This document shows, piece after piece, positions 1 through 64,000 of a DNA stretch of 64,000 nt. The position numbers and the translations under genes are program-made. Each line of letters begins with the position of its first letter. The first letter of the stretch is position 1. Source of the DNA: Planctomycetota bacterium. GTDB lineage: Bacteria > Planctomycetota > Planctomycetia > Pirellulales > UBA7805. The notes below the pieces were generated by a model that saw only the letters and a program-made list of their open reading frames with translations, was not told where the DNA came from and ran no database searches. Location of the stretch: contig QQVP01000071.1 of the NCBI GenBank assembly GCA_003389215.1, positions 1-64,000 on the forward strand, in the 5' to 3' direction.

Positions 1-191
1 AGTTGGCTCGCCTGGGCGTGACGAATGCGGAGAAGCGGGTGGTCATCGCGGCGGCGTTTCCCGAGGGGATTACGGCGACCGAGGGCGAGGCGGCCTACTA
101 CCGCACGATCAACAACAGCAACTTCAATAACTTCGGCGGCGGTTTCGGCGGAGCCGGCTTCGGCGGCGGCTTCGGCGGCGTCTTTCGGTAG
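1..191 (+). CDS. C-terminal fragment of a Gly-rich protein (5' end outside window)
   Basis: This is the last 60 or so codons of a gene that begins before the window; the TTG offered by the ORF track at base 3 is probably internal. The visible tail reads VTNAEKRVVIAAAFPEG and ends in a run of FGG, GFGG and GAGFGG repeats before a TAG stop. The Gly/Phe-rich end suggests a flexible C-terminal tail. No family can be assigned from this piece and I do not infer a function. It is followed 60 bases later by the pseudouridine synthase gene on the same strand, so the two could be co-transcribed. Confidence 0.55.
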   Translation, partial: LARLGVTNAEKRVVIAAAFPEGITATEGEAAYYRTINNSNFNNFGGGFGGAGFGGGFGGVFR

Positions 192-251
192 GTCGCAAGG
201 CTCGACGGCGGGCATGGTCGGCAGAGTCGATCGCCCGCTAGAATCGGCCGC

Positions 252-971
252 ATGTCCGAACACCCCGTCGACATTCTTTATGAAGTGGGCCCCTGCCTGG
301 TGGTGGCCAAGCCCTCGGGCGTGCTCACCCAAGCTCCTCCCGGCATCGACAGCCTGGAGCTGCGTCTGAAGTCCTTCTTGAAGGCTCGCGACGGCAAGAC
401 GGGGAACATCTACCTCGGCGTGCCACATCGACTCGACCGGCCGGTCTCAGGGGCGATGGTCTTTGCCCGCCATGTGCGGGCATCGCGGCGCATCTCCGAC
501 CAATTCGCAACGCGCACCGTGAAGAAGGTCTACTGGGCCTGTGTCTCGGGCCATGTTGAGCCCCGCGAGGGTACCTGGAACGATTACGTTCGCAAGATTC
601 CCGGGCAGCCGCAGGCCGAGATTGTCGCCGCCGATCAGGCCGACGGGCGGGAGGCCGTGTTGCATTATCGCGTGATCGGCGAGACGCAATTTGGCTCGTG
701 GCTCTCGATCGAATTGGAGACAGGTCGCATGCATCAGATTCGCGTGCAGGCTGCCGCTCGTGGGCACGCCGTACTGGGCGATGCGATGTATGGCAGCACC
801 GTGTCCTTTGGCGAGGCCTTCGAAGACGAGCGGCTACGGGCAATCGCCCTGCACGCTCGGCAGCTCGGACTTCAGCACCCCATGACCCAGGAGGCGGTCG
901 ACGTGACGGCCCCGCTACCGGAGGCTTGGGCAGCCCTGCAGCTCCCGTCGTTGGACGCGAGCGAAGAGTAG
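252..971 (+). CDS. RluA-family RNA pseudouridine synthase
   Basis: Predicted to isomerise uridine to pseudouridine in rRNA or tRNA in the cytoplasm. The 239-residue protein is a stand-alone catalytic domain without the S4 RNA-binding domain found at the N-terminus of RluC/RluD. The signature HRLDRPVSG, with the catalytic Asp of HRLD, lies around residue 58, preceded by the typical VVAKPSGVLT strand; later TGRMHQIRVQ matches the conserved tail motif with RMHQIR. Length fits the RluA/TruC-like subfamily. The ATG at 252 gives a complete domain, although no strong Shine-Dalgarno sequence is visible before it. Substrate position cannot be read from sequence. Family call is firm; the exact paralogue is not. 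Confidence 0.92.
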   Translation: MSEHPVDILYEVGPCLVVAKPSGVLTQAPPGIDSLELRLKSFLKARDGKTGNIYLGVPHRLDRPVSGAMVFARHVRASRRISDQFATRTVKKVYWACVSGHVEPREGTWNDYVRKIPGQPQAEIVAADQADGREAVLHYRVIGETQFGSWLSIELETGRMHQIRVQAAARGHAVLGDAMYGSTVSFGEAFEDERLRAIALHARQLGLQHPMTQEAVDVTAPLPEAWAALQLPSLDASEE

Positions 972-1080
972 GTCGGGCCGGCGGCACGATCGACCCCTAT
1001 CTTCCTTACAGACGTCACGCATTGCCGGCGATCTTGTCCGCGCTGTGCTCGGCGATCCGACGTCGTGCTTCAGGGCGAGG

Positions 1081-1086
1081 TATACT
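1081..1086 (+). promoter_or_regulatory. Candidate -10 element TATACT
   Basis: TATACTGGC sits 87 bases upstream of the ATG of the small ORF at 1173. The same TATAMTGSC form recurs upstream of three other genes in the window. No convincing -35 was found, so this is a weak call. Confidence 0.3.
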
Positions 1087-1172
1087 GGCATGCGGTGGAG
1101 TTGTGCGGTCGTGCGGGAAACTCCGCCTCGCAATCTTCGAATCTGGCTCCGTATATCTGGGAAAGCGAAGAC

Positions 1173-1490
1173 ATGGATCTGGCAACGCTCGTCATTGCGA
1201 CGGCCCTTATGGTTCCGCCGAATGAGCCGGTCGTCGATCACTCGCAGCCGTATCACTCGACGCAGCCGACGATTCGTACCTTCGAGCGTCGCGACGAGGA
1301 CGAAGCCCGGCGGAGCAACTGGAACTCGTACGTGCGAGAGCTGGAAGACCTGTGGCGTGAATATCGCCAGGCGGGATCGACCGTGCGGGCCTGGAATCGC
1401 TATCGCCGACAGGCCTATCAGGCGAAGCGCCGCTTCATCTACAACGATCCCTATTTCGCGCCGATCACGCGGAACGTGGAATTCGAGTAG
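1173..1490 (+). CDS. Hypothetical protein, 105 aa
   Basis: I chose the ATG at 1173 rather than the upstream GTG at 1065, because the upstream 36 residues look non-coding and the ATG follows a purine-rich GGGAAAGCGAAG stretch. The product starts with a short hydrophobic segment (MDLATLVIATALMVPP) and then turns highly charged and Arg/Tyr-rich, with a probable helix in the middle (WNSYVRELEDLWREYRQAG). I do not recognise the family. The N-terminus could be a weak signal or anchor; the rest looks helical. It lies convergent to the large LRR kinase gene, with 40 bases between the stops. Confidence 0.6.
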   Translation: MDLATLVIATALMVPPNEPVVDHSQPYHSTQPTIRTFERRDEDEARRSNWNSYVRELEDLWREYRQAGSTVRAWNRYRRQAYQAKRRFIYNDPYFAPITRNVEFE

Positions 1491-1530
1491 AGCGCGATGG
1501 CGCTGGCAACTCTCGACGGGGCGACAACGA

Positions 1531-4500
1531 TCACTGGTCGTCTTCCTCGCGGGCGTTCGACTGCACGCGTAGCCCTTCGCGCGACGCACGAAGCTGGTCG
1601 ACGGCTGCCTTGGTGACTTCCGTGCTGCGGACATCGACGTCGATAAGGGCCTCGAACTGGGTCAAGGCCGCGAGCGTGCTGTCGGTGATCTCCGTACCGT
1701 CCAGCCGGAGCCGCTGGAGATTCTCAAGCTCTGCGAGCTGCGGAACCAAGGCGTCGGTGACTTGCGTCCGCGAGAGATCGAGCCGCTGCAGATTCTCGTA
1801 GGTTGCCAACTGCTCGGCAATGGCGTCCGTCACCCGGGAACCGCCCAGTTCCAGCCGCACGAGCTTGGTCAAGGGCGCCAACTCCGCGAAACCCACGTCA
1901 CTTACCTGCGGGGCGTTGCGCATCACGAGGGTTTCCAGATTGGTAAAGTCGGCCAAAGCCCGCATGCTGCGATCGGTGAGTCGGCAGTCGTTCAATCCCA
2001 AGACCCGCAAAGACGTGAGTCCCGACAGAGCGGACAAGGTTCGTCCCGTCACGCGAGTACGAGAGACGTCGAGCGATTCGAGTCCCACGAGCGCAGCGAG
2101 CGCGGCGATGCCGCGATCGGTCACGCGGGTACCCGAGAGCGAGAGCCGTCGAAGGCCGTCGAGCCGCGCAATTGCCTCCAGCTCACGATCGGAAGTCGGC
2201 GTATTGCTGAGCTTCAGGTCGGTGAGGGCGGAGCAGGCACTCAAGCGAGTCAATTCACCAGCTCGTAAGCGCTCGAGTGAAGACAGGTCGACCGACCGCA
2301 CCACACAGGCGTCGCGGGGTAAATCGGTGATCCGAGTCAATTCAAGCACGTCGTCGCCATCCTGTAGACCGACGGTTCCCTTCTGCTGCAGGACCCAACG
2401 TGCCGCCAGACGTTGCGGGTCGGGGGCGTCCGCCTCGACACGGCAGCTGGACAGCGACTCTTTGAGTTCTTCGACGCCGGCGTCCGTGATTTGAGTCCCG
2501 TCGACGAAGAGTTGACGTAGCTGTCTCAAGGAAGCCAGGCGGGGCAGGGCGGCATCGGTTGCCGGCGTTCCGGAAAGCGATAGCCAGGTCAGTCGGTCCA
2601 TGCCCTTGAGATGCACGAGATCGGCGTCGGCCACGCCGGTACGAGCCAACGACAGGTGGGTCAAGTCGGGCAGGTTGATCAGGCTTCGCAGTCCTTCGGA
2701 TGAAACTTCGGTCCCGGCCAGGCGAAGCTGCTTCAGCGAGCGCAAACGGGCGAGGCGGCGGGCCCCGGTGTCCGTAATCTTCGTGTCGCTCAGGTCGAGC
2801 TCGCGAAGTCCGGTACAGCCGGCGAGGTGTTCGAGACCGGCGTCACTGACGTCCGTGCTGCTCAGCAGCAGACGTTCGAGTTTGGCCAGGCCGCGGAATT
2901 GGGCCAGGGCCTCGTCGTCGACTCGGGCGTTCTCGATAAGGCGAACGCCGAGAATCGTAAACGGTCCGCGGGGAAGATCGGCCTCCGCACGCAGGTCCTC
3001 CAAGAGCACGCCGTCGGGAGTGGTGACGGTGACCGCTCCACCCTGGGCGATTACCCAATTGGCGGTGGCACGCTGATCGGTGAGCGACTGCTTGATCTCG
3101 CAGTCGGGCAAAGCTCGCTTGATCGCCGCCACGGTCGCGTCGTCGACCTGCATCGAACCGAGATCGACTTCCTTGAGCGTAGAGAGCGAGCCGAGGCTGA
3201 CGAGTGCATCATCGGTTACGGCCGTGCCGTCGAGTTTGAGAATTTCGACGTTGCGTAATTCGCGAACCAAGGCGAGATCGTCGTTGTTGATAACCGGGTT
3301 GCCGCTCATGTCGATCGAGGTGATGCGAAACTGACGCCCCGGCAGGTCGACGTCACGCTGGTATTCGGCCGTTTCGTTCGTTTCCACGTCGACGACCGTA
3401 ATGACCGCACCCTTCTTAAGAATCTTGCGGGCAACGATCATGTCAATGTCGGCACCGTCCCAGGCGATTTCCAAACGGGGCAGGGCGGCCCGCAGGTCGC
3501 GATGGCCCGTGGCAGTAATGTCCGTGCCGTTGAGCGAGAGGGAGCGCAGCTTGGTCAAGCCGTAGAGTTGCTGAATTCCCGCGTCGGTCACGGTGGTGTC
3601 GGCCAGATAAACCTTCTCCAAGTTTCTCAAGCCGGCCAACTGCGTGAGCGTCGCGTCGGTAATCTTGGTGCCACTTAGGTTCAGATCGCGGAGGCGGTCG
3701 AGCGAAGCGAGTGACTCGGCAATCGCGTCGTCGACGTCGGTCCGAGACAGGTTCAGCGACCAAAGCTGCTCCAGCTCGGCCAATGCTGCGAGCGAGCCGT
3801 CCGGCAGCTTGGTCTCGCGCAAAGAGAGTTCCTCGAGCCCGTCGATTTCCTGTAGCCGGGCCAGATCGTTTTCAGCCAGGGCCGTTCGCTCGAGCTTGAC
3901 GCGACGGACGACGAAGCGACCCTCGGGCAAGTCCTCTCGTCGGCCGATCGTTTCGGCAGCAGCGCCGTCGGGGACGACGACCTGAACCGAGCCCGACTGG
4001 TCGAAGATCCACTCAATGCGTTTGCGAAACGGCTCATCCGCAGGGGTGGCCGCGTCGTCCGCCGAACTGCCGCCGGCGGAACCATTGCCATCGTCGGGCA
4101 GGAGCGCGACCTGGCCCGAGTCGCCATCGCCGGCCTCGTGATTGTCATTGCCGAGCATGCCAAACATCGCCGCGCCGCCGCCGGCGAGTAGCAGCAGAAC
4201 CGCCGCCGCGACAATCCAGCGACCGCGCGAGGACTTCGCCTCGGGCTCGCCGTAAAGCGTGCGATCCATCAGCGTCGCCCGGTCGAAGGCCGTGGCACTG
4301 CCGATACTCGGCAAGATATTCACTTCCGCCAGCGGACCGGCCAACTCGGGCAGTTCGCTGGTGTCGACGGGCATTTCCGACAGCACCGCGTCGAGCTGCG
4401 CGACGACTTCGTCCATCGACTGCTGACGATCCTCCGGCTTCTTGCCGAGCATCTTCAAGGCGACGGCATCGAGCGTCTCACTCACGCCCTCGGCGAGCGA

Positions 4501-5538
4501 CGAGAGTGGCGGGATCTCTTCGGTTTGGTGCCAGAGTAGTTTCTGGGTGATCGACCCGTCGGGCGAAAGCGGCTTTCCGGTGACCAGGTAATAGAGCGTA
4601 CAGCCGATGCTGTAGATGTCCGCGCGGTTGTCGGCGCGCTTGGCGTCGACCGCCTGCTCGGGAGCCATGTAGTCAACGGTGCCCATGACGCGTCCCGACT
4701 GCGTCAATTCCGAGACGTCTTCGCCGTCGGTCGCCTCGACGCCGAGATGCGCGAGACCCATGTCGAGAATCTTCAGCGTGCCGCTCTGGTCGACCATCAA
4801 GTTGCCGGGCTTGATGTCGCGGTGCACGATGCCCTGATTGTGGGCGTGCTGAAGACCCTTGGCCGCCTGCAGGCAGAGCGCCACGGCATACGGCAGCGGC
4901 AGCGGGCCATGTTGCTTGACATACTGCGACAGGTTCGGACCGTTGACGTACTCCATGGCCAGGAAGTGCACGCCGCCGGCTTCGTCGGCGTCGTAGGCCA
5001 CGGCGATGTTGTTGTGTTGCAGGCGTGCGGCGGCCTCGACTTCGCGATGGAACCGGGCGACGGCGTCCTTCGAGTCGGTGAGCGTCTCGGGCAACACCTT
5101 GAGCGCGACCTCGCGTTTCATGCGGCGTTGGCGCGCCTTGTAGACGACGCCCATGCCGCCCGCGCCGAGCTTTTCCAGCACGACGTAGTTGCCCAACACC
5201 AGGGTCGAGGTCTTGCCCTCGCGAAGCAGCTGCAACTGGAACTTCGTGAGCCGTTGCGTGTCGACGAGTGCGGCCGCGAGATCTTCGGCGGAGTTGATCG
5301 TCGTCCCCTCGGGGACGCCGCGCGAGAGGAACGTCTGGACGTCCTCGTTGGTCATCAAGCCGGCCTGGTTTAGCACGGCCGAGAAATCGTCGACCGACTG
5401 CCCGATCGCGCTCGTCTCCGAGATGGGCGAGGCGGTGTCGATCGTCTGATCGTAGGGGCTGCCCGCGGCGGTGCCGTGCTTGACCTGCGAGTCTTCTTGG
5501 TGGACCTGCGTCTTGGGAGACGATTCTTGTGGATTCAT
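1531..5538 (-). CDS. Ser/Thr protein kinase with transmembrane segment and C-terminal leucine-rich repeats
   Basis: A 1335-residue receptor-like kinase. Residues about 116-385 form a Hanks-type kinase domain: Gly-loop LGAGGMGVVYKA, catalytic HRDIKPGNLM, DMG in place of DFG, and GTVDYMAPEQ in the activation segment. One membrane helix follows (WIVAAAVLLLLAGGG, about 438-461), so the kinase is cytoplasmic and the remaining 870 residues lie beyond the membrane. That part is built of leucine-rich repeats of the form LxxLxLSxTxITDxxL, in four blocks each opened by a similar lead strand (near 508, 701, 825 and 1044). The start ATG is preceded by AGGGAGGG. Ligand and substrate are unknown. It is oriented divergently from no recognisable partner; the gene downstream is convergent. 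Confidence 0.93.
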   Translation of the reverse strand: MNPQESSPKTQVHQEDSQVKHGTAAGSPYDQTIDTASPISETSAIGQSVDDFSAVLNQAGLMTNEDVQTFLSRGVPEGTTINSAEDLAAALVDTQRLTKFQLQLLREGKTSTLVLGNYVVLEKLGAGGMGVVYKARQRRMKREVALKVLPETLTDSKDAVARFHREVEAAARLQHNNIAVAYDADEAGGVHFLAMEYVNGPNLSQYVKQHGPLPLPYAVALCLQAAKGLQHAHNQGIVHRDIKPGNLMVDQSGTLKILDMGLAHLGVEATDGEDVSELTQSGRVMGTVDYMAPEQAVDAKRADNRADIYSIGCTLYYLVTGKPLSPDGSITQKLLWHQTEEIPPLSSLAEGVSETLDAVALKMLGKKPEDRQQSMDEVVAQLDAVLSEMPVDTSELPELAGPLAEVNILPSIGSATAFDRATLMDRTLYGEPEAKSSRGRWIVAAAVLLLLAGGGAAMFGMLGNDNHEAGDGDSGQVALLPDDGNGSAGGSSADDAATPADEPFRKRIEWIFDQSGSVQVVVPDGAAAETIGRREDLPEGRFVVRRVKLERTALAENDLARLQEIDGLEELSLRETKLPDGSLAALAELEQLWSLNLSRTDVDDAIAESLASLDRLRDLNLSGTKITDATLTQLAGLRNLEKVYLADTTVTDAGIQQLYGLTKLRSLSLNGTDITATGHRDLRAALPRLEIAWDGADIDMIVARKILKKGAVITVVDVETNETAEYQRDVDLPGRQFRITSIDMSGNPVINNDDLALVRELRNVEILKLDGTAVTDDALVSLGSLSTLKEVDLGSMQVDDATVAAIKRALPDCEIKQSLTDQRATANWVIAQGGAVTVTTPDGVLLEDLRAEADLPRGPFTILGVRLIENARVDDEALAQFRGLAKLERLLLSSTDVSDAGLEHLAGCTGLRELDLSDTKITDTGARRLARLRSLKQLRLAGTEVSSEGLRSLINLPDLTHLSLARTGVADADLVHLKGMDRLTWLSLSGTPATDAALPRLASLRQLRQLFVDGTQITDAGVEELKESLSSCRVEADAPDPQRLAARWVLQQKGTVGLQDGDDVLELTRITDLPRDACVVRSVDLSSLERLRAGELTRLSACSALTDLKLSNTPTSDRELEAIARLDGLRRLSLSGTRVTDRGIAALAALVGLESLDVSRTRVTGRTLSALSGLTSLRVLGLNDCRLTDRSMRALADFTNLETLVMRNAPQVSDVGFAELAPLTKLVRLELGGSRVTDAIAEQLATYENLQRLDLSRTQVTDALVPQLAELENLQRLRLDGTEITDSTLAALTQFEALIDVDVRSTEVTKAAVDQLRASREGLRVQSNAREEDDQ

Positions 5539-5703
5539 GCCGGACCCTCCCTACCGTGCGATTCTAACACAGACGCGGGGCGGCTGAAACTGGTTTGCAC
5601 GCGATAAACGCCGCCATCAGAGGCGTTTACGACGTGCGGACAGGCCCGGACACCGAAAGGTCGACCGGACGCGCCGGCCATTCTGTGGGCCAACGAGGTC
5701 CAT

Positions 5704-7344
5704 CTACAGCTCGATCCAGCCCAGATGTGCGAGGAGCTGGCCGAGCCAGGGATGCGTCCAGGGGTTCCAGGTCGGATAGCTGGCCGACATCACCGAGAAG
5801 GCGAGACAGACGCCGATCACCACGCGCCGCAGGCGGGAGCCGCTCGACCAATCGGCCGCCGGCAGCAACGCCAAGAGCCACAGGGGGGCCAGCCAGAAGG
5901 TCCAGCGAAGTCCCGAAGTCATGCCGCCGTAGTTGCGGTTTTCCTGCGTCTGCATGAGGTAGAAGGTGAACACCACGACGGTAACCACGGCAATGATCGC
6001 CCCGATCAGTCGCGTTGGAGATTCCCCGCGACCCAAGCAGAGTGCGACCATGCCGGCCATGCTAAACAGCCAAATCGGCGTGAGCGAAAAGATGCCGTGG
6101 TGCCCGATGAGCATGTGCAGGGCGTAGGTCGCCCGTGAAGGTTCACCGAGATCGATGCGCGAGCGGCGGGCCAGGCTCTCCTCGTCGCGACTCCAATAGC
6201 TCTGCACAACGCGTGGCGGTCTGTCCGGACGACGTGGGTCGTGAATCTCGTACGTGTAGTTGTACCAGTTGCCGTTGGTCCAGTCGCGCGGTTTGCCTTC
6301 CTCGTCGGCGCCGCGATCGCGGAAGGCGTAGGGCGGCTTGATGGGGTCGAGCCACTTCGAATCTTCATGGAGCGCGCCGCCGTGGGCCAGGTAGTTCGTG
6401 CCCAAGGCCGCGACCATCACGACTGCAAACGCGGGCGCGCCGGCCAGCAGCGTCTCTCGTGGGCACTTCCAAAGCAGGGCCAAGCCAAAGAGCGCGAGGA
6501 ACAGCAACGCGGGCAACTCCGTCGCCGCCGCAAAGGTGCCCGCCGCCACCGCCAAAGCAAAAAACCGCCACCGTCGTTCGCCCTCGTAGAGAATCCGCAA
6601 GGTGGCGTCGAGCGCCACGATGACCGCCACGGCGGCCACCAGGTGATTGTTGAGTGCGACCGCAAAGGTGCAAAGAAACGTGCCGGCCGCGGCGGTTGCC
6701 ATCACGACAAGCCGCCCCCAGTCGGTCGTGCCGTAGCGTTCGACGATTCGCGCCAGCACCAGCAAGAAGACGATCAGCGAACCGACGTTGACGGTGATCA
6801 AGATGATCCGCACGACCGTGAACGTATGGTCGGCCAGAGTCAGGCCGGTGAGCCGCTTGATTAGCCAATACTCCCCGGCGACCAGCGTGGGGAACAGGGG
6901 CGGCTTGGTCGAATAAAGGTGGGGCTGGCCGTCCCAGCCGCGATGCTTGATCATATCGATCGTATTCCAGATCGATCGCTCTTCGGCATTGGCGACGATC
7001 TGCTCGATCTGATAGGTGCCGTCATCGACCAACGCGCGAATCGTGCACCAGCGGCTGCGGTCGTTGCCGCTCAGAAAAGGGCGTTGCAGCTGAAGCCGCT
7101 CTTCATACTCCGCGCGGATCCGGGCGACGCGGTTCTCCAGGGCCTCCCCCTCGAAACCCTGCTTGATGAGATCCGCTTTGCGACGCTCGGTGGCCGCTTT
7201 GATGCGCTCCCGCTCGTGGACGGTCAGGTTGACCGAATTGACCGCCAGGATGCGACCGGTTGCGCTGCCCGCGGCCAGCGCAATCAACAACGCGTAGACT
7301 CCCCGGCGGAGCCCGCTGGTTGTCTCGGGAGCGGCGCCGGTCAT
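5704..7344 (-). CDS. GT-C-like integral membrane protein, candidate glycosyltransferase
   Basis: A 546-residue polytopic membrane protein with about ten hydrophobic segments, a long N-terminal loop and a mid-protein soluble stretch. The loop contains YSTKPPLFPTL, which resembles the KPPL motif of ArnT/GT39-type transferases that use polyprenyl-phosphate sugars. Its start codon overlaps the stop of the upstream GT2 gene by 4 bases (ATGA), indicating translational coupling. Together with that GT2 and the flippase-like gene before it, it probably transfers a lipid-linked sugar to an acceptor on the outer face of the inner membrane. The family assignment is from topology, motif and context; no catalytic residue can be proved from sequence alone. 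Confidence 0.75.
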   Translation of the reverse strand: MTGAAPETTSGLRRGVYALLIALAAGSATGRILAVNSVNLTVHERERIKAATERRKADLIKQGFEGEALENRVARIRAEYEERLQLQRPFLSGNDRSRWCTIRALVDDGTYQIEQIVANAEERSIWNTIDMIKHRGWDGQPHLYSTKPPLFPTLVAGEYWLIKRLTGLTLADHTFTVVRIILITVNVGSLIVFLLVLARIVERYGTTDWGRLVVMATAAAGTFLCTFAVALNNHLVAAVAVIVALDATLRILYEGERRWRFFALAVAAGTFAAATELPALLFLALFGLALLWKCPRETLLAGAPAFAVVMVAALGTNYLAHGGALHEDSKWLDPIKPPYAFRDRGADEEGKPRDWTNGNWYNYTYEIHDPRRPDRPPRVVQSYWSRDEESLARRSRIDLGEPSRATYALHMLIGHHGIFSLTPIWLFSMAGMVALCLGRGESPTRLIGAIIAVVTVVVFTFYLMQTQENRNYGGMTSGLRWTFWLAPLWLLALLPAADWSSGSRLRRVVIGVCLAFSVMSASYPTWNPWTHPWLGQLLAHLGWIEL

Positions 7345-8405
7345 GCTTCGCCGGTCAGCGATTGATCGCGCTGGCTCGACGCCGAGGTGCGTGGCAGCGG
7401 CGACTGTGCTTCTTCGCGCGGTTCGAGATCCTCGTGCGAAGGCAAGTCATCACCGGCACCGTCGGTCCGCTGCAGCACGGAATAGGTGTCGGCGTCACGG
7501 CTCGTCTTGGCCGTAATCATCTCGGCTAAGAAGCCCATGGAGAGCATCTGCGCGCCGAGCAACAGCAGGGCCAGCGAATAGGCCAGCACGGGAGTCTGAT
7601 GCAAGTGCACGACCTCCCAACTGTCGATCAATCGCGAGAAAGCCCAGCGGCCTGCCAACCAGGTCATCAGAAAACCGCCCACCATGAAGGCGATCAGACC
7701 GAGCGAACCGAGCAAATGCTGCGGCCGGTGTCCAAATCCGGTGAGGAAGACCACGGTCAACAGATCGAGAAATCCTTTGACGAATCGCTTGACGCCGTAC
7801 TTCGACTCGCCGTGCTGACGGGCTCGGTGCTCGATGGGAATCTCGCCGACACGGAAGCCCCGCGAGGCGGCCAGCACCGGCACGAAGCGATGCATCTCGC
7901 CGTACAGCCGAACTTCGCTAAGCACCTCGCGGCGATAGCATTTCATGCCACAGTTGTGATCGTGCAGCTTCACGCCGGTCATGCGACTGACCATGGCGTT
8001 GAAAACCCGCGAGGGCCAGACTTTGTGCCAGGGGTCGTGACGGACCTGCTTCCATCCGCTCACGACGTCGAGTCCTTCGCCGAGCTTCTCGAGGAAGTGC
8101 GGAATTTCCTTAGGGTCGTCTTGCAGATCGGCGTCGAGCGTCATCACCAGGTCGCCCTTGACCGCGTCGAAGCCGGCGCTCAGCGCCGCGGCCTTGCCGA
8201 AGTTGCGGCGAAAGCGAATGCCATGAACGCGGCGATCGTTGGCCGCCAACCGCTCGATGACCTGCCAGGAATTGTCCGTCGAACCATCGTCGACAAACAC
8301 GATGTCGAGCTTGTATCCCTGGGCTCCCGCGACGGAGGTCAACTCGTCGTAGAGTTGCGGCAAACTCTCCGCTTCGTTGTAGACAGGAATGACCGTAGAA
8401 ATCAT
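7341..8405 (-). CDS. Family 2 glycosyltransferase, DPM1/GtrB-like, with C-terminal membrane anchor
   Basis: The ORF track extends to 8855, but the domain begins at MISTVIPVYNE, with AGCGAGGAATGAA as ribosome-binding region, so I place the start at 8405 (354 aa). The GT-A fold is clear: VIPVYNEAESL, VFVDDGSTDNS, and the DADLQDDP motif with the metal-binding acidic pair. Two membrane helices follow at the C-terminus (HLLGSLGLIAFMVGG and VLAYSLALLLLGAQM), as in undecaprenyl-phosphate sugar transferases of the GtrB/ArnC type. It likely charges polyprenyl phosphate with a sugar at the cytoplasmic face. The stop overlaps the next gene's start by ATGA. Sugar identity is unknown. Confidence 0.9.
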   Translation of the reverse strand: MISTVIPVYNEAESLPQLYDELTSVAGAQGYKLDIVFVDDGSTDNSWQVIERLAANDRRVHGIRFRRNFGKAAALSAGFDAVKGDLVMTLDADLQDDPKEIPHFLEKLGEGLDVVSGWKQVRHDPWHKVWPSRVFNAMVSRMTGVKLHDHNCGMKCYRREVLSEVRLYGEMHRFVPVLAASRGFRVGEIPIEHRARQHGESKYGVKRFVKGFLDLLTVVFLTGFGHRPQHLLGSLGLIAFMVGGFLMTWLAGRWAFSRLIDSWEVVHLHQTPVLAYSLALLLLGAQMLSMGFLAEMITAKTSRDADTYSVLQRTDGAGDDLPSHEDLEPREEAQSPLPRTSASSQRDQSLTGEA

Positions 8406-8491
8406 TTCATTCCTCGCTGGCGGTAGGTTGTCGGGCGGGGAGGAGCGTAGGCATGATGGCGCGCCGGACGAAGTAGCGAGCTTCGCACGAG

Positions 8492-9520
8492 TTAACTCAC
8501 CACGTTCTCCGCCTGAGCGCCACGAACTCCTACATAAAGTATACCCGAAGCGATCAGCTCCGACACTAACCATATTAGTCGTAATAATACGGCCGAAACG
8601 ACAGCAATTGCGTCGGCCTCGGCAACTTTCAGCACTTTGGCAAGATAGATGCCCATGATCGACATCAAAATGACCTCGCGAACCAGCACGCCTCCGGGAA
8701 TGAGCGAGAGGAATCCTGCGACCATCGCCAACGCCACCGCGGCCGTGTAGTAGTGGAGGTGGGCGATCGGTTCGACGCCTTCCACGCCGAGTGCTTGCAG
8801 GGTCGCCCACAGGCTCAGACCCAACAGCAACCAGCCGACGATCATCGCCAGCCAACCCGTGCCGACCAGCCGCCAGGTGACGTTGTTGATCTTGTCGACG
8901 ATACCGGGGTCGCCTTTAGGGACCCCGAGGCGCAGCACCAGGCGGCGAAAGATCGGCGGCACCGTCGGCAATCCGGCGGCGACCATCAGACCGAGCGCCA
9001 AGGGCAGCAACCAACCGTGCTGACGCATGTCTTCATGCGGACGCAGTGCCAGGATACCGGCGGAGAGAAACGCCCCCACGGCCATCATGGTTAACGTTTC
9101 CAGAAAGACGCTGGCCGCCGCCACCGCCGCACTGACGCGTTCGCTCTTTAGCAGCCCGGCGCGAAGGATAATCACCAGGGCCTTGCCCGGCACGTACTTA
9201 CCGAGATGACCGATGTAGAACGCCCGCAGGGCTTCGGCGGGACGGGGGTGCTGGCCCAACGCGCGGAGAATCCGGTACCAAAACCATCCCATGGGAAGAC
9301 TGCCCAATAGATACAGTCCTCCGGACACGACCACCCAGGTCCATTGCAGCCGCCAGCGAAAGCCGGACTCTTCTTGTGCCCGCAGTTGTTCGATCGCGCT
9401 GCGAATCGAATCGCGCACAAAATAGAACAGCAGGGCGAGCACGACGAGATTGAAGAGCAGCTTGAGCCAGTGCTTCCTGCCGCTTCGCGCATTGTCGACC
9501 GGCTCGGCATTCACGGACAA
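8492..9520 (-). CDS. Flippase-like membrane protein (LPG synthase transmembrane domain / AglD family)
   Basis: I place the start at the TTG at 9520, six bases after GGGAG, giving 342 aa; the longer ORF upstream to 9664 has no signal. The protein is polytopic, with hydrophobic segments throughout, and carries motifs typical of the family: FYIGHLGKYVPGKA in the second quarter and FLSLIPGGVLVREVIL near the end. Members of this family are membrane domains related to the lysylphosphatidylglycerol synthase N-terminus and often sit beside dolichol- or undecaprenyl-phosphate glycosyltransferases. Here the GT2 gene follows 86 bases downstream, which supports a role in moving or presenting lipid-linked sugars. 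The transported substrate is inferred only. Confidence 0.85.
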   Translation of the reverse strand: MSVNAEPVDNARSGRKHWLKLLFNLVVLALLFYFVRDSIRSAIEQLRAQEESGFRWRLQWTWVVVSGGLYLLGSLPMGWFWYRILRALGQHPRPAEALRAFYIGHLGKYVPGKALVIILRAGLLKSERVSAAVAAASVFLETLTMMAVGAFLSAGILALRPHEDMRQHGWLLPLALGLMVAAGLPTVPPIFRRLVLRLGVPKGDPGIVDKINNVTWRLVGTGWLAMIVGWLLLGLSLWATLQALGVEGVEPIAHLHYYTAAVALAMVAGFLSLIPGGVLVREVILMSIMGIYLAKVLKVAEADAIAVVSAVLLRLIWLVSELIASGILYVGVRGAQAENVVS

Positions 9521-9857
9521 GAAGAACTCCCAATGGTGAGGTCGTAGGCCGCTTGCAAGAGGCGTACCAGGCAGGCGGTGACTTATTCTGGCCGCCGCGG
9601 AAATCAGTGGCAAGGTGAATCGACAGGGCGACCACGCCGACCCGTCGATCGCTGAAGCATGCAACCATATTGCCGCAACGGCGAATAACCGCTTAAATGG
9701 CTCGCGCGCGAAGGCTGTCTATTGATGGCTGCGTTGTTAATGAGCCCTTCGCGGCGGCGGTGATGGCTGAAATGCCGGCCTCCCGCTGGTCGGCCTGGTT
9801 CCTTGGCTGCACAGGGCTCAATAGGAGTTGACGGGGCGGAAGAAAGGAGCTCTCGCC
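9521..9857. other. Divergent intergenic region, no gene seen
   Basis: This 337-base gap separates the leftward glycosyl operon from the rightward DUF502 gene and must hold both promoters. ORFs crossing it are extensions or antisense shadows. I see no convincing RNA gene or strong promoter match; AAAGGAG at its right end is the ribosome-binding site of the DUF502 gene. Confidence 0.5.
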
Positions 9858-10544
9858 ATGCGACGCGCAATGCTCTGGTTGTGGCGCCATGGAATCGTCG
9901 CGACCTTCATGACGGGACTGTTCGTGGTGTTGCCGATCGTGGTCACGCTGGCCATTATCGGTTGGGTCGCCTCGATCTTGGTCGCCTGGTTGGGGCCGAG
10001 CAGTCCCTTTGGCAGCGCGCTGCGATTCGTCGGCCTGGGGTTGCTGAGCAAGGAAACGAGCGCCTGGCTCGGCACGCTGCTCGGTTGGTTGATTGTGATT
10101 TTCGGCATCTGGTTTGTCGGGGTCGTCGTCCGCGCGGCCGCCCGTCAGCAGCTGGAACAAGCGTTCCACGGTCTCGTCGAGCGGATCCCGGTCATCAACG
10201 CCATCTATAAGCCGGTCTCCCAGGTGGTCGGCATGCTCAAGCAGGACGACACGAGCCAGATGCAGGGCATGTCGGTCGTCTACTGCGATTTCGGCGAACG
10301 CCACGGCGGCGGCTTCTTGGCCTTGTTGGCGTCCGAGAAGACGTTCCAGTTTGCCGCACGCCAATGCTATGCGGTCTACATTCCGACCTCGCCGCTGCCC
10401 ATGTCCGGGGGCATCGTCTTCGTGCCGGTCGAGAAGGTGACCGTGCTGGAAATGTCGGTCGATGAGCTCATGCAGATCTATTTTTCGTTGGGGGTGATGG
10501 CCCCCAAGGTGGTGCCGGCGGAGTACCAGGCCGGCGTCGCATGA
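9858..10544 (+). CDS. DUF502 family membrane protein
   Basis: A 228-residue protein starting at the ATG at 9858, seven bases after AAAGGAG; the upstream ATG at 9828 lacks such a site. It has two hydrophobic segments, one near the N-terminus (FMTGLFVVLPIVVTLAIIGW) and one at about residue 70-95 (LGTLLGWLIVIFGIWFVGVV), followed by a soluble domain. The motif RIPVINAIYKPVSQV and later FVPTSPLPMSGG-like text (here YIPTSPLPMSGG) are hallmarks of DUF502. The family is widespread in bacteria and its biochemical role is not established. It is followed 107 bases later by a Pro-rich membrane protein gene on the same strand. Confidence 0.93.
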   Translation: MRRAMLWLWRHGIVATFMTGLFVVLPIVVTLAIIGWVASILVAWLGPSSPFGSALRFVGLGLLSKETSAWLGTLLGWLIVIFGIWFVGVVVRAAARQQLEQAFHGLVERIPVINAIYKPVSQVVGMLKQDDTSQMQGMSVVYCDFGERHGGGFLALLASEKTFQFAARQCYAVYIPTSPLPMSGGIVFVPVEKVTVLEMSVDELMQIYFSLGVMAPKVVPAEYQAGVA

Positions 10545-10651
10545 GCGCGAAATCGGGTTTACCGCGACTGGCACCGGGCATACGATTGTGCTTGTGGCGG
10601 TCGGCTACGGCCGCTGCTCGAGGAAGCTTCATTCCACATGGAGGTTGATCC

Positions 10652-11806
10652 ATGCACGCGTCATGGGCCGCGGTGTTCGTCGCCGCCACGCTTGGTATCG
10701 ATGTCGGTTGGCAGCCGGTCGAGGACGGTTCCCTGGAGTACATCATCCAGATCGAGCCGGAGATGTTGGAACGCCTCAAGGAAGGCCAAGAGCTGACCGC
10801 CGGCGTACGACCCTCGGTGCTGCGGAACATGAGCCGCTACCGGATCGTCGTCGGGCGCCAGCCGCTGCCGCGCGAGACGGCAACAACGGCGGCATCGCCG
10901 CCGGCGCAGCCCGGCCGCAATTCACCCATCCCGGCGCTGCCTGCCGAAGATGGCTCGACCCCCGGCGGCCCACCAACGCCGACCTCGTCCGCCGCTGCGC
11001 CGCCCGCGGCCACGGGCAGCGAGCCGGGTCGCGGTTCCGGAATGCTCGATGACGAGAATCGTCCGACGGCGCCGTCGCTGTTGCCCCCGGCTGGCAGTCC
11101 GCCGCCGTCCGATCCCTTGGGTTCCGACTTGCCCGGCGTCGATGGCGCACCGCCTGCGAGCGATCTTCCCGCCGCGGTGCCCCCGGCCACCTATCCTTCC
11201 GAGGCGGACTCGACGCCGCCCGCGCCCTCGGCACCGGCGGCGGAAGCCGATCGCGAAACAGGCGCGGACGACGGGTTTCCCCCGCTGCCTTCGCGGCCGA
11301 CCGAAGAATCGCCCGCGCCGCGCGATGGGCGACCGTCCTACACGCCACCTGCGGGGCCTCCTATTTCCACCTGGCCCGCGGCCGACCCGCCGGACACGTC
11401 ATCGGCCGCGGCAACCGGTCCCACGGGTGCCGATGATGCCGTCTCCCTGGGCCCGCGGCCACAGTCCGGCGATCGCGCCACCACGCCGCCGGCACCGCTG
11501 ACGGTCGATCCTAATGTGACCCCGGTCGAAGGTCGGGCGAGCGAAGATCTCGTCGAAGAACGTGCGACCACTCCGGCAACGGCGGTACCCGCTGCCTCGT
11601 CGCCCAGCGGCAACACGCCAGCGAGTGCCTCGACGTCCGAGGCGGGCGCCGAGCGCCCCTGGTGGCTGCTGATTGGCAGCTGGTTCCTGTTGTTCGTCTC
11701 GATCGGGGCGAACGTGTTCCTGGTCTGGATCGCCTGGGAAGCCCGCACGCGGCTGCGGTCGATGTTGGATCGAGCCCGGCTGGCACAGTCGCCGCTGGCG
11801 ACCTAG
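10652..11806 (+). CDS. Pro/Ala/Thr-rich envelope protein with C-terminal membrane helix
   Basis: A 384-residue protein of unknown family, starting at an ATG preceded by GGAGG. The first 15 residues form a weak signal-like segment. Residues 20-70 look folded (LEYIIQIEPEMLERLKEGQEL, then VLRNMSRYRIVVGR). A long low-complexity linker of about 260 residues rich in Pro, Ala, Ser and Thr follows. The C-terminus has one clear membrane helix (PWWLLIGSWFLLFVSIGANVFLVWIAW) and a short basic tail. The design is a small N-terminal domain held away from the membrane by a flexible stalk. Similar Pro-rich tail-anchored proteins are common in planctomycetes. No function is inferred. Confidence 0.75.
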   Translation: MHASWAAVFVAATLGIDVGWQPVEDGSLEYIIQIEPEMLERLKEGQELTAGVRPSVLRNMSRYRIVVGRQPLPRETATTAASPPAQPGRNSPIPALPAEDGSTPGGPPTPTSSAAAPPAATGSEPGRGSGMLDDENRPTAPSLLPPAGSPPPSDPLGSDLPGVDGAPPASDLPAAVPPATYPSEADSTPPAPSAPAAEADRETGADDGFPPLPSRPTEESPAPRDGRPSYTPPAGPPISTWPAADPPDTSSAAATGPTGADDAVSLGPRPQSGDRATTPPAPLTVDPNVTPVEGRASEDLVEERATTPATAVPAASSPSGNTPASASTSEAGAERPWWLLIGSWFLLFVSIGANVFLVWIAWEARTRLRSMLDRARLAQSPLAT

Positions 11807-11874
11807 AGCGCTCTGGTCCGGGGGGAGAGGTTTCGCGGCCAGCTTTCCGCAAGCGTAGGCCACGCTAGACAGAC

Positions 11875-14800
11875 CTACGCAGCCTCGGCGTCGCGGTCGT
11901 CCTCTTCGTCGTCATCCTCCTCGTCGTATTCGTCCTCTTCCCATTCGTCGTACTCGTCCTCGTCGAGGTTGGCGTCTTCGTCATCCTCGACGTCGGCCGA
12001 CTCGTCGTCCTCCAATTCGGACTCCTCATATTCATCCTCCTCGTACTCGAGTTCTTCCCCCTCGTCGTACTCGGCGTCCTCCTCGTCGGCTTCCTCAGCG
12101 GCGTCCGAGTCTCCCTCCTCATAGGCCACTTCTTCGTACTCGTCGTCTTCGTACTCGTCCTCTTCGTATTCTGCCTCGTCGTCGTCGACTTCTTCCCAAT
12201 CGGCTTCGTCGTACTCGTCGGCTCCTTCCAGTTCGACTGGTTCCTTGGCCGGCGGCGTTATTTCGATCACCGGCTCTTCCGCGACCGGCTCTTCCGCGAC
12301 CGGCTCCTCGACTTCGACCGGCTCCACCTCTTCGACCTCGACCGGCACTTCTGGCTTCTTACGGCGACGCTTGGGCTTCGTGACCTTGACGGGCTCGACC
12401 GGGGCGATTGCCAACTGCGGCACCGCCGCGTTGTCGGGCAAGATACGCGTGTCGATGCGCAGCGACTTGAACATCTTCACCATGTGCTCGTGACATGTGA
12501 AGATGAGCACCTGGTGGCCCGCCGCCGCGAACTCGCGCAAGACCTTGGCGGCCGCCTTGGCGCGCACGGCGTCGAAGTTGACCAGCACGTCGTCGAGCAC
12601 CAGGGGCAGCCGGACCCCGCGTTGCACGTAGAGACTGGCCAGTGCCAGGCGCAAGCTCAAGAAGAGTTGCTCACGAGTTCCCCGGCTGAGCACCTCGGGT
12701 GAAAGCGGCCTGCCCTCGGCATCATCGACGATGAGCCGATTCTCACCCAGCGGCGTCCAGACACGCTGGTAATGCCCCTCGGTCATCTGATTCAGGTAAC
12801 GCGAGGCCTCCTTGAGCGTCGCCGGTTGCTGGTCACGCTCGTAGCGACGGCAGATACCTGTGAGTACCTGACTCGTAACCGCCAGCTCTTGCCAGCGCGC
12901 CGTCGCTTCCTGAAGATCCTGTTCGACGCAGCCCAATTCGAAGCGCGTCTCCAGCGGCTGGCGATCGTCCCGATATCGGTCGCTTTGGGCGTCCAGGCGG
13001 CCACGCTCCTGGAACAACTCGCGGAGACGGGCTTCGTTTTCCTCGAGCTGCTGCGTGAATTGTTCCCACTGCTTTTCCAGGTCGGCCAGCGTGCGACCCG
13101 CGAGCTGGTCGGCCAGCGCTTCCTCGTCACAGATGCCCACAAGCGAAGCGGTGATCTCGTTGGAGAGCGTCTCGTGCTGACGTAGGAGCAGCGTCTTGCG
13201 GGTCGAGGCCAGGGCCAACTTGCGATAGTCGCGCACGCTGTTGGCGCCGGCACGCTGGAGCAGACGCTGCCGCTTGGTAGTTAACTTGTCGACCGTCGCG
13301 GCGTGTTGCAGTTGCTTGCGTCGCGCCGCGCGGGCCTGGGCCTGCAACTCGTCACGACGGGACATCCGCTGTTGCTGCTGTGCCAATGCCGCCATGAGGT
13401 GATCGAGTCGCTCGAGCGTGGTGTTGCCCGCCTCGGGAAGCTTGAGCGTGCGGACCAACTCGGTGACGCGTTGGGCGCAGCTGGCCAGATGCCGTCGGCG
13501 CTCGTCGGCGGCGCCGCGCTGCTGTTGGAAGCGATCGTGCAAGCGGCCGAACTCGGCGCCTCGCTCCGAGAGTTCCTTGACCTGGCGCGGCGAGAGATCG
13601 GTCGGCAGTCCCAGGGCAGAAAGGGCTCGGCTCCATTTCTCTTTCGCCTGGCGATACTCGTCGTTGAGCTGCTGTAGCTGAAGGCGTCCGCCGTCGACCT
13701 GCTGTTGGGCGGTCTCGCGCTGCGCGTCGAGCGGGAGCAGCTCTTCCAGCTCGCCGACTTTCTTTTCCGCCGCCTGCAGCCGAACCGCCAGCGGACCCCC
13801 GGCCTTGGGCAGCGTGCGGTCGAGTTCGTCGCGCTCGGCCTCGATCTTTTCCCGCTGCGCGTCGACGAGTTCGAGCTGTTGGCGACACTGCTGGAGGTCG
13901 CGGACCGCGGTCTTTTCCATCAGGAACTTGAAAGCGACTGCCGCCCCGGCACAGGCCGCCCCCAACAGGACCAAGGCCCAACCGACGGTGCCGACGAGCG
14001 AGCCCGGCATGAAGAGGCCCACGAGAATCAGCAGCACGCCGAGCACGACCCCGGCACCAATTCCCATCAACGTGCGGGTCGGTGTGATTTGCTGCCGTTC
14101 GAGGAGCAGGTGGTTCTGTTCTTCCAGGTCGGCCTGATGACGCTCGAGTTGTTCGAGTCGCTCGTCGATCTGGATGCGACGGCGGAGCTCGCCGGCGGCC
14201 GCTCCCGCCTCGTCGAGCGCCTCATCGAGTCGCGTCGACCCGTGCCGGGCCAGCTTCGTTTCGATCCGGCCGCTCAGCCGGCGAACCTCTTCCTCGTGTT
14301 GGGCGTTTTCCTTCTCCTGCAATTCGCGGCGCTCACGCAGCTGACGCAGCGTGCGGGCCGGACGCCGCAGCCGTTCGAACGTTTGCGGCGAAAAGTCAAA
14401 ACTGCCGTCCGAGAGCAGGCCTTCGAGCCCCGAGCCTTGCCGCGCGCTGATCGCGTGGGTTTCGAGCTTCGCCGCGTCGGCATCCAGCGCGTTAATCTCG
14501 GTCTCGAGTGAGGCAATCCACTCGCGCTGGTGGCCGAGGGCTTCGATACGAGGGGCCTCGCGCCACAGCTGTTCGTTGATCGACAGGGCTTCCGCCTCGT
14601 CACGAAGTCGGCGGCGTTCGTCCTTAAGGGCTTCCCGATCCCGCTGATTTTCTTCGATCTGCCGATTCAGTTCCTCGAGCTTCTCGACGGCGTCTTCGGG
14701 CAACGTAGGCACGTCGCGGAACTCGTCGATCTCGTCCTCGACCTTTTCGCGCTCGCGCCACGGATCGTGAAGCGAAACCGCCAGCTCGGCCCGTCGAGCC

Positions 14801-15501
14801 GCGTTCGTCAATTCCTGCTTGCGGGTCTCGGCCTGTTCGATCGAGTGCTCTAGCTGGGTTCGCTGATCGGCCAGCCGCAGAAACTCGTGATACTGTTGCT
14901 GGTCGTGTTCCGTCTGCAACTGGAGCTCGTCCCGGCGTCGAATCAGCTGACCGACGCGGGACGGCGTATCGCGACCCGCCAGGAGCTGCTCGCGAGCGGT
15001 ACCGAGTTCGCGCATGACGTCGGGCAACGAAACGCGGTCGATGCCGACGCTGAGGTCGTAGAGATGGCGGGCGGCTTCGGTGTCGCTGAGTGTGCCGAGT
15101 TCCTGGATCTCGCGGAGCCCGATCGCGTAGACGTTGCGAAAGATCGTCTCGTCGCAGCCGGACAAGAGATCGCCGAGCAGGCGTCTTTGGGTCGTCTCGC
15201 CGTCGTCGGTGGTCAGCGCGACGCGATCTTGGTCCTCATAACGATGCCGCGCCAGGGTGTAGCGATTCCCGGCCGCTTCGATCACCAGCCGACCTCCCGG
15301 CTCCCCGCCGCGCAACGGAGGCAGGTATCGTCGTCGGGTATCCGTCGCGTGACCGTACAGCATGGCGCGGATGAAGTTCATCAGCGTCGTCTTGCCGGCC
15401 TCGTTGGGGCCGTAGAAGACGGTCACTTTGTCGGAGAGCGCATCCAACTCGAGGTCGCGCCACACGCCAAAGCCGTCTACCGAGATGTCAACAATTTTCA
15501 T
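11875..15501 (-). CDS. YhaN-like SMC/Rad50-type ATPase with very acidic C-terminal tail
   Basis: The real start is MKIVDISVDGFGVWRDLEL at 15501 (1208 aa), not 16023. Walker A is GPNEAGKTT near residue 35, and the C-terminal ABC half carries LSRGTREQLFLSLRLA (signature) and LVLDDVLVNFD (Walker B). Between them lie two long coiled coils interrupted by a hydrophobic hairpin (IGAGVVLGVLLILVGLFMPG), an arrangement found in YhaN rather than SbcC. With the YhaO-like gene just upstream, it probably forms a DNA-processing complex. Beyond the ATPase end, about 165 residues form a tail that begins Lys/Arg-rich (KPKRRRKK) and becomes almost entirely Glu, Asp and Tyr. That tail is not part of the known family fold. 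Confidence 0.9.
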   Translation of the reverse strand: MKIVDISVDGFGVWRDLELDALSDKVTVFYGPNEAGKTTLMNFIRAMLYGHATDTRRRYLPPLRGGEPGGRLVIEAAGNRYTLARHRYEDQDRVALTTDDGETTQRRLLGDLLSGCDETIFRNVYAIGLREIQELGTLSDTEAARHLYDLSVGIDRVSLPDVMRELGTAREQLLAGRDTPSRVGQLIRRRDELQLQTEHDQQQYHEFLRLADQRTQLEHSIEQAETRKQELTNAARRAELAVSLHDPWREREKVEDEIDEFRDVPTLPEDAVEKLEELNRQIEENQRDREALKDERRRLRDEAEALSINEQLWREAPRIEALGHQREWIASLETEINALDADAAKLETHAISARQGSGLEGLLSDGSFDFSPQTFERLRRPARTLRQLRERRELQEKENAQHEEEVRRLSGRIETKLARHGSTRLDEALDEAGAAAGELRRRIQIDERLEQLERHQADLEEQNHLLLERQQITPTRTLMGIGAGVVLGVLLILVGLFMPGSLVGTVGWALVLLGAACAGAAVAFKFLMEKTAVRDLQQCRQQLELVDAQREKIEAERDELDRTLPKAGGPLAVRLQAAEKKVGELEELLPLDAQRETAQQQVDGGRLQLQQLNDEYRQAKEKWSRALSALGLPTDLSPRQVKELSERGAEFGRLHDRFQQQRGAADERRRHLASCAQRVTELVRTLKLPEAGNTTLERLDHLMAALAQQQQRMSRRDELQAQARAARRKQLQHAATVDKLTTKRQRLLQRAGANSVRDYRKLALASTRKTLLLRQHETLSNEITASLVGICDEEALADQLAGRTLADLEKQWEQFTQQLEENEARLRELFQERGRLDAQSDRYRDDRQPLETRFELGCVEQDLQEATARWQELAVTSQVLTGICRRYERDQQPATLKEASRYLNQMTEGHYQRVWTPLGENRLIVDDAEGRPLSPEVLSRGTREQLFLSLRLALASLYVQRGVRLPLVLDDVLVNFDAVRAKAAAKVLREFAAAGHQVLIFTCHEHMVKMFKSLRIDTRILPDNAAVPQLAIAPVEPVKVTKPKRRRKKPEVPVEVEEVEPVEVEEPVAEEPVAEEPVIEITPPAKEPVELEGADEYDEADWEEVDDDEAEYEEDEYEDDEYEEVAYEEGDSDAAEEADEEDAEYDEGEELEYEEDEYEESELEDDESADVEDDEDANLDEDEYDEWEEDEYDEEDDDEEDDRDAEAA

Positions 15502-15602
15502 GGCCGGCTTCCGTCCTGGTCCAACTGCCCTGAGGGCTTCTTGATTTCGCGTGTCACCGCTGGCCTGAATCGTCGGTACGCGGAGGTACCGCGTGGCGCC
15601 CC

Positions 15603-16880
15603 TTACGGCGTTGTCGGCAGCGGGGTCGAATCTCCATCTCCACTGAGCAACTCCGCCCCGAGTCGCGACGCCCGTTGCAGGACCTGGCCACGCGACGATC
15701 CCGAGGGGGTCGCCATTTCGGCACCGAGCGACGTGTCGACGTAGTCCGCCGGCAAGAACGCCTCCAGGCCGAGCGGCTCTCGCGGCGCCTGTTCGAGTTC
15801 CTGAACCTGACGAACGAACTCTCCTCGCAGGGTTTCTTCGTCGTACCAGCCGAGCGGCAGACTTTGCGAGGTGTCGAAGTCCAAGGACAAGCTCCACAAC
15901 AGCGGTTCCTTGGCGTCGTCGCTGTCGTAACCGAATTGCTGACGAAGCCGCTCGACCAACGGTCGGGTCGCCCTCGTGTCGCCCAGGTCGTGCAGCAGAG
16001 GGCTGTCGCCGGCGAGTGTCCAAGCCACCAGTTGGTCGACTCCGCCGCTGCCGTCGCGCAGGTGTTCGGCCCGATTGATCAATCGCTTGAGTAGCGTTTC
16101 CTCGGTCCAGTCTTCGCCCACCACGACGCGTTCCGCTTGCCAGCGCAAGACGTCCGTCGCGATCGAATTGGTTCGCGCGACGCCGCGGGAATCGACCTCG
16201 ATGACGGTGCAGCCATGCGTGCCGACTTCCGCCGGTTCGCGGCCCTGGGGGCTGCCGGGATAGTGGGCAATCGCGGGAGAATTGAAGAGGGTCTGGCGAT
16301 CGTGCTCACCGCCAAGAGCCCAGTAGTTGAACGCGGAGTTCTGCAGCGCGGCCGTCTCCTCGGCGCCATGCACCACGGCAATCGAATAGTGTTCGCGACC
16401 GTGGGCCGACTCGACTTCCGCCAGGGCGGCGGCGTCGAAGCGGCCGCTCCGTCCGCGACCGCTGCCGACCAACAGGGCCGAGATCTCCTCGTCGACGGCA
16501 TGGACGAAGTGGCCCACCTGGCCGGTGGGAAAGGTGTGGACATTCGGCGGCAACGGCATGGCCGCCGGCCAGCGCGAAGCGGGGTCGACACGTCCTGCCG
16601 CCCAGTAGACGGCGACATCCCGCTCCGCCAGGCGCTCGAACTGCTGCAGCAGGAAGAGGACGCCCCGCGCCCCGGCGAGCGGTGCATTGATCACATCGCC
16701 CGAGAGAATCAAGAAGCGGGCACCCTCCGCCAGGACCGTGTCGAAGACGCGTTCGGCCGCTCGATAGGGGGCTTCGATGAACTTGTCGCGTAAGTGGGGT
16801 GGCACATGGGCCACGCCAAAGAGCGGCAGTTCGAGGTGGAAATCGCTAGCGTGAACGAAGCGAAAGGGCCAACCAGACAT
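15603..16880 (-). CDS. YhaO/SbcD-like metallophosphoesterase with altered active-site motifs
   Basis: A 425-residue protein starting five bases after GGAGG. The N-terminus VHASDFHLE gives the DxH metal motif (D13, H15), and SGDVINA at 60-66 replaces the usual GDxxD, so the second Asp is Asn. Where GNHD is expected, the sequence reads WAAGRVDP (about 93-100), losing both Asn and His; VVHGAEE keeps a His (171), and the final GHxH appears as LGGEHDR. It is followed 101 bases downstream by the YhaN-like ATPase gene, the classical partner. The pairing supports a nuclease-ATPase DNA repair complex, but the degenerate motifs raise doubt about metal-dependent catalysis. Confidence 0.85.
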   Translation of the reverse strand: MSGWPFRFVHASDFHLELPLFGVAHVPPHLRDKFIEAPYRAAERVFDTVLAEGARFLILSGDVINAPLAGARGVLFLLQQFERLAERDVAVYWAAGRVDPASRWPAAMPLPPNVHTFPTGQVGHFVHAVDEEISALLVGSGRGRSGRFDAAALAEVESAHGREHYSIAVVHGAEETAALQNSAFNYWALGGEHDRQTLFNSPAIAHYPGSPQGREPAEVGTHGCTVIEVDSRGVARTNSIATDVLRWQAERVVVGEDWTEETLLKRLINRAEHLRDGSGGVDQLVAWTLAGDSPLLHDLGDTRATRPLVERLRQQFGYDSDDAKEPLLWSLSLDFDTSQSLPLGWYDEETLRGEFVRQVQELEQAPREPLGLEAFLPADYVDTSLGAEMATPSGSSRGQVLQRASRLGAELLSGDGDSTPLPTTP

Positions 16881-17036
16881 CCACGCCTCCGTGCGCTGGT
16901 GGAATTTCGAGACAACTCGGCATCATGCAACAACTTAGAAGTTGGCCCCTAGTTTAACGCGCGCCCAGAAATCACACTATGTCGTTTCAGGACCTGCATA
17001 CGTATTGGCGACCGTGGATGCGTTGGCGAGCGACCG

Positions 17037-17327
17037 ATGAGTGAGGCCAGTCAATCGATCCGACAGGAGGTGTTCTTTTCCGGCCAAGTGCAGGGCGTCG
17101 GCTTTCGTTACACGACGAATCGAATCGCTGCCGATTACAAGGTTTCCGGCCGGGTAAGGAACCTGCCCGACGGACGTGTCCACCTGGTCGTCGAGGGAGT
17201 CGCCGGTGAGATCGCGGAGTTTGTGGCGGCGATCGAGGAGCGGATGGGGGCCTATATCCGACATGCGGATTGGACGAGAAAATCGGAGGCGACGGGTGAA
17301 TACCAGGATTTCGGGATCGATGTCTGA
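17037..17327 (+). CDS. acyP: Acylphosphatase
   Basis: A 96-residue protein of the expected size for the family, which hydrolyses acyl phosphates such as acetyl phosphate in the cytoplasm. The motif GQVQGVGFRY holds the catalytic Arg, and VRNLPDGRVHLVVEG contains the catalytic Asn. The usual GWVRN reads SGRVRN here, an Arg replacing Trp, which should not disturb the two catalytic residues. The start ATG at 17037 is the only sensible one. It stands alone between the repair pair (divergent) and the ABC permease gene, 131 bases downstream. Confidence 0.93.
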   Translation: MSEASQSIRQEVFFSGQVQGVGFRYTTNRIAADYKVSGRVRNLPDGRVHLVVEGVAGEIAEFVAAIEERMGAYIRHADWTRKSEATGEYQDFGIDV

Positions 17328-17458
17328 CGAACCGCCGCATTCCGATCTGCGTACACTAGCAACGGGGCTGGGGTGCTACTGCGAGAAATCGGCAGCGATG
17401 TGCGGCCGCTCTTCCCACCGAGGTTTCTAGGCTTCGAAACGAGGCGGCTACCCTAGCG

Positions 17459-18976
17459 ATGGTCGAGCGACTTGCCATGTCGATTGCCCCGTTCTGGCTG
17501 GTGGGCATGGGGGCCCTGTTCGCTCTGGCGATTCTTCTTGGCGGTTGGTTGTTGGTCCGACTGGTGAGCCGCGATGCGGCTGCCGAGTTGCTCGATCTGG
17601 CCGGTCGCCCCGCGCTGCGAGTTGTGCTGATCGTGGCGACGTTTTTTGCCACGATGTCGTTGCTGGCCACCGCCGCGGCCCCTTTCGACTTCGAGCTGCT
17701 TGGATTCCGTCTCTTCGAGGAGCGCGGGGCGGCGCTCGCTTCGGTCGCGCGAATTCCCTTCGTCGGGGAGAAGTCGTATTCCTTCGAGATTCAAGGCAAT
17801 GCGGTCGAGCACCCGATCGAGCTCTACGTGCGGCGTGGCGAATTGCAGCGCTTGCTGCTCGTGTCGGACCGCGATCTGCGTCTGACCTTGAACGCGCGGG
17901 AAAGCGAGCGTGAGGAGGAGCTCGCGGTGATGAAGGTCAGTGGCACCGACCGCGCCGAATGGAAGCGACACGCCGGTAGTGACAGCCCCCTGATGGGCGA
18001 ATTGCGCGTGATCTACGTTTCGAACAACTCGGACGAGCCGGCCACCCTGACCTTGACGACGAACACCGAAGTGGCCGTCCCCGAAGCACGGGCGATTCCA
18101 ATGACGACGTTCGGCCTGTTGGCCTACGTGCTGTCCTTCCTGATCCTGCGTTTCGGCTTTCGCAAGACTTCAGCCATCGCCATGGCCGGCTGCAAGGAAT
18201 CGGTGTCGCAACCGCTGTTCTACATCATCTTGGCGATCGGGGCGTCGCTGATGGTGGTCCTGCTCTACCTGCCCTACTTCACGTTCGGCGAGGATGTGAA
18301 GCAATTCAAAGACTCGGGCCTGACGCTGATCGTGGTGCTCAGTCTCGGTTTCATCTTCTGGACTTCGAGCACGTCCTTGGCGGCCGAGATTGAAGGGCGG
18401 ACGGCACTGTCCGTGCTCTCCAAGCCGGTGGGTCGACCGTCATTCGTCATCGGCAAGTTTCTCGGGATGGCGTCGTCGGCCGCAATCATCTTTGTCTTGC
18501 TCGGATCGCTCCTGCTGGTCTTTACCTCGTACAAGGCGATGTACGAGGCGGGCGAAGTCGGACGTCGCAGTCTGGTCACCTGGCAAGAGTGTTACCAGGA
18601 GATGGCCCAGCTTGCCCCAGGGTTGTTGCTGGGATTCATGGAAACGGTTGTGTTGGCGTCGATCGTGGTGGCCCTTTCGACGCGCCTGGCGATGGTTCCG
18701 AATCTGATCGTCTGCGTGTCGATCTACGTGGTGGGGCACTTGTTGCCGCTGCTGGTGCAATCGACGATCGGCGACCTGGCCCTGGTGCATTACATGTCGC
18801 GATTGATGGCGACCTTGCTCCCGGTGCTGGAGTACTTCAACTACTACGGCGCGATTGCCAGCGGCCAGACGATGCCGCTCTCGCTGGTCGCCCTGACGGG
18901 ACTCTACGCGCTGATCTACGTCACGATCGCCATGCTATTGGGCCTCGCCATGTTCGAGGATCGCGACCTGGCCTAG
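17459..18976 (+). CDS. ABC-2-like permease, orphan in this window
   Basis: A 505-residue integral membrane protein. Two hydrophobic segments at the N-terminus are followed by a periplasmic domain of about 140 residues (beta-rich, around 85-215) and then six or more hydrophobic segments. The stretch SLAAEIEGRTALSVLSKPVGRPSFVIGKFLG is the hallmark of ABC-2 type permeases of the NosY/Cox type found in planctomycetes. No ATPase subunit lies within reach on either side, so the ATP-binding partner must be encoded elsewhere or the protein acts alone. Two possible ATG starts exist at 17459 and 17477; neither has a strong ribosome-binding site. Confidence 0.8.
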   Translation: MVERLAMSIAPFWLVGMGALFALAILLGGWLLVRLVSRDAAAELLDLAGRPALRVVLIVATFFATMSLLATAAAPFDFELLGFRLFEERGAALASVARIPFVGEKSYSFEIQGNAVEHPIELYVRRGELQRLLLVSDRDLRLTLNARESEREEELAVMKVSGTDRAEWKRHAGSDSPLMGELRVIYVSNNSDEPATLTLTTNTEVAVPEARAIPMTTFGLLAYVLSFLILRFGFRKTSAIAMAGCKESVSQPLFYIILAIGASLMVVLLYLPYFTFGEDVKQFKDSGLTLIVVLSLGFIFWTSSTSLAAEIEGRTALSVLSKPVGRPSFVIGKFLGMASSAAIIFVLLGSLLLVFTSYKAMYEAGEVGRRSLVTWQECYQEMAQLAPGLLLGFMETVVLASIVVALSTRLAMVPNLIVCVSIYVVGHLLPLLVQSTIGDLALVHYMSRLMATLLPVLEYFNYYGAIASGQTMPLSLVALTGLYALIYVTIAMLLGLAMFEDRDLA

Positions 18977-19082
18977 CGGCAGGCGGCAGAGAGCGGCCGC
19001 GAAGTGCGTCGCGTCCGGGCCGAGGGAAGTCGCCGGCAAAGGAGAGAAGTCGCCGGCACAGCGGGGCTGCGAAGGCCGTGGC

Positions 19083-20207
19083 CTAGCCCGCTTCACGGCG
19101 GGGCGACTGGGCAGTTACGTCCGTCGCACTGGTGCCGAGATGCCAGTGCGGCCCCGGCACGATCGGCGTGCGAACGTGACGCCGTGCTCCGGTGGGTCCG
19201 CCCGCATGGCCGTCCCACTGATGTTGTTCGATGGCGGCGAGGATGCGCTCCGCCAGGGCGACCGCGTCGCGGCCAGCTTCGCCGGTGACTCGCGGTGTCG
19301 ATCCGGTCTCGATGGCCGCCACGAGGTCGGCTTGTTCCTCGACAATCGCGTTGACCTCGGGTCCACTCACTTCCCGCAGAGGCAACAGCGTCTCAAAGAG
19401 TGTGTCGCGGGCGGTGGCCTTGGCGTCGGCCGAAAGCGCTTCGCTGTCAAAAGACCCGTCCGTCAGCGAGCCGTCGGGTTCAACCAACTTCGTGGTGCCC
19501 GTGTCGAAGTCGAGCGCGGCGAAACGGACGGGCGTCCAGACTTGCATCCGCCGCATCCGTTCGTAACTGATTCGCGAGGCGCTCAGATTCGCCACGCAGC
19601 CATTCGCAAACTTCAGTCGTGCCGTGGCGGCGTCTTCATGTTCGCCCATCACGGCGACGCCCAGGGCCTCGACGTCCACGACCTCCGAGTCGACCAAAGA
19701 CAAGACGACGTCGAGATCGTGGATCATCATGTCCAGAACGACGCCGATGTCGGTCGACCGGAACGTGTAGCCGCTGTAGCGACGAGCCTCGATGTACTTG
19801 GCATCGGTCAATCGATCTCTCGCCGCGTCCAGGGCCGGGTTGAATCGTTCGACGTGGCCGACCTGCAACACGCGCCTGCCGGCCCGGGCGGCGGCCACCA
19901 GCGTGTTGGCTTCGGCGCTTCGCGTGGCCAGGGGCTTCTCGATCAGCAGGTGCAGTCCCCGCTCCAGCAGGGCCAGGCCCAGCTCTTCGTGCAGAAAGGT
20001 GGGAGCCGCGAGAATCGCCGCATCGAGATCGGCAGGAAGTTCGTCGACGGTGGCCAGCGCGGCAACCCCAAGATCGGCCGCTACCGCGTTGCGCGCAGCC
20101 TCGACGGGATCGACCAAGGCGACCAATTCGATCGCCTCGGCGGCAGCGGCCAGGCGAGCATGGATGCGGCCGAGGTGACCACAGCCGACAACGGCCAGCC
20201 GAATCAT
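19083..20207 (-). CDS. Gfo/Idh/MocA-family oxidoreductase, GnnA-like candidate
   Basis: A 374-residue NAD(P)-dependent oxidoreductase. The Rossmann motif is VVGCGHLGRIHA at the N-terminus, followed by LIEKPLA with the conserved EKP Lys, and the catalytic-site text DMMIHDLDVVLSL with its His. The ATG overlaps the lpxA stop by 4 bases, so it is translationally coupled to lpxA. In Acidithiobacillus and some other bacteria an enzyme of this family (GnnA) oxidises C3 of UDP-GlcNAc before transamination to make 3-amino lipid A. The position beside lpxA fits such a role, but no GnnB aminotransferase is in the window. Treat the specific function as a hypothesis. Confidence 0.85.
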   Translation of the reverse strand: MIRLAVVGCGHLGRIHARLAAAAEAIELVALVDPVEAARNAVAADLGVAALATVDELPADLDAAILAAPTFLHEELGLALLERGLHLLIEKPLATRSAEANTLVAAARAGRRVLQVGHVERFNPALDAARDRLTDAKYIEARRYSGYTFRSTDIGVVLDMMIHDLDVVLSLVDSEVVDVEALGVAVMGEHEDAATARLKFANGCVANLSASRISYERMRRMQVWTPVRFAALDFDTGTTKLVEPDGSLTDGSFDSEALSADAKATARDTLFETLLPLREVSGPEVNAIVEEQADLVAAIETGSTPRVTGEAGRDAVALAERILAAIEQHQWDGHAGGPTGARRHVRTPIVPGPHWHLGTSATDVTAQSPRREAG

Positions 20208-21010
20208 GCCGCCCTCCGGCGTTCGCGGGCGCGCCCGTGTCGACCTTCCTGCTGCGTCTGTACGAACGAGAGCAGATGGTTCACCTGCGGCACGAGCTGC
20301 TCATTGCCGCGGAGAATCTCGCGAGCGTGATCGAGTCCGACCTTCGCGCGATAAATCAGCCGGTGGGCTTCCGCCAGACACTTGATCGCTTCGGCCGAGA
20401 AGTCATTGCGTTTCAGCGCGACCACGTTGATGCAGCGGGGTCGGGTCGGCATGCCATCGGCCAGCATGTAGGGCGGTACGTCGTGCAGCACGCGCGACAG
20501 TCCGCTCACGAACGAGTAACTGCCGATCGAGGCGAAGTGGTGCACGCACACGTTTCCCGAGAGCGAAGCGTGGTCGTCGACGTGCACGTGGCCGCCCAGC
20601 AGGGCTCCGTTCGCAAGCACGATGCGATTGCCGACCTTGCAGTCGTGAGCGACGTGGGCGTTGGCCATGAAGTAGTTGTCGCTGCCAATGAGCGTGACGC
20701 CGTCTTCCTTCTCGGTGGCCCGATTGATCGTCACGCCTTCGCGGATGAGGTTGTTGTCGCCGATCACCACACGGGTGTCGCTGCCGCGGTAGCTGATGTC
20801 TTGCGGCTCCGCCCCGATCACCGCACCGGGATAGAGACGGTTGTGGCGACCCAGCTCGACCTGGCCCATCAAGGTGACGTGACCGAAGAGGCGCGTTCCC
20901 TCGCCAATGGTGACGCCGGGACCGACGATGCAGAAGGGGCCGATTTCGACGTCGGCGCCGATCTCGGCGCGGGGATCGACGTCCGCCAGTTTGGATACAG
21001 TGATCGGCAT
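20204..21010 (-). CDS. lpxA: Acyl-ACP:UDP-GlcNAc O-acyltransferase
   Basis: First step of lipid A synthesis, transferring an acyl chain to the sugar nucleotide in the cytoplasm. I start at MPITVSKLADVDPRAEIG at 21010 (268 aa), after AGGGGAACTC; the longer ORF is spurious. The N-terminal two thirds are hexapeptide repeats forming a left-handed beta-helix (for example IGPFCIVGPGVTIGEG). NAHVAHDC contains the catalytic His corresponding to His125 of E. coli LpxA, and the C-terminal helical domain begins around VALKRNDFSAEAIK. It is sandwiched between lpxC and a Gfo/Idh/MocA gene in one operon. Confidence 0.95.
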   Translation of the reverse strand: MPITVSKLADVDPRAEIGADVEIGPFCIVGPGVTIGEGTRLFGHVTLMGQVELGRHNRLYPGAVIGAEPQDISYRGSDTRVVIGDNNLIREGVTINRATEKEDGVTLIGSDNYFMANAHVAHDCKVGNRIVLANGALLGGHVHVDDHASLSGNVCVHHFASIGSYSFVSGLSRVLHDVPPYMLADGMPTRPRCINVVALKRNDFSAEAIKCLAEAHRLIYRAKVGLDHAREILRGNEQLVPQVNHLLSFVQTQQEGRHGRARERRRAA

Positions 21011-21024
21011 CGGCTCGAGTTCCC

Positions 21025-21957
21025 CTAGGCGCGACGTAAGGCCGGTGTGGTGACTTGAAATTCCTTCATCAACGCACGAGCCAACTCCGCATTGAGGCGA
21101 TGGCCGCTGCGATGGGCGATGATCTGGCCGACGAATCGGCAGCCCGTCAGAGAGATGTCTCCCAGGATGTCGAGCATCTTGTGCCGGGCGCATTCGTCGT
21201 CGAATCGCAATTCGTTTTCCACAGGACCGTCCTCGTCGAAGACCAGCACGTCGGACTTCGAGACCCGCGTTCCCTTGCCCTGTGAGAGCAGCCACTCCGC
21301 TTCCGCCTGCAACATGAAGGTGCGCGCCGGGGCCAGTTGTTCGACGAACCGCTCCTCGCTGACTTCCATCTGCACGGTTTGTCGTCCGATCGCCGGGTTG
21401 TCGGGATAGTCGAGCCGGTAGCGCAAAGAGAACTCGCCACCTCGCGCGGGGCGGGCCTCGATCCAGCTCTCCTCGTTGCCGACACGGACGTTCTCCTGCA
21501 CGACCAGTTGCTCGCGGGGAGTCGCCTGGGCAACGCGGCCGGCGGCCAACAGCACCACGACGAATGGGGCGCTCGAGCCGTCGCAGCCCGGCATCTCGGC
21601 GGCGTCGACGTGCACTTCGCAGTTGTCGATGCCCAGTCCGTATAAGGCCGCCAACACGTGCTCGACCATTTCGACGGTCACGCCGGAAGCGGTCAAGGTC
21701 GTCCGCAGCGGCGTTTCGATACGCGATTCGAGAGAGGCCGGAATGCGTACCGCCGGCTGCAGGTCGTCGCGCACGAAGACGACGCCAGTGTCCGGAGCCG
21801 CGGGGCGAAACTCGACCCGCACGTCCCGGCCGCTCCAGTAACCGAAGCCTTCGACGACCGCCTCTTGGGCGAGCGTGTGCTGCGAGTTGCCGGGAACGCT
21901 CAACCGCGCGTCGCGCGAAACGACTTTTCGTGTGATGGCATCAATCGATGGTGGCAT
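21025..21957 (-). CDS. lpxC: UDP-3-O-acyl-N-acetylglucosamine deacetylase
   Basis: Committed zinc-dependent step of lipid A synthesis. The start at MPPSIDAITRKVV (21957) follows a GGGAGGCAAGG site and gives 310 aa, the length of a single LpxC without the C-terminal FabZ fusion seen in Bacteroidetes and some relatives. Zinc ligands are visible: VEHVLAALYG (His100), the pair in HKMLDILGDISL (His and Asp), and HRSGH with the catalytic His. The gene lies 106 bases downstream of the Skp/OmpH gene and 14 bases upstream of lpxA. Its presence argues that this organism makes an outer membrane with LPS-like lipid. Confidence 0.95.
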   Translation of the reverse strand: MPPSIDAITRKVVSRDARLSVPGNSQHTLAQEAVVEGFGYWSGRDVRVEFRPAAPDTGVVFVRDDLQPAVRIPASLESRIETPLRTTLTASGVTVEMVEHVLAALYGLGIDNCEVHVDAAEMPGCDGSSAPFVVVLLAAGRVAQATPREQLVVQENVRVGNEESWIEARPARGGEFSLRYRLDYPDNPAIGRQTVQMEVSEERFVEQLAPARTFMLQAEAEWLLSQGKGTRVSKSDVLVFDEDGPVENELRFDDECARHKMLDILGDISLTGCRFVGQIIAHRSGHRLNAELARALMKEFQVTTPALRRA

Positions 21958-22063
21958 CCTTGCCTCCCTGAATTTCGGTCGAACTTGAAACTGGCCTCTC
22001 GGGCGGCGGCGCGGGCGACATCCTTGTCGACCACAGCTCCGGAAGAGACCGGACAGACCAAAA

Positions 22064-22732
22064 TTAGCGACGCGGCGGTCGTGGCGGGACTCCCCCGTCG
22101 GCGTTACGGTTCGGCCCCGGAACGACGGGCTGTTGTCCACGATTGAGCATCTCGAGGATCGGCCGCGTGATGTCGTACTGAGGATTCACGTGAACGACCG
22201 GGTGGACGAGCAAGTTGGAGGTGATGCGACCATCAAGGTCCGTGGACATGGGCGGCGGGGCGAACTGCACGACCACGGCGATGCCGTGACGCGTCGAATA
22301 CTGCTCGACCGTGCTCTTGATCTCGGTGTAGACGCTCTGTAGCAGTTTGGCGTTGCGTTTCTGGATGTCGCGCTGATGGGTCTTCATGCGGATGTTCCAG
22401 TCGGCCATCTCGCGGGCAAGTTTCTCTTCTTGCTGCCCGAACGGTTCCGAATTCGGATCGAGGTCGCCATTTCTCAGCGTATCCAGCGCCTGCTGGATCC
22501 TGCTTCGCTCGGCGGCCAGTTGTTCGGACTTCGGTTTGAACTCCGCTTTGAGCGCTTCGAGGTTCGTGTTGTATCGATTGTGTTGCTCCACGATGTACTT
22601 CATGTTTACGCCGAACACGCCGCCGCGAACCTGGGCGACGGCGGGCTGGGCCACGCCAAGCGCGCCGGCAGCCGTGGCCGTTAAGAGAACGAGGGGAACG
22701 AGGCGCGGGGAAATCGTGCGGGGAAATTTCAC
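22064..22732 (-). CDS. OmpH/Skp-family periplasmic chaperone
   Basis: The GTG at 22732, eight bases after AAAGGAG, gives a 222-residue precursor with a clear signal peptide (a basic start, LVPLVLLTATAAGALGVA, then AQPAVAQ). The mature protein begins with a short strand and then carries a long charged helical pair (YNTNLEALKAEFKPKSEQLAAERSRIQ through RDIQKRNAKLLQSVYTEIKS), the coiled-coil arms expected for Skp. The C-terminal strand IAVVVQF matches the trimerisation body. A Pro/Gly/Arg-rich tail follows. Being first in the lpxC-lpxA operon mirrors the ompH-lpx clusters of Proteobacteria. Role: escort of unfolded outer-membrane proteins. Confidence 0.85.
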   Translation of the reverse strand: MKFPRTISPRLVPLVLLTATAAGALGVAQPAVAQVRGGVFGVNMKYIVEQHNRYNTNLEALKAEFKPKSEQLAAERSRIQQALDTLRNGDLDPNSEPFGQQEEKLAREMADWNIRMKTHQRDIQKRNAKLLQSVYTEIKSTVEQYSTRHGIAVVVQFAPPPMSTDLDGRITSNLLVHPVVHVNPQYDITRPILEMLNRGQQPVVPGPNRNADGGVPPRPPRR

Positions 22733-23034
22733 CTTGAGCACTCCTTTGCCGAACAGAGAGGGGTCTTCCATGACCGGAACGGGAAATTTGAGGCGGTATT
22801 GTGCCGACAGACCCCGAGCCCGTAAAGACCAGTTTTTGGCCGTCATTCTCGGCACTTCCGCACACCCTGCGCGTTTCTACCCGCGCGGCGTTCCAGCGAG
22901 TCCGGGGCTGAAATGACCTTGGGAGCCCGAGCGGTGGCCGACTATAACTGCCGCTATTGATAGCGTTCGGCCGCCGCGGATCCGTTCGCCTGCGGCCGCT
23001 TCCTGCCTTCGCCTTGTTACGAGGAACCCCGACG
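22733..23034. other. Divergent intergenic region, no gene seen
   Basis: About 300 bases between the leftward Skp-lpx operon and the rightward Toprim gene. ORFs crossing it are extensions of those genes. It must hold both promoters; I see no convincing RNA gene, repeat or operator. Confidence 0.45.
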
Positions 23035-24831
23035 ATGTCGACGCTTGTCCAGGCGCAATCTCGTCTGTCCGATTACTGCGAGCGCTCCGTGTTGCCGGCG
23101 CTCTACGACCGGCTCGACGTGGCTTTTCCCGAGTTTGGCTGGAAGCGAAATGCGACCGGCTGGGTCGGCTCACTCGCCACCGGCGCTCGCCAGCCGGACC
23201 AGGTCGTCTTCTGTCGTCAACCCTGGGGATTCGTCACCCAGACAGGCGAACCACAAAGCTGGCTCGCGTATGCCAACGGCGGTGGCGAGCCGATGGATGA
23301 AGCCTTCGTTCAGACCGTGCGCAAACTGGCGCGGCTGGCCGGGGTCGACGACCTGGGGCTCGAACAGGACTTTAGCGCCGCCGAAAAGACCGCCGCCACA
23401 CGACGCGAGCGCTCGCGGCAACTCTTCGAGGCCTTTGCGTCCTACGCGCACCTGGCCCTGACCGGACCGGCAGGTGCCGCCGCGGCCGCGTATCTGTGCG
23501 AACATTATGGCTTCACGCCGGATGAAATCGACGAGCTACCCGTCGGCTTCTATACCTCGCGGCGCGACGTCGTCGATTACCTGACCGGGGTCGGCTTCTC
23601 CGAGCGTGAAATTCTTCAAGCCCGCGCGATGACCGATGCGCGGCTGGCCGGTCGGCTCGTCGTTCCCTGGCGCGATCGCTGGGGCAACATTCAGTCGGTG
23701 GTCGCCCACAGTTGTGCCGAAGACTTGGGCGACGAACCTCGTCGCCTGTATCTGAAGTGCGGCGATTTGAGCGAACCCTTCGGTTTGAACGTGGCCCTCA
23801 GCGGCGAGGCCGACGGCTGCGAAAACCTGGTGCTCGTCGAAGACGAGCTCGCCGCGCTGTTGTTCCATGCCCGTGGGGTCGCGAATGTGGCCAGCTTCGG
23901 CAGCGCCGGGCGCATCCCGACCGCCGATCAATGGCAGACGCTGCACGACTTCGGAGTCCGCAATGTCACCCTGGCGTTTCATGACCATGTCGCGGGCTAT
24001 CAGCGGACCCGCGCTGCCATTGAAACCGCCCATCAAGCCCATCGCATGCCGCATCTGTTCGCCTTGGCGCACCGCGGGCTTGGCGATGCCCGTCGTCCGC
24101 AAGATTACTTGGCCGCTCGTGGCGTGGCGCCCTGGCAGCAGCTCGTCGAGGGGCGGGTGCATGCCTACCACTTTGTGGCCCGCGGCATTTTGCGACAACA
24201 CAAACGGGGCCCTTGGAGCGATGCCCGGTTGCTGGAGACGCTCGTGTCGGCCCTCGCGTTCGATGCGGCCGTGTACCGCCCGCCACGTGAGCTGGAACTC
24301 GACCGCTTCTTCTGGCGCGTGATCCTCGAGGCGACCAGTGCCTACTGGCCGGCGGTCGTCTATCCCTTGCCGCATCGCAAGGAGACGCTGCTGCGAAATC
24401 GGCCGGGCAACTGGAACACGGCTCGTTGCCGCGAACAGTTGCATCAGCTGCAAGCGGCCATGCACGGCGGCGACACGCAGCGGTTCACGAATCTCATCTG
24501 GGCGGGGGCCTGTGAATTGGCCGGGCTGGAGGCGGTGCCGCAGAAGCCGCTGCCCGTCACCCCACCCTCGCCGCGGCGTCCGCTGTCGGGTAACTACCGT
24601 GGGCCGGTGGTCCAACATGCGAAGAGTTGTGCCGCCGAGCCGGCACCGCCGACGAAGGAAGTCGCCAAGACCGAGCCGGCGGAGCGGCCGCTCTTCACGA
24701 GGGCCGACGTGCGGCGAATGGCCTATCTGATGTGGGAACAGGACGGGCGCCAGCTAGGCCGCGACGAGTACTACTGGTTCGAGGCGGAGCAGCTCCTGCT
24801 CCGCCTCGGTATCTTGGAACGCGAACCGTAG
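23035..24831 (+). CDS. DnaG-like Toprim-fold protein fused to a C-terminal DUF2934 domain
   Basis: I use the ATG at 23035 (598 aa), which follows GAGGAACCCC. Residues about 130-330 resemble the DnaG primase core: AAYLCEHYGFTPDEIDEL, RLVVPWRDRWGNIQSVV and a Toprim-like LVLVEDELAALLF. The region where primases carry a DxD metal motif followed by AG reads FHDHVAG, so both Asp positions are His. There is no N-terminal zinc finger. The last 45 residues, VRRMAYLMWEQDGRQLGRDEYYWFEAEQLL, match the DUF2934 pattern. I see no DnaB-interacting domain, and replication primase function is unlikely. The gene is not in an obvious operon; its 3' end overlaps the convergent PEP-CTERM gene by 61 bases. Confidence 0.75.
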   Translation: MSTLVQAQSRLSDYCERSVLPALYDRLDVAFPEFGWKRNATGWVGSLATGARQPDQVVFCRQPWGFVTQTGEPQSWLAYANGGGEPMDEAFVQTVRKLARLAGVDDLGLEQDFSAAEKTAATRRERSRQLFEAFASYAHLALTGPAGAAAAAYLCEHYGFTPDEIDELPVGFYTSRRDVVDYLTGVGFSEREILQARAMTDARLAGRLVVPWRDRWGNIQSVVAHSCAEDLGDEPRRLYLKCGDLSEPFGLNVALSGEADGCENLVLVEDELAALLFHARGVANVASFGSAGRIPTADQWQTLHDFGVRNVTLAFHDHVAGYQRTRAAIETAHQAHRMPHLFALAHRGLGDARRPQDYLAARGVAPWQQLVEGRVHAYHFVARGILRQHKRGPWSDARLLETLVSALAFDAAVYRPPRELELDRFFWRVILEATSAYWPAVVYPLPHRKETLLRNRPGNWNTARCREQLHQLQAAMHGGDTQRFTNLIWAGACELAGLEAVPQKPLPVTPPSPRRPLSGNYRGPVVQHAKSCAAEPAPPTKEVAKTEPAERPLFTRADVRRMAYLMWEQDGRQLGRDEYYWFEAEQLLLRLGILEREP

Positions 24832-26675
24832 ACGGCCAGGGCGGCGAGTGCCAGTCCGCTCAGAACGAGCGTCGAGGGCTCTGGCACGGGCACCGGGATC
24901 ACGATCAGATCGAACGGCACCAGAGGCGAGCCGAGCGAACGGCTGACCTGGTTTGTGCTCAAGAGGTCAAACAGCTCCGTAATGTTCATGCCGGTCGGAA
25001 ACACACTACCAATGCTGGCCGAGCTCGTGAGCGCGGCGAGCGATGCCTCCTCGACTTGAATGGTCGTGGCGGTGGCCACGCCGCCGAGCACCGGCGTGTG
25101 ATTGCCCGGCAGGAAGCTGTTGCCGGTATTTTGCAATGCGTAGCCGATGATCGAGCTGTCGTCGGGATCCAGGATCACCTCGCCGGTGGCCGCGTTGTAG
25201 ATCAGGTCGGGAATGTTGGGGTCGTCCGTAAAGCCAACTTCGGCAGTGAGGTTGAGCGTGAGCACCTCGTTGTTTCCCAGTTCGTCGACGAACGCGAAAT
25301 CGTAACTGGCTTGATATTGCCCCAGGTCGCTCGCGACAAACGTGGCGGTGTAGGTCAGGGATTCGCCGCCATCCAATTCCCTCAGGTTTAGATGGACGTT
25401 GGTGGTCATTGCATCGGTGTTGCCGGAGCCATTAACGCTGACCAGGTCGATGAACGCGGTTATTCCTGCTCCGCCCACAAGATTTGCAATCACGAAGTCC
25501 TGGTCTGCCTCCGCGGCATAGGGCGACAGCGTGCCGAAGTCGATCGTGAGCTCATTGATGTCGGCACTGGTAGCAAGCGACGCGTTCGACGGGAAATCGA
25601 CGGGACTCGCCATGTAGATTTCCGCCTCGATCACGGTTCCCTCCCAGGCCCGCCAGGCGAGCCTATCTCCCGAAAGCACGAGGGTGTCGATGATCGTAGA
25701 AGTGTCACTAACCTGAGTTGTTGTGGAGCCGTCGTAGAGAAACACCTGATTGGATCCGCCTCCGACGTCTTCCAGCCAGGCAACGTAGTCGCCGGAGACT
25801 TGCGGCGTCGCCTTGTACGAATCGACACCGCCTAGTTGCGTCGTCGTCGTTCCGTCGTAGAGCATGATCTGATAGTCGCTGCCATCGTACGAATTCCAGA
25901 CGATGTTGCTTCCAGAGATCTGCGGATCCTGATCGAGACGCGAGTTTTGCGTGAGCTGCGTGGTCGTTGTGCCATCGAAGAAATAGATCTCGTCATCGCC
26001 GTCCGAGGCTTCCCAGACGACCGTTCCGCTGGAGATCTGGTACTCTTTGTCGTCAACGCTGTTATTCGTGATCTGAGTTGTCGTGAGTCCGTCGTAGTAG
26101 AACAGCTCATAGTCGTTTCCGTCCCACGCGCGCCAGGTAATGTCGCTTCCGGCAATCTTGGGGAAATCGTCGTCGACGTTGTTGTTGGTGATTTGGGTGG
26201 TCGTCACGCCGTCGTAGTGAAAGATCTCGTAATCGTTGCCGTCCCAGCCGTGCCAGACGATGTTGTTGCCCGAGATCTGGGGATGTGCATCGTCTGTCGA
26301 GTTAGAGGTGATCTGGCTAATCACACTGCCGTCGTAGTAGAAGATCTCCGAATCGGTACCGTCGTCGCCATACCAGACCAAATTGCTTCCGGAGAGTTGG
26401 GGAGCTACATCATTCAGTGCATCGTCGGTCAGCTGCGTTATGGACGCTCCATCAAAGAAGAAGATCTCCTGGTCGTCGCTGCTGGATGCTTCGAGCGGAC
26501 CCTGCCACGCAATGTTCGCGCCGGAAATCGTTGGATGCGACTCGGTCACTCCCACCGTGCTGAACCCCGGGCCAGAAATTCGGGTGTCGGTCAGCTGGGT
26601 AACTCGGTGAACGGCCGCCGCAGGACCTGTGAGGAGAAAGAAGAATACGAGACAAAGCGCAGTTCTGACGTGCAT
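24771..26675 (-). CDS. PEP-CTERM-anchored surface protein with 40-residue TolB-like repeats
   Basis: Start at MHVRTALCLVFFFLLTGPAAA (26675; 634 aa), a strong signal peptide. Seven to eight tandem repeats of about 40 residues follow, each with PQISGSNIVW, an acidic DGxDxEIF segment and YDGxTTTQ, the pattern of a beta-propeller. After a second beta-rich region of some 200 residues the protein ends VPEPSTLVLSGLALAALAVYG plus a basic tail, the PEP-CTERM sorting signal processed by an exosortase. It is thus exported and probably displayed at the surface or in extracellular polymer. Upstream there is a sigma-54-type promoter and three palindromes. Ligand or function of the propeller is unknown. The stop lies inside the convergent neighbour. 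Confidence 0.92.
   Translation of the reverse strand: MHVRTALCLVFFFLLTGPAAAVHRVTQLTDTRISGPGFSTVGVTESHPTISGANIAWQGPLEASSSDDQEIFFFDGASITQLTDDALNDVAPQLSGSNLVWYGDDGTDSEIFYYDGSVISQITSNSTDDAHPQISGNNIVWHGWDGNDYEIFHYDGVTTTQITNNNVDDDFPKIAGSDITWRAWDGNDYELFYYDGLTTTQITNNSVDDKEYQISSGTVVWEASDGDDEIYFFDGTTTTQLTQNSRLDQDPQISGSNIVWNSYDGSDYQIMLYDGTTTTQLGGVDSYKATPQVSGDYVAWLEDVGGGSNQVFLYDGSTTTQVSDTSTIIDTLVLSGDRLAWRAWEGTVIEAEIYMASPVDFPSNASLATSADINELTIDFGTLSPYAAEADQDFVIANLVGGAGITAFIDLVSVNGSGNTDAMTTNVHLNLRELDGGESLTYTATFVASDLGQYQASYDFAFVDELGNNEVLTLNLTAEVGFTDDPNIPDLIYNAATGEVILDPDDSSIIGYALQNTGNSFLPGNHTPVLGGVATATTIQVEEASLAALTSSASIGSVFPTGMNITELFDLLSTNQVSRSLGSPLVPFDLIVIPVPVPEPSTLVLSGLALAALAVYGSRSKIPRRSRSCSASNQ
25700..26620 (-). 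repeat. Coding tandem repeats of about 120 bp in the PEP-CTERM gene
   Basis: Successive 40-codon units encode ISGxNIVW...DGxDxEIFxYDGxTTTQ. Adjacent units share stretches such as the reverse complement of GTAGTAGAAGATCTC-like text, so they diverged after duplication. Such arrays may vary in number between strains. Confidence 0.75.
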
Positions 26676-26746
26676 GTTTCCGTGCTCTTGGTGTTCCGAC
26701 TCGTTGTCCGTGGAACGCTCACTCCACGGTTCGCCCACGGCCTCTA

Positions 26747-26762
26747 TGCAAGTCGAGTGCCC
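26747..26762 (-). promoter_or_regulatory. Sigma-54 (RpoN) promoter of the PEP-CTERM gene
   Basis: On the minus strand the sequence reads GGGCACTCGACTTGCA, matching TGGCAC-N5-TTGCW with the invariant GG and GC ten bases apart and only the first T replaced. It lies 72 bases upstream of the start codon. A second, degenerate copy of the same 34-bp segment lies 44 bases further upstream (CTCACTCGACTTGCA) but lacks the GG and is unlikely to function. RpoN control of PEP-CTERM genes through PrsK/PrsR is known in other bacteria. Confidence 0.75.
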
Positions 26763-26852
26763 ATCGGTTAAGCGAACAGGCACTTCGCGCTGCAAGTCGA
26801 GTGAGGATCGCGACTAAGCGAACAGAGCGACGACGCGGACGGCAGACCGCAC

Positions 26853-26934
26853 CTGTCCGCATCCGGACAGTTCGAATCGCGGGCTGTACGTCCGCGGACA
26901 GAGAGATGCCGAGAGCCTGTCCGGCAGCGGACAG
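26853..26934. promoter_or_regulatory. Three phased 18-bp palindromes, candidate enhancer (activator) sites
   Basis: CTGTCCG-N4-CGGACAG occurs at 26853-26870 and 26917-26934, with a one-mismatch copy (CTGTACG-N4-CGGACAG) at 26884-26901. Spacing of 31 and 33 bases is about three helical turns, so all lie on one DNA face. They sit 90 to 190 bases upstream of the sigma-54 promoter, where an AAA+ activator such as PrsR would bind. Confidence 0.7.
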
Positions 26935-26948
26935 TGAAGAGGACCCGC

Positions 26949-28973
26949 CTAGCGCGGCGGGTCGAGCGTGACTTCGAGCGTCACGTCGTCGTCGCCTCGC
27001 CGCACGACGACCTTGACGGTATCGCCCGACTTGTACTTCCGCAGCGCGCTGTCGAAGTCTTCGAGATTGGCGATACGGCTGTCGCCAAACCGGATGATGA
27101 CGTCGCCCGCCTCGAGGCCGCCACGCGCCGCGGGACTGCCCGGCGACGCCCCACTGATTGCATAGCCTTCCTTGTCGCCGGCAAAGTCGGGAATGCTGCC
27201 GAAGTAGGGTCGCGTCCCGCCTCGCCGTCGTGTGGGCTGTTGGGTGGCCAGATACTCGGGCCGCGACTCGTTGTCGCTGATCGCGACCGCCATGTCGGCG
27301 ACCATCAGCGCGACTCGCCGCATGCCCGGGACGTTGATCTTGTCGAAATCGTCGCTCGGCCGGTGATAGTCGCGGTGGGCCCCGGTAAAGAAGTGCATCG
27401 CCGGAATCTGACGGGCATAGAACGAGGCGTGGTCGCTGGGCCCAAAGCCGCTGGGGCTCTTGGTAATCTCGAACTCGTGAATCACGTTGAGTCGGTCGAC
27501 CAGCTCGTCGAAACGTTTCGCGGTGCCGGTCCCGTGCACAATCAACTTGTTGTCGGTCAGCCGGCCCACCATGTCGAGGTTCAACATGGCCACCGTCTTC
27601 TCCAGCGGGAAGAGCGGATTTTGAATGTAATGGGCACTGCCCAGTAGCCCACGCTCCTCGCCGGTAAAGGCGATGAACACCACGCGTCGGGCCAATTTCC
27701 GGCCGGCGAGTTGTTCGTGAGCGACCAGCTGTCGGGCGATTTCCAAGAGCGCGGCCACGCCGCTGCTGTTGTCGTCGGCCCCGTTGTGAATTTCGCGGTT
27801 CTCCGGATCGAAGGCCCCCGATTCGCCACGCCCAAGATGATCGTAGTGCGCCCCGATGACAATCGTCTCATCGGCCAGCGGACCTTCGCCTTCGAGGACG
27901 CCGACGACGTTGCTCACCTCGACCCTGCGCCGCTCGATCGTCGCCTCGCCCCGTAGCGACCAGCCCTTCAGTTCCTGACTGTTCGGTCGGAGCGTCTTGT
28001 CGAGGTCTTCCTCCAGCTGGTCGAGGCGCTTGCCCAACGACGCCTCGAATAACTCGTCCAACACCGCGCGTCGCACGTGGAATACGGGCGTTCCTTCGCG
28101 ATTGCCTCCTTCGCCGGCACGATGAAAGGCGAGCACCGGGTCGCGTTGCTCATCGATCCGCTCGGCGAATTCCTGGATCAGCTGGGCCTGGCGACGGACG
28201 CGCTCGATGTGCTCGGCGAGTTGCTCGGCCGTCGGGTTCTCGATCGCCTTGAACTCTGCATTCGTTTGGGCCAGGCGATCGACGGCGACTTGCCAACGTT
28301 CCTGGTGCTGGGCGACCTGCCGATCGATTTCCGCAGCCGTCGTGCAAAGCAACACCGCCTTGGCACCGTGTTCGAAGGCGTTGGAGATCTTGGTGCGAAA
28401 GAAGGCATGTCGCGACGGACCGGAGCCGAAAGGGCTATGCGGATCGCCCCAGCGGGGCTGATGACGCAGCACGATGACCGCCTTGCCCTCGACGTCGATG
28501 TCGGCGTAGTCGTCGTATTCCATGTCGGGCGCGGTGATGCCGTATCCGACGAAGACCAGGGGCACGTCTTCCAGCTGGGCGGAGCCACCGGCTGCCATGG
28601 TGCGGAAGTCGCGCTCGAGTTGCAGCACGATTTCGGTCTTGGTCGGGGCTTCCTGCGGACTCGCCACCTCGGCCGGCGGTCCCACGAAGGCGAGGTGATT
28701 CTCCGCCGCCGGTCCCAGCTTGGCGCTGGTGGTGATCGTAAACTTCTGCAAAGGCGAACCGTCGTAGAGCGCCGTCTCCAGTCCGGCTGCCTCGAACTCT
28801 TCAGCCAGGTAACGAGCCGCCCGCGGCAGTCCCGCGGTGTCGATGCCGCGTCCTTCGAGTTCGTCGGAGGCGAGAAACTCCACCACGCCCGACATCCGGG
28901 CTTCAACGCTGGCGGCGTCTTCGGCGGCGAGCGGGGTGGCGACGAGCAGCGCCAGCAGCAGCGCCGTGAGCAT
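26949..28973 (-). CDS. Secreted M28-family zinc aminopeptidase with PA and PDZ domains
   Basis: I use the ATG at 28973 (674 aa), which begins a signal peptide (MLTALLLALLVATPLAA). A protease-associated domain spans roughly residues 100-250. The M28 core follows with all zinc ligands: IGAHYDHLGRG, GADDNSSG, the EE pair in FTGEERGLLGS, LNLDMVGR and RDYHRPSDDFD. A C-terminal PDZ domain (about 575-670) carries SGASPGSPAARGGLEAGDVII. Between the PA half and the core is an unusual helical insert rich in Gln and Arg (QVAQHQERWQVAVDRLAQ). Substrate is probably extracellular peptides. It follows the PEP-CTERM promoter region; the start lacks a strong ribosome-binding site. Confidence 0.93.
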   Translation of the reverse strand: MLTALLLALLVATPLAAEDAASVEARMSGVVEFLASDELEGRGIDTAGLPRAARYLAEEFEAAGLETALYDGSPLQKFTITTSAKLGPAAENHLAFVGPPAEVASPQEAPTKTEIVLQLERDFRTMAAGGSAQLEDVPLVFVGYGITAPDMEYDDYADIDVEGKAVIVLRHQPRWGDPHSPFGSGPSRHAFFRTKISNAFEHGAKAVLLCTTAAEIDRQVAQHQERWQVAVDRLAQTNAEFKAIENPTAEQLAEHIERVRRQAQLIQEFAERIDEQRDPVLAFHRAGEGGNREGTPVFHVRRAVLDELFEASLGKRLDQLEEDLDKTLRPNSQELKGWSLRGEATIERRRVEVSNVVGVLEGEGPLADETIVIGAHYDHLGRGESGAFDPENREIHNGADDNSSGVAALLEIARQLVAHEQLAGRKLARRVVFIAFTGEERGLLGSAHYIQNPLFPLEKTVAMLNLDMVGRLTDNKLIVHGTGTAKRFDELVDRLNVIHEFEITKSPSGFGPSDHASFYARQIPAMHFFTGAHRDYHRPSDDFDKINVPGMRRVALMVADMAVAISDNESRPEYLATQQPTRRRGGTRPYFGSIPDFAGDKEGYAISGASPGSPAARGGLEAGDVIIRFGDSRIANLEDFDSALRKYKSGDTVKVVVRRGDDDVTLEVTLDPPR

Positions 28974-29509
28974 GGCTAGCGGGCGGCGATTCGGGTGCGG
29001 GGCGAGGGCCAAAGTTGGGCGGGACACAGGCGGGCTCAAGTAGGGTGAGGTGCAGGAGAGTCGGAGGAAATGACAGCAGTCCTGGGAATTCTCTGCGGGC
29101 AATCCGAAATCGTCAAGTCTGCGGGCATTGCAGCTTGATGGCACCGCGATCGCCCCAATTGCTGCCGTTGCCGGCGACCAAGACAACGGTGCGATTTCGC
29201 TTTTGACACGCCGTCGACGAGTCGCTATTCTCCCCGCCCCCGCACGAGAAGCCGTCGCTCTTGCTAGGCATCTCGCCCCCGCACCCCCAACCATTTGTCC
29301 GCCCGCGAACGGCGACGAGCCACGCCGACTCGGGGCCAACCGAGAGACCTCGCCGGGCACGCGCTGCATCCAGGCCGTCGCGGAGTTTTCGCGAATGCGG
29401 CACCTGTGCGTATATGTCCAGAAGCCGGGGTCAGGTCGAGAACGCGCGTACGCGAGCATCGTCTGGCAGTCGCCAGGGAGGCGTCGAGTTGCACGGAGAC
29501 CAATTGCTG
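28974..29509. other. 536-base divergent intergenic region, nothing recognised
   Basis: Between the peptidase gene (minus) and the receiver gene (plus). Several ORFs cross it but none shows a family, ribosome-binding site or coding signature I trust. It presumably holds promoters for both directions. Confidence 0.4.
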
Positions 29510-29920
29510 ATGACCGAGTCCGCTACTGAAACCGCGGCCGTGCTGATCGTGGATCCCTCGTCCGATTCGCGGGAGGTCCTGCGGACCGCTCTCGCGCACT
29601 GTGGCTGGAAGATTCTCGAGGCGACCCACGCCCAGCAGGGGCTGGATATGTTGGACCAGTATCACCCACGCATCGTCGTGCTCGACGTGGAACCGGAGCG
29701 CGAGGTGGCGGTCGAGCCGCAGCTGCTTGAGCAGATTTCGCGGCGAGTCGACGCGGCTGAGGGTCAGCTGGTCGTGTTGGGGCAGGTGGGCAGGGCCGCC
29801 GCGAATATCGCGGATACGACGATGCCCGACGCCCATGGTCGGCAATCCTTCGCGAAACCCTACCAATACGGGGCTGTGATTCGTAAAATTGAGGAACTCG
29901 TGCGGCAGGCAGCCCGGTGA
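29510..29920 (+). CDS. Stand-alone response-regulator receiver domain, degenerate
   Basis: The ATG at 29510, ten bases after GGAGAC, gives 136 aa. The fold is recognisable: VLIVDPSSDSREVLRTAL at the N-terminus, the phospho-acceptor candidate Asp59 in RIVVLDVEPE, and Lys116 in FAKPYQYGAVI. The acidic pair that binds magnesium is reduced to one Asp (VDPSS instead of VDD), and the switch Ser/Thr position reads VVLGQVG, so phosphorylation may be impaired. There is no output domain. The gene lies 211 bases upstream of an FHA-GAF-histidine kinase on the same strand, suggesting the two form one pathway. Confidence 0.75.
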   Translation: MTESATETAAVLIVDPSSDSREVLRTALAHCGWKILEATHAQQGLDMLDQYHPRIVVLDVEPEREVAVEPQLLEQISRRVDAAEGQLVVLGQVGRAAANIADTTMPDAHGRQSFAKPYQYGAVIRKIEELVRQAAR

Positions 29921-30131
29921 GACTTCGCCGATTTGTCGCCACAAACGGTTGTGTTTTCGAGCGGTAGCTGGTCGGCAGGTGGCCGACCGAATCCAACCGA
30001 CGGGGGTCCGACCGACTGAGTCCCACGAACGGGGCCAGGCCGACTGGGCCGATGCGTCGGCGAAGCTATCGGGCTCCGCCCAACGGTGGTGTTCATACGA
30101 CCTCGAGTCCCTTCGTGCGTTAGGTCATCTC

Positions 30132-31880
30132 GTGCCATCTTTGTTTGTGATTCGCGGACGCGATCGTGGCCACCGCTACAACCTGGCGGATGGTCCGATC
30201 AGCATCGGCCGTGGTGCCAATAGCGACGTTCGCTTGCACGACACGGAGGTCTCCCGGCGTCACGCCGAAATTCGTCGTAACGGCAGCGGCTGCCAACTGC
30301 TCGATCTCGGCAGCAGCAACGGCAGCTTCGTCAACGGCGATCGGGTGACGCAACACGAGTTGAAGAGCGGCGACCAGGTGCTCATCGGTCGCACACTGAT
30401 GCTCTTTACCGGGGGCGATCCCGACAGTGCTTCGGCCACCGCGAGCGTCGACATCGTCAAGCAGGGCCACCGCGACGACTCGCAAATCGTGCGGACGATG
30501 ACTCGCGAAGAGGGCAGCCGCGACATCTTCAGCCCCGCCGCCGCGGACGGAGAGAGTCCTTGGCTTGCCCGGGCGCGGAGCAACCTGGAAGTGATGTACC
30601 GCACGGCCCTGGCGGTCAGTCATACGCTCGACATCCAGGAGCTGCTCGACCGGATCATGCTGCTGATCTTCGAGTGGGTCGAGGCCGATCGCGGCTGCAT
30701 CATGTTGCTGAACAACGAGACGGAGGAGCTCGAGCCCAAGGTGCGCCGCAATCGCAGCGGCAAGGACATCGACGAGAAGATCACGATCAGCAAGACGATC
30801 CTGGACTACGTGCTGCAGAACAACGAGGGCGTGCTGACCAGCAACGCCCGTGACGACAGCCGCTGGGACACCGGTGCGAGCATTGTTTCGATGGGCGTCC
30901 GCGAGGCGATTTGTGCGCCGATGCGGGGCCGCTACGGCGTCGTGGGGGCCATCTACATCGATACGTTTACCGAGCCGCACCGCGTCATTCAGCAGGGCGG
31001 GGCGACCAAGTTCAGCGAAGAGCATTTGAAGTTGATGATCGCCATCGCGCATCAGGCGGCCCTGGCGGTCGAAGACACCTCCTACTATTCGGCCATGGTC
31101 GACGCCGAGCGACTGGCCGCCGTGGGACAGACGATCGCCACGCTTTCGCACCACATCAAGAACATTCTGCAGGGCATCCGCGGGGGCAGCTTCTTGATCG
31201 AGATGGGCCTCTCCAGCGACGACAACGAAGTCGTCAAAAAGGGCTGGGGCATCGTCGAGAAGAACCAGGGCCGCATCAGCAATCTCGTCATGGACATGCT
31301 CTCCTTCAGCAAAGAGCGCGAGCCCGACCTGGTGCTGTCCGACTTGAACCAGGTGGTCGACGACGTCGTCGAGTTGATGGAATCGCGGGCGATGGAGTAC
31401 CAGGTGCAGCTCAACTGGCAACCCAGCGAGCGGTTGCCGCAGTCGATGTTCGATCCCGAAGGCATGCACCGGGCGATACTGAACGTGGCGACCAACGCCA
31501 TCGACGCCTGTGAATCGAGATCGCGCGACGCAACCGACTACGCCGGTCAGGTTGACGTGTCGACCGAGTACGACGAAGCGGGTCGCCTTCTGCGCGTGGT
31601 CATCTGCGACAACGGCGGCGGCATCGCGCCGGAAGACATCAAGCAGATGTTCAATATCTTCGTTTCGAAGAAGGGGAGTCGCGGAACCGGGCTGGGACTG
31701 CCGGTGAGTCAGAAGATCCTCACCGAGCATGGAGGCCGCATCCTGGTCGATAGCGAGGTCGGCGTGGGGAGCCGATTCGCTCTCGAGCTGCCTTTGATCG
31801 AAGAACCACCCACGGGGTCGGATATGCCCAATCTGCCTTCGCCCGACGACTCCGATATTCTCGACACGAGGCAGTCGTAG
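30132..31880 (+). CDS. FHA-GAF-histidine kinase
   Basis: I place the start at the GTG at 30132 (582 aa), so the protein opens with (V/M)PSLFVIRGRDRGHRY. Residues 1-95 are an FHA domain (ISIGRGANSDVRL, SRRHAEI, LGSSNGSFVNG) that binds phosphothreonine. A GAF domain follows at about 150-325 (WVEADRGCIMLLN, GAIYID). The kinase has the H-box TLSHHIKNILQG near 340, N-box NVATNAIDACES, G1 DNGGGI and G2 GTGLGLPVSQKI. No transmembrane helix is visible, so it is cytoplasmic. The FHA head links Ser/Thr kinase signalling to two-component signalling. The upstream receiver protein is a candidate partner. No strong ribosome-binding site precedes the GTG. Confidence 0.9.
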   Translation: MPSLFVIRGRDRGHRYNLADGPISIGRGANSDVRLHDTEVSRRHAEIRRNGSGCQLLDLGSSNGSFVNGDRVTQHELKSGDQVLIGRTLMLFTGGDPDSASATASVDIVKQGHRDDSQIVRTMTREEGSRDIFSPAAADGESPWLARARSNLEVMYRTALAVSHTLDIQELLDRIMLLIFEWVEADRGCIMLLNNETEELEPKVRRNRSGKDIDEKITISKTILDYVLQNNEGVLTSNARDDSRWDTGASIVSMGVREAICAPMRGRYGVVGAIYIDTFTEPHRVIQQGGATKFSEEHLKLMIAIAHQAALAVEDTSYYSAMVDAERLAAVGQTIATLSHHIKNILQGIRGGSFLIEMGLSSDDNEVVKKGWGIVEKNQGRISNLVMDMLSFSKEREPDLVLSDLNQVVDDVVELMESRAMEYQVQLNWQPSERLPQSMFDPEGMHRAILNVATNAIDACESRSRDATDYAGQVDVSTEYDEAGRLLRVVICDNGGGIAPEDIKQMFNIFVSKKGSRGTGLGLPVSQKILTEHGGRILVDSEVGVGSRFALELPLIEEPPTGSDMPNLPSPDDSDILDTRQS

Positions 31881-31888
31881 GCGACCGC

Positions 31889-32680
31889 TTACTCGGCTGG
31901 CTTGAGCTGCTCGGCGAATACCTGCTCGAGTTTCTTGAGCTTCGGCACGATCACGTAGCGGCAATATCGATTCCGCTTGTTGCGGCGATAGAAATCCTGG
32001 TGGTCCGCTTCGGCCGGGTAGAAGGTCTCGAACTCTTTGATCTCGGTCACGATCGGGTTGCGAAACGCGCCCGACTTGTCGAGCTCTTCGAGATAGCTTG
32101 CAGCCAGTCGGCGTTGCTCTTCGTCGTGATAGAGAATAATCGACCGATACTGCGGGCCGACGTCGTTTCCCTGACGGTTGGGCGTGGTAGGATCGTGCGT
32201 CCGCCAGAAGACCTCCAGCAGCTTCGGATAACTGATGACCTGCGGATCATAGCGGACTTGAAACACCTCGGCGTGCCCCGTGTTGCCGCGGACCACTTCG
32301 TAATAGGTGGGATCCTTGGTGTCGCCGCCGGAATAGCCCGACTCGACCGACGCGACACCTGCGAGCTGCTCGAACACCGCCTCGCCACACCAGAAGCAAC
32401 CCGAGCCAAAGGTGGCCGTGGCGAGCTGACCCTCGGGCGGATAGTTGGCCACCCGCACCGCCTCGCCGGCGTCTGCCGCCGCCAAGTCTCCGCTTGCGTC
32501 CTGGGCGCCGTCGCGCGAACCTGACTTCGGCGTCTTCAGTTGGTCGGCCGAGGGAAAGTTGGCGTCGTCGTAGTGGGCCACCGCATGCCTGCCGTAGACC
32601 CAATGCCTGGCGAGGACGGTGAGGCCAACCACCCCGCCCGCAACCAGGAGAACGACGAGAGCAAACATGACGCGGGCCAT
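31889..32680 (-). CDS. msrA: Peptide methionine-S-sulfoxide reductase MsrA, membrane-anchored
   Basis: A 263-residue protein that repairs oxidised methionine. An N-terminal helix (VMFALVVLLVAGGVVGLTVLA) and about 60 linker residues precede the MsrA domain, so the enzyme is probably tethered on the outer face of the inner membrane. The active site GSGCFWCGEAVF (nucleophile Cys95) is intact, as are SGYSGGDTKDPTYYEV, GNTGHAEVFQV and HDPTTPNRQGNDVG. A second Cys occurs at 98 and another near the C-terminus (NRYCRYVIV), possible recycling partner. It is convergent with the FHA kinase, leaving eight bases between the stops. Confidence 0.95.
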   Translation of the reverse strand: MARVMFALVVLLVAGGVVGLTVLARHWVYGRHAVAHYDDANFPSADQLKTPKSGSRDGAQDASGDLAAADAGEAVRVANYPPEGQLATATFGSGCFWCGEAVFEQLAGVASVESGYSGGDTKDPTYYEVVRGNTGHAEVFQVRYDPQVISYPKLLEVFWRTHDPTTPNRQGNDVGPQYRSIILYHDEEQRRLAASYLEELDKSGAFRNPIVTEIKEFETFYPAEADHQDFYRRNKRNRYCRYVIVPKLKKLEQVFAEQLKPAE

Positions 32681-32969
32681 AGCAACGACTCGGGCGCGGA
32701 CAGGAGGAACTGAGGACGATGGGGCGTTTCGTGAGGGCGTCTTGCGGCGGATTGAAGTCCGCCTAGGCCTTGAAGATAGCGACTCTCGTCCTACGCACCA
32801 ACGTCGCTGTTGGTTCGCGGCGTCGACGGAGTACGCGTGGACTCGCCGATCCCATTTAGGACCGAATCGACTACCGGACCTCGTTAGCTTTCACGTCACC
32901 CACGAGACGGGCGAGGGGTGCTGCACTGAAAGCACACGCGATGTGTCGGTCGGGAAACCGCCTTAATCG

Positions 32970-33689
32970 TCATTCGTCGGCGACGGGCACCGACTCGAAG
33001 ACCCGGATGCTATAGCGGCCCCGTCCGTCGCGGCCGCTCGAGGTGGCGATCAGTCGCGCCGGTCCGTCGGCCTGGGCCGTAAAGATCAGCTGTGAGCCGT
33101 CGTTCACCGCGTCGGTGTCATCGTTGCTGTAGACTTGCCCATCGACGTGAATCGAAATGAACGTGTCGAACGAGCCGCTCCGCATCTGCGCGACGTAGGT
33201 GCGGCCCGCCTTGACCTTCATGTCCATCACATCGGCCCGTTCGCCGTACTTCAGCAGCAGCTGGTCGTCGTTGGTCAGCTCGCCGTCTTCGCGGAGCACC
33301 TGATTCAAGCCCTGGCGCACCACGGTCATTTGATAGCCGCCTTGCGAGTCTTCGCTGTAGCCGGCAATGACCGCCTCCCAGAGTCCGCCCTCGGGGGTCA
33401 CCAGCCGCAACAGCGAGCCGCCGTTGCCGTCGGGCGAGTCGTCGTTCGAGTACGGCTGACCCGAAGGGCCGGTGAGGTAGAGGTAGGTGTCCCAGGTGTC
33501 GCCGACGGGGCGCAACGTGACGGTGAGCAGCTGATTGCCCTCCGTCTCGAACTCGTGGATGTCCATCGGGCTCTTGCGATCGGGATGCCGCGCGTCGCCA
33601 TCGGTCAGCTCGCCGTCGATCACCGTCGGCATGGCACCGGTGAGCAGCAACGGCAGTGCGACCGCGACGAGAAGGTTGGCCGACTTCAT
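32970..33689 (-). CDS. Secreted protein with two PPC-like (pre-peptidase C-terminal) domains
   Basis: Start ATG follows GGAGAG by seven bases. The 239-residue precursor has a signal peptide (LLVAVALPLLLTGA). Two similar beta-sandwich modules follow: the first contains LLTVTLRPVGDTWDTYLYLTG and SNDDSPDGNGGSL, the second TYVAQMRSGSFDTFISIHVDG and SNDDTDAVNDGSQL. Both match the pattern of bacterial pre-peptidase C-terminal domains, in which SNDD-type loops bind calcium in some members. No catalytic domain is present, so it is likely an adhesive or carbohydrate-binding secreted protein. A 14-bp tandem repeat lies about 110 bases upstream of the start. Confidence 0.8.
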   Translation of the reverse strand: MKSANLLVAVALPLLLTGAMPTVIDGELTDGDARHPDRKSPMDIHEFETEGNQLLTVTLRPVGDTWDTYLYLTGPSGQPYSNDDSPDGNGGSLLRLVTPEGGLWEAVIAGYSEDSQGGYQMTVVRQGLNQVLREDGELTNDDQLLLKYGERADVMDMKVKAGRTYVAQMRSGSFDTFISIHVDGQVYSNDDTDAVNDGSQLIFTAQADGPARLIATSSGRDGRGRYSIRVFESVPVADE

Positions 33690-33799
33690 AGCAGTCTCTC
33701 CGATCCCAATTGTCTATTGCCAGCGAACCACAAGCCGACGACTTGGAGCCATCGCGTTGGACGGATCGCCGCGCAAAGGGCGGTTCGGCTTCCCCCCCC

Positions 33800-33855
33800 G
33801 TCGATTTCGTGCCGTCGATTTCGTGTCGTCGCATTCGTGCCGTCGCGTACGTGCC
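33800..33855. repeat. 14-bp tandem repeat, four units
   Basis: Units GTCGATTTCGTGCC, GTCGATTTCGTGTC, GTCGCATTCGTGCC and GTCGCGTACGTGCC follow one another without gaps. The core CGTGYC is constant and the centre drifts. Confidence 0.85.
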
Positions 33856-34024
33856 GTCGGGTCTGTGTTGCCCGAGCCCGCTCATGATCTCCGAGCCATT
33901 TGACGACGCGACCCTGAGCGTATCGCCTCCTCTCAGGCCTGTCAAACTGCCGCGGCGACGCGGGCAAGCGTTGCCGCTTGTGCTGCGCTTGCCCGTCTCG
34001 CGGCATGGTTGTAAAATGACGTTG

Positions 34025-34030
34025 TATAAT
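34025..34030 (+). promoter_or_regulatory. Candidate -10 TATAAT
   Basis: TATAATGGC lies 93 bases upstream of the ATG at 34123. No -35 match at the usual distance was found, so support is only the consensus hexamer in a GC-rich region. Confidence 0.35.
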
Positions 34031-34122
34031 GGCGGCGATCTGAGACGTGGTGTTTCCCGGGCGTTATCCTCAGCTGGCATGAACACCGGCTTGCCAAGTC
34101 GATGCACGCGACGAGGTCGTCC

Positions 34123-34506
34123 ATGAACAATCCCTACGCCGCACCGGAGTCGGTCGTTGACGAGCGTGTCCGTCGCGCGGCCTCTGCGCGGTTCTTCCGT
34201 ACCCTGCTGTGGTCGATCGGGCTCGCACTCGGTCTGGGGCTTCTCGGTCTCATCGGCGGCAATGTCGTCGGTCGTCTGGCCTGCGATCTCTTTCCGAATT
34301 ACTACGCCGATGTCGTCTTCGGCGGACGTTTTGGCAGCGCGCCCTCGGACAAGGTCCGCGCGATCGTGGTCGTGAATACGTCGCTTAACGGCGGCGCAGG
34401 CGGCTTCTGGATCGGGTTGTTGCTGCCCTGGCTCCATCTGGCTTGGGTGCGGTACCACGTCGGCCGGGCGGCTCGCTCGTCGACTTCCGAGGATGCCGCG
34501 CGATGA
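34123..34506 (+). CDS. Small membrane protein with N-terminal NPYAAP motif
   Basis: The ATG at 34123 gives MNNPYAAPESVVDE, 127 aa. The NPYxxP box near the N-terminus is a recurrent feature of short planctomycete membrane proteins whose function is unknown. Two hydrophobic segments follow: LLWSIGLALGLGLLGLIGGNVVG and GGAGGFWIGLLLPWLHLAW, with a soluble part between. The stop codon overlaps the next start by 4 bases (ATGA), so the two are coupled. I infer only that both work in the membrane. Confidence 0.75.
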   Translation: MNNPYAAPESVVDERVRRAASARFFRTLLWSIGLALGLGLLGLIGGNVVGRLACDLFPNYYADVVFGGRFGSAPSDKVRAIVVVNTSLNGGAGGFWIGLLLPWLHLAWVRYHVGRAARSSTSEDAAR

Positions 34507-35204
34507 GCGATTCGGAACGACCACGCTGGCAGTTCGGGCTCTCGACGCTGCTCGTCGCGGTGACGGCCTTGAGCGTGTTCTTCGCCGCCACGTCCGCGGC
34601 CGGACTGTTCGGCGCGGTTGCGGCATCCCTATTCATGGGGCTCGTCTTCCTGGCGTTCGGATTCTTCGCCCGCTCCAGGTTGTATCGCGTCGCCGGTGTG
34701 GTGGCGATTTCCTGCGCGCTCGGTTGGGCCGCGTTTACCATCCGGCACGTGAGTTCAACCTCCTCACTCGATGTCGGCCAGTTTGCCGCGGTGCGCACGC
34801 GGTCGAGCTGGTATCTCGGCGGCAAGGAGGTCTACGTACATCACGTCCTGGGCGTCGTGCCCGGAGAGAATCTGGCAGCCGACCGCAGCGCGGCGTTCGA
34901 GGCGGACGATTCGTGGCTGAGTGTCAAACGTCAGGTGCGGATTCTGGGCTGGCCGGTGTCGCGACCGGCCGATCACTTTCGCTTGGGCGAGAACTCCTTC
35001 AGCCACGAGGATCGGCAGCGTTGTCGCGCCTATGTGATCCGATCGCTGCTGACCAGCGAGGATCCGGAGTTGCGATTTCAAGCGGTGAACACCGTCTCGC
35101 TCGATCTTTACCTGGGGCAATCCGACGACGTCTGGAGGCTGCGCGACGATCCCGACGAGCGGGTGCGCGGATCGGTGCGCGAGCGCTTCGGTGCCGGGGA
35201 GTAG
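34503..35204 (+). CDS. Planctomycete membrane protein of unknown function
   Basis: Start at the ATG overlapping the preceding stop; 233 aa. MSDSERPRWQFGLSTLLVAVTALSVFFAA opens the protein: the FxLSTLLxAVT phrase followed by two to three hydrophobic segments is a common planctomycete head domain. The C-terminal half is soluble and ends with ELRFQAVNTVSLDLYLGQSDDVWRLRDDPDERVRGSV, which looks like helical repeat (HEAT-like) sequence. I do not recognise the family. Coupled expression with the NPYAAP protein suggests a shared membrane role. Confidence 0.7.
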   Translation: MSDSERPRWQFGLSTLLVAVTALSVFFAATSAAGLFGAVAASLFMGLVFLAFGFFARSRLYRVAGVVAISCALGWAAFTIRHVSSTSSLDVGQFAAVRTRSSWYLGGKEVYVHHVLGVVPGENLAADRSAAFEADDSWLSVKRQVRILGWPVSRPADHFRLGENSFSHEDRQRCRAYVIRSLLTSEDPELRFQAVNTVSLDLYLGQSDDVWRLRDDPDERVRGSVRERFGAGE

Positions 35205-35274
35205 CCGACGGGGAATTGCAGACGGGGAGTCGCGGAATCGCCCGCGTTGCGCGGTCACTTCGAGAACAGTAGAA

Positions 35275-35952
35275 CTACAGCTGGTAGCCCGCGGGCGCAC
35301 CGACGAATGGGTTGGTGGCCTTCTCGCGGCCGATCGTGGTCACCGGTCCGTGGCCCGGCAGCACCAGCGTGTCGTCCGGCAGCGTGAAGAGCTTGGTGTG
35401 GATGCCGCTCGTGAGGGCTTCCAGGCTGCCGTCGGGAAAGTCGGTGCGGCCGATGCTGCCTGCGAACAGCACGTCGCCGCCAAAGACGACCGCCGGCGGA
35501 TGAGCTTCCCAGATCAACACGATGTGTCCGGCGGAGTGTCCCGGAATCTCGCGCACGGTCAGCTCGAATCCCGCCGCGGCAAAGGGTTCGCCTTCGCGCA
35601 GCAATTGATCTGCCGGCGGACTGACCAAGGACAGGCCGAAAGCGGCCGAGAGGTTTTTCCGAGGATCGGTCAGCTTTTCCTCGTCTCCATGTCCGATGAC
35701 CAGGGGGGCGTCGGGCCAGCGCTCTTTCAGGGCCGCGTTGCCGGCAATGTGATCGCTGTGTCCGTGCGTATTCAGAATGGCCGCCGGCTCGAGTTGCCGC
35801 GGTTCCAGGAAATCGAGAATCTTTTCAGGTTCGAGACCGGGATCGACGACGAGACAGTCGTGGCGGTCTGCCAGGCGGGCAATCAGCGTATTCTCGTCGA
35901 AAGGGACCGAAACGATGATCTCGAGTTCGGCCTGGGGATGGTCGACTCTCAC
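35275..35952 (-). CDS. MBL-fold metallo-hydrolase (glyoxalase II-like)
   Basis: I use the GTG at 35952, after GGGAGAG, giving 225 aa. The metal site is complete: THGHSDH near residue 62, GHSAGH, GGDVLF and a final HGP (LPGHGPVTTIG). LFAGSIGRTDFPDGS is typical of the YcbL/GloB-related subgroup that hydrolyses thioesters, so hydroxyacylglutathione or a similar thioester is a plausible substrate, though this is inference. The gene lies alone; the ORF extension to 36231 lacks coding character. Confidence 0.88.
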   Translation of the reverse strand: MRVDHPQAELEIIVSVPFDENTLIARLADRHDCLVVDPGLEPEKILDFLEPRQLEPAAILNTHGHSDHIAGNAALKERWPDAPLVIGHGDEEKLTDPRKNLSAAFGLSLVSPPADQLLREGEPFAAAGFELTVREIPGHSAGHIVLIWEAHPPAVVFGGDVLFAGSIGRTDFPDGSLEALTSGIHTKLFTLPDDTLVLPGHGPVTTIGREKATNPFVGAPAGYQL

Positions 35953-36331
35953 GAAACTCTCCCGAACGTGGAAAATAATCGGATTAGGCGAACCGGGGCG
36001 GAAGCACGCAATCGAGCGCGACGGCCCGAGGAAACCAATGCTATCGCGGGGATGATTGTAATTCTGGGGCGACAGCTTGGCGATACATACCAACGGCGGG
36101 GCGTCGTGGCGCGGTGCTAGCAGGGAAGTTCGTCTAGACACGAGAGCGCAAGCCACGGCATACTTGGCCCTTTCACGCTGCCGGCCTACGCCAGCGTGCA
36201 TTGGGGGGCCGATCTGGCCCAAAAATTGCACAATCTAGCGGTAACTCAGGGAAGAGATTGCCACATGGATCTGCGGCGCAAGCCCCAGAATCTCTGACGG
36301 CGCGTTCCCACGACCAACAAGGAGAGTGGTT
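35953..36331. other. Divergent intergenic region with sigma-54-like element
   Basis: 379 bases between the MBL gene (minus) and DUF1571 gene (plus). The main feature is the promoter-like TGGCCC-N5-TTGCA described separately. No ORF here is convincing. Confidence 0.45.
36215..36230 (+). promoter_or_regulatory. Candidate sigma-54 promoter of the first DUF1571 gene
   Basis: TGGCCCAAAAATTGCA has GG and GC ten bases apart and an A-rich spacer; one base differs from TGGCAC. It lies 102 bases upstream of the ATG. I found no palindromic activator site, so support is weaker than for the PEP-CTERM gene. Confidence 0.4.
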
Positions 36332-37186
36332 ATGAAACGAGCCTGGGAATTCTTGCGCGGTGGCCTGTTGCCGGCGCTGCTGCTATCGTTCTTTGGTAGT
36401 TCGATCGCCTATGGCCAGGTCGATCTGACGCAGACCGAGGCCGCCCCCGGCGAGCATCCCTTGGCCCCGGCCATGCGGATCGCGAGTGCCGGCTTGCAGC
36501 ACATCGACCAAAACGTCAAGGACTTCTCGTGCACCCTCGTCAAACGCGAGCGGCTGGACGGCGAATTGGGCGAGCATCAGTACGCGTTTTGCAAGGTCCG
36601 CCACGAGCCGTTTAGCGTGTACCTCTATTTCCAGGCTCCCGAGGCGGTTCGCACCAACGAGGCGATGTTCGTCGAGGGTCGCAACAACGGCAAGGCCCGT
36701 TGCCGCACCGGCAAGGGACCTCAGCGGCTCGTCGGTTGGGTCTCCCTCGATCCGAACGCCCGCATGATGATGAACGGGCAGCGTTACCCGATCACAATGA
36801 CCGGCATTCGCAAGCTCACCGAGCGAATGATTGAGGTCGGCACGAAAGACATGCAGTTCGGTGAATGTGAAGTGAAGTACTTCCGTGGCGCCAAGATCAA
36901 CGGTCGCTCCTGCATGTGCATTCAGGTGACGCACCCGACGCCGCGTCAGCAGTTCGAGTATCACGTGGCTCGCATCTTCATCGACGAAGAGTTGACCGTG
37001 CCCATTCGCTACGCCGCGTACAGCTGGCCCAAGCAACAGGGTGGTGCGCCGGTCTTGGAAGAGGAGTACACCTACCTCAACCTGAAGATCAACAACGGCT
37101 TCACGGACGCCGATTTTGACGATCAGCACCCCAACTTCCGCTCGGCTGGCGACAACGGCCAGCGTCGCGGCATCTTGCGACGTTAG
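36332..37186 (+). CDS. DUF1571-domain secreted protein, copy 1
   Basis: Start ATG at 36332 follows GGAGAG; the upstream ATG (36326) is less well placed. The 284-residue precursor has a signal peptide (LLPALLLSFFGSSIAYG). The DUF1571 domain starts with DFSCTLVKRERLDGELGEHQY and includes KVRHEPFSVYLYF, VEGRNNGKARC and RMMMNGQRYPIT. Near the end VPIRYAAYSWPKQQG and LEEEYTYLNLKINNGFTDADF close the domain. The fold is related to outer-membrane lipoprotein carrier-like beta-sheets in broad outline, but the function is not known. A second paralogue follows on the same strand. Confidence 0.9.
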   Translation: MKRAWEFLRGGLLPALLLSFFGSSIAYGQVDLTQTEAAPGEHPLAPAMRIASAGLQHIDQNVKDFSCTLVKRERLDGELGEHQYAFCKVRHEPFSVYLYFQAPEAVRTNEAMFVEGRNNGKARCRTGKGPQRLVGWVSLDPNARMMMNGQRYPITMTGIRKLTERMIEVGTKDMQFGECEVKYFRGAKINGRSCMCIQVTHPTPRQQFEYHVARIFIDEELTVPIRYAAYSWPKQQGGAPVLEEEYTYLNLKINNGFTDADFDDQHPNFRSAGDNGQRRGILRR

Positions 37187-37277
37187 CGTCGTTGCCGGCA
37201 TCATGCTGGCACGGCGGCCGTCGCACGGCGGCGGACTCCGTGAAAAAACCAGATTCCCCTTTCCTCGCCAAAAGAAT

Positions 37278-37312
37278 CGGCCCGTTGTGGTAACCGTTAC
37301 CACGGCGGGCCG
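37278..37312 (+). terminator. Rho-independent terminator-like hairpin
   Basis: CGGCCCGTTGTGGTAAC and GTTACCACGGCGGGCCG form a 17-bp stem with a one-base centre and two G-U pairs in RNA, followed by TTT. It lies 92 bases after the first DUF1571 stop and likely ends that transcript, although the T tract is short. Confidence 0.65.
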
Positions 37313-37488
37313 TTTACATTGGTGGATGCAGATGCGTAGAATTGGGGCGACCCGGGGCCCCGCCTGGCGCCGCGTCGGTTCGCCGCGGCAGGTCGATCGC
37401 CTTCGCGTGGGTTTGAGGGAAGAGCGGGCTCGAGGCTCGGATTCCCGATTCGGGACCGAGGAGTTGGAAGTCTTAGGAGAAACCTATC

Positions 37489-38337
37489 ATGTCGAGATGG
37501 ATCAAACAGTTGGGAGTGCAGTTCGCCTTGGTCGCGTTCGCAGCTTTTGTTGGCGCGTCCCTGTGGGCCGAAGAGGGTGAAACCGAGCCGGCAACGGCTC
37601 GAGAGGCCGACGGCGACGCCGACGGTGCGGTGGCCCCCGCGGCCGCGACCGAACCCGCGCAGGCGCACCCGCTCGATCCGGAAATTGCCAGTGCCAAACG
37701 GCGTCTGGAGGCGCTCAAGACACGCGTGCAGGAGTATTCCTGCCGCATGATCAAGCGGGAGCGCATCGGCGGGGAACTGCGCCCGCGCGAGATCATCGAC
37801 ATGAAGGTCCGCCACGAGCCGTTTAGCGTTTTTCTGGAGTTCCTCAGTCCCGAGAACGTCAAGGGTCAGCAGGTCGCCTACATCGAAGGTCGCAACGACG
37901 GCAAGATGGTGGTCCGCCCTGTCGGCGTCAAAGGGATCTTTGGCCCGGTGAAGATTCGCCCCGACGGACCGTTGGCGATGCAGGATCAGCGCTATCCGAT
38001 CACGCACATTGGCTTTGTTCGGCTGACCGAAGAACTTATCGCGGTGGCCGAACACGACCGCCAATTTGGCGAGTGTGAGGTCCGCACATTCAAGGGAGCC
38101 AAGATTGGCGATCGTGTCTGTACGGTTACCGAGGTCGTGCATCCGGTGGCCCGAAACGAGTTCCGCTTTCATCGGGCCCGCATTTTCGTCGACGACGAGT
38201 TGGACATTCCGATCCGCTTTGCGTCGTGGTCGTGGCCGACCGAAGAAGGTGGCAAGCCGGTCCTGGAAGAGGAATACACGTACACCAATTTGAAGCTTAA
38301 CCCCGGCTTTACCGACGCCGACTTCACGATCGAGTAG
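37489..38337 (+). CDS. DUF1571-domain secreted protein, copy 2
   Basis: A 282-residue paralogue of the preceding gene, with ribosome-binding site AGGAGAAACC. Signal peptide is LGVQFALVAFAAFVGASLWA. The domain shares EYSCRMIKRERIGGELRPREI, KVRHEPFSVFLEF, YIEGRNDGKMVV and IPIRFASWSWPTEEG with copy 1, and the final LKLNPGFTDADFTIE. A Glu/Ala-rich stretch of about 35 residues precedes the domain here. Its own ribosome-binding site and the terminator before it indicate separate expression. Tandem retention of both copies suggests diverged roles. Confidence 0.9.
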   Translation: MSRWIKQLGVQFALVAFAAFVGASLWAEEGETEPATAREADGDADGAVAPAAATEPAQAHPLDPEIASAKRRLEALKTRVQEYSCRMIKRERIGGELRPREIIDMKVRHEPFSVFLEFLSPENVKGQQVAYIEGRNDGKMVVRPVGVKGIFGPVKIRPDGPLAMQDQRYPITHIGFVRLTEELIAVAEHDRQFGECEVRTFKGAKIGDRVCTVTEVVHPVARNEFRFHRARIFVDDELDIPIRFASWSWPTEEGGKPVLEEEYTYTNLKLNPGFTDADFTIE

Positions 38338-38438
38338 TTCGCGAGCGCTCCGGTCGCGATCCCATCGGCACGTGGAAAAGGGCTGGTGTGTTGGAGGCGT
38401 CCCTGCGGCCTCCTGGCCGTGGCGGTCCAAGGCGAGCC

Positions 38439-39269
38439 ATGCGATCCTCGATCTGGCGACTGGCGCGAAGTCTCGCAATTGCCTATCTGGTCGTCCTCCT
38501 GTTGGCCATGATCTTCGAAGAGCGATTCATCTTTATTCCCCGCGGCTACGACGGCGGTGCGAATTGGAACCCGGACGGTCTGCACTTCGAAGACGTCTTC
38601 TTCACCGCGGCCGATGGCACGCAGCTGCACGGCTGGTATTGCCCGGTTGAAGAGCCGCGTGCGGTCATCCTCTTCGCACATGGAAACGCGGGCAATCTCA
38701 GCAATCGTGCGCCCGTGGTGCGGAAACTACAGCACTATCTCGACGCCACGGTGATGCTCTTCGACTATCGCGGTTATGGGCGCAGCGAAGGGCGACCGCA
38801 CGAAGCGGGGGTTCTTCAGGATGCTCGTGCCGCGCGTGCCTGGCTTGCCCGACGCGCGGGGGTCGAGGAGCAAGAGATCGTGCTGGTCGGTCGCTCGTTG
38901 GGCGGAGCGGTGATGGTCGACCTGGCCGCCGGAGACGGAGCCCACGCCCTGGTCCTGGAAAGCACGTTTACCTCGATCCCCGAGGTCGCTGCCCTGCGTT
39001 TTCCTTTCCTGCCGGTGAGGACGCTGATCCGAAATCGCTTTGACTCGCTGGCCAAGATCGAGCGCTACGGCGGTCCGCTCTTTCAAAGCCACGGCGACGC
39101 CGACCAACTCATCCCGTATGAGTTCGGCCGCACGTTGCACGAGGCGGCGGTAGGTCCCAAGGAGTTCTTCACGTTGCCCTTCGGCGGCCACAACGACGCG
39201 CAACCGGACGAGTATTACCTGGCGCTTAACGAGTTCCTGGGCGGGCTGACGACGCGCTCGTCGGACTGA
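38439..39269 (+). CDS. Membrane-anchored alpha/beta hydrolase
   Basis: The ATG at 38439 gives 276 aa. A hydrophobic N-terminal helix (LAIAYLVVLLLAMIF) anchors it. The hydrolase core is clear: oxyanion-hole HGNAGNLSN, nucleophile elbow VGRSLGGAV, acid in QSHGDADQLIPY, and catalytic His in PFGGHNDAQP. The family includes the BEM46-like (FrsA/YpfH-type) esterases; the substrate cannot be predicted. It lies downstream of the second DUF1571 gene by 101 bases and convergent to the molybdenum-carrier-like gene. Confidence 0.88.
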   Translation: MRSSIWRLARSLAIAYLVVLLLAMIFEERFIFIPRGYDGGANWNPDGLHFEDVFFTAADGTQLHGWYCPVEEPRAVILFAHGNAGNLSNRAPVVRKLQHYLDATVMLFDYRGYGRSEGRPHEAGVLQDARAARAWLARRAGVEEQEIVLVGRSLGGAVMVDLAAGDGAHALVLESTFTSIPEVAALRFPFLPVRTLIRNRFDSLAKIERYGGPLFQSHGDADQLIPYEFGRTLHEAAVGPKEFFTLPFGGHNDAQPDEYYLALNEFLGGLTTRSSD

Positions 39270-39331
39270 AGCCGCGTCGGACGGGTGGCGATCCGAGTTC
39301 ACGGGGAACGACCGTCGACGAGCAACGCCGT

Positions 39332-39817
39332 CTAGGGTGTGGGGACGAAGCGAAGGAGCAGCCTCCTCAAGTACGCGCGGGCCGCTGCGTAGATGCCGGG
39401 ACAACGACTCTCCCGAGGTCCGGCTACGTTCAGCGTGGCGATTCCTGTCTCGATTAGCCAGGTGGCGGCCTCTTCCCGTTCGGGCCGATCCGCTAGATCG
39501 ACGACCCGTGACGGCCGATGCAGCCGGCGCGCAAGCTCGATCGTGAGCGCCGTGCCTCCGCTGGGAACACCCCACGTGAGAATCAGCGTGGCCTCGCTGT
39601 CGCGGACGTTGGCCTCGGTGCGCACCGAGTAGTCGGCCGACTCCGTCTCCCGCAGTCGATACTCCGCGGCAATCGCGCCGTCTTCGGCCCGCCGCCCCTG
39701 CGGACACCAGCCACCGTGCTCGAGGCCCAACTCGATCGCCACGTCGAGTGCCGCCCGGTCGACGCCCGTTTGGCCGCCGGAGACGATTCGCACGAGACGT
39801 AGGGAATGCTCACTCAC
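39332..39817 (-). CDS. Putative molybdenum carrier family protein
   Basis: I use the GTG at 39817 (161 aa). The product starts with RIVSGGQTGVDRAALDVAIELG, a Rossmann-like nucleotide-binding motif (SGGQTGVD) shared by the YpsA/cpMoCo families. Further text, GGWCPQGRRAEDGAI, RETESADYSVRTEANV and LILTWGVPSGGTALT, matches the putative molybdenum carrier family. Whether it binds molybdenum cofactor is not proven for bacterial members. The GTG falls about seven bases after a good -10 hexamer, so the mRNA may be leaderless. The longer ORF upstream to 39934 is not needed. Confidence 0.75.
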   Translation of the reverse strand: MSEHSLRLVRIVSGGQTGVDRAALDVAIELGLEHGGWCPQGRRAEDGAIAAEYRLRETESADYSVRTEANVRDSEATLILTWGVPSGGTALTIELARRLHRPSRVVDLADRPEREEAATWLIETGIATLNVAGPRESRCPGIYAAARAYLRRLLLRFVPTP

Positions 39818-39853
39818 GACGCGAGTATAGCGCGTCGGTGTGCGCCCGCTCAA
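39818..39853 (-). promoter_or_regulatory. Candidate promoter placing GTG at +1 (leaderless mRNA)
   Basis: On the minus strand, TTGAGC (39853-39848), an 18-base spacer and TATACT (39829-39824) are followed by six bases and the GTG start at 39817, leaving no room for a 5' leader. Confidence 0.4.
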
Positions 39854-39881
39854 TCGAAGTTCGGCGCGGTGCGAGCCGACA

Positions 39882-41090
39882 CTAACGGATCGTACGACCG
39901 GCGGGCTCGTTGGCCACGGCCTCGCGCGAGCCACGTCCGCGGCGACCGGGCAAGGTGATCGTCATGCCCGGTTTCAGGTAATCGAAGTCCTCGGTCAATA
40001 GATGCTGGTTGAGCTGGTAGATTTCGACCCACCGTGACCCGTCGCCTAGCTCATAGCGGGCAATGTCGAACAGCGTATCGCCGTCCTGCACCTCGTAGGC
40101 GCGGCCATTGCCGACCTGGGCACCAGACGTACTGGTCGGGGCAAACCGACCGCGCGCCGCCGCACGTGGTTTGGGGCACAGTTCCGGGTAACGCTGCATC
40201 AACTCCTGGGCCGAGGGCGTCTCGATCACGTCGCCGAGGGCGAGTTGGTCGGCCACCGGAAAGCGAGCGCGATTGTGCATCGCCAGGGCCTTGAAGTAGC
40301 TCCCTGAGCCGTACACCCGTTGGGCGATCGTCCAGAAGTTGTCGTTCGGGCCCACCGTGTGACTTCCGGCGCCGCGGCCGGAGAAGTTCGATGTTGCGCG
40401 TTGTTGATAGTCGATCTGAGCCGTCTGCGGCACAGGCGGATACGAGTTCGTGGCCGGTGCCGGGGTGGACGAGAAACCGCGAGGCACCGGGACTTGAGCC
40501 GTGGAGGGGGCTCGAGCCCCGCTCGGCATCGGCGTCGAAGGCTGGCTGGCGACTCCCTCGTCCAGCGGGCGAGGCGTCTGCGCCGCGGGGAATTCGGGCA
40601 AAGCGGACCCGGTGGTGGGCATCGCGGCAGGGGCTTGCGGAGCAGTCGGCGTCGGCATGTCTGACGGGGTGGCGACGTCCTGGGCCACGAGTGGTTGGGC
40701 CGGCAGCGGTGGCGGCTCGTAGGCCTGGGCCGACCGCACCGGACCGGGCGTGGCCGCATTCGGCGTGGGGGAACTTGTGGGCGCTACCTCCTCCGACTCG
40801 TCTGCCGGAGTCGATGCGAGCACCGGCTTCTCGACTTCACGAAACGTGGCCGGCACGACCGCTTGGGTGGGAACCGTGGGCCGACTCGTCGACTGCGCGT
40901 CGCCGGCTACCGGCTCTGCGGCAATCACGTGGCGAGTTGCCGAGTCGGGCGTCGACGCGCTGGCAGTGGCCATGTTGGCCGCCACGGCACCCGGCACGCG
41001 AGGTGCGAAGAATCTGTCATAGACGACGTAGCCAAAGGCCGTCGACAACGATAGCAAGACTCCGAGTCCGATATTCACCTCGCGCGACAT
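39882..41090 (-). CDS. LysM-domain membrane-anchored protein
   Basis: The ATG at 41090, seven bases after AAGGAGG, gives 402 aa. An N-terminal helix (VNIGLGVLLSLSTAFGYVVYD) anchors it. A Pro/Ala/Thr-rich linker of about 200 residues follows. The C-terminus has two LysM-type modules: a degenerate one around 240-290 (HTVGPNDNFWTIAQRVYG) and a canonical one around 327-380 (YEVQDGDTLFDIARYELGDG, ending LKPGMTITLPG), which bind glycan chains. The gene lies 76 bases after rsmH on the same strand, in the place usually taken by ftsL, so it may act in cell-wall or envelope assembly. Confidence 0.88.
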   Translation of the reverse strand: MSREVNIGLGVLLSLSTAFGYVVYDRFFAPRVPGAVAANMATASASTPDSATRHVIAAEPVAGDAQSTSRPTVPTQAVVPATFREVEKPVLASTPADESEEVAPTSSPTPNAATPGPVRSAQAYEPPPLPAQPLVAQDVATPSDMPTPTAPQAPAAMPTTGSALPEFPAAQTPRPLDEGVASQPSTPMPSGARAPSTAQVPVPRGFSSTPAPATNSYPPVPQTAQIDYQQRATSNFSGRGAGSHTVGPNDNFWTIAQRVYGSGSYFKALAMHNRARFPVADQLALGDVIETPSAQELMQRYPELCPKPRAAARGRFAPTSTSGAQVGNGRAYEVQDGDTLFDIARYELGDGSRWVEIYQLNQHLLTEDFDYLKPGMTITLPGRRGRGSREAVANEPAGRTIR

Positions 41091-41166
41091 GTTCGATCCT
41101 CCTTGATCGAGAGTTCGACCGTTTTGAATGCTGAGACGGTTGTGATTCTTGAGACCTATTGAAAGG

Positions 41167-42048
41167 TCACTTTCGCACGGCCACACGCAGCTTGGCGCTG
41201 CGCGACCGGGGATTTTGTTGTTGTTCGGCTTCGCCGGGCAGGATCGGCTTCTTGGTGAGCGAATCGAGCCGTGGATCGTCTCGAAACGCGTGTTTCACAC
41301 GCCGATCCTCCAGCGAGTGAAAGCTGATAATCGCCAGCCGTCCGCCCCTCGTTAGGCAGTCCGGGATTCGTTGCAGGGCAACTTCCAGCCATTTCAACTC
41401 CTCGTTAACCGCAAGTCGCAGGGCCTGAAACGTACGCGTTGCCGGATCGATGCGGTGCCCGGTGCGGCTACGTGGCACGCAGCGACGCACCAGTTCGGCG
41501 AGGTCCGCGGCCGTCCGTACCGGATTATCCCGCCGTCGCTCCACGATCTGTTTGGCAATTCGTCGACTGTAGCGTTCTTCTCCATACTGGTAGATCACAT
41601 CGGCCAGGTTGTCTTGGCTCAGTCGCTCGAGCAGTCGCCAGGCCGGCTCGCCCTCGAGCGGATTGAATCGCAGGTCGAGGGGGCCGTCCGACTCGAAGCT
41701 GAATCCGCGTGCCCGATCGTCCAGCTGATCGCTCGAAAGACCCAAGTCGAGCACACAGCCAGTGACCGCTGCGACGTTGAGTTGTGCGAGGATCTCGGGC
41801 AGGTCTCCGTAATTGCTCTCTACCAGCTTGACGGGCAGGCCCTTCAGGTTCGTCTCCGCGGCGGCAATCGCGGCCGGATCGCGATCCAAAGCGATCACCA
41901 GGCCGCTTTCGCCGACGCACTTGGCAAGCTCTCGCGTGTGGCCTCCGCCGCCCAGCGTACCGTCGACAACGACTCCGCCCTCGGGCGGCGCAAGTTGCGC
42001 GACGACCTCGGCCGCCATGACCGGCACGTGCCGCGGCGATGCACTCAT
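41167..42048 (-). CDS. rsmH: 16S rRNA (cytosine(1402)-N(4))-methyltransferase
   Basis: Methylates the N4 position of C1402 in 16S rRNA. The 293-residue protein starts MSASPRHVPVMAAEVV, with HVPVM typical of the family, and VVDGTLGGGGHTREL forms the SAM-binding motif. GLSSDQLDDRARGFSFESDGPLDLRF and RIDPATRTFQALRLAVNEEL are further RsmH hallmarks. It lies between mraZ, upstream with an unusually long 453-base gap, and the LysM gene downstream, on the same strand. Confidence 0.96.
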   Translation of the reverse strand: MSASPRHVPVMAAEVVAQLAPPEGGVVVDGTLGGGGHTRELAKCVGESGLVIALDRDPAAIAAAETNLKGLPVKLVESNYGDLPEILAQLNVAAVTGCVLDLGLSSDQLDDRARGFSFESDGPLDLRFNPLEGEPAWRLLERLSQDNLADVIYQYGEERYSRRIAKQIVERRRDNPVRTAADLAELVRRCVPRSRTGHRIDPATRTFQALRLAVNEELKWLEVALQRIPDCLTRGGRLAIISFHSLEDRRVKHAFRDDPRLDSLTKKPILPGEAEQQQNPRSRSAKLRVAVRK

Positions 42049-42501
42049 GATTGTGGAACTCAGCGGACGGAAACACCCGCGTGGATGGGAGTTCGACGGA
42101 AGCCGACGCGACGCGCGGCGACCTAGCAGCCGATCAGCCTAGCCGAATCGAACCGCGGGATGGTAGCGACCGGGACGGCCACGGTCAAGAAAAGACCCGC
42201 CACCAGCCGCATCCATGTGGCTGGTGACGGGCAGGGTGCCTGCGGCTCAAGCAACTCTTGGTATGAGTGCTGTCACCACGATTCGCCGCTGAGGGACTTC
42301 CGTGCCCTCGCACAGACGATAGCTGTGCCCGCTAGGGGCACGACGAAATGCCAATTGGTGGCCGCTAACTGGCACTTCTGCTGCCGCCCTGCGGCGAACC
42401 AACGGACGGACGCTCCAAGAAGATTGTTGACTGGCCATCCCCGGTTTGAAGTCCTTGCCTGCTTCGCAGGTGCGTCGAGCGGGACGCACCGAAACGAGCT
42501 C
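42049..42501. other. mraZ-rsmH intercistronic region rich in hairpins
   Basis: 453 bases without a convincing gene. Hairpins are CACCAGCC/GGCTGGTG at 42201-42226 (on the minus strand followed after nine bases by a T-rich TCTTTTCTTG, so a possible attenuator), GTGCCC/GGGCAC at 42325-42341, and GAAATGCCA/TGGCACTTC at 42345-42378. Small ORFs here lack ribosome-binding sites and families. It looks like an inserted intergenic element rather than an ordinary spacer. Confidence 0.55.
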
Positions 42502-42960
42502 TCAACGCGGTTTGATCGATTCCCCGAACGCCGACTCGGCGAGCTGGTCGTATTGGTTCTGCTGGGCCTCCAGGTAGGTACGCCAACGCGTCGCCTCCCA
42601 CAGCTCCAAGTGATCGCCCACACCCACGAGGACGATTTCGCCACCAAGGCTTGCCAGGTCGACCAACTCCTGCGGAACACGTAGTCGGCCCTGTCTGTCC
42701 AGCTCCACTCGTCGGGCATTGGCGTAGAAGAGCCGTCCAAATGCCCGCACGTCGCCCGAGACCGGAGACGCTTCTGCCAGTCGATTGGCGAGCTTCTCGA
42801 AGCTATTTTCGGCATAGAGGCAGATCGAGCCATCAGTACCCGGCGTCAGGTAAAACACAAGCGACGAGGCGCCAGCCGCGACCGAATCGCGGACGCTCTT
42901 GGGTAGCGCGATTCGCTGCTTCTCGTCGATCGATCGATGAAACGTTCCGGTGAGAAGCAT
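42502..42960 (-). CDS. mraZ: Transcriptional regulator MraZ
   Basis: The start MLLTGTFHRSIDEKQRIALPKSV at 42960 is typical for the family (152 aa). Two SpoVT/AbrB-like halves are seen: the first around residues 5-50, the second ANARRVELDRQGRLRVPQELVDLA, with the DxxGR signature in both (degenerate SIDEKQR and intact LDRQGR). MraZ represses its own operon by binding repeated TGGGN boxes; such boxes are present just upstream. The 453-base gap to rsmH is longer than usual. Confidence 0.95.
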   Translation of the reverse strand: MLLTGTFHRSIDEKQRIALPKSVRDSVAAGASSLVFYLTPGTDGSICLYAENSFEKLANRLAEASPVSGDVRAFGRLFYANARRVELDRQGRLRVPQELVDLASLGGEIVLVGVGDHLELWEATRWRTYLEAQQNQYDQLAESAFGESIKPR

Positions 42961-42964
42961 CGTC

Positions 42965-42999
42965 TTCCAAAATCTCCCACTGACTCCCACTTAGGACCA
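42965..42999 (-). promoter_or_regulatory. MraZ operator: four TGG boxes at 10-base spacing
   Basis: On the minus strand TGGTC, TGGGA, TGGGA and TGGAA occur exactly ten bases apart, each separated by five bases, ending five bases before the mraZ ATG. This is the known MraZ-binding arrangement (TGGGN repeats with N5 spacers), so autoregulation is very likely. Confidence 0.85.
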
Positions 43000-43027
43000 A
43001 ATGTATCGCGATCTTCCCCCTCGTCAA
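43000..43027 (-). promoter_or_regulatory. Sigma-70-type promoter of mraZ
   Basis: TTGACG (43027-43022), a 16-base spacer and TACATT (43005-43000) on the minus strand. The predicted start falls within the MraZ boxes, as expected for repression. Confidence 0.6.
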
Positions 43028-43419
43028 CTCGGTTTTTTGCCGAGTTTTATGCGGCACGCTTGTCGTATTTACGGCCCACCAAAAGGGTTGCGGCACGCTC
43101 CGGAAATCGACAAGAAGCCAGGAGAAAAAAAGGTCTGTTTCGGATCCCACGAGTCTGCCATTACCGGATGGGAGTCCTGGATATTGGCCGTCCCACCACC
43201 GGTAGTGGTCGTAGCCCGGCCGGGTACAAGATAGGGTGTTTGCCGGCGGCGTGGCCTGTCTGCGGTTGTCCCGGGGACCTGTGCCACATTCCATTCGCGC
43301 CTCGTCATCCATCGGCCGCCGACGCAAACATTGTCCGAGTACGGCGACCACTCCGCGGGGCTTTTTCTCGCCCGGGACAAGCTCTATCGTCCTGAAGTCC
43401 CGAAACGCGGAATACCAAC

Positions 43420-44490
43420 ATGAGCAGCCCGGCGGACGAACTCGAATCGGAACTCGATCGCTACGACTACGAGCTACCGCGCGAACGGATTGCGCAGTAC
43501 CCCGCGGCCCAGCGTAGCGATGCGCGGTTGATGCTCGTGGACCGCGGGCGGCAGTCGATTGAGCACCACCACGTACGCGACTTGCCCGAGTTGCTGGCCG
43601 CCGGCGATCGACTCGTCCTGAACAACACGCGCGTCATTCCGGCGCGACTAATCGGACGACGCGACAAGACCGAGGGACGTTGGGAAGGTCTCTACCTCGA
43701 GTCGGACGAGCATGGCCTGTGGCGGATGTTGGCAAAGACCCGCGGACGTGTTGCGCCGGGCGAAACAGTCACGCTCCTCGGTCGCGGCGAGCAGGATGAT
43801 ATTCAGCTGAGCCTGGTTCAGCAGATGCCCGACCGCACCTGGGTCGTGCTGCCGCAGCCGGAAGAGCCGGTGCTCGACGTGCTCAATCGTGTGGGACGCG
43901 TGCCGCTTCCGCACTACATCCGGCGCGGCGAGATGATCGACAACGACCAGGAACGGTATCAGACCGTCTATGCCTCCGAGGCGGGATCCGTCGCGGCGCC
44001 GACGGCTGGTCTGCACTTCACGCAGGGGCTGCTGGAGAAGCTCACGGCCGGCGGGATCGAGCAGCAGTTCGTCACCCTGCACGTTTCGCTCGATACATTT
44101 CGTCCGATCACCGGCGACTCGCTCGACCAGCACACGATGCATACCGAGTGGGGCAGCATCGGTGCCGATACGGTGGCCGAACTGAACGCCGCCCGAGAGC
44201 GGGGCGGACGTATCGTTGCGGTGGGCACGACTTCGGTTCGCGTGCTGGAGAGTGCCGCGGCCGACGGGCAGCTGGCTGCCTGGACGGGGCAGACCGATCT
44301 GTTTATCCGACCACCCTACGAGTACCGAGCCGTCGACGCCTTGATGACCAACTTTCACCTGCCGCGGACGACGTTGCTCGTGCTGGTGCGCACCTTCGGC
44401 GGCGATGAGCTGATCATGCGGGCGTATCAAGAGGCGATCGACGCCGAATACCGCTTCTATAGCTACGGCGACGCGATGCTGATTCTTTAG
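43420..44490 (+). CDS. queA: S-adenosylmethionine:tRNA ribosyltransferase-isomerase
   Basis: Adds the ribosyl part of SAM to 7-aminomethyl-7-deazaguanine in tRNA, giving epoxyqueuosine. The 356-residue protein has the family opening YDYELPRERIAQYP, then LPELLAAGDRLVLNNTRVIPARL, QTVYASEAGSVAAPTAGLHFT and GTTSVRVLES. FHLPRTTLLVLVRTFGG closes the sequence. The ATG at 43420 fits the homologous start. No other queuosine gene is nearby. Confidence 0.96.
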   Translation: MSSPADELESELDRYDYELPRERIAQYPAAQRSDARLMLVDRGRQSIEHHHVRDLPELLAAGDRLVLNNTRVIPARLIGRRDKTEGRWEGLYLESDEHGLWRMLAKTRGRVAPGETVTLLGRGEQDDIQLSLVQQMPDRTWVVLPQPEEPVLDVLNRVGRVPLPHYIRRGEMIDNDQERYQTVYASEAGSVAAPTAGLHFTQGLLEKLTAGGIEQQFVTLHVSLDTFRPITGDSLDQHTMHTEWGSIGADTVAELNAARERGGRIVAVGTTSVRVLESAAADGQLAAWTGQTDLFIRPPYEYRAVDALMTNFHLPRTTLLVLVRTFGGDELIMRAYQEAIDAEYRFYSYGDAMLIL

Positions 44491-44559
44491 CGACGCGGCC
44501 CCATTGGCTGCAGGGGCACGCGGGTAAATCGGTACCTGCAAAATGGCGGCCGGGGCGCG

Positions 44560-44565
44560 TATACT
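44560..44565 (+). promoter_or_regulatory. Candidate -10 TATACT
   Basis: TATACTGGC occurs 87 bases upstream of the Nudix gene start; same form as at 1081. No -35 seen. Confidence 0.3.
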
Positions 44566-44651
44566 GGCCCTGCGTCGCACGACAGCTGTCGCCCGGTCTG
44601 TCGGAGACTGTGCCCCGAGACAGGAAGCCCACCGAGCCGAAAGGATGCACC

Positions 44652-45284
44652 ATGGTCCAAGTCGAAACCGAACGTGTGCTGGTCGTGTCGACCGAGTTGT
44701 TTCATCGACTCGGTTACTTCCAGGGCTTTTCTCGCGAGATGGATCGCTATCTCGAAGAGCTCTTCAGCCCCGAGAACACCAGCTATCGGTCTCGCAGCGA
44801 AGTCGAGGAAGACCCCTCGTACAAGCAGTTGATTCCCTACTGCGTATTTCGCTATCGCGGCGAAGATGAGCAGGAGACGGTGTTTCAATACACCCGCGGC
44901 GGCGGACAGGGCGAGAAACGTCTGCACGCCAAGCGGAGTGTCGGCATCGGCGGACACATCTCGGCGGTCGATGCGGACGGCGACGGCGACATTCATCCGT
45001 ATGACGAGGGCATGCGACGCGAGCTGACCGAGGAGGTGCTGATCGACACGCCCTATACACAGCAACAGGTCGGCCTGATCAACGACGACGAAACGGCCGT
45101 CGGCCGCGTCCATCTCGGCGTGGTTCACCTGTTCGACGTTACCGAGCCGCGGGTCCACTCCCGCGAAGACGACATTCTCGAGGACGGGTTTCGTCCCGTC
45201 GGCGACATTCTCTCCGAGCTCGAGCACTTCGAGTCGTGGTCGCAAATCTGCATGCAGGCGTTGTTCGGCACGGGCGAGAAGTAG
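44652..45284 (+). CDS. Nudix-domain protein, probable phosphoesterase
   Basis: The ATG at 44652 follows AAAGGA and gives 210 aa. The Nudix box is present, though with a long insert: GIGGHISAVD, then MRRELTEEVLI with the REUxEE core. The preceding region HRLGYFQGFSREMDRYLEEL and FRYRGEDEQETVFQYTRGGG is conserved in a subgroup of Nudix proteins without known substrate. Expected to be a cytoplasmic metal-dependent hydrolase of nucleotide-like pyrophosphates. It lies between queA and the cysteine desulfurase, about 200 bases from each. Confidence 0.8.
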   Translation: MVQVETERVLVVSTELFHRLGYFQGFSREMDRYLEELFSPENTSYRSRSEVEEDPSYKQLIPYCVFRYRGEDEQETVFQYTRGGGQGEKRLHAKRSVGIGGHISAVDADGDGDIHPYDEGMRRELTEEVLIDTPYTQQQVGLINDDETAVGRVHLGVVHLFDVTEPRVHSREDDILEDGFRPVGDILSELEHFESWSQICMQALFGTGEK

Positions 45285-45292
45285 CGTGGTGA

Positions 45293-45360
45293 TCGGGAGG
45301 GCGAAGCTCCTGCGGGAGGACCGCGCAAGATCGGGAGGGCGAGGCCACTGCCGAGCCGGG
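45293..45360. repeat. Two partial copies of a GGGAGGGCGAAGCTCC-type intergenic element
   Basis: CGGGAGGGCGAAGCTCCTGC at 45294 and TCGGGAGGGCGAGGCC...GCCGAGCCGG at 45331-45360 match each other and the arms of the hairpin at 60922-60993. This looks like a dispersed palindromic element. Confidence 0.6.
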
Positions 45361-45429
45361 TGATCTCACGTTCCCACGACCTAGGGAGTGAGTCCAGGGT
45401 CCCCGCCGCCGGCGGTACGCCCGACCGCG

Positions 45430-45435
45430 TATAAT
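45430..45435 (+). promoter_or_regulatory. Candidate -10 TATAAT
   Basis: TATAATGCC lies 47 bases upstream of the GTG of the cysteine desulfurase gene. No matching -35. Confidence 0.35.
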
Positions 45436-45481
45436 GCCCTAACGCAACCCCTTTCCCGTTCCTCATGCCGACATCGCTGCC

Positions 45482-46693
45482 GTGCCCTCCGACGTCATCT
45501 ACATGGACAACCAATCGACCACGCGGGTCGATCCGCGGGTGGTCGAGGCAATGCTGCCGTACTTCACCGAGCAGTACGGCAACGCCGGCAGCGTCTCGCA
45601 TCCCTTTGGCTGGGAAGCCCAGGAGGCGGTCGAGCGGGCCACGGCATCGATCGCCGCGTCGATCGGGGCCAGCCCCAAGGAAATCGTCTTTACCAGTGGG
45701 GCGACCGAGAGCAACAACCTGGCCATCCGCGGTGTCGCCGAGCGGGCCAATCGTGGTGGCAATCACCTGGTCAGCCTCGCCACGGAACACAAGGCGGTCC
45801 TCGATGTGCTCGCCCGACTGGGGAGGCGAGATTACGAGATCACGCTGCTGCCGGTCGCCTCGCGCGAGAGCGAGGTGCCGGGGCTGGTGACAGCCGACGA
45901 TGTGGCCGCGGCGATTCGCGACGACACGATCCTCGTCTCGGTGATGCTGGCCAACAACGAGATCGGCGTGATCCAGCCGCTCGCCGAGATCGGCCACCTC
46001 TGCAAGGAGCGCGGCGTGCTGCTGCACTGCGATGCCGCCCAGGCGGTCGGCAAGATTCCGGTCGACGTGAACGCCTTGCAGGTCGACCTGTTGAGCTTCT
46101 CCGGACACAAGGTCTACGGCCCGCGCGGCATCGGCGCTCTCTACGTGCGGCGCAAACGTCCCCATGTGCGGCTCGATCCGCAGATTGTCGGCGGCGGACA
46201 ACAAGGGGGGCTGCGTAGCGGCACGCTCGATGTGCCGGCAATCGTCGGCCTGGCCAAGGCGGCTAAAGTTTGCCTGGAGGAGATGCCCGCTGAGATGACG
46301 CGGCTGGCTGAGCTGCGCGATCGGCTCTTCGCGGGCCTGACGCGCGAACTGACCGAGGTCACGCTCAATGGTCCGCCGCTCGACGCGGTGGCCGACGACG
46401 GTTTACCGCGGCGGCTGCCCGGCAACTTGAACACCTCGTTTGCCTACGTCGATGGCGAGGCGTTGATGATGAGCATGGGCGCTCTGGCGGTCAGTTCGGG
46501 AAGTGCCTGTACGTCGGCCAATCCCGAGCCGAGTCACGTGCTGCGGGCGTTGGGCATGTCGGAGGACGAGGTGCGGAGCAGCCTGCGATTCGGCCTGGGC
46601 CGCTTCAATACGGAAGCGGAAGTCGACGCGGCGATCGAGATGGTTGCCGAAGCGGTCGTGCGCCTGCGCAAGATGAGCAGTCTGGCGCCGTAG
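45482..46693 (+). CDS. Cysteine desulfurase (NifS/IscS family)
   Basis: A 403-residue PLP enzyme that releases sulfur from cysteine for iron-sulfur clusters or tRNA thiolation. [13 protein letters not shown] is the typical start, after a GTG codon. Key residues are [22 protein letters not shown] (His stacking on PLP), [21 protein letters not shown] (PLP Lys, about 206) and [16 protein letters not shown] with the active Cys near 341. The long SGSAC loop is of the IscS/NifS type. No iscU or scaffold gene is adjacent; the downstream gene is convergent hflX. A member of group I desulfurase is clear; pathway is not. Confidence 0.94.
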
Positions 46694-46700
46694 AGTGTCG

Positions 46701-48194
46701 CTACGCCGCGCCGTCGATCGGCTCTTCCAGCGGATCGCTCTCGGCAGCCAGTCGGCCGCTGCCGCCGACGTGCCCAGGCTCGCCGACACGTCCAGGTTCG
46801 CCGACACGTCCAGGCTCGCCGACGTGTCCAGGCTCGCCGACAGGCCCCGGCTCGTCGGTATGCTCACGGTCGGCGAGATCGTCAGCGTCGACGCGCCCGT
46901 GCGGGCCGCTGGCCGCACCGCGAAAGTGGATCACCGTCTCCGCCGCGTCGATCTTGCCGAGGTAGCGTTGCGGCAGCCGGCAGTGCAGCGTCACGCGGCT
47001 GTCGTTGTAGCGGCGGGAGAGGATCTCGCCGTGACGGGCCAGGTAGGCAAACAGCTTGCCGTTGGCGGCGCTTGTCTCGACGTCGACATCGACGAAGGAG
47101 CGGCTCAGTTCTTCGCCGACGACGTGTGCCAACTCTTCGATGCCCTGGCCGCTGCGGGCGCTTACGAACACCGCGTTTGGGGAGCGGAGCCGGATCGCAT
47201 CGAGCGTGGCCCGATCTTCGACGGCGTCGACCTTGTTCAAAACCAGCACCGTGTCCTTCTCTTCGATGCCGAGCTGCTCGAGCACCTCGTAGACCGACGC
47301 GATCTGCTCGGTCACCGCCGGGTTTGAGGCGTCGGCCACGTGCAGCAGCAGGTTCGCCTGGCGGGCTTCCTCCAGCGTCGCCTTGAAGCTGGCGATCAAG
47401 TCGTGCGGCAGGTCGCGGATGAAGCCGACCGTGTCGCTCAACAGCACCGGACCCCAGTCGGGCAGCTGCCAACGGGCCGTGCGGGTGTCGAGCGTGGCGA
47501 ACAGCTTGTCCTGGACCAACACCTCCGCCTCGGTGAGCCGCCGCATCAGCGTGCTCTTGCCGGCGTTTGTGTAGCCGACCAGCGAGACGGTCATGAAATC
47601 GCGCCGCGCGGCCACGGTCCGTTCCTTGCGACGCTCAATCTTCTGCAGCGATTTGCGCAGATCGTTGATGCGCTTTTCGACGAGGCGGCGGTCGACTTCC
47701 AACTGCTTTTCGCCCGGGCCGCGCATGCCGATACCGCCTTCGATACGCGAGAGGTGCGACCACATCCGCTTCAGTCGCGGCAGCGAGTACTGCAGCTGGG
47801 CCAACTCGACCGCCAGGCGGGCTTCGTGCGTCTTGGCGTGCGTGGCGAAGATGTCGAGGATCAGCTCGGTGCGATCGATGACCTTGCAGTCGGTCGCCTT
47901 CTCCAGGTTGCGGGTCTGGCCGGGCGTCAGATCGTTGTCGAAGAGGATCACGTCCGCGTCTTTGGCGGCCACCAGCCGGGTCAGCTCTTCCAGCTTTCCC
48001 TTGCCGAGATACGTCGTCGAATCGGGCTGTTCGCGACGCTGGGTGAGCGAGCCGACGATCCGCGAACCGACGGTCTTGGCAAGTCCGTCCAGCTCTTCGA
48101 GCGGGTCGCCGTGCAGTGCGTGTTCGGGGAGAATCACTTTAACGAGCACGGCCGCTTCGCTGCGAACGCCCTCGATGCGGTTCATTTCCTTCAC
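46701..48194 (-). CDS. hflX: GTPase HflX with C-terminal repeat tail
   Basis: Ribosome-binding GTPase that can split stalled 70S ribosomes. The N-terminal domain holds TYLGKGKLEEL and DNDLTPGQTRNLE; RIEGGIGMRGPGEKQLEVDRR is the HflX signature. G domain motifs are GYTNAGKSTL, DTVGFIRDLP and NKVD. The C-terminus beyond residue about 440 is not part of the family: it carries a five-fold VGEPG(R/H) repeat encoded by 18-base units. Total 497 aa against the usual 420-450. Two ATGs lie at 48194 and 48185. It stands seven bases from the convergent cysteine desulfurase stop. Confidence 0.95.
   Translation of the reverse strand: MKEMNRIEGVRSEAAVLVKVILPEHALHGDPLEELDGLAKTVGSRIVGSLTQRREQPDSTTYLGKGKLEELTRLVAAKDADVILFDNDLTPGQTRNLEKATDCKVIDRTELILDIFATHAKTHEARLAVELAQLQYSLPRLKRMWSHLSRIEGGIGMRGPGEKQLEVDRRLVEKRINDLRKSLQKIERRKERTVAARRDFMTVSLVGYTNAGKSTLMRRLTEAEVLVQDKLFATLDTRTARWQLPDWGPVLLSDTVGFIRDLPHDLIASFKATLEEARQANLLLHVADASNPAVTEQIASVYEVLEQLGIEEKDTVLVLNKVDAVEDRATLDAIRLRSPNAVFVSARSGQGIEELAHVVGEELSRSFVDVDVETSAANGKLFAYLARHGEILSRRYNDSRVTLHCRLPQRYLGKIDAAETVIHFRGAASGPHGRVDADDLADREHTDEPGPVGEPGHVGEPGRVGEPGRVGEPGHVGGSGRLAAESDPLEEPIDGAA
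46773..46862 (-). repeat. 18-bp tandem repeat, five units, in the hflX C-terminus
   Basis: Units of the form CCAGGCTCGCCGACACG follow one another at 46773, 46791, 46809, 46827 and 46845. In frame they encode VGEPGR/VGEPGH. Near identity suggests recent expansion. Confidence 0.9.
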
Positions 48195-48506
48195 GGTACT
48201 TGGGGGCCTCCCAGGAGATCTTGTCGGGCAACCTGCGGCACCGGACCGCGGCGATTGCTGGCTCTATTGTAGCCGCCAGCCGCCCGGTCGCGACCCGCAA
48301 AAATATAGCACGCCTGTGGCGATTCGGCCGCCGCGAGCCGCTAAGACCTTCACGGACAAGGGCTTGTCGAAGTCTCGTCGGGGCCGCGCCGGAAACGTCC
48401 GACCGCAACTCGCCACGTCGAACTTCGGGACACGCGCTACAGGACACGCGGTGCGCCGGCCGGGTTCGTGGTGCGACGGGCACGTCGAACCGCGTTTGTT
48501 AACAAA

Positions 48507-49643
48507 TCAATGCGCGTCGCCCGCGAAGAGTTGGCAATAACTCTCGTAACGACGCAGGTCGATCCGCCCGTCGCCCACGGCGTCGCGGACCGCGCAGTCA
48601 CTCTCGTGTGTGTGGGTGCAATCGGGGAACCGGCAGTGGCTGACCAGCGGACGCAGGTCGCGAAAGAAGCCGGCGACTTCTTCCGGAATCACGTCCCAGA
48701 GCTGGAACTGGCGGATGCCGGGCGTGTCGACGACATAGCCGCCCATCGGCAGTGGCAGCAACGTCGCCGTGGTCGTGGTGTGGCGACCCTTGTCGGTTTG
48801 GCGGCTGACCTGGGAGGTCCTCAGATCGAACTCCGGGTCGACCGCGTTGAGCAGCGACGACTTGCCGACGCCGCTTTGCCCGGTGAGCACGGTTTCGCGA
48901 TTCAGCAGCCGAGCCCGCAGGCGGTCGATGTTGAAGCCGGTCTGGGCACTGACTGGCAGCACGAAATAGCCCAGCTGGGCGAACACTCCGATCACCGGCT
49001 GCAGCGTGGCCAGGTCGACGAGATCGACCTTGTTGATGCAGATCACCGGCTCGATGCCCGCCTTTTCGGCGGTGAGCAGATAGCGATCGATGAGGTGCGG
49101 CTTCAGATCGGGCTCGGCGGCGCTCGCCACAATGAGGATCTGGTCGACGTTGGTGACGATGATGTGCTGGCGGCCGCGGCTGGTTCGCGAGAGCACCCCG
49201 CGGCGGGGCTCGACGCGCTCGATGATGCCCTCGTCGTGCTCGGGTCGAAACAGTACGCGATCGCCCGCCGCAACCACGTGTCGCTGGTCGGTGCTGAGCG
49301 TCTTCAGCAGCCGCCGCGTCGCGCAGGCATAGAGCTTGCCGTCGTCGGCCATCACGTCGCTGATCAGCCCGCGGACCGACATGACGCGCCCCGGCAGGCA
49401 GACGGAGAGATCGACCTCGGGCAGCAGTTCGACGCCACCCTCTTCCGACTCGACCGTTTCGCCGACCACGGTCCGCTTGCGACTAAGCTCCCCTTTGCCG
49501 CTGATCCGCTCTTCGCGGCTCGAGTCGTCTTCGGCGAAGCCGTGTTCTTCGAACTGCTGCTCGAGTCCCCGTTCTCGGGTGCGAACCTCGCGATTCTTGC
49601 GAAACTCGGCACGGATTTTCTTCTTCTTTTTTTTCTTCGCCAT
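48507..49643 (-). CDS. rsgA: Ribosome small subunit-dependent GTPase RsgA
   Basis: A circularly permuted GTPase that checks 30S maturation. The order of motifs is diagnostic: NKVDL (G4) comes first, then [13 protein letters not shown] (G1) and [10 protein letters not shown] (G3). The C-terminal zinc site is C[13 protein letters not shown] (Cys, Cys, His, Cys). An OB-fold precedes the G domain (residues 70-150). The N-terminus is very basic ([19 protein letters not shown]), likely an RNA-binding tail, with a charged linker to the OB domain. 378 aa, slightly longer than E. coli RsgA. The FHA gene lies 22 bases upstream. Confidence 0.96.
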
Positions 49644-49665
49644 TGCGGCGCGTCGGCCGTCCGCC

Positions 49666-50133
49666 TTACTCGGTGTTCTTGCGCTTTTGCAACTGTCCCG
49701 CCGAATCGTCCAAGATATCGTAGCGACGTGAACCGCTTCGCTTGCGGTTCACGAGTCCGGCCTGATCGAGCAACGGGCGACTCATCAAGTCGTCGACCGG
49801 TTCGTCGGGAAGTGGAGGCCCAACCGCGCCCAGGTCGATCGGGGCGTAGCGAATCTCGTACTCGTGTCGGGCAATCTTCAGACGGTCGTGAGGCTTCAGC
49901 TGCTTTTCGCTGATCCGCGCGCCGTTGACCTTCGTGCCGTTGCGGCTGTCCAAATCGCGGACGAACCAGTAGCCGCCGTTGACCGTCAGCTGGCAATGAT
50001 GGGCCGAGACGTTGGCAAACCGCAAGACGATATCGCAGCTTTCGCGGCGACCGACGAGCAGGGTCTTCTTGACCAGGGGGATCGTGTCGCCCCCGCCCAG
50101 CGGAACGAGTTCACCGTAGTTTTCGCTTGCCAA
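49666..50133 (-). CDS. FHA-domain protein
   Basis: I choose the TTG at 50133, five bases after GAGGA, giving (M)[15 protein letters not shown] at the N-terminus and 155 aa. The FHA domain contains [24 protein letters not shown] and [11 protein letters not shown], the residues that read phosphothreonine. The tail ends in a basic, Gln/Lys-rich stretch. It binds phosphoproteins and has no catalytic domain. The gene precedes rsgA by 22 bases on the same strand, so they may be co-transcribed. The kinase that it serves cannot be read from the sequence, but two Hanks kinases lie in this window. Confidence 0.9.
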
Positions 50134-50302
50134 GTGGATCCTCGTTCGGCCTTGACCGGCGGCCGGCAACTGTCTTGATACGGCGGTGTCGATGCGCGAT
50201 AGTAGCCTCTGAAGCCAGGGCTCTCCCTGCAATTCCTTATATCCGCGGACTGCGAGGCGGTCAAACGCGCGTGCGGTAAGACATCGCGCGGGCCTTCCCC
50301 AT

Positions 50303-51319
50303 ATGCCCCAAGACGTTTCCATCGAGACCTGGCCTTCGTGGCGGCGCGACGGCCTTCGCTACTTTGCGTATAGCTGCTATCTGAAGCAGAAGTTCGGCGA
50401 GCGGGTGCAGAAGGTCAGCGTCGACGCGGGCTTCACCTGTCCCAACGTCGATGGAACCGTGGCGAAGGGGGGCTGCGTCTTCTGCGACAATCGCAGCTTC
50501 AGTCCCTCGCGACGCATGCCGCGGGCGGATGTGCGAGGCCAGATCGATCAGGGCATCCGCCGCATCAAGCTCCGCTACAACGCCGATAAGTTCATGGCCT
50601 ATTTTCAGCCGGCCACGAACACGTACGCCCCGGTCGAACGATTGCGGTCGCTCTACCTCGACGCCCTCGCTCACCCGCAGGTTGTCGGCATGGCCATCGG
50701 CACCCGTCCCGACTGCGTGCCGGACGAGGTGCTGGAACTGTTGGAAGAGGTGGCCGCCTTGACCTACTTGTCGGTCGAATACGGCATGGAGACGATGCAC
50801 GACCGCACGCTCGACTGGATGAACCGCGGACATCATCACGACGCCTTCGTCGACGCGGTCGAGCGGAGCCGAAATCGGGGTTTCCAGATTTGCGCCCACG
50901 TAATGCTGGGGCTGCCCGGAGAAACGCGCGAGGACATGCTCGCCGGGGCCGACGAGCTGGCACGCTTACAGGTTGACGCGGTGAAGATCCACAACCTCTA
51001 CGTGGTGAAGAACACGCCGCTGGCCGACGACTACCTGGCCGGTCGCGTCCAACTCTTGGAACGGCAGGAGTACGTCGAGACCATCGTCGACTTCATCGAG
51101 CGGCTGCCCCCGACGTGCGTCATCGAGCGGGTCAGCGGCGAGGCCCCGCCCGACTATTTTCAGGGGCCCAGTTGGTGCCTCGACAAACCGGCGGTGCTGC
51201 GGGCCATCGACGGCGAGTTTTCGCGTCGTGACACCTGGCAGGGCAAACTGTGGGGGCCCGTGCCATCCGATCCCGCACCGTCCGACACGGCTACGAACGC
51301 GGCGGCCGCGACCCGCTAG
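50303..51319 (+). CDS. TIGR01212-family radical SAM protein (YhcC-like)
   Basis: A 338-residue radical SAM protein. The opening YFAYSCYLKQKFGERVQKVSVD is followed by the cluster motif GFTCPNVDGTVAKGGCVFCDN, with three Cys for the 4Fe-4S centre. Later HVMLGLPGETREDML and IHNLYVVKNTPLA fit the family. It has unknown substrate in any organism; tRNA modification has been proposed for relatives. The gene is upstream of rnpB on the same strand, and divergent from the FHA gene. A Pro/Ala-rich tail of about 25 residues ends the protein. Confidence 0.9.
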   Translation: MPQDVSIETWPSWRRDGLRYFAYSCYLKQKFGERVQKVSVDAGFTCPNVDGTVAKGGCVFCDNRSFSPSRRMPRADVRGQIDQGIRRIKLRYNADKFMAYFQPATNTYAPVERLRSLYLDALAHPQVVGMAIGTRPDCVPDEVLELLEEVAALTYLSVEYGMETMHDRTLDWMNRGHHHDAFVDAVERSRNRGFQICAHVMLGLPGETREDMLAGADELARLQVDAVKIHNLYVVKNTPLADDYLAGRVQLLERQEYVETIVDFIERLPPTCVIERVSGEAPPDYFQGPSWCLDKPAVLRAIDGEFSRRDTWQGKLWGPVPSDPAPSDTATNAAAATR

Positions 51320-51366
51320 CCGACTTTTTCGCGAATTCGGCGCGAACCTTTCCTAGCGCGATCCGA

Positions 51367-51372
51367 TACAAT
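51367..51372 (+). promoter_or_regulatory. Candidate -10 of rnpB (TACAAT)
   Basis: TACAAT ends nine bases before the first base of the rnpB P1 helix, a normal distance to +1. A good -35 is not visible. Confidence 0.45.
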
Positions 51373-51381
51373 ATGGGTATC

Positions 51382-51780
<399 letters not shown>

Positions 51781-51951
51781 CGTGTCGGGGCCCTTTTTCT
51801 TCGCGGGGAAGAATCTGCTCTCTCGGAGGGTCCCTTTCCCGGCAAGTTTCTCTGGGGGGCGAAATTACAAACTCTGCCGCCGCGCCCGATTCCTCGCCAA
51901 GGCTCGAAATCGGGACGCGGGCGAAGCAGAGTTGGATTTCATCGCTCGTCT

Positions 51952-52383
51952 TTACACCTCGTTCGGCACGAGCTCTTCGTCAATCATCTGCAAGAGCTTC
52001 GAGATGCAGAGCTTGTTCATGCTGGTGTGGCGATCGTGGGCCTCAGCTCGCAGGGCCTCGTGAAGGCTCTTGGGCATGCGGACCGTAATCACGCGAGTCG
52101 GCTCCTGGGCGGTCGTCTGCGAACGCGATTGCTCACGCAGCTTGGCGACCATCTGCTGGATGCCGCTGTACTCAGCGGTTTTTTCGAAGTTGGCCAGCGA
52201 GTTGTGATCCGGGAAGCAGCGACGCACCACGCCTTCGGTGCCGAGCACCTCGCGGAAGAACGTCACCCAATCCGGACGCTGCTGATAGAGTCGCTCTGCC
52301 TGCTGATAGACCTGCTGCGACTTATCCGACTGCGGGGGCTGCTGCTGGTACTGCGTTCCATCGTAGACCTGGGTGTCGACCAT
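51952..52383 (-). CDS. Ribbon-helix-helix-like DNA-binding protein
   Basis: The ATG at 52383 follows AAGGAGG with nine bases between; 143 aa. The C-terminal 45 residues, TRVITVRMPKSLHEALRAEAHDRHTSMNKL, match an Arc/CopG or HicB-type ribbon-helix-helix: a basic strand followed by two helices. The N-terminal half is Gln-rich, then helical (FFREVLGTEGVVRRCF). Such proteins are commonly autoregulating transcription factors or antitoxins; no toxin gene lies next to it, so antitoxin function is unsupported. It follows rnpB convergently. Confidence 0.8.
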   Translation of the reverse strand: MVDTQVYDGTQYQQQPPQSDKSQQVYQQAERLYQQRPDWVTFFREVLGTEGVVRRCFPDHNSLANFEKTAEYSGIQQMVAKLREQSRSQTTAQEPTRVITVRMPKSLHEALRAEAHDRHTSMNKLCISKLLQMIDEELVPNEV

Positions 52384-52596
52384 CTTTAAATCCTCCTTGT
52401 AAAGAAGCGGGTTGCGAAATTCCGTTTTCACACGGCCTCCACGGGCCGCGTACTACACGAAATAATCGCCATCGCGTCAAGCCCAGCACGGATGTCGATG
52501 CAGTGCTTGCACTTACAGCGTCAGCACGGAGGGTGCCAGCTAATTCAGCACCGCTGCCTGCAAAGCTGGCGAACCCCGCCGTGCCCAATTCTTAGG

Positions 52597-52624
52597 CACT
52601 CCGACGATTCACATCGTCGGAGTG
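52597..52624. terminator. 12-bp perfect inverted repeat, terminator-like
   Basis: CACTCCGACGAT-TCAC-ATCGTCGGAGTG lies 50 bases downstream of the TIM-barrel gene (minus). It lacks a clear T tract on either strand, so it is called as a hairpin of probable terminator role. Confidence 0.5.
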
Positions 52625-52675
52625 TCCAGCAAAAAGGGCCCAAATAGTAAGTTGGGCAAGGAGAAATGCCGCGGC

Positions 52676-53602
52676 TCACGCCGGTTCTTTGCGGAACCGC
52701 TCGAGCAGGGCCTTGGTGAGCCGAATGCCTTCGGCCTCGGTGTGCTTGCTGCCCTCGTACTCGATGCCGACATAGCCGGTGTAGCCGGCCGCCGCGACGA
52801 TCTGCATCATCCGTCCGAAGTCGGTGTAGACCTCGTTCCCCTCCGCATCGAACTTATGGCTCTTCGCGCTGACGGCCTTCGCCGTCGGCATCAGCTCCGC
52901 GACCCCCTGATAGCGGTCGTAGTCGCCGAAGTTGCCAAAGTCAGGCAGAGTGCCACAGTTGTCCAGGCCAACTTCCTCGATCACCCCGGCCAGCCACTTG
53001 CCGTTCGAGGAGAGGCCCCCGTGGTTCTCCACGATCACCCCGATGTCGTGCGGCGCGGCAAATTCCGAAAGCTGCCGCAGCCCGTCGGCCGCCAACATCT
53101 TCTGTTCTTCGAATTCGCCACGACTGGCGGCGTTCACCCGGATCGAGTGGCACCCCAGCGTCTTGGCCGCCTCGACCCACTTGAAGTGATTTTCCACGGC
53201 CTTCCGCCTTGTCGCCTCGTCAGGGTCGCCCAAAGGGCCCTCGCCATCGACCAGGATCAGCAGACTATTCACCCCAGAGTCCGCGGCCCGCGACTTCATG
53301 TCGGCCAGGTAATTCTGGTCGGTAGCCTTGTCCTGAAACGGCCCGCTCCAGTACTCGACCGCATCGATGCCGAACTGCTTGATCGTGTGCTTCGCGAAGT
53401 CGAGATGATCGAGCTCGCCCGAGGCGATCGTGCGATGCAGCGAATACTCGCCCAGCGAGATATCGAACGTCGATGGCACGGGGGTAACGAGTTGCCTCGG
53501 TCGACATCCAGCCAGTGCGGGAACCAGTCCCGCCGCGGCGATCGCCGCCGTGGTACGAGCCAGAAACTGTCGCCGGTCGAGCCGGTCGTGGCGTTCTCTC
53601 AT
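52676..53602 (-). CDS. Sugar phosphate isomerase/epimerase-like TIM-barrel lipoprotein
   Basis: A 308-residue protein with a Tat-like N-terminus, [25 protein letters not shown], where RRQFLA and the lipobox LAGC suggest export as a folded lipoprotein. The body is a xylose-isomerase-like barrel: [28 protein letters not shown], and the metal-site strands [35 protein letters not shown] and GIEYEGS with Glu, Asp, His and Glu. The substrate is a sugar or inositol derivative by analogy. It is one of many such paralogues in planctomycetes. Confidence 0.88.
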
Positions 53603-53860
53603 CGACGTGATACTCCAGGAGCGACATGTGGCCCGGCTCGACGCAGCTCATTCACGCCGCGGAATCGGCCAGGCATTGGGGCAGGGCAGTATAAGGGGGC
53701 GCACGGTCGGGCTTCAACGGACGGCGACGCGTGTCGCTTCGCGGTGAGTGCGGGTGTAGACAGCTTGTCCGCCGGCCGTCGCCGCGCTATGTTACCGGAA
53801 AGTCGCGGCAAATCGCGGCCGCTTTAATTCACGGAGTTCCAAAGACGGAGGAAGAAAATC

Positions 53861-54214
53861 GTGGCTGCCAAGAAAATCGACTGGTACTATCACCGCGGGG
53901 GATGAACGAGCTGCAAGAAGGCGCAAGGGTTCCTTGCCGATGCCGGATTGCAGGTCGCCGAACAGGTCGACGCGAAGAAAGAGAAGATCGGGCCAGCCGC
54001 CGCAGCCAAGTTGGCCCGTGGCGTCGATCAACTCTACGTTGCCAAAGGCAAATCGGTGAAACACTTGAGCCTCAAGAAGGACAAGCCTTCGGACGCCGAT
54101 CTGAAAAAGCTGCTCATCGGCCCGTCGGGTAACCTGCGGGCACCGACGTTGCGGAAGGGCAAGAAGCTGCTGGTCGGCTTTCACGAACAGACCTATGCCG
54201 AGGAGCTGAGTTAG
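53861..54214 (+). CDS. ArsC-family selenoprotein with UGA (Sec15) in a UxxC redox motif
   Basis: The GTG at 53861 has an ideal ribosome-binding site (GGAGGA). Reading in frame gives (M)AAKKIDWYYHRGG-U-TSCKKAQGFL, then the same frame as the tracked ORF, ending LRAPTLRKGKKLLVGFHEQTYAEELS: 117 aa. The in-frame TGA at 53903-53905 replaces exactly the first Cys of the CxxC motif in thioredoxin-fold ArsC/Spx-like proteins, so I read it as selenocysteine, not stop. A hairpin with an apical G lies 23 bases downstream. The ORF track begins only after the TGA (53948), hiding the real N-terminus. The next gene begins immediately after the stop. SelA/SelB/SelC/SelD must lie elsewhere. Confidence 0.88.
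53911..53953 (+). promoter_or_regulatory. Bacterial SECIS-like element
   Basis: GCAAGG (53923-53928) and CCTTGC (53932-53937) form a 6-bp stem with a three-base loop GTT beginning with G. An outer stem pairs CTGCAA (53911) with TTGCAG (53948), and GGC/GCC pairs between them. The distance of 23 bases from TGA to the loop is within the usual 16-37. Confidence 0.8.
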
Positions 54215-54844
54215 GTGACTCGAGATACGTCCGACCACGAAGGCGCGGGGAACACAGACGACCGCGGTGCAAGATTACAGCGAATCGACGACGTGCTCCG
54301 GCTCGTCGATCGCGAAGTCTGGATCATCACTGCCGCCGATGGCGAGCGACGTGGCGGACTGCTGGCGACCTGGGTTTCGCAATCGTCTCTCGACACGCAG
54401 ACTCCGGTGCTCACGATCGCCCTGGCCCCGAATCACTTCACGACCGAACTCGTCTTGGCCAGCGGAGCCTTCGCGGCCCATCTGGTGGCCGAAGATCACA
54501 TCGGCCTCGCCTGGCCTTTCGCGCTCGGCTCGGGACGCGACCGCGACAAGCTCGCCGAGCTCGACTTCTCGCCGGGCGAGACCGGAAGTCCACGGCTCGC
54601 CAACGCCCTGGCCTGGCTCGATTGTCGCGTGATCGCCCGCTACGAGACGGGGGACCGCATCTTCTTTTGGGCCGACATCGTCGACGGGGACCAGGCGGCC
54701 GCCGGCGACCCTGTGCGGGTCAGCACGATGATGGCCTCGGCCGACGACCAGCAGCGGGCGGCGCTGCGGGCCGATCTGGAACGTGACATCGAGTTGCAAC
54801 GGCCGCTGGCTGACCGCTGGCGCGAGTCGCTGCGCTCGCCATAG
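54215..54844 (+). CDS. Flavin reductase-like (FMN-binding) protein
   Basis: Starts with GTG directly after the selenoprotein stop codon (TAG-GTG), so translational coupling is likely. The 209-residue product fits the flavin reductase-like FMN-binding family: VWIITAADGERRGGLLATWVSQSSLD, APNHFTTELVLASGAFAAHLV and the DCRVIARYETGDRIFFWADIVD region. The C-terminal tail LERDIELQRPLADRWRESL is helical. A reductase beside a selenium-containing thioredoxin-fold protein suggests that both act in one redox step; this is inference from context. A Met-free start argues for correct reading of the upstream frame. Confidence 0.85.
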   Translation: MTRDTSDHEGAGNTDDRGARLQRIDDVLRLVDREVWIITAADGERRGGLLATWVSQSSLDTQTPVLTIALAPNHFTTELVLASGAFAAHLVAEDHIGLAWPFALGSGRDRDKLAELDFSPGETGSPRLANALAWLDCRVIARYETGDRIFFWADIVDGDQAAAGDPVRVSTMMASADDQQRAALRADLERDIELQRPLADRWRESLRSP

Positions 54845-55193
54845 ACTGCGCTCGCCATAGAGCCATAGAATCGTCGCCTCCGGTCGCCGATTCGTTGACT
54901 CACAGGTTGCCCTCAAATAGCATGAACTGGGGACGTCCTATCCACCCCTGCGCGGCTTTCGCCATTGCGCGGGTTCGTTCGAAACGCTATTCTGCGTGTT
55001 TAGATTTTCTCGCCACGGCCGGGCCGACGGTGCCGATCGGAAATCTCGTTCTCGGGGAGCATTGCGATCGAGGGTGCTTCGCATGGTTTCCCCTGGTTAC
55101 CGCGGCGACGACGTGGCGCATTGACGGTTGCATGCTGACGGGGTGCTCGTGCACAACCGCCTCGCTTGCAATCGAGAGCGGTCGTCGGTCCTG
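54845..55193. other. 349-base intergenic region, nothing recognised
   Basis: Separates the selenoprotein operon from the second kinase gene. It must hold the kinase promoter. A possible -10 (TATTCT near 54990) has no good -35. No RNA gene or repeat is seen. Confidence 0.4.
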
Positions 55194-57944
55194 ATGAGCG
55201 AAACCACTCGACGCTACTTGCCGCCCGACGACGACTCCGGCTCGCGGGGTTCGTCGCTGCCGCCGTCGCCACTTGGCTCTTCAGTCGGCAGTCGCCGGCC
55301 TACAACCGGGCCCGCCCAGTTCTCGACCGACCCCAACATCGCGCCCGACGAGCCGACCGTGGTGGGGGCCAATCCGCTCAGTTCGGGCGCTGCCTTGCCG
55401 CCGACGGTGCCGACCAGCGGCGACTTGGGCAAGATGCTCGAGGGGGAGCGGCTCGGCCATTTCTTTCTCGAAGAGTTCATCGGCGGTGGTGGCATGGGGG
55501 CCGTGTTTCGCGGCACCGACGAAATGCTCGGCCGCACCGTGGCGATCAAGGTCCTGGCCCCGCATCAGGGTGCGGACGAAGAGACGACCCGCCGCTTTCG
55601 CCATGAGGCCCAATCGACGGCCCGGCTCGACCATGAGAATATCGCCCGGGTCTACTACGTCGGCGTCGACCGGGGCTGGCACTACATCGTGTTGGAGTAC
55701 GTCGAGGGGGAGAACCTTCGCGACCTGGTGGCAATCGAAGGCCCGCTGCCCCTGGCCGATGTGATTGGCTTCACGCTGCAGATCACCGAGGCGCTCGATC
55801 ACGCCAGCAGCCGCGACGTCGTGCATCGCGACATCAAACCATCGAACGTACTGATCACGAAGGCCAAGCAAGCAAAGCTTGTCGATATGGGATTGGCCCG
55901 TCTGCATCAGGTCGAGCATCCGGAAGATGACTTGACGGCCAGCGGCGTAACCCTGGGTACCTTCGACTACATCTCGCCGGAGCAAGCCCGCGATCCACGC
56001 AACGCCGACGTGCGGAGCGATCTCTACTCGCTTGGTTGCACGGTCTACTTCATGCTCACCGGGCGTCCGCCCTTTCCGCAGGGAACCGTGTTGCAAAAAC
56101 TGCTGCAGCATCAGGGCGACGCGCCGCCCGACCCGCGGCGCTTCCGACCCGATGTGCCGGAGGCGATTTGCCGGGTGACTAACAAGCTGCTGGCCAAGGA
56201 CCCGGCCCATCGCTATCAGCGACCGCTAGAACTCTTTCACGAACTGGTGGCGATCTCGCGGCAATTGGAATTCCCACTCTCGCAAGAGCTCGGCGAGACG
56301 TGGGTGCCGCAGAAGACCCGCAGCCGGCGGAGCATCTATCGGCATCTGCCGTGGGCCGTTCCGGTCGGCATTTTGGCGCTGGTCGTGGTGTTCGTTTACG
56401 CGCGGGAATTGCTGCGGGCGGAGATTCCGCCGCCTTGGGACGATATGCCCAGGCGGCCTTCGGCAACCTCGAACCGGGCGGCGACCGGCGAGCCAGGCTC
56501 GCCGGAGCGACCGGCTACCGGGGGCACCGGTACCTCACCGTCGGGCGCCGCAAGCGGCGGCGAACCTGGCGGCGATCGTCGCGGCGGTGTCGCTGCCCGT
56601 TCGCGCGATCTGGCTGTCGACCGCTCCGAAGCTCCCCGGCGGACGTTGGATCCCGAGAGCGACGGAGATGGAGCCGACGGGGATGGAGCCGACGCCGCTT
56701 CGCTGCCGGCTGGCGAGGACGTCGGCTCGACGACTGACGCCGCGAAACCTCCTAGCACGTCGAATGGTCCCCGGCCCACCATCGTAGGCGTCGGCGAGTC
56801 GGCCGATCATCGCTCCCTGGGCGCGGCGCTCCGCGCGGCGGACACCTCGGCCACGATCGAGCTGCGCTACGACGGCCGCGGGCTACCCTTCGAAGATGCG
56901 ATCGAGCTCGACCAAAGACTGGTTACCATCCGCGGCGGCGAGGGCTATTCGCCGGTCGTGCGTTTTCGACCGCGTGCCGTTGCGAACGGGACCGATGCCG
57001 TCATGATCGCGTTGCGCGGGGGAAGGTTGACGCTGGTCAATTTGCACCTCGAATTGGAATTGCCGGCCGCCAGCTCGGCGGTTCGCTATGCCCTGTTCGA
57101 GTCGATTGCCGCCGAGCGGATCGAGATGAAGGGCTGTACGATCACGGTCCGAGATCGGCGCGAGAATCTGCGCGAGTTCGACTATCGTCCGACGATCGTC
57201 CGCGCCTCGCGCGCTCCGTACCGCGGGTTGATCGACGAGCGACCTCGCGAGGCGGCGAGCGAGCTGGCATGGATGCTGAAGAATTGCGTCGTCCGTGGTC
57301 CGGCCAGCTTTCTCAGCGGTGCCGCCGTGGGGGCCGTCGATCTGAACTGGCAGAACGGGCTGTTGGCGATCGACGATCGCTTCGTCCTGATGGGCGCCGA
57401 CGCGGGTAGTGAGTCGGCACGCGGTCAGCTGCGGGTCCACCTCGATCACGTCACGGCGAACTGCCGCCGCGGGTTCGTGCTGATGAGCGGGGGCGACGAC
57501 GCTCGTTATTTTCCCAGGCTCAACCTGCGTGCCGTCGACAGTCTGTTGATCTCGGATGGTGCACCGCTGATCGAGCAACGCGGCTGGCAGAGTCGCGAGC
57601 AGCTGCAGGAAGCGGTTCGTTGGAGCGGACACAACAACGGCTTCGACGGCTTCGAAGTCTTCTGGCAGCTGGAGCCGAGTCTGGCGTCGACCAAGATCCG
57701 CTATCGATGGACCGACTGGCAGGACTACTGGCCGCGGGGCACGGAAAATTCGTTCGTGGGGGTCCGGTGGCAAGATGCAGGACGACTCGCGGGGGCAATC
57801 TGGCGGCATCGGCCGAAGGACTATACGCTGCGCGACGACGACAACCCGGCGATCAGTGGCGCGACCGACGGGATGAGCGACATGGGTCTGGTGACCGGCG
57901 AGTTGCCGCCGCTGCCGTGGGACGGCGGTCCGCGGGGCGAGTAG
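55194..57944 (+). CDS. Ser/Thr protein kinase with transmembrane segment and large C-terminal domain
   Basis: The ATG at 55194 (MSETTRRYLPPDDD) gives 916 aa. A Pro/Ser-rich N-terminus of about 80 residues precedes a Hanks-type kinase domain (80-345): FIGGGGMGAVFRG, VAIKVL, HRDIKPSNVLI, DMGLA for DFG, and GTFDYISPEQ. One membrane helix follows at about 382-402 (WAVPVGILALVVVFVYA). A Gly/Pro/Ser linker of about 150 residues leads to a beta-rich ectodomain (about 550-916), whose start TIVGVGESADHRSLGAAL and ITIRGGEGYSP-like strands suggest a parallel beta-helix or pentraxin-like sensor. The ectodomain family is not recognised with certainty. Confidence 0.9.
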   Translation: MSETTRRYLPPDDDSGSRGSSLPPSPLGSSVGSRRPTTGPAQFSTDPNIAPDEPTVVGANPLSSGAALPPTVPTSGDLGKMLEGERLGHFFLEEFIGGGGMGAVFRGTDEMLGRTVAIKVLAPHQGADEETTRRFRHEAQSTARLDHENIARVYYVGVDRGWHYIVLEYVEGENLRDLVAIEGPLPLADVIGFTLQITEALDHASSRDVVHRDIKPSNVLITKAKQAKLVDMGLARLHQVEHPEDDLTASGVTLGTFDYISPEQARDPRNADVRSDLYSLGCTVYFMLTGRPPFPQGTVLQKLLQHQGDAPPDPRRFRPDVPEAICRVTNKLLAKDPAHRYQRPLELFHELVAISRQLEFPLSQELGETWVPQKTRSRRSIYRHLPWAVPVGILALVVVFVYARELLRAEIPPPWDDMPRRPSATSNRAATGEPGSPERPATGGTGTSPSGAASGGEPGGDRRGGVAARSRDLAVDRSEAPRRTLDPESDGDGADGDGADAASLPAGEDVGSTTDAAKPPSTSNGPRPTIVGVGESADHRSLGAALRAADTSATIELRYDGRGLPFEDAIELDQRLVTIRGGEGYSPVVRFRPRAVANGTDAVMIALRGGRLTLVNLHLELELPAASSAVRYALFESIAAERIEMKGCTITVRDRRENLREFDYRPTIVRASRAPYRGLIDERPREAASELAWMLKNCVVRGPASFLSGAAVGAVDLNWQNGLLAIDDRFVLMGADAGSESARGQLRVHLDHVTANCRRGFVLMSGGDDARYFPRLNLRAVDSLLISDGAPLIEQRGWQSREQLQEAVRWSGHNNGFDGFEVFWQLEPSLASTKIRYRWTDWQDYWPRGTENSFVGVRWQDAGRLAGAIWRHRPKDYTLRDDDNPAISGATDGMSDMGLVTGELPPLPWDGGPRGE

Positions 57945-57974
57945 CTTCACGCGCCGCTTGAGCCGCGGGCGACG

Positions 57975-60062
57975 CTACGCAGTGTCCGTGACGCCCCGTT
58001 CTTGCGAGACGTGGTAGATCCAGTAGCAGACCCCCAGCAAAGCGGCGACGGAAAGCGGGTACTTGATCCAGCTGCTGACATGTAGCTGAGATTCAAGGCC
58101 CATCACCGCGATGAACGCACCGGCGATTCCCGCCAGCGCCTCGCCGGCGATCAGGCCAGACGCGGCCAAGACGCTCTGGCCCGTCGCATCGTGCCCCGGT
58201 CGATTAAGAGTTCGCTTGATCAGGACTCCGAGCACGCCCCCGACAACCAACGCGACGACGGTTCCGAGGGGCAAGTAGATTCCGACGGCAATCGGCATCA
58301 CGTGAAGCCGATAGTTTGATCCTGATAGGCGAATGACCTGGCCAACGAGAAAAAGGCCGATGCCCAGCGTGGCGCCGATCGCCATCATTCGAGGCTTGGG
58401 TGGGAGTTCTTGCCAGCGTGTCGGCAGCAACAGGCCCCATTCGAAGTCTGCGACATCTTCCGCCGAGCCGCCGTCGGAGTCCACCGGCTCGTCGGGAAAC
58501 AGCGCCGTGGTGATGCTGGCCATGAGAGTCGCCTGCGGTGCGGGTAGGTCCCCGTCAACTCCCAGTCCGCCCTTGTCCTTGGCGAGGCTGCCGTCGTGAA
58601 GTGTCTGCAGGACCGGGCCCATGATGAAACACGCAACCAGGACGGCGATCACTTGCATGACTTGTTGGCTGCGGGGCGAGGCGCCGACAAGGTAGCCCGT
58701 CTTCAGGTCGTTGCAAACATCGCCCGACGTGCAGGCCGCACAACAGACGACGCCCGCCACGCCCAGCGTCGCGAGCACGGCCTGCGTGCCGCTGTAGTCG
58801 AGCAGGTAGATCAACAGGCCGGTGCTCAAGAGGGCCATGATCGTCATGCCCGAGACCGGGCTGTTCGAGTTGCCGACCAGCCCGACGATGTAACTGGCGA
58901 CGGCCGTGAAGAAGAAGGCCATCACGATCATCATCACCGTCGTCAAGATCGTGATCGGGATGTCATTTGCCAGTACCGTGTAATAGAGCGTCGCGATAAC
59001 AAGCACGCAAAACACCGCCAAGGCAACGATCGCTCCGCCGGGAATATCGCGACTCGTTGGACTGTCGTCCGTTCTTTTTCGGCCTGCGCCAACCTGACCG
59101 AGCAATTCGCCGACCGCAGCAGCGAGACCGCGGCGAACTTGCCACAGCGAGATCAATCCGCCGACGACCATAGCGCCCACTCCCATATAGCGCACGTAGT
59201 TCGACCAGAGAATGCCTGCGGCCTCTTCCGCCATCGCCTGTTTGTGTACGTCCAAGGCGGTAGCGACCGTCAAGCCCTCGCGTTCGGCGTCGGTCAGCTT
59301 CAATCCCGCATAGGCCTGCTGGAGAACCGCTGCGTCCGTTTCCAGCAGGGGCAGCGTAACGAGCCATCCGATGGCACCCCCCAGAAACACTTGAATCGCA
59401 ATCGGAAGGCCCACGATGACACCGACGCCAATCAGCATGGGCGACAGGCCACAGCTGGCAAAGAAAGTATGACCGTTCAGAATGCGCGCGAAGTTGATCT
59501 TCGAAGCCAAGATTCCGACGAGCGACACCAGAACCTCGAAGATAACACCGATGCCCAAGCCGGTGACGATTAGACGCAATCCCACCCGGGCAGCGCCGAC
59601 GTTTTCTTCGGCGGTGGCGGCCCTAAGTACTTCGGCACACGCCTTCCCTTCGGGGTACGCCAACTCCGGGCTCTCGACCACGAAAACGCGGCGCATCGGG
59701 ATCATGAACATGATGCCAAGCATCCCACCGCCGAGCGCCACAAGGGCGATCGTCACGTAGTTGTCGCTAAAATTCTCCCAGGCTTCTGCAATCAAGAGCG
59801 CCGGAATCGTGAAGACGATGCCCGCGGCGATCGACTCGCCGGCCGAGGCGGCGGTCTGGACCATGTTGGCTTCCAGCACGCCCTTGCGTCGAAAGATACC
59901 CCGCAGAATGCCCGTCGCGATCACCGCGGCCGGAATCGAGGCGGAAACCGTCATGCCGACCCTGACGCCCAGATAGACGTTCGCCGCCCCCATCACTACC
60001 GAGAGAATCACGCCGAGCAGTAGCGCGTGAAACGTCAGCTCGTGGCGATGGGAGGTGGTCAT
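57975..60062 (-). CDS. OPT-family oligopeptide transporter
   Basis: A 695-residue integral membrane protein with about 16 hydrophobic segments. Family phrases are LGVILSVVMGAANVYLGVRVGMTVSASIPAAVI near the N-terminus, ESPELAYPEGKACAEVLRA, NSPVSGMTIMALL, and SGDVCNDLKTGYLVGASPRSQQ. Bacterial OPT members of this branch (TIGR00733) import oligopeptides or metal-chelates by proton coupling; the exact substrate is unknown. The gene is convergent to the kinase (30 bases between stops). Confidence 0.95.
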   Translation of the reverse strand: MTTSHRHELTFHALLLGVILSVVMGAANVYLGVRVGMTVSASIPAAVIATGILRGIFRRKGVLEANMVQTAASAGESIAAGIVFTIPALLIAEAWENFSDNYVTIALVALGGGMLGIMFMIPMRRVFVVESPELAYPEGKACAEVLRAATAEENVGAARVGLRLIVTGLGIGVIFEVLVSLVGILASKINFARILNGHTFFASCGLSPMLIGVGVIVGLPIAIQVFLGGAIGWLVTLPLLETDAAVLQQAYAGLKLTDAEREGLTVATALDVHKQAMAEEAAGILWSNYVRYMGVGAMVVGGLISLWQVRRGLAAAVGELLGQVGAGRKRTDDSPTSRDIPGGAIVALAVFCVLVIATLYYTVLANDIPITILTTVMMIVMAFFFTAVASYIVGLVGNSNSPVSGMTIMALLSTGLLIYLLDYSGTQAVLATLGVAGVVCCAACTSGDVCNDLKTGYLVGASPRSQQVMQVIAVLVACFIMGPVLQTLHDGSLAKDKGGLGVDGDLPAPQATLMASITTALFPDEPVDSDGGSAEDVADFEWGLLLPTRWQELPPKPRMMAIGATLGIGLFLVGQVIRLSGSNYRLHVMPIAVGIYLPLGTVVALVVGGVLGVLIKRTLNRPGHDATGQSVLAASGLIAGEALAGIAGAFIAVMGLESQLHVSSWIKYPLSVAALLGVCYWIYHVSQERGVTDTA

Positions 60063-60359
60063 GGTGCGATTCCCGGGATGACTGGCGAATGTAGCCTACC
60101 GTTGAACCAAACACAAGCTGGCAAAGCTATTACGTCGACGCGGCCGTCACCGCCAACCGCGCGTGACGCAATCGCTCACGCGCCCCGCGACCAGTCGCCG
60201 CCTTGCTTGACAGCCTGGCGCGGGCGGGTTTTACTAACGACACCGCGGCAAGATCCCACCCCCCCACCTGCCTGTCGTCGCGCGAAGTCACACGCTCGCG
60301 CGGCGTCCCACCCAGCCCCCCGCCGCGCGGCAGGCATCCTAGTCTTGAGGAGACCAGGC

Positions 60360-60833
60360 ATGAAGAAAGTCAGTCCCTTCGTTCTCGTCCTGTCCGTTGC
60401 CGTCGTCGGTTTGCTGCTCGCGGCGCCGTCGGTCGATGCACGCAAGGAGTACAAGGACGCCTTCTACGAGAAGTACGTCGACGACAATGCCGACTACAAA
60501 GAGGTTGCCGACGCAAAGGTCGGCGGACGCTGCTGGCTCTGCCACGTGAACATGTCGAAGTTCGATCCGCCCGAAAAGGGACTGGGCAAGCGGGTTCGCA
60601 ACAACTACGGATTCGCGCTCTCCCAGTTTCTCGAAGAGAAAGAAAAGGACGCTGAGAAGATCGCCGAGGCGCTCGAACAGGTGGCCGCGCTGAAGTCGGA
60701 TCCCGAGGACGACGAGTCGCCGACGTTCGGAGAACTGATCGAGTCGGGCAAGCTGCCCCACGACGGAGTTCCCAACGCCGATGACTTGGAAGCGGCCCGC
60801 GCCTGGAAGGCGGAGAAAGCGGCGGGCAAGTAG
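60360..60833 (+). CDS. Secreted mono-heme c-type cytochrome-like protein
   Basis: The ATG at 60360 follows GAGGAGA and gives 157 aa; the extended ORF to 60027 is spurious. Signal peptide is MKKVSPFVLVLSVAVVGLLLAAPSVDA. The mature protein has one CxxCH heme motif (C58-W-L-C-H62), followed by VNMSKFDPPEKGLGKRVRNNYGFALSQFL. The rest is charged helix and ends with LPHDGVPNADDLEAARAWKAEK. Covalent haem attachment is expected in the periplasm; partner and potential are unknown. Planctomycetes encode many such short haem proteins. Confidence 0.85.
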   Translation: MKKVSPFVLVLSVAVVGLLLAAPSVDARKEYKDAFYEKYVDDNADYKEVADAKVGGRCWLCHVNMSKFDPPEKGLGKRVRNNYGFALSQFLEEKEKDAEKIAEALEQVAALKSDPEDDESPTFGELIESGKLPHDGVPNADDLEAARAWKAEKAAGK

Positions 60834-60921
60834 CCGGACAAAGCCGTTGCCGGCCGCGTCGCTCCAGGCTTGTCGGAGGCGGTCTAGGCTCGGTTGCAAG
60901 ACGCGTTTCCGAACGTCCGTC

Positions 60922-60998
60922 GAGAGGGCGAAGCTCCTGCTGAGCCGCAGAATCAATCGTGGTTCTCGGCTCGCCGGGAGGCTCGCCCTCCCTTTTTC
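60922..60998 (+). terminator. Long hairpin with T5, dispersed element acting as terminator
   Basis: GAGAGGGCGAAGCTCCTGCTGAGCCG pairs with CGGCTCGCCGGGAGGCTCGCCCTCCC across a 19-base loop, followed by TTTTT. It sits 89 bases after the cytochrome stop. Its arms match the repeats at 45293-45360. Confidence 0.7.
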
Positions 60999-61006
60999 GA
61001 CAAAGC

Positions 61007-61789
61007 CTAGTTCGTCAGCGCGAACAAGATCGCCTGCTGCAGATGGCGGCGCGTCGCGGACGAGTATTCGAGGTCGAGCCAGAGGATCTTGCCCGCGGCG
61101 TCGAGCACATAGGTTCGCGGCAGATAGGCGGTTGCCACCTGGTCGTAGGCCTGGCCGTCTTCGTCCACCAGCACCGGGAACGAGGCGCCGGCCTTGTCGG
61201 CCTCCGACTGCGCGACATCGGCCGATTGTCCACGGTTGATCGCGACCACGCGGACGCCATGTTCGCCGAACTTCTGCGCGACCTCCGGCTCAAGATCGGC
61301 GAGCTGCCAATTCGAGAGCGGGTTGTCGGCGTCCCAGAAGCAAACGACGGTGACCTTGCTGCCGAATAACTCGGCCAGCGACTTCGCATTGCCCGACGTA
61401 TCGGTCAGCGAGAGATCGGGCATGACGTCCCCAACCTTGACGCGACAGGCCGCTTCATGCTGTTCGCTCAGCAGCACTTCAGGAAGCTCGCTGACCTTGT
61501 CGAATTTCTGTTGCTTGCCCGTGCTCGACTGCGAAGCGGGAGACACGGGAGGCGACGATTGGATCGTCGGAATGGCGGCCGCCACCTCCGGGGCGATCGG
61601 CGAGGTCACCGGTCCGGTGGCCGAGTCGACAGCCGTCGCCGGCTTCTGGGGAGTGCCGGTCGCGGCGACGTTGCTGGGCCTCGATCGATCGGCCTGTGAA
61701 GTCGGGTTTCGTCCCGTGTCCTGATTGCACCCGCCCGCAATTGCCACGAGCGTCGAGAGCGCCAGTGCCCATCTCGTCCTGTTTGCCAT
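61007..61789 (-). CDS. Redoxin-fold lipoprotein lacking the CxxC motif
   Basis: Start ATG at 61789, after AAGGAAGGAA; 260 aa. A lipobox (ALSTLVAIAGGC) makes it a lipoprotein. A long Thr/Ser/Pro-rich linker follows, then a thioredoxin-like (TlpA/redoxin) domain from about residue 130: VGDVMPDLSLTDTSGNAKSLAELFGSKVTVVCFW. The usual WCxxC site reads CFWDADNPLSNW, so only one Cys remains. The rest of the fold (VAINRG, PVLVDEDGQAYDQVATAYLPRTYVLDAAGKIL) is normal. Disulfide catalysis is improbable; a scaffold or peroxidase-like role is possible. Confidence 0.85.
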   Translation of the reverse strand: MANRTRWALALSTLVAIAGGCNQDTGRNPTSQADRSRPSNVAATGTPQKPATAVDSATGPVTSPIAPEVAAAIPTIQSSPPVSPASQSSTGKQQKFDKVSELPEVLLSEQHEAACRVKVGDVMPDLSLTDTSGNAKSLAELFGSKVTVVCFWDADNPLSNWQLADLEPEVAQKFGEHGVRVVAINRGQSADVAQSEADKAGASFPVLVDEDGQAYDQVATAYLPRTYVLDAAGKILWLDLEYSSATRRHLQQAILFALTN

Positions 61790-61873
61790 CGAGTTCCTTC
61801 CTTCAGCCACGAATAAATAGCGCCTGGTGTGACATCCCTGAAGGTCTATTCTGATCGAAACTCGGAAACAACG

Positions 61874-63643
61874 TCAACGGCTGATTTTGATCGAGAGTTC
61901 CTTGAGCTGCTTCGACTCGACTTCGTCGGGCGCCCGTGTCATCAGGTCGGTCGCTCTTTGTGTCTTCGGAAAGGCGATGCAGTCGCGCAGGCTCGCCAAT
62001 CCGCCAAAGAGCATCACGAAGCGATCGATTCCCAGGGCGATGCCACCGTGGGGGGGCGCGCCGAATTTTAGGGCGTCCATCAGAAAGCCGAAACGCTCGG
62101 CCGCTGTCGCCTCGTCGATGCCGAGGATGTCGAACACCTTCTGTTGGGTCTGGGGATCGTGAATTCGGATCGTGCCACCGCCCGCTTCCGAGCCGTTGAT
62201 TACCAAATCATAGGCCTGAGCGCGGCACCTGGCCGGGTCGGTCTCGAGAAGTTCCAGGTCTTGTTTGCGCGGCGCCGTGAAGGGGTGATGCATTGCGGTC
62301 CAGCCGCCGGTCTCCTCGTCGAACTCGAACATGGGAAACTCGATCACCCAGGAGAAGTTCATCGTCTTCGGATCGTAGAGTTTCAATTCCGCGCCGAGTC
62401 GATTGCGTAGCCCATTGAGGGCCTTGCAGGTGACCGACCAGTCGTCGGCGATGAACAGCAGTAGATCGCCTGGTTCGGCCTGCATGCGATCGCGAATGGC
62501 GGCCAGCAGCTCGTCCTCGAAATTCTTGGCGATCGGCGAGGCCAGCGTGCCGTCGTCTTCGACCTTGAACCAGGCGAGTCCCTTGGCCCCGAAATCCTGC
62601 TGAACGTAGGTCGTCAACTCGTCGATGCCCTTGCGCGAATAGTTATCGCGAGCGCCCTTGGCGTTGATACCGCGGACGCGACCGCCGCCATCGGCCACAC
62701 CACGAAAGACACGGAACTCGGTCTTGGCGGCCAGGTCCGTCAGGTCGATCAGCTCCATGCCAAAACGCAAGTCGGGGGCATCGTGGCCAAACCGTTCCAT
62801 CGCCTCGTCATAGGTCATCCGCGGTAGCGGCAGGCGGACGTCCAATCCCAGCAGGTCTTTTGCGAGCCGCGCGACCAACAGATCGATCATGCCCATGACG
62901 TCGTCCATTTCGACGAACGCCATCTCCATGTCGAGCTGGGTGAATTCCGGCTGGCGATCGGCCCGCAGGTCTTCGTCGCGAAAACAACGGGCGACCTGCA
63001 CGTAGCGGTCGTATCCCGCGATCATCAAAATCTGTTTGTACAGCTGCGGCGATTGGGGCAGGGCGAAGAACTTGCCGGGATGTACGCGACTCGGCACCAG
63101 ATAGTCGCGGGCTCCCTCGGGCGTGCTGCGCCCGAGCACCGGCGTTTCCACGTCGATGAACTGGTGCTCCTCGAAGTGATCGCGCATCCCTTTGACGATG
63201 GCGCTGCGGAGCAGCAACGCCTGCTGCATCTCCTCCCGACGCAGATCGATGAACCGGTACTTCAACCGCAGGTCTTCGCCGGGCAGTTCGACGGCACCGG
63301 GCTGAAACGGGGGATTGTCACATTCATTGAGAATCTGCAGCTCGCTGATGCGGACTTCGATCTCACCGGTCGCCAGTTTCGGGTTCACGGTGCCTTCGGG
63401 ACGCGGGGCGACCGTGCCGGTGACCGACAACACGAATTCGGAGCGGACTTGCCGTGCGAGTTGCTGAGCCTGCTCGCCACTCTCGGGGCTGGCCACGACC
63501 TGCGTGTAGCCGTAGCGATCGCGTAGATCGATGAAGAGCAGACCCTCGCCGTGATCGCGATAGGTATCGACCCAACCGCAGAGCGTGACCTGCTGGCCGA
63601 CGTTCTCCGCTCGCAATTCGCCGCAAGTGTGGCTTCGTAACAA
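61874..63643 (-). CDS. aspS: Aspartyl-tRNA synthetase
   Basis: Charges tRNA-Asp (or Asp/Asn if non-discriminating). A TTG start at 63643 is supported by AAGGAG seven bases upstream and gives 589 aa, the usual length for bacterial AspRS. An OB-fold anticodon-binding domain (LCGWVDTYRDHGEGLLFIDLRDRYG) is followed by class II motifs: QSPQLYKQILMIAGYDRY, motif 2 FRDEDLRADRQPEFTQLDMEM, and motif 3 GIALGIDRFVML. The GAD insertion domain (about 290-400) is present. No gatCAB genes are nearby, so tRNA-Asn mischarging cannot be judged. Confidence 0.96.
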   Translation of the reverse strand: MLRSHTCGELRAENVGQQVTLCGWVDTYRDHGEGLLFIDLRDRYGYTQVVASPESGEQAQQLARQVRSEFVLSVTGTVAPRPEGTVNPKLATGEIEVRISELQILNECDNPPFQPGAVELPGEDLRLKYRFIDLRREEMQQALLLRSAIVKGMRDHFEEHQFIDVETPVLGRSTPEGARDYLVPSRVHPGKFFALPQSPQLYKQILMIAGYDRYVQVARCFRDEDLRADRQPEFTQLDMEMAFVEMDDVMGMIDLLVARLAKDLLGLDVRLPLPRMTYDEAMERFGHDAPDLRFGMELIDLTDLAAKTEFRVFRGVADGGGRVRGINAKGARDNYSRKGIDELTTYVQQDFGAKGLAWFKVEDDGTLASPIAKNFEDELLAAIRDRMQAEPGDLLLFIADDWSVTCKALNGLRNRLGAELKLYDPKTMNFSWVIEFPMFEFDEETGGWTAMHHPFTAPRKQDLELLETDPARCRAQAYDLVINGSEAGGGTIRIHDPQTQQKVFDILGIDEATAAERFGFLMDALKFGAPPHGGIALGIDRFVMLFGGLASLRDCIAFPKTQRATDLMTRAPDEVESKQLKELSIKISR

Positions 63644-63845
63644 CAGTTCGCTCCTTAGCGGTCGCGGTTCGATTGGGGATTCTTCGATTGGGATTTCGCA
63701 GCTGCGGCCCGGCCGACGTCGATGTCAGCTCGACCAGGTTGGCCCGCGGCAGTGGCTTCCTGCGAAGGCTCGCCGGCTCGGTGCAAACGGGGCATTTTAG
63801 ACGGAACCGGGCGAACTTCAAAGCCGGCCGCCAGGCTTCGCATCG

Positions 63846-64000
63846 TCACTCGGCCGCAATTCGAGCCGCCAATTCCGCCACGTTTGTCTGATCGGACATG
63901 CCGATCCAGCGGCACTCCGAGAGACCGCGAAACCAGATCAGCTGTCGACGCGCGAATTGCCGCGTGCGGGCTTTGGTCAACTCGATCGTTTGCGGCAGAT
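63846..64000 (-). CDS. miaA: tRNA dimethylallyltransferase, C-terminal fragment
   Basis: Partial gene running out of the window at its 5' side. The minus strand encodes LPQTIELTKARTRQFARRQLIWFRGLSECRWI, then a short tail ending in TGA. KTRQFARRQLxWF is a hallmark of the MiaA C-terminus, which binds tRNA. It is not in the ORF track because it is short. Enzyme attaches the isopentenyl group to A37 of tRNA. 200 bases lie between it and aspS. Confidence 0.85.
   Translation of the reverse strand, partial: LPQTIELTKARTRQFARRQLIWFRGLSECRWIGMSDQTNVAELAARIAAE

Follow-up and report, generated by a model that had tools for sequence, protein, structure and literature searches.

Three palindromes upstream of an RpoN (-24/-12) promoter element raise the question of which regulator switches the PEP-CTERM gene behind them in this planctomycete. 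The window, i.e., the whole stretch of 64,000 nucleotides that was analyzed, is part of contig C2 of a 5.55-Mb draft genome (93% complete), for which genome-wide statistics were obtained from pattern searches and retrieved stretches. We favor, at a probability of roughly 0.83, a reading in which the palindrome array would be an enhancer for a receiver-less AAA+ activator of RpoN that switches nine PEP-CTERM loci.

The window locus

The preliminary description had reported three CTGTMCG-N4-CGGACAG palindromes at 31/33 bp spacing and an RpoN site 72 bp before a PEP-CTERM gene, and all of these elements were found:

24771..26675, minus strand: target PEP-CTERM gene for a secreted beta-propeller protein (open reading frame, ATG at 26675)
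26747..26763, minus strand: RpoN (-24/-12) promoter element TGGGCACTCGACTTGCA, GG-N10-GC, 11 of 13 consensus positions
26853..26870, no strand: putative operator 1 (promoter-proximal), CTGTCCG-CATC-CGGACAG, CTGTCCGCATCCGGACAG, palindrome match
26884..26901, no strand: putative operator 2, CTGTACG-TCCG-CGGACAG, CTGTACGTCCGCGGACAG, palindrome match
26917..26934, no strand: putative operator 3 (distal), CTGTCCG-GCAG-CGGACAG, CTGTCCGGCAGCGGACAG, palindrome match

The target protein exceeds the Pfam cut-off for PEP-CTERM (PF07589, 23.8 bits against 20.7) and carries Msarc-type beta-propeller repeats (TIGR04275, 94.4 bits against 85), and its N terminus, judged by eye, resembles a signal peptide. 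The promoter element lies 72 bp upstream of the ATG and 90 bp from the palindrome array, with the transcription start predicted at ~26735; an RpoN score of at least 11 has a background of ~1% per 300 bp. The palindrome starts are 31 and 33 bp apart (array 26853-26934), and at up to two mismatches the window holds five matches against 0.82 expected, the two outside the array being scattered. The stop codon of an M28 peptidase gene, located upstream, immediately precedes the array.

Two side observations concern the surroundings of the array. Positions 26747-26836 contain a tandem near-duplicate, GCAAGTCGAGTG...TAAGCGAACAG; the second copy keeps the -12 GC and has no -24 GG, so an RpoN site is possible in one copy only. 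Adjoining the M28 gene, at 29261-31880, are a receiver protein that retains the customary Asp and a kinase in which FHA- and GAF-like parts were recognized by eye; the kinase reaches only 72 bits with the PrsK model.

Distribution and architecture of the arrays

The exact 12-base core, TGTCCGN4CGGACA, occurs 16 times genome-wide, and the reversed control pattern does not occur. Together with near matches, these sites form ten arrays of two or three units each, on C2 (window), C3, C6, C16, C17, C28, C29, C30, C49, and C61. Nine of the ten lie 0.1-2.4 kb from a PEP-CTERM match (binomial p ~5e-12), whereas among 17 isolated sites with one mismatch only one does (Fisher p 2e-5). The genome has 50 PEP-CTERM matches in all, the majority of them without an array. 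RpoN sites that agree with the consensus at 9 or more of its 13 positions, on the strand facing the gene, are found 77-116 bp from seven of the ten arrays: 90 bp in C2, 116 in C3, 77 in C6, 77 in C17, 96 in C29, 88 in C30, and 78 in C49. Against a chance of 3.6% per locus this gives p ~9e-9, for a 60-130 bp range that was chosen after the sites were seen. The C28 array has a weak RpoN site only, and at C61, where a PEP-CTERM fragment lies behind the array, an RpoN site was looked for and none was found. The C16 array, built of three units (L016 5997-6068), has neither a PEP-CTERM gene nor a good RpoN site nearby. A single 1148-aa reading frame on C30 (L024 5075-8521) contains both an internal and a C-terminal PEP-CTERM match.

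The same genome encodes RpoN (C4:104230-105660; 396.9 bits, cut-off 277.35) and an EpsH-type exosortase (C13:79195; 126 bits, cut-off 105.55). A genome scan for the palindrome beside PEP-CTERM genes and RpoN sites had been suggested earlier, and it returned nine PEP-CTERM loci, seven of them with an RpoN site. Of the two regulatory genes looked for, rpoN is present, whereas the best PrsR match (401.9 bits) falls short of the cut-off (502.6). RpoN control of the array-bearing PEP-CTERM genes, as the preliminary description had proposed, is well supported by these sequence data.

Across 28 units, each of the twelve arm positions of TGTCCG/CGGACA carries 1.4-2.0 bits, the outer C 1.1 bits and the outer G 0.65 bits, down to 0.2-0.35 bits for the four middle bases and at most 0.5 bits in the flanks. 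Since only the arms are conserved, and not the spacers or flanks, the palindrome is, judged by its base conservation, a two-half-site operator and not a copied repeat. Units are spaced by 19-21 or 31-34 bp, and in one case by 52 bp, which corresponds to ~2, 3, and 5 helical turns; the spacings are phased at 10.5 bp (vector strength 0.82; p 8e-5 in a simulation that took one spacing from each array).

A candidate activator and its receiver-like neighbor

The earlier view of the palindrome as an activator's operator gained from the C3 array, which adjoins a candidate activator gene (C3:180973-182094) encoding Sigma54_activat and AAA lid domains, a Fis-type HTH, and a GSFTGA loop, with no receiver domain in the Pfam scan. 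The order on C3 is activator gene, array, RpoN site, a small receiver-like gene, and two PEP-CTERM genes. The activator gene does not adjoin the window array on C2, to which it is tied by the shared motif.

Homologs of the C3 activator, at ~50% identity, are found in 19 of 196 other genomes of the order (E ≤1e-90), and six of these 19 have the same order of activator, RpoN site, receiver, and PEP-CTERM genes. The RpoN sites of the relatives' modules match up to 13 of 13 consensus positions (TTGGCACGTAGCTTGCT). A search of 397 genomes of the order with a receiver alignment yielded ~25 further strong loci, most in the module arrangement, and the activator-RpoN site-receiver-PEP-CTERM cluster order is present in ~20 genomes, spread over several families of the order. 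Across the phylum, 392 sampled genomes, few of them from the order and by chance none a carrier besides the window's own genome, returned no further receiver at E ≤1e-20. A scan of further contigs with the C3 activator gave other activators as its best 80 matches, among which short peptide patterns, probably too specific, detected no module. The named records nearest to the C3 activator fit the planctomycete assignment made in the preliminary description. A general repeat-array search on relatives retrieved mostly unrelated repeats. In a tree, the module activators form one clade with 100/100 support, separate from 16 other activators of this genome, the branching of the C3 activator inside the clade being not settled.

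The receiver-less paralogs on C54 and C64 have neighborhoods with neither a repeated palindrome nor PEP-CTERM genes. A second type of receiver-less activator paired with an Asn-receiver, with no PEP-CTERM genes nearby, is found at L092 4413-7029 (C64 of this genome), L266, and L211; the C64 pair adjoins rpsB-tsf-pyrH-frr, and in G001 (L266) the receiver of the C64-type pair likewise lies by rpsB. A degenerate activator lacking both the GAFTGA loop and the HTH is encoded at L093 5701-6567 (C2:151844 of this genome). In family f7 (G108:C4, G096:C425, G299:C157), module-type receiver genes occur in tandem copies, and the related receiver-less activators have no PEP-CTERM genes nearby.

Recognition helix and operator were compared at the 28 loci, module or paralog, whose activator helix could be read. 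Wherever the helix reads [ST]RQ[SA]L[LI]R, TGTCCG-N4-CGGACA lies upstream of the receiver gene at up to three mismatches (15 of 15 loci); with D/E/N-R-x-x-L helices, the palindrome is in a comparable place at none of 13 loci, including L211, where a three-mismatch site 470 bp away was scored as absent. The association has a Fisher p of 3e-8 over loci that are not independent, since the 15 helix matches all come from two families. L286 departs in its layout, the activator being found beyond the PEP-CTERM genes. Genus g66 is mixed, with the palindrome in G146, G170, and G178 and not in G186; among the site pairs listed for G146 and G170, the module's is the only one whose two sites are close together. 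Paralogous activators with other helices presumably use other operators.

The small protein of the C3-type operon has a receiver fold, with PF00072 over cut-off in all six proteins tested, and the phospho-Asp is absent from all 37 aligned receivers, where it is replaced by Asn (32), Ser (3), Gly (1), or Arg (1). That a receiver-less activator and a receiver not phosphorylatable in the usual manner are conserved side by side suggests control by direct contact. The receiver-like protein probably tunes the activator in this way, most simply as feedback; the sign of its effect, inhibitory feedback or co-activation, can only be guessed. Papers on pseudo-receivers that act on activators lacking a receiver were searched for, and none of relevance was found.

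Proposed mechanism, alternatives, and known systems

The palindromes are most likely docking sites of an undescribed master switch for PEP-CTERM genes in planctomycetes, unlike that of Proteobacteria, since they recur at eight other PEP-CTERM loci and, in relatives, beside a conserved activator gene. Computation gives the sites and their association in the genome, the conservation of gene order, and the match between helix and operator. From these we infer binding, activation, looping, assembly on one face, and a role for the receiver. The window array would act as an upstream activating sequence (enhancer) whose TGTCCG-N4-CGGACA palindromes are bound by dimers of the C3 activator. With units ~2, 3, or 5 helical turns apart, the dimers would sit on one face of the DNA and could assemble an oligomer there, which would reach, by looping, RpoN polymerase on the -24/-12 element roughly 80-115 bp further downstream and open the promoter of the PEP-CTERM gene. 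This one switch would be common to the nine PEP-CTERM loci of the genome, and the operon after the activator gene would supply the receiver-like protein without phospho-Asp first and the PEP-CTERM proteins after it. A more elaborate version, which we hold tentatively and at somewhat less than even odds, is a split response-regulator system: an order-specific receiver-less activator and a separate receiver devoid of its phosphorylation site, encoded first in the activator's own PEP-CTERM target operon, would form a phosphorylation-independent surface feedback switch, with the operator spread to nine loci and paralogs carrying other helices. New here, as far as the protein sequences indicate, is the combination of an activator without its own receiver and a separately encoded pseudo-receiver.

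Seven-base self-complementary arms around four-base loops, a position directly after the M28 stop codon, and several genomic copies would also suit RNA hairpins (acting as M28 terminator) or REP-like repeats scattered over the genome. However, the C49 array lies between divergent genes and the C6 array hundreds of bases from its upstream gene, conservation is limited to the arms, and nine of ten arrays accompany PEP-CTERM genes, with phased units and with RpoN sites after them; the terminator or REP reading is highly improbable and was rejected on position, phasing, and unconserved spacers. It is improbable, too, that another transcription factor, i.e., a repressor or a non-RpoN regulator, binds the palindromes and that the RpoN site is a separate matter: lying 77-116 bp ahead of the promoter, the palindromes are placed as enhancers typically are and not as repressor sites, and an RpoN activator gene with a matching recognition helix adjoins the palindromes both here and in relatives, although palindromes of this size are common operators in many families and the C16, C28, and C61 arrays have no good RpoN site.

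The preliminary description had gone further and read the locus as under the same control as in PrsK/PrsR systems, in which case the palindromes would be bound by the phosphorylated NtrC-type response regulator of a planctomycete two-component system. The target class and the promoter type agree with this, and RpoN activators with a receiver are numerous in the genome, the highest-scoring of them reaching 402 bits with the PrsR model. RpoN control and the activator's operator were borne out; the identity with PrsK/PrsR was not. No protein exceeds the cut-off for PrsR (TIGR02915; best 401.9 bits against 502.6, with 263.9 for the C3 activator) or, in this 93% complete draft, for PrsK (TIGR02916; best 103.8 bits against 300). 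The array-adjoining activator, here and in related genomes, has no receiver and belongs to a clade that excludes the other activators of the genome, and it is in this receiver-less family that operator and helix pair up. A PrsK/PrsR system is thus quite improbable for these palindromes.

In Proteobacteria, Haft et al. 2006 described an RpoN promoter that precedes the start codon of PEP-CTERM genes by ~71 nt and a 17-nt enhancer motif ending TTTACA, sometimes repeated, ~63 nt before the RpoN site; among the species discussed, only Proteobacteria share the motif (PMC1569441). The PrsK/PrsR/PrsT system and the receiver-less switch proposed here have in common an RpoN promoter, an upstream enhancer, and an AAA+ activator with a Fis-type HTH. 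They differ in the enhancer, which here is TGTCCG-N4-CGGACA and, compared by description, unlike the 17-nt motif, and in the enhancer-promoter spacer, which is longer here; the candidate activator has no receiver, PrsK is missing at cut-off, and the target operon encodes a separate receiver-like protein without phospho-Asp. The missed cut-offs, the different enhancer, and the restriction of the known motif to Proteobacteria among the species of Haft et al. together argue that this is not a PrsK/PrsR member. Elsewhere, DVUA0057 was enriched at PEP-CTERM targets in DAP-chip (PMC3333781), and Aquincola pepA is RpoN-dependent (PMC9850573).

Two other RpoN activators resemble the candidate in part. 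The upstream activating sequence of NifA is TGT-N10-ACA (PMC6066989), which the operator here fits exactly (TGT-CCGNNNNCGG-ACA), also upstream of a -24/-12 promoter, and NifA (TIGR01817) is the best NCBIfam match of the C3 activator. Yet its 340 bits are far below the cut-off of 528.85, for which NifA function, or nitrogen fixation, was rejected; the Pfam scan finds no GAF domain, and the targets here are PEP-CTERM genes. Like PspF-type activators, the C3 protein combines AAA+ and HTH parts and lacks a sensory domain at its N terminus, a layout that suggests regulation through another protein; however, it scores 247 bits with PspF (cut-off 443.55), and its candidate partner is receiver-like, not PspA-like.

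A survey from 2025 that covers RpoN regulons of different phyla (PMC12316311) makes no mention of PEP-CTERM, and in the open literature searched, no description of planctomycete PEP-CTERM regulation later than 2006 was found. How PEP-CTERM genes are controlled in phyla other than Proteobacteria was a question left unanswered in 2006, for which a candidate regulator, operator, promoters, and conserved partner can now be named. If the partner has a function, it would be as a receiver that does without the customary phosphorylation. The natural helix-operator pairs provide material for how Fis-type domains read DNA. In family f17 (L276, L281, L284), variants like TGTTCG-N4-CGAACA lie upstream of the RpoN site and receiver gene, and these are perhaps a sister operator class.
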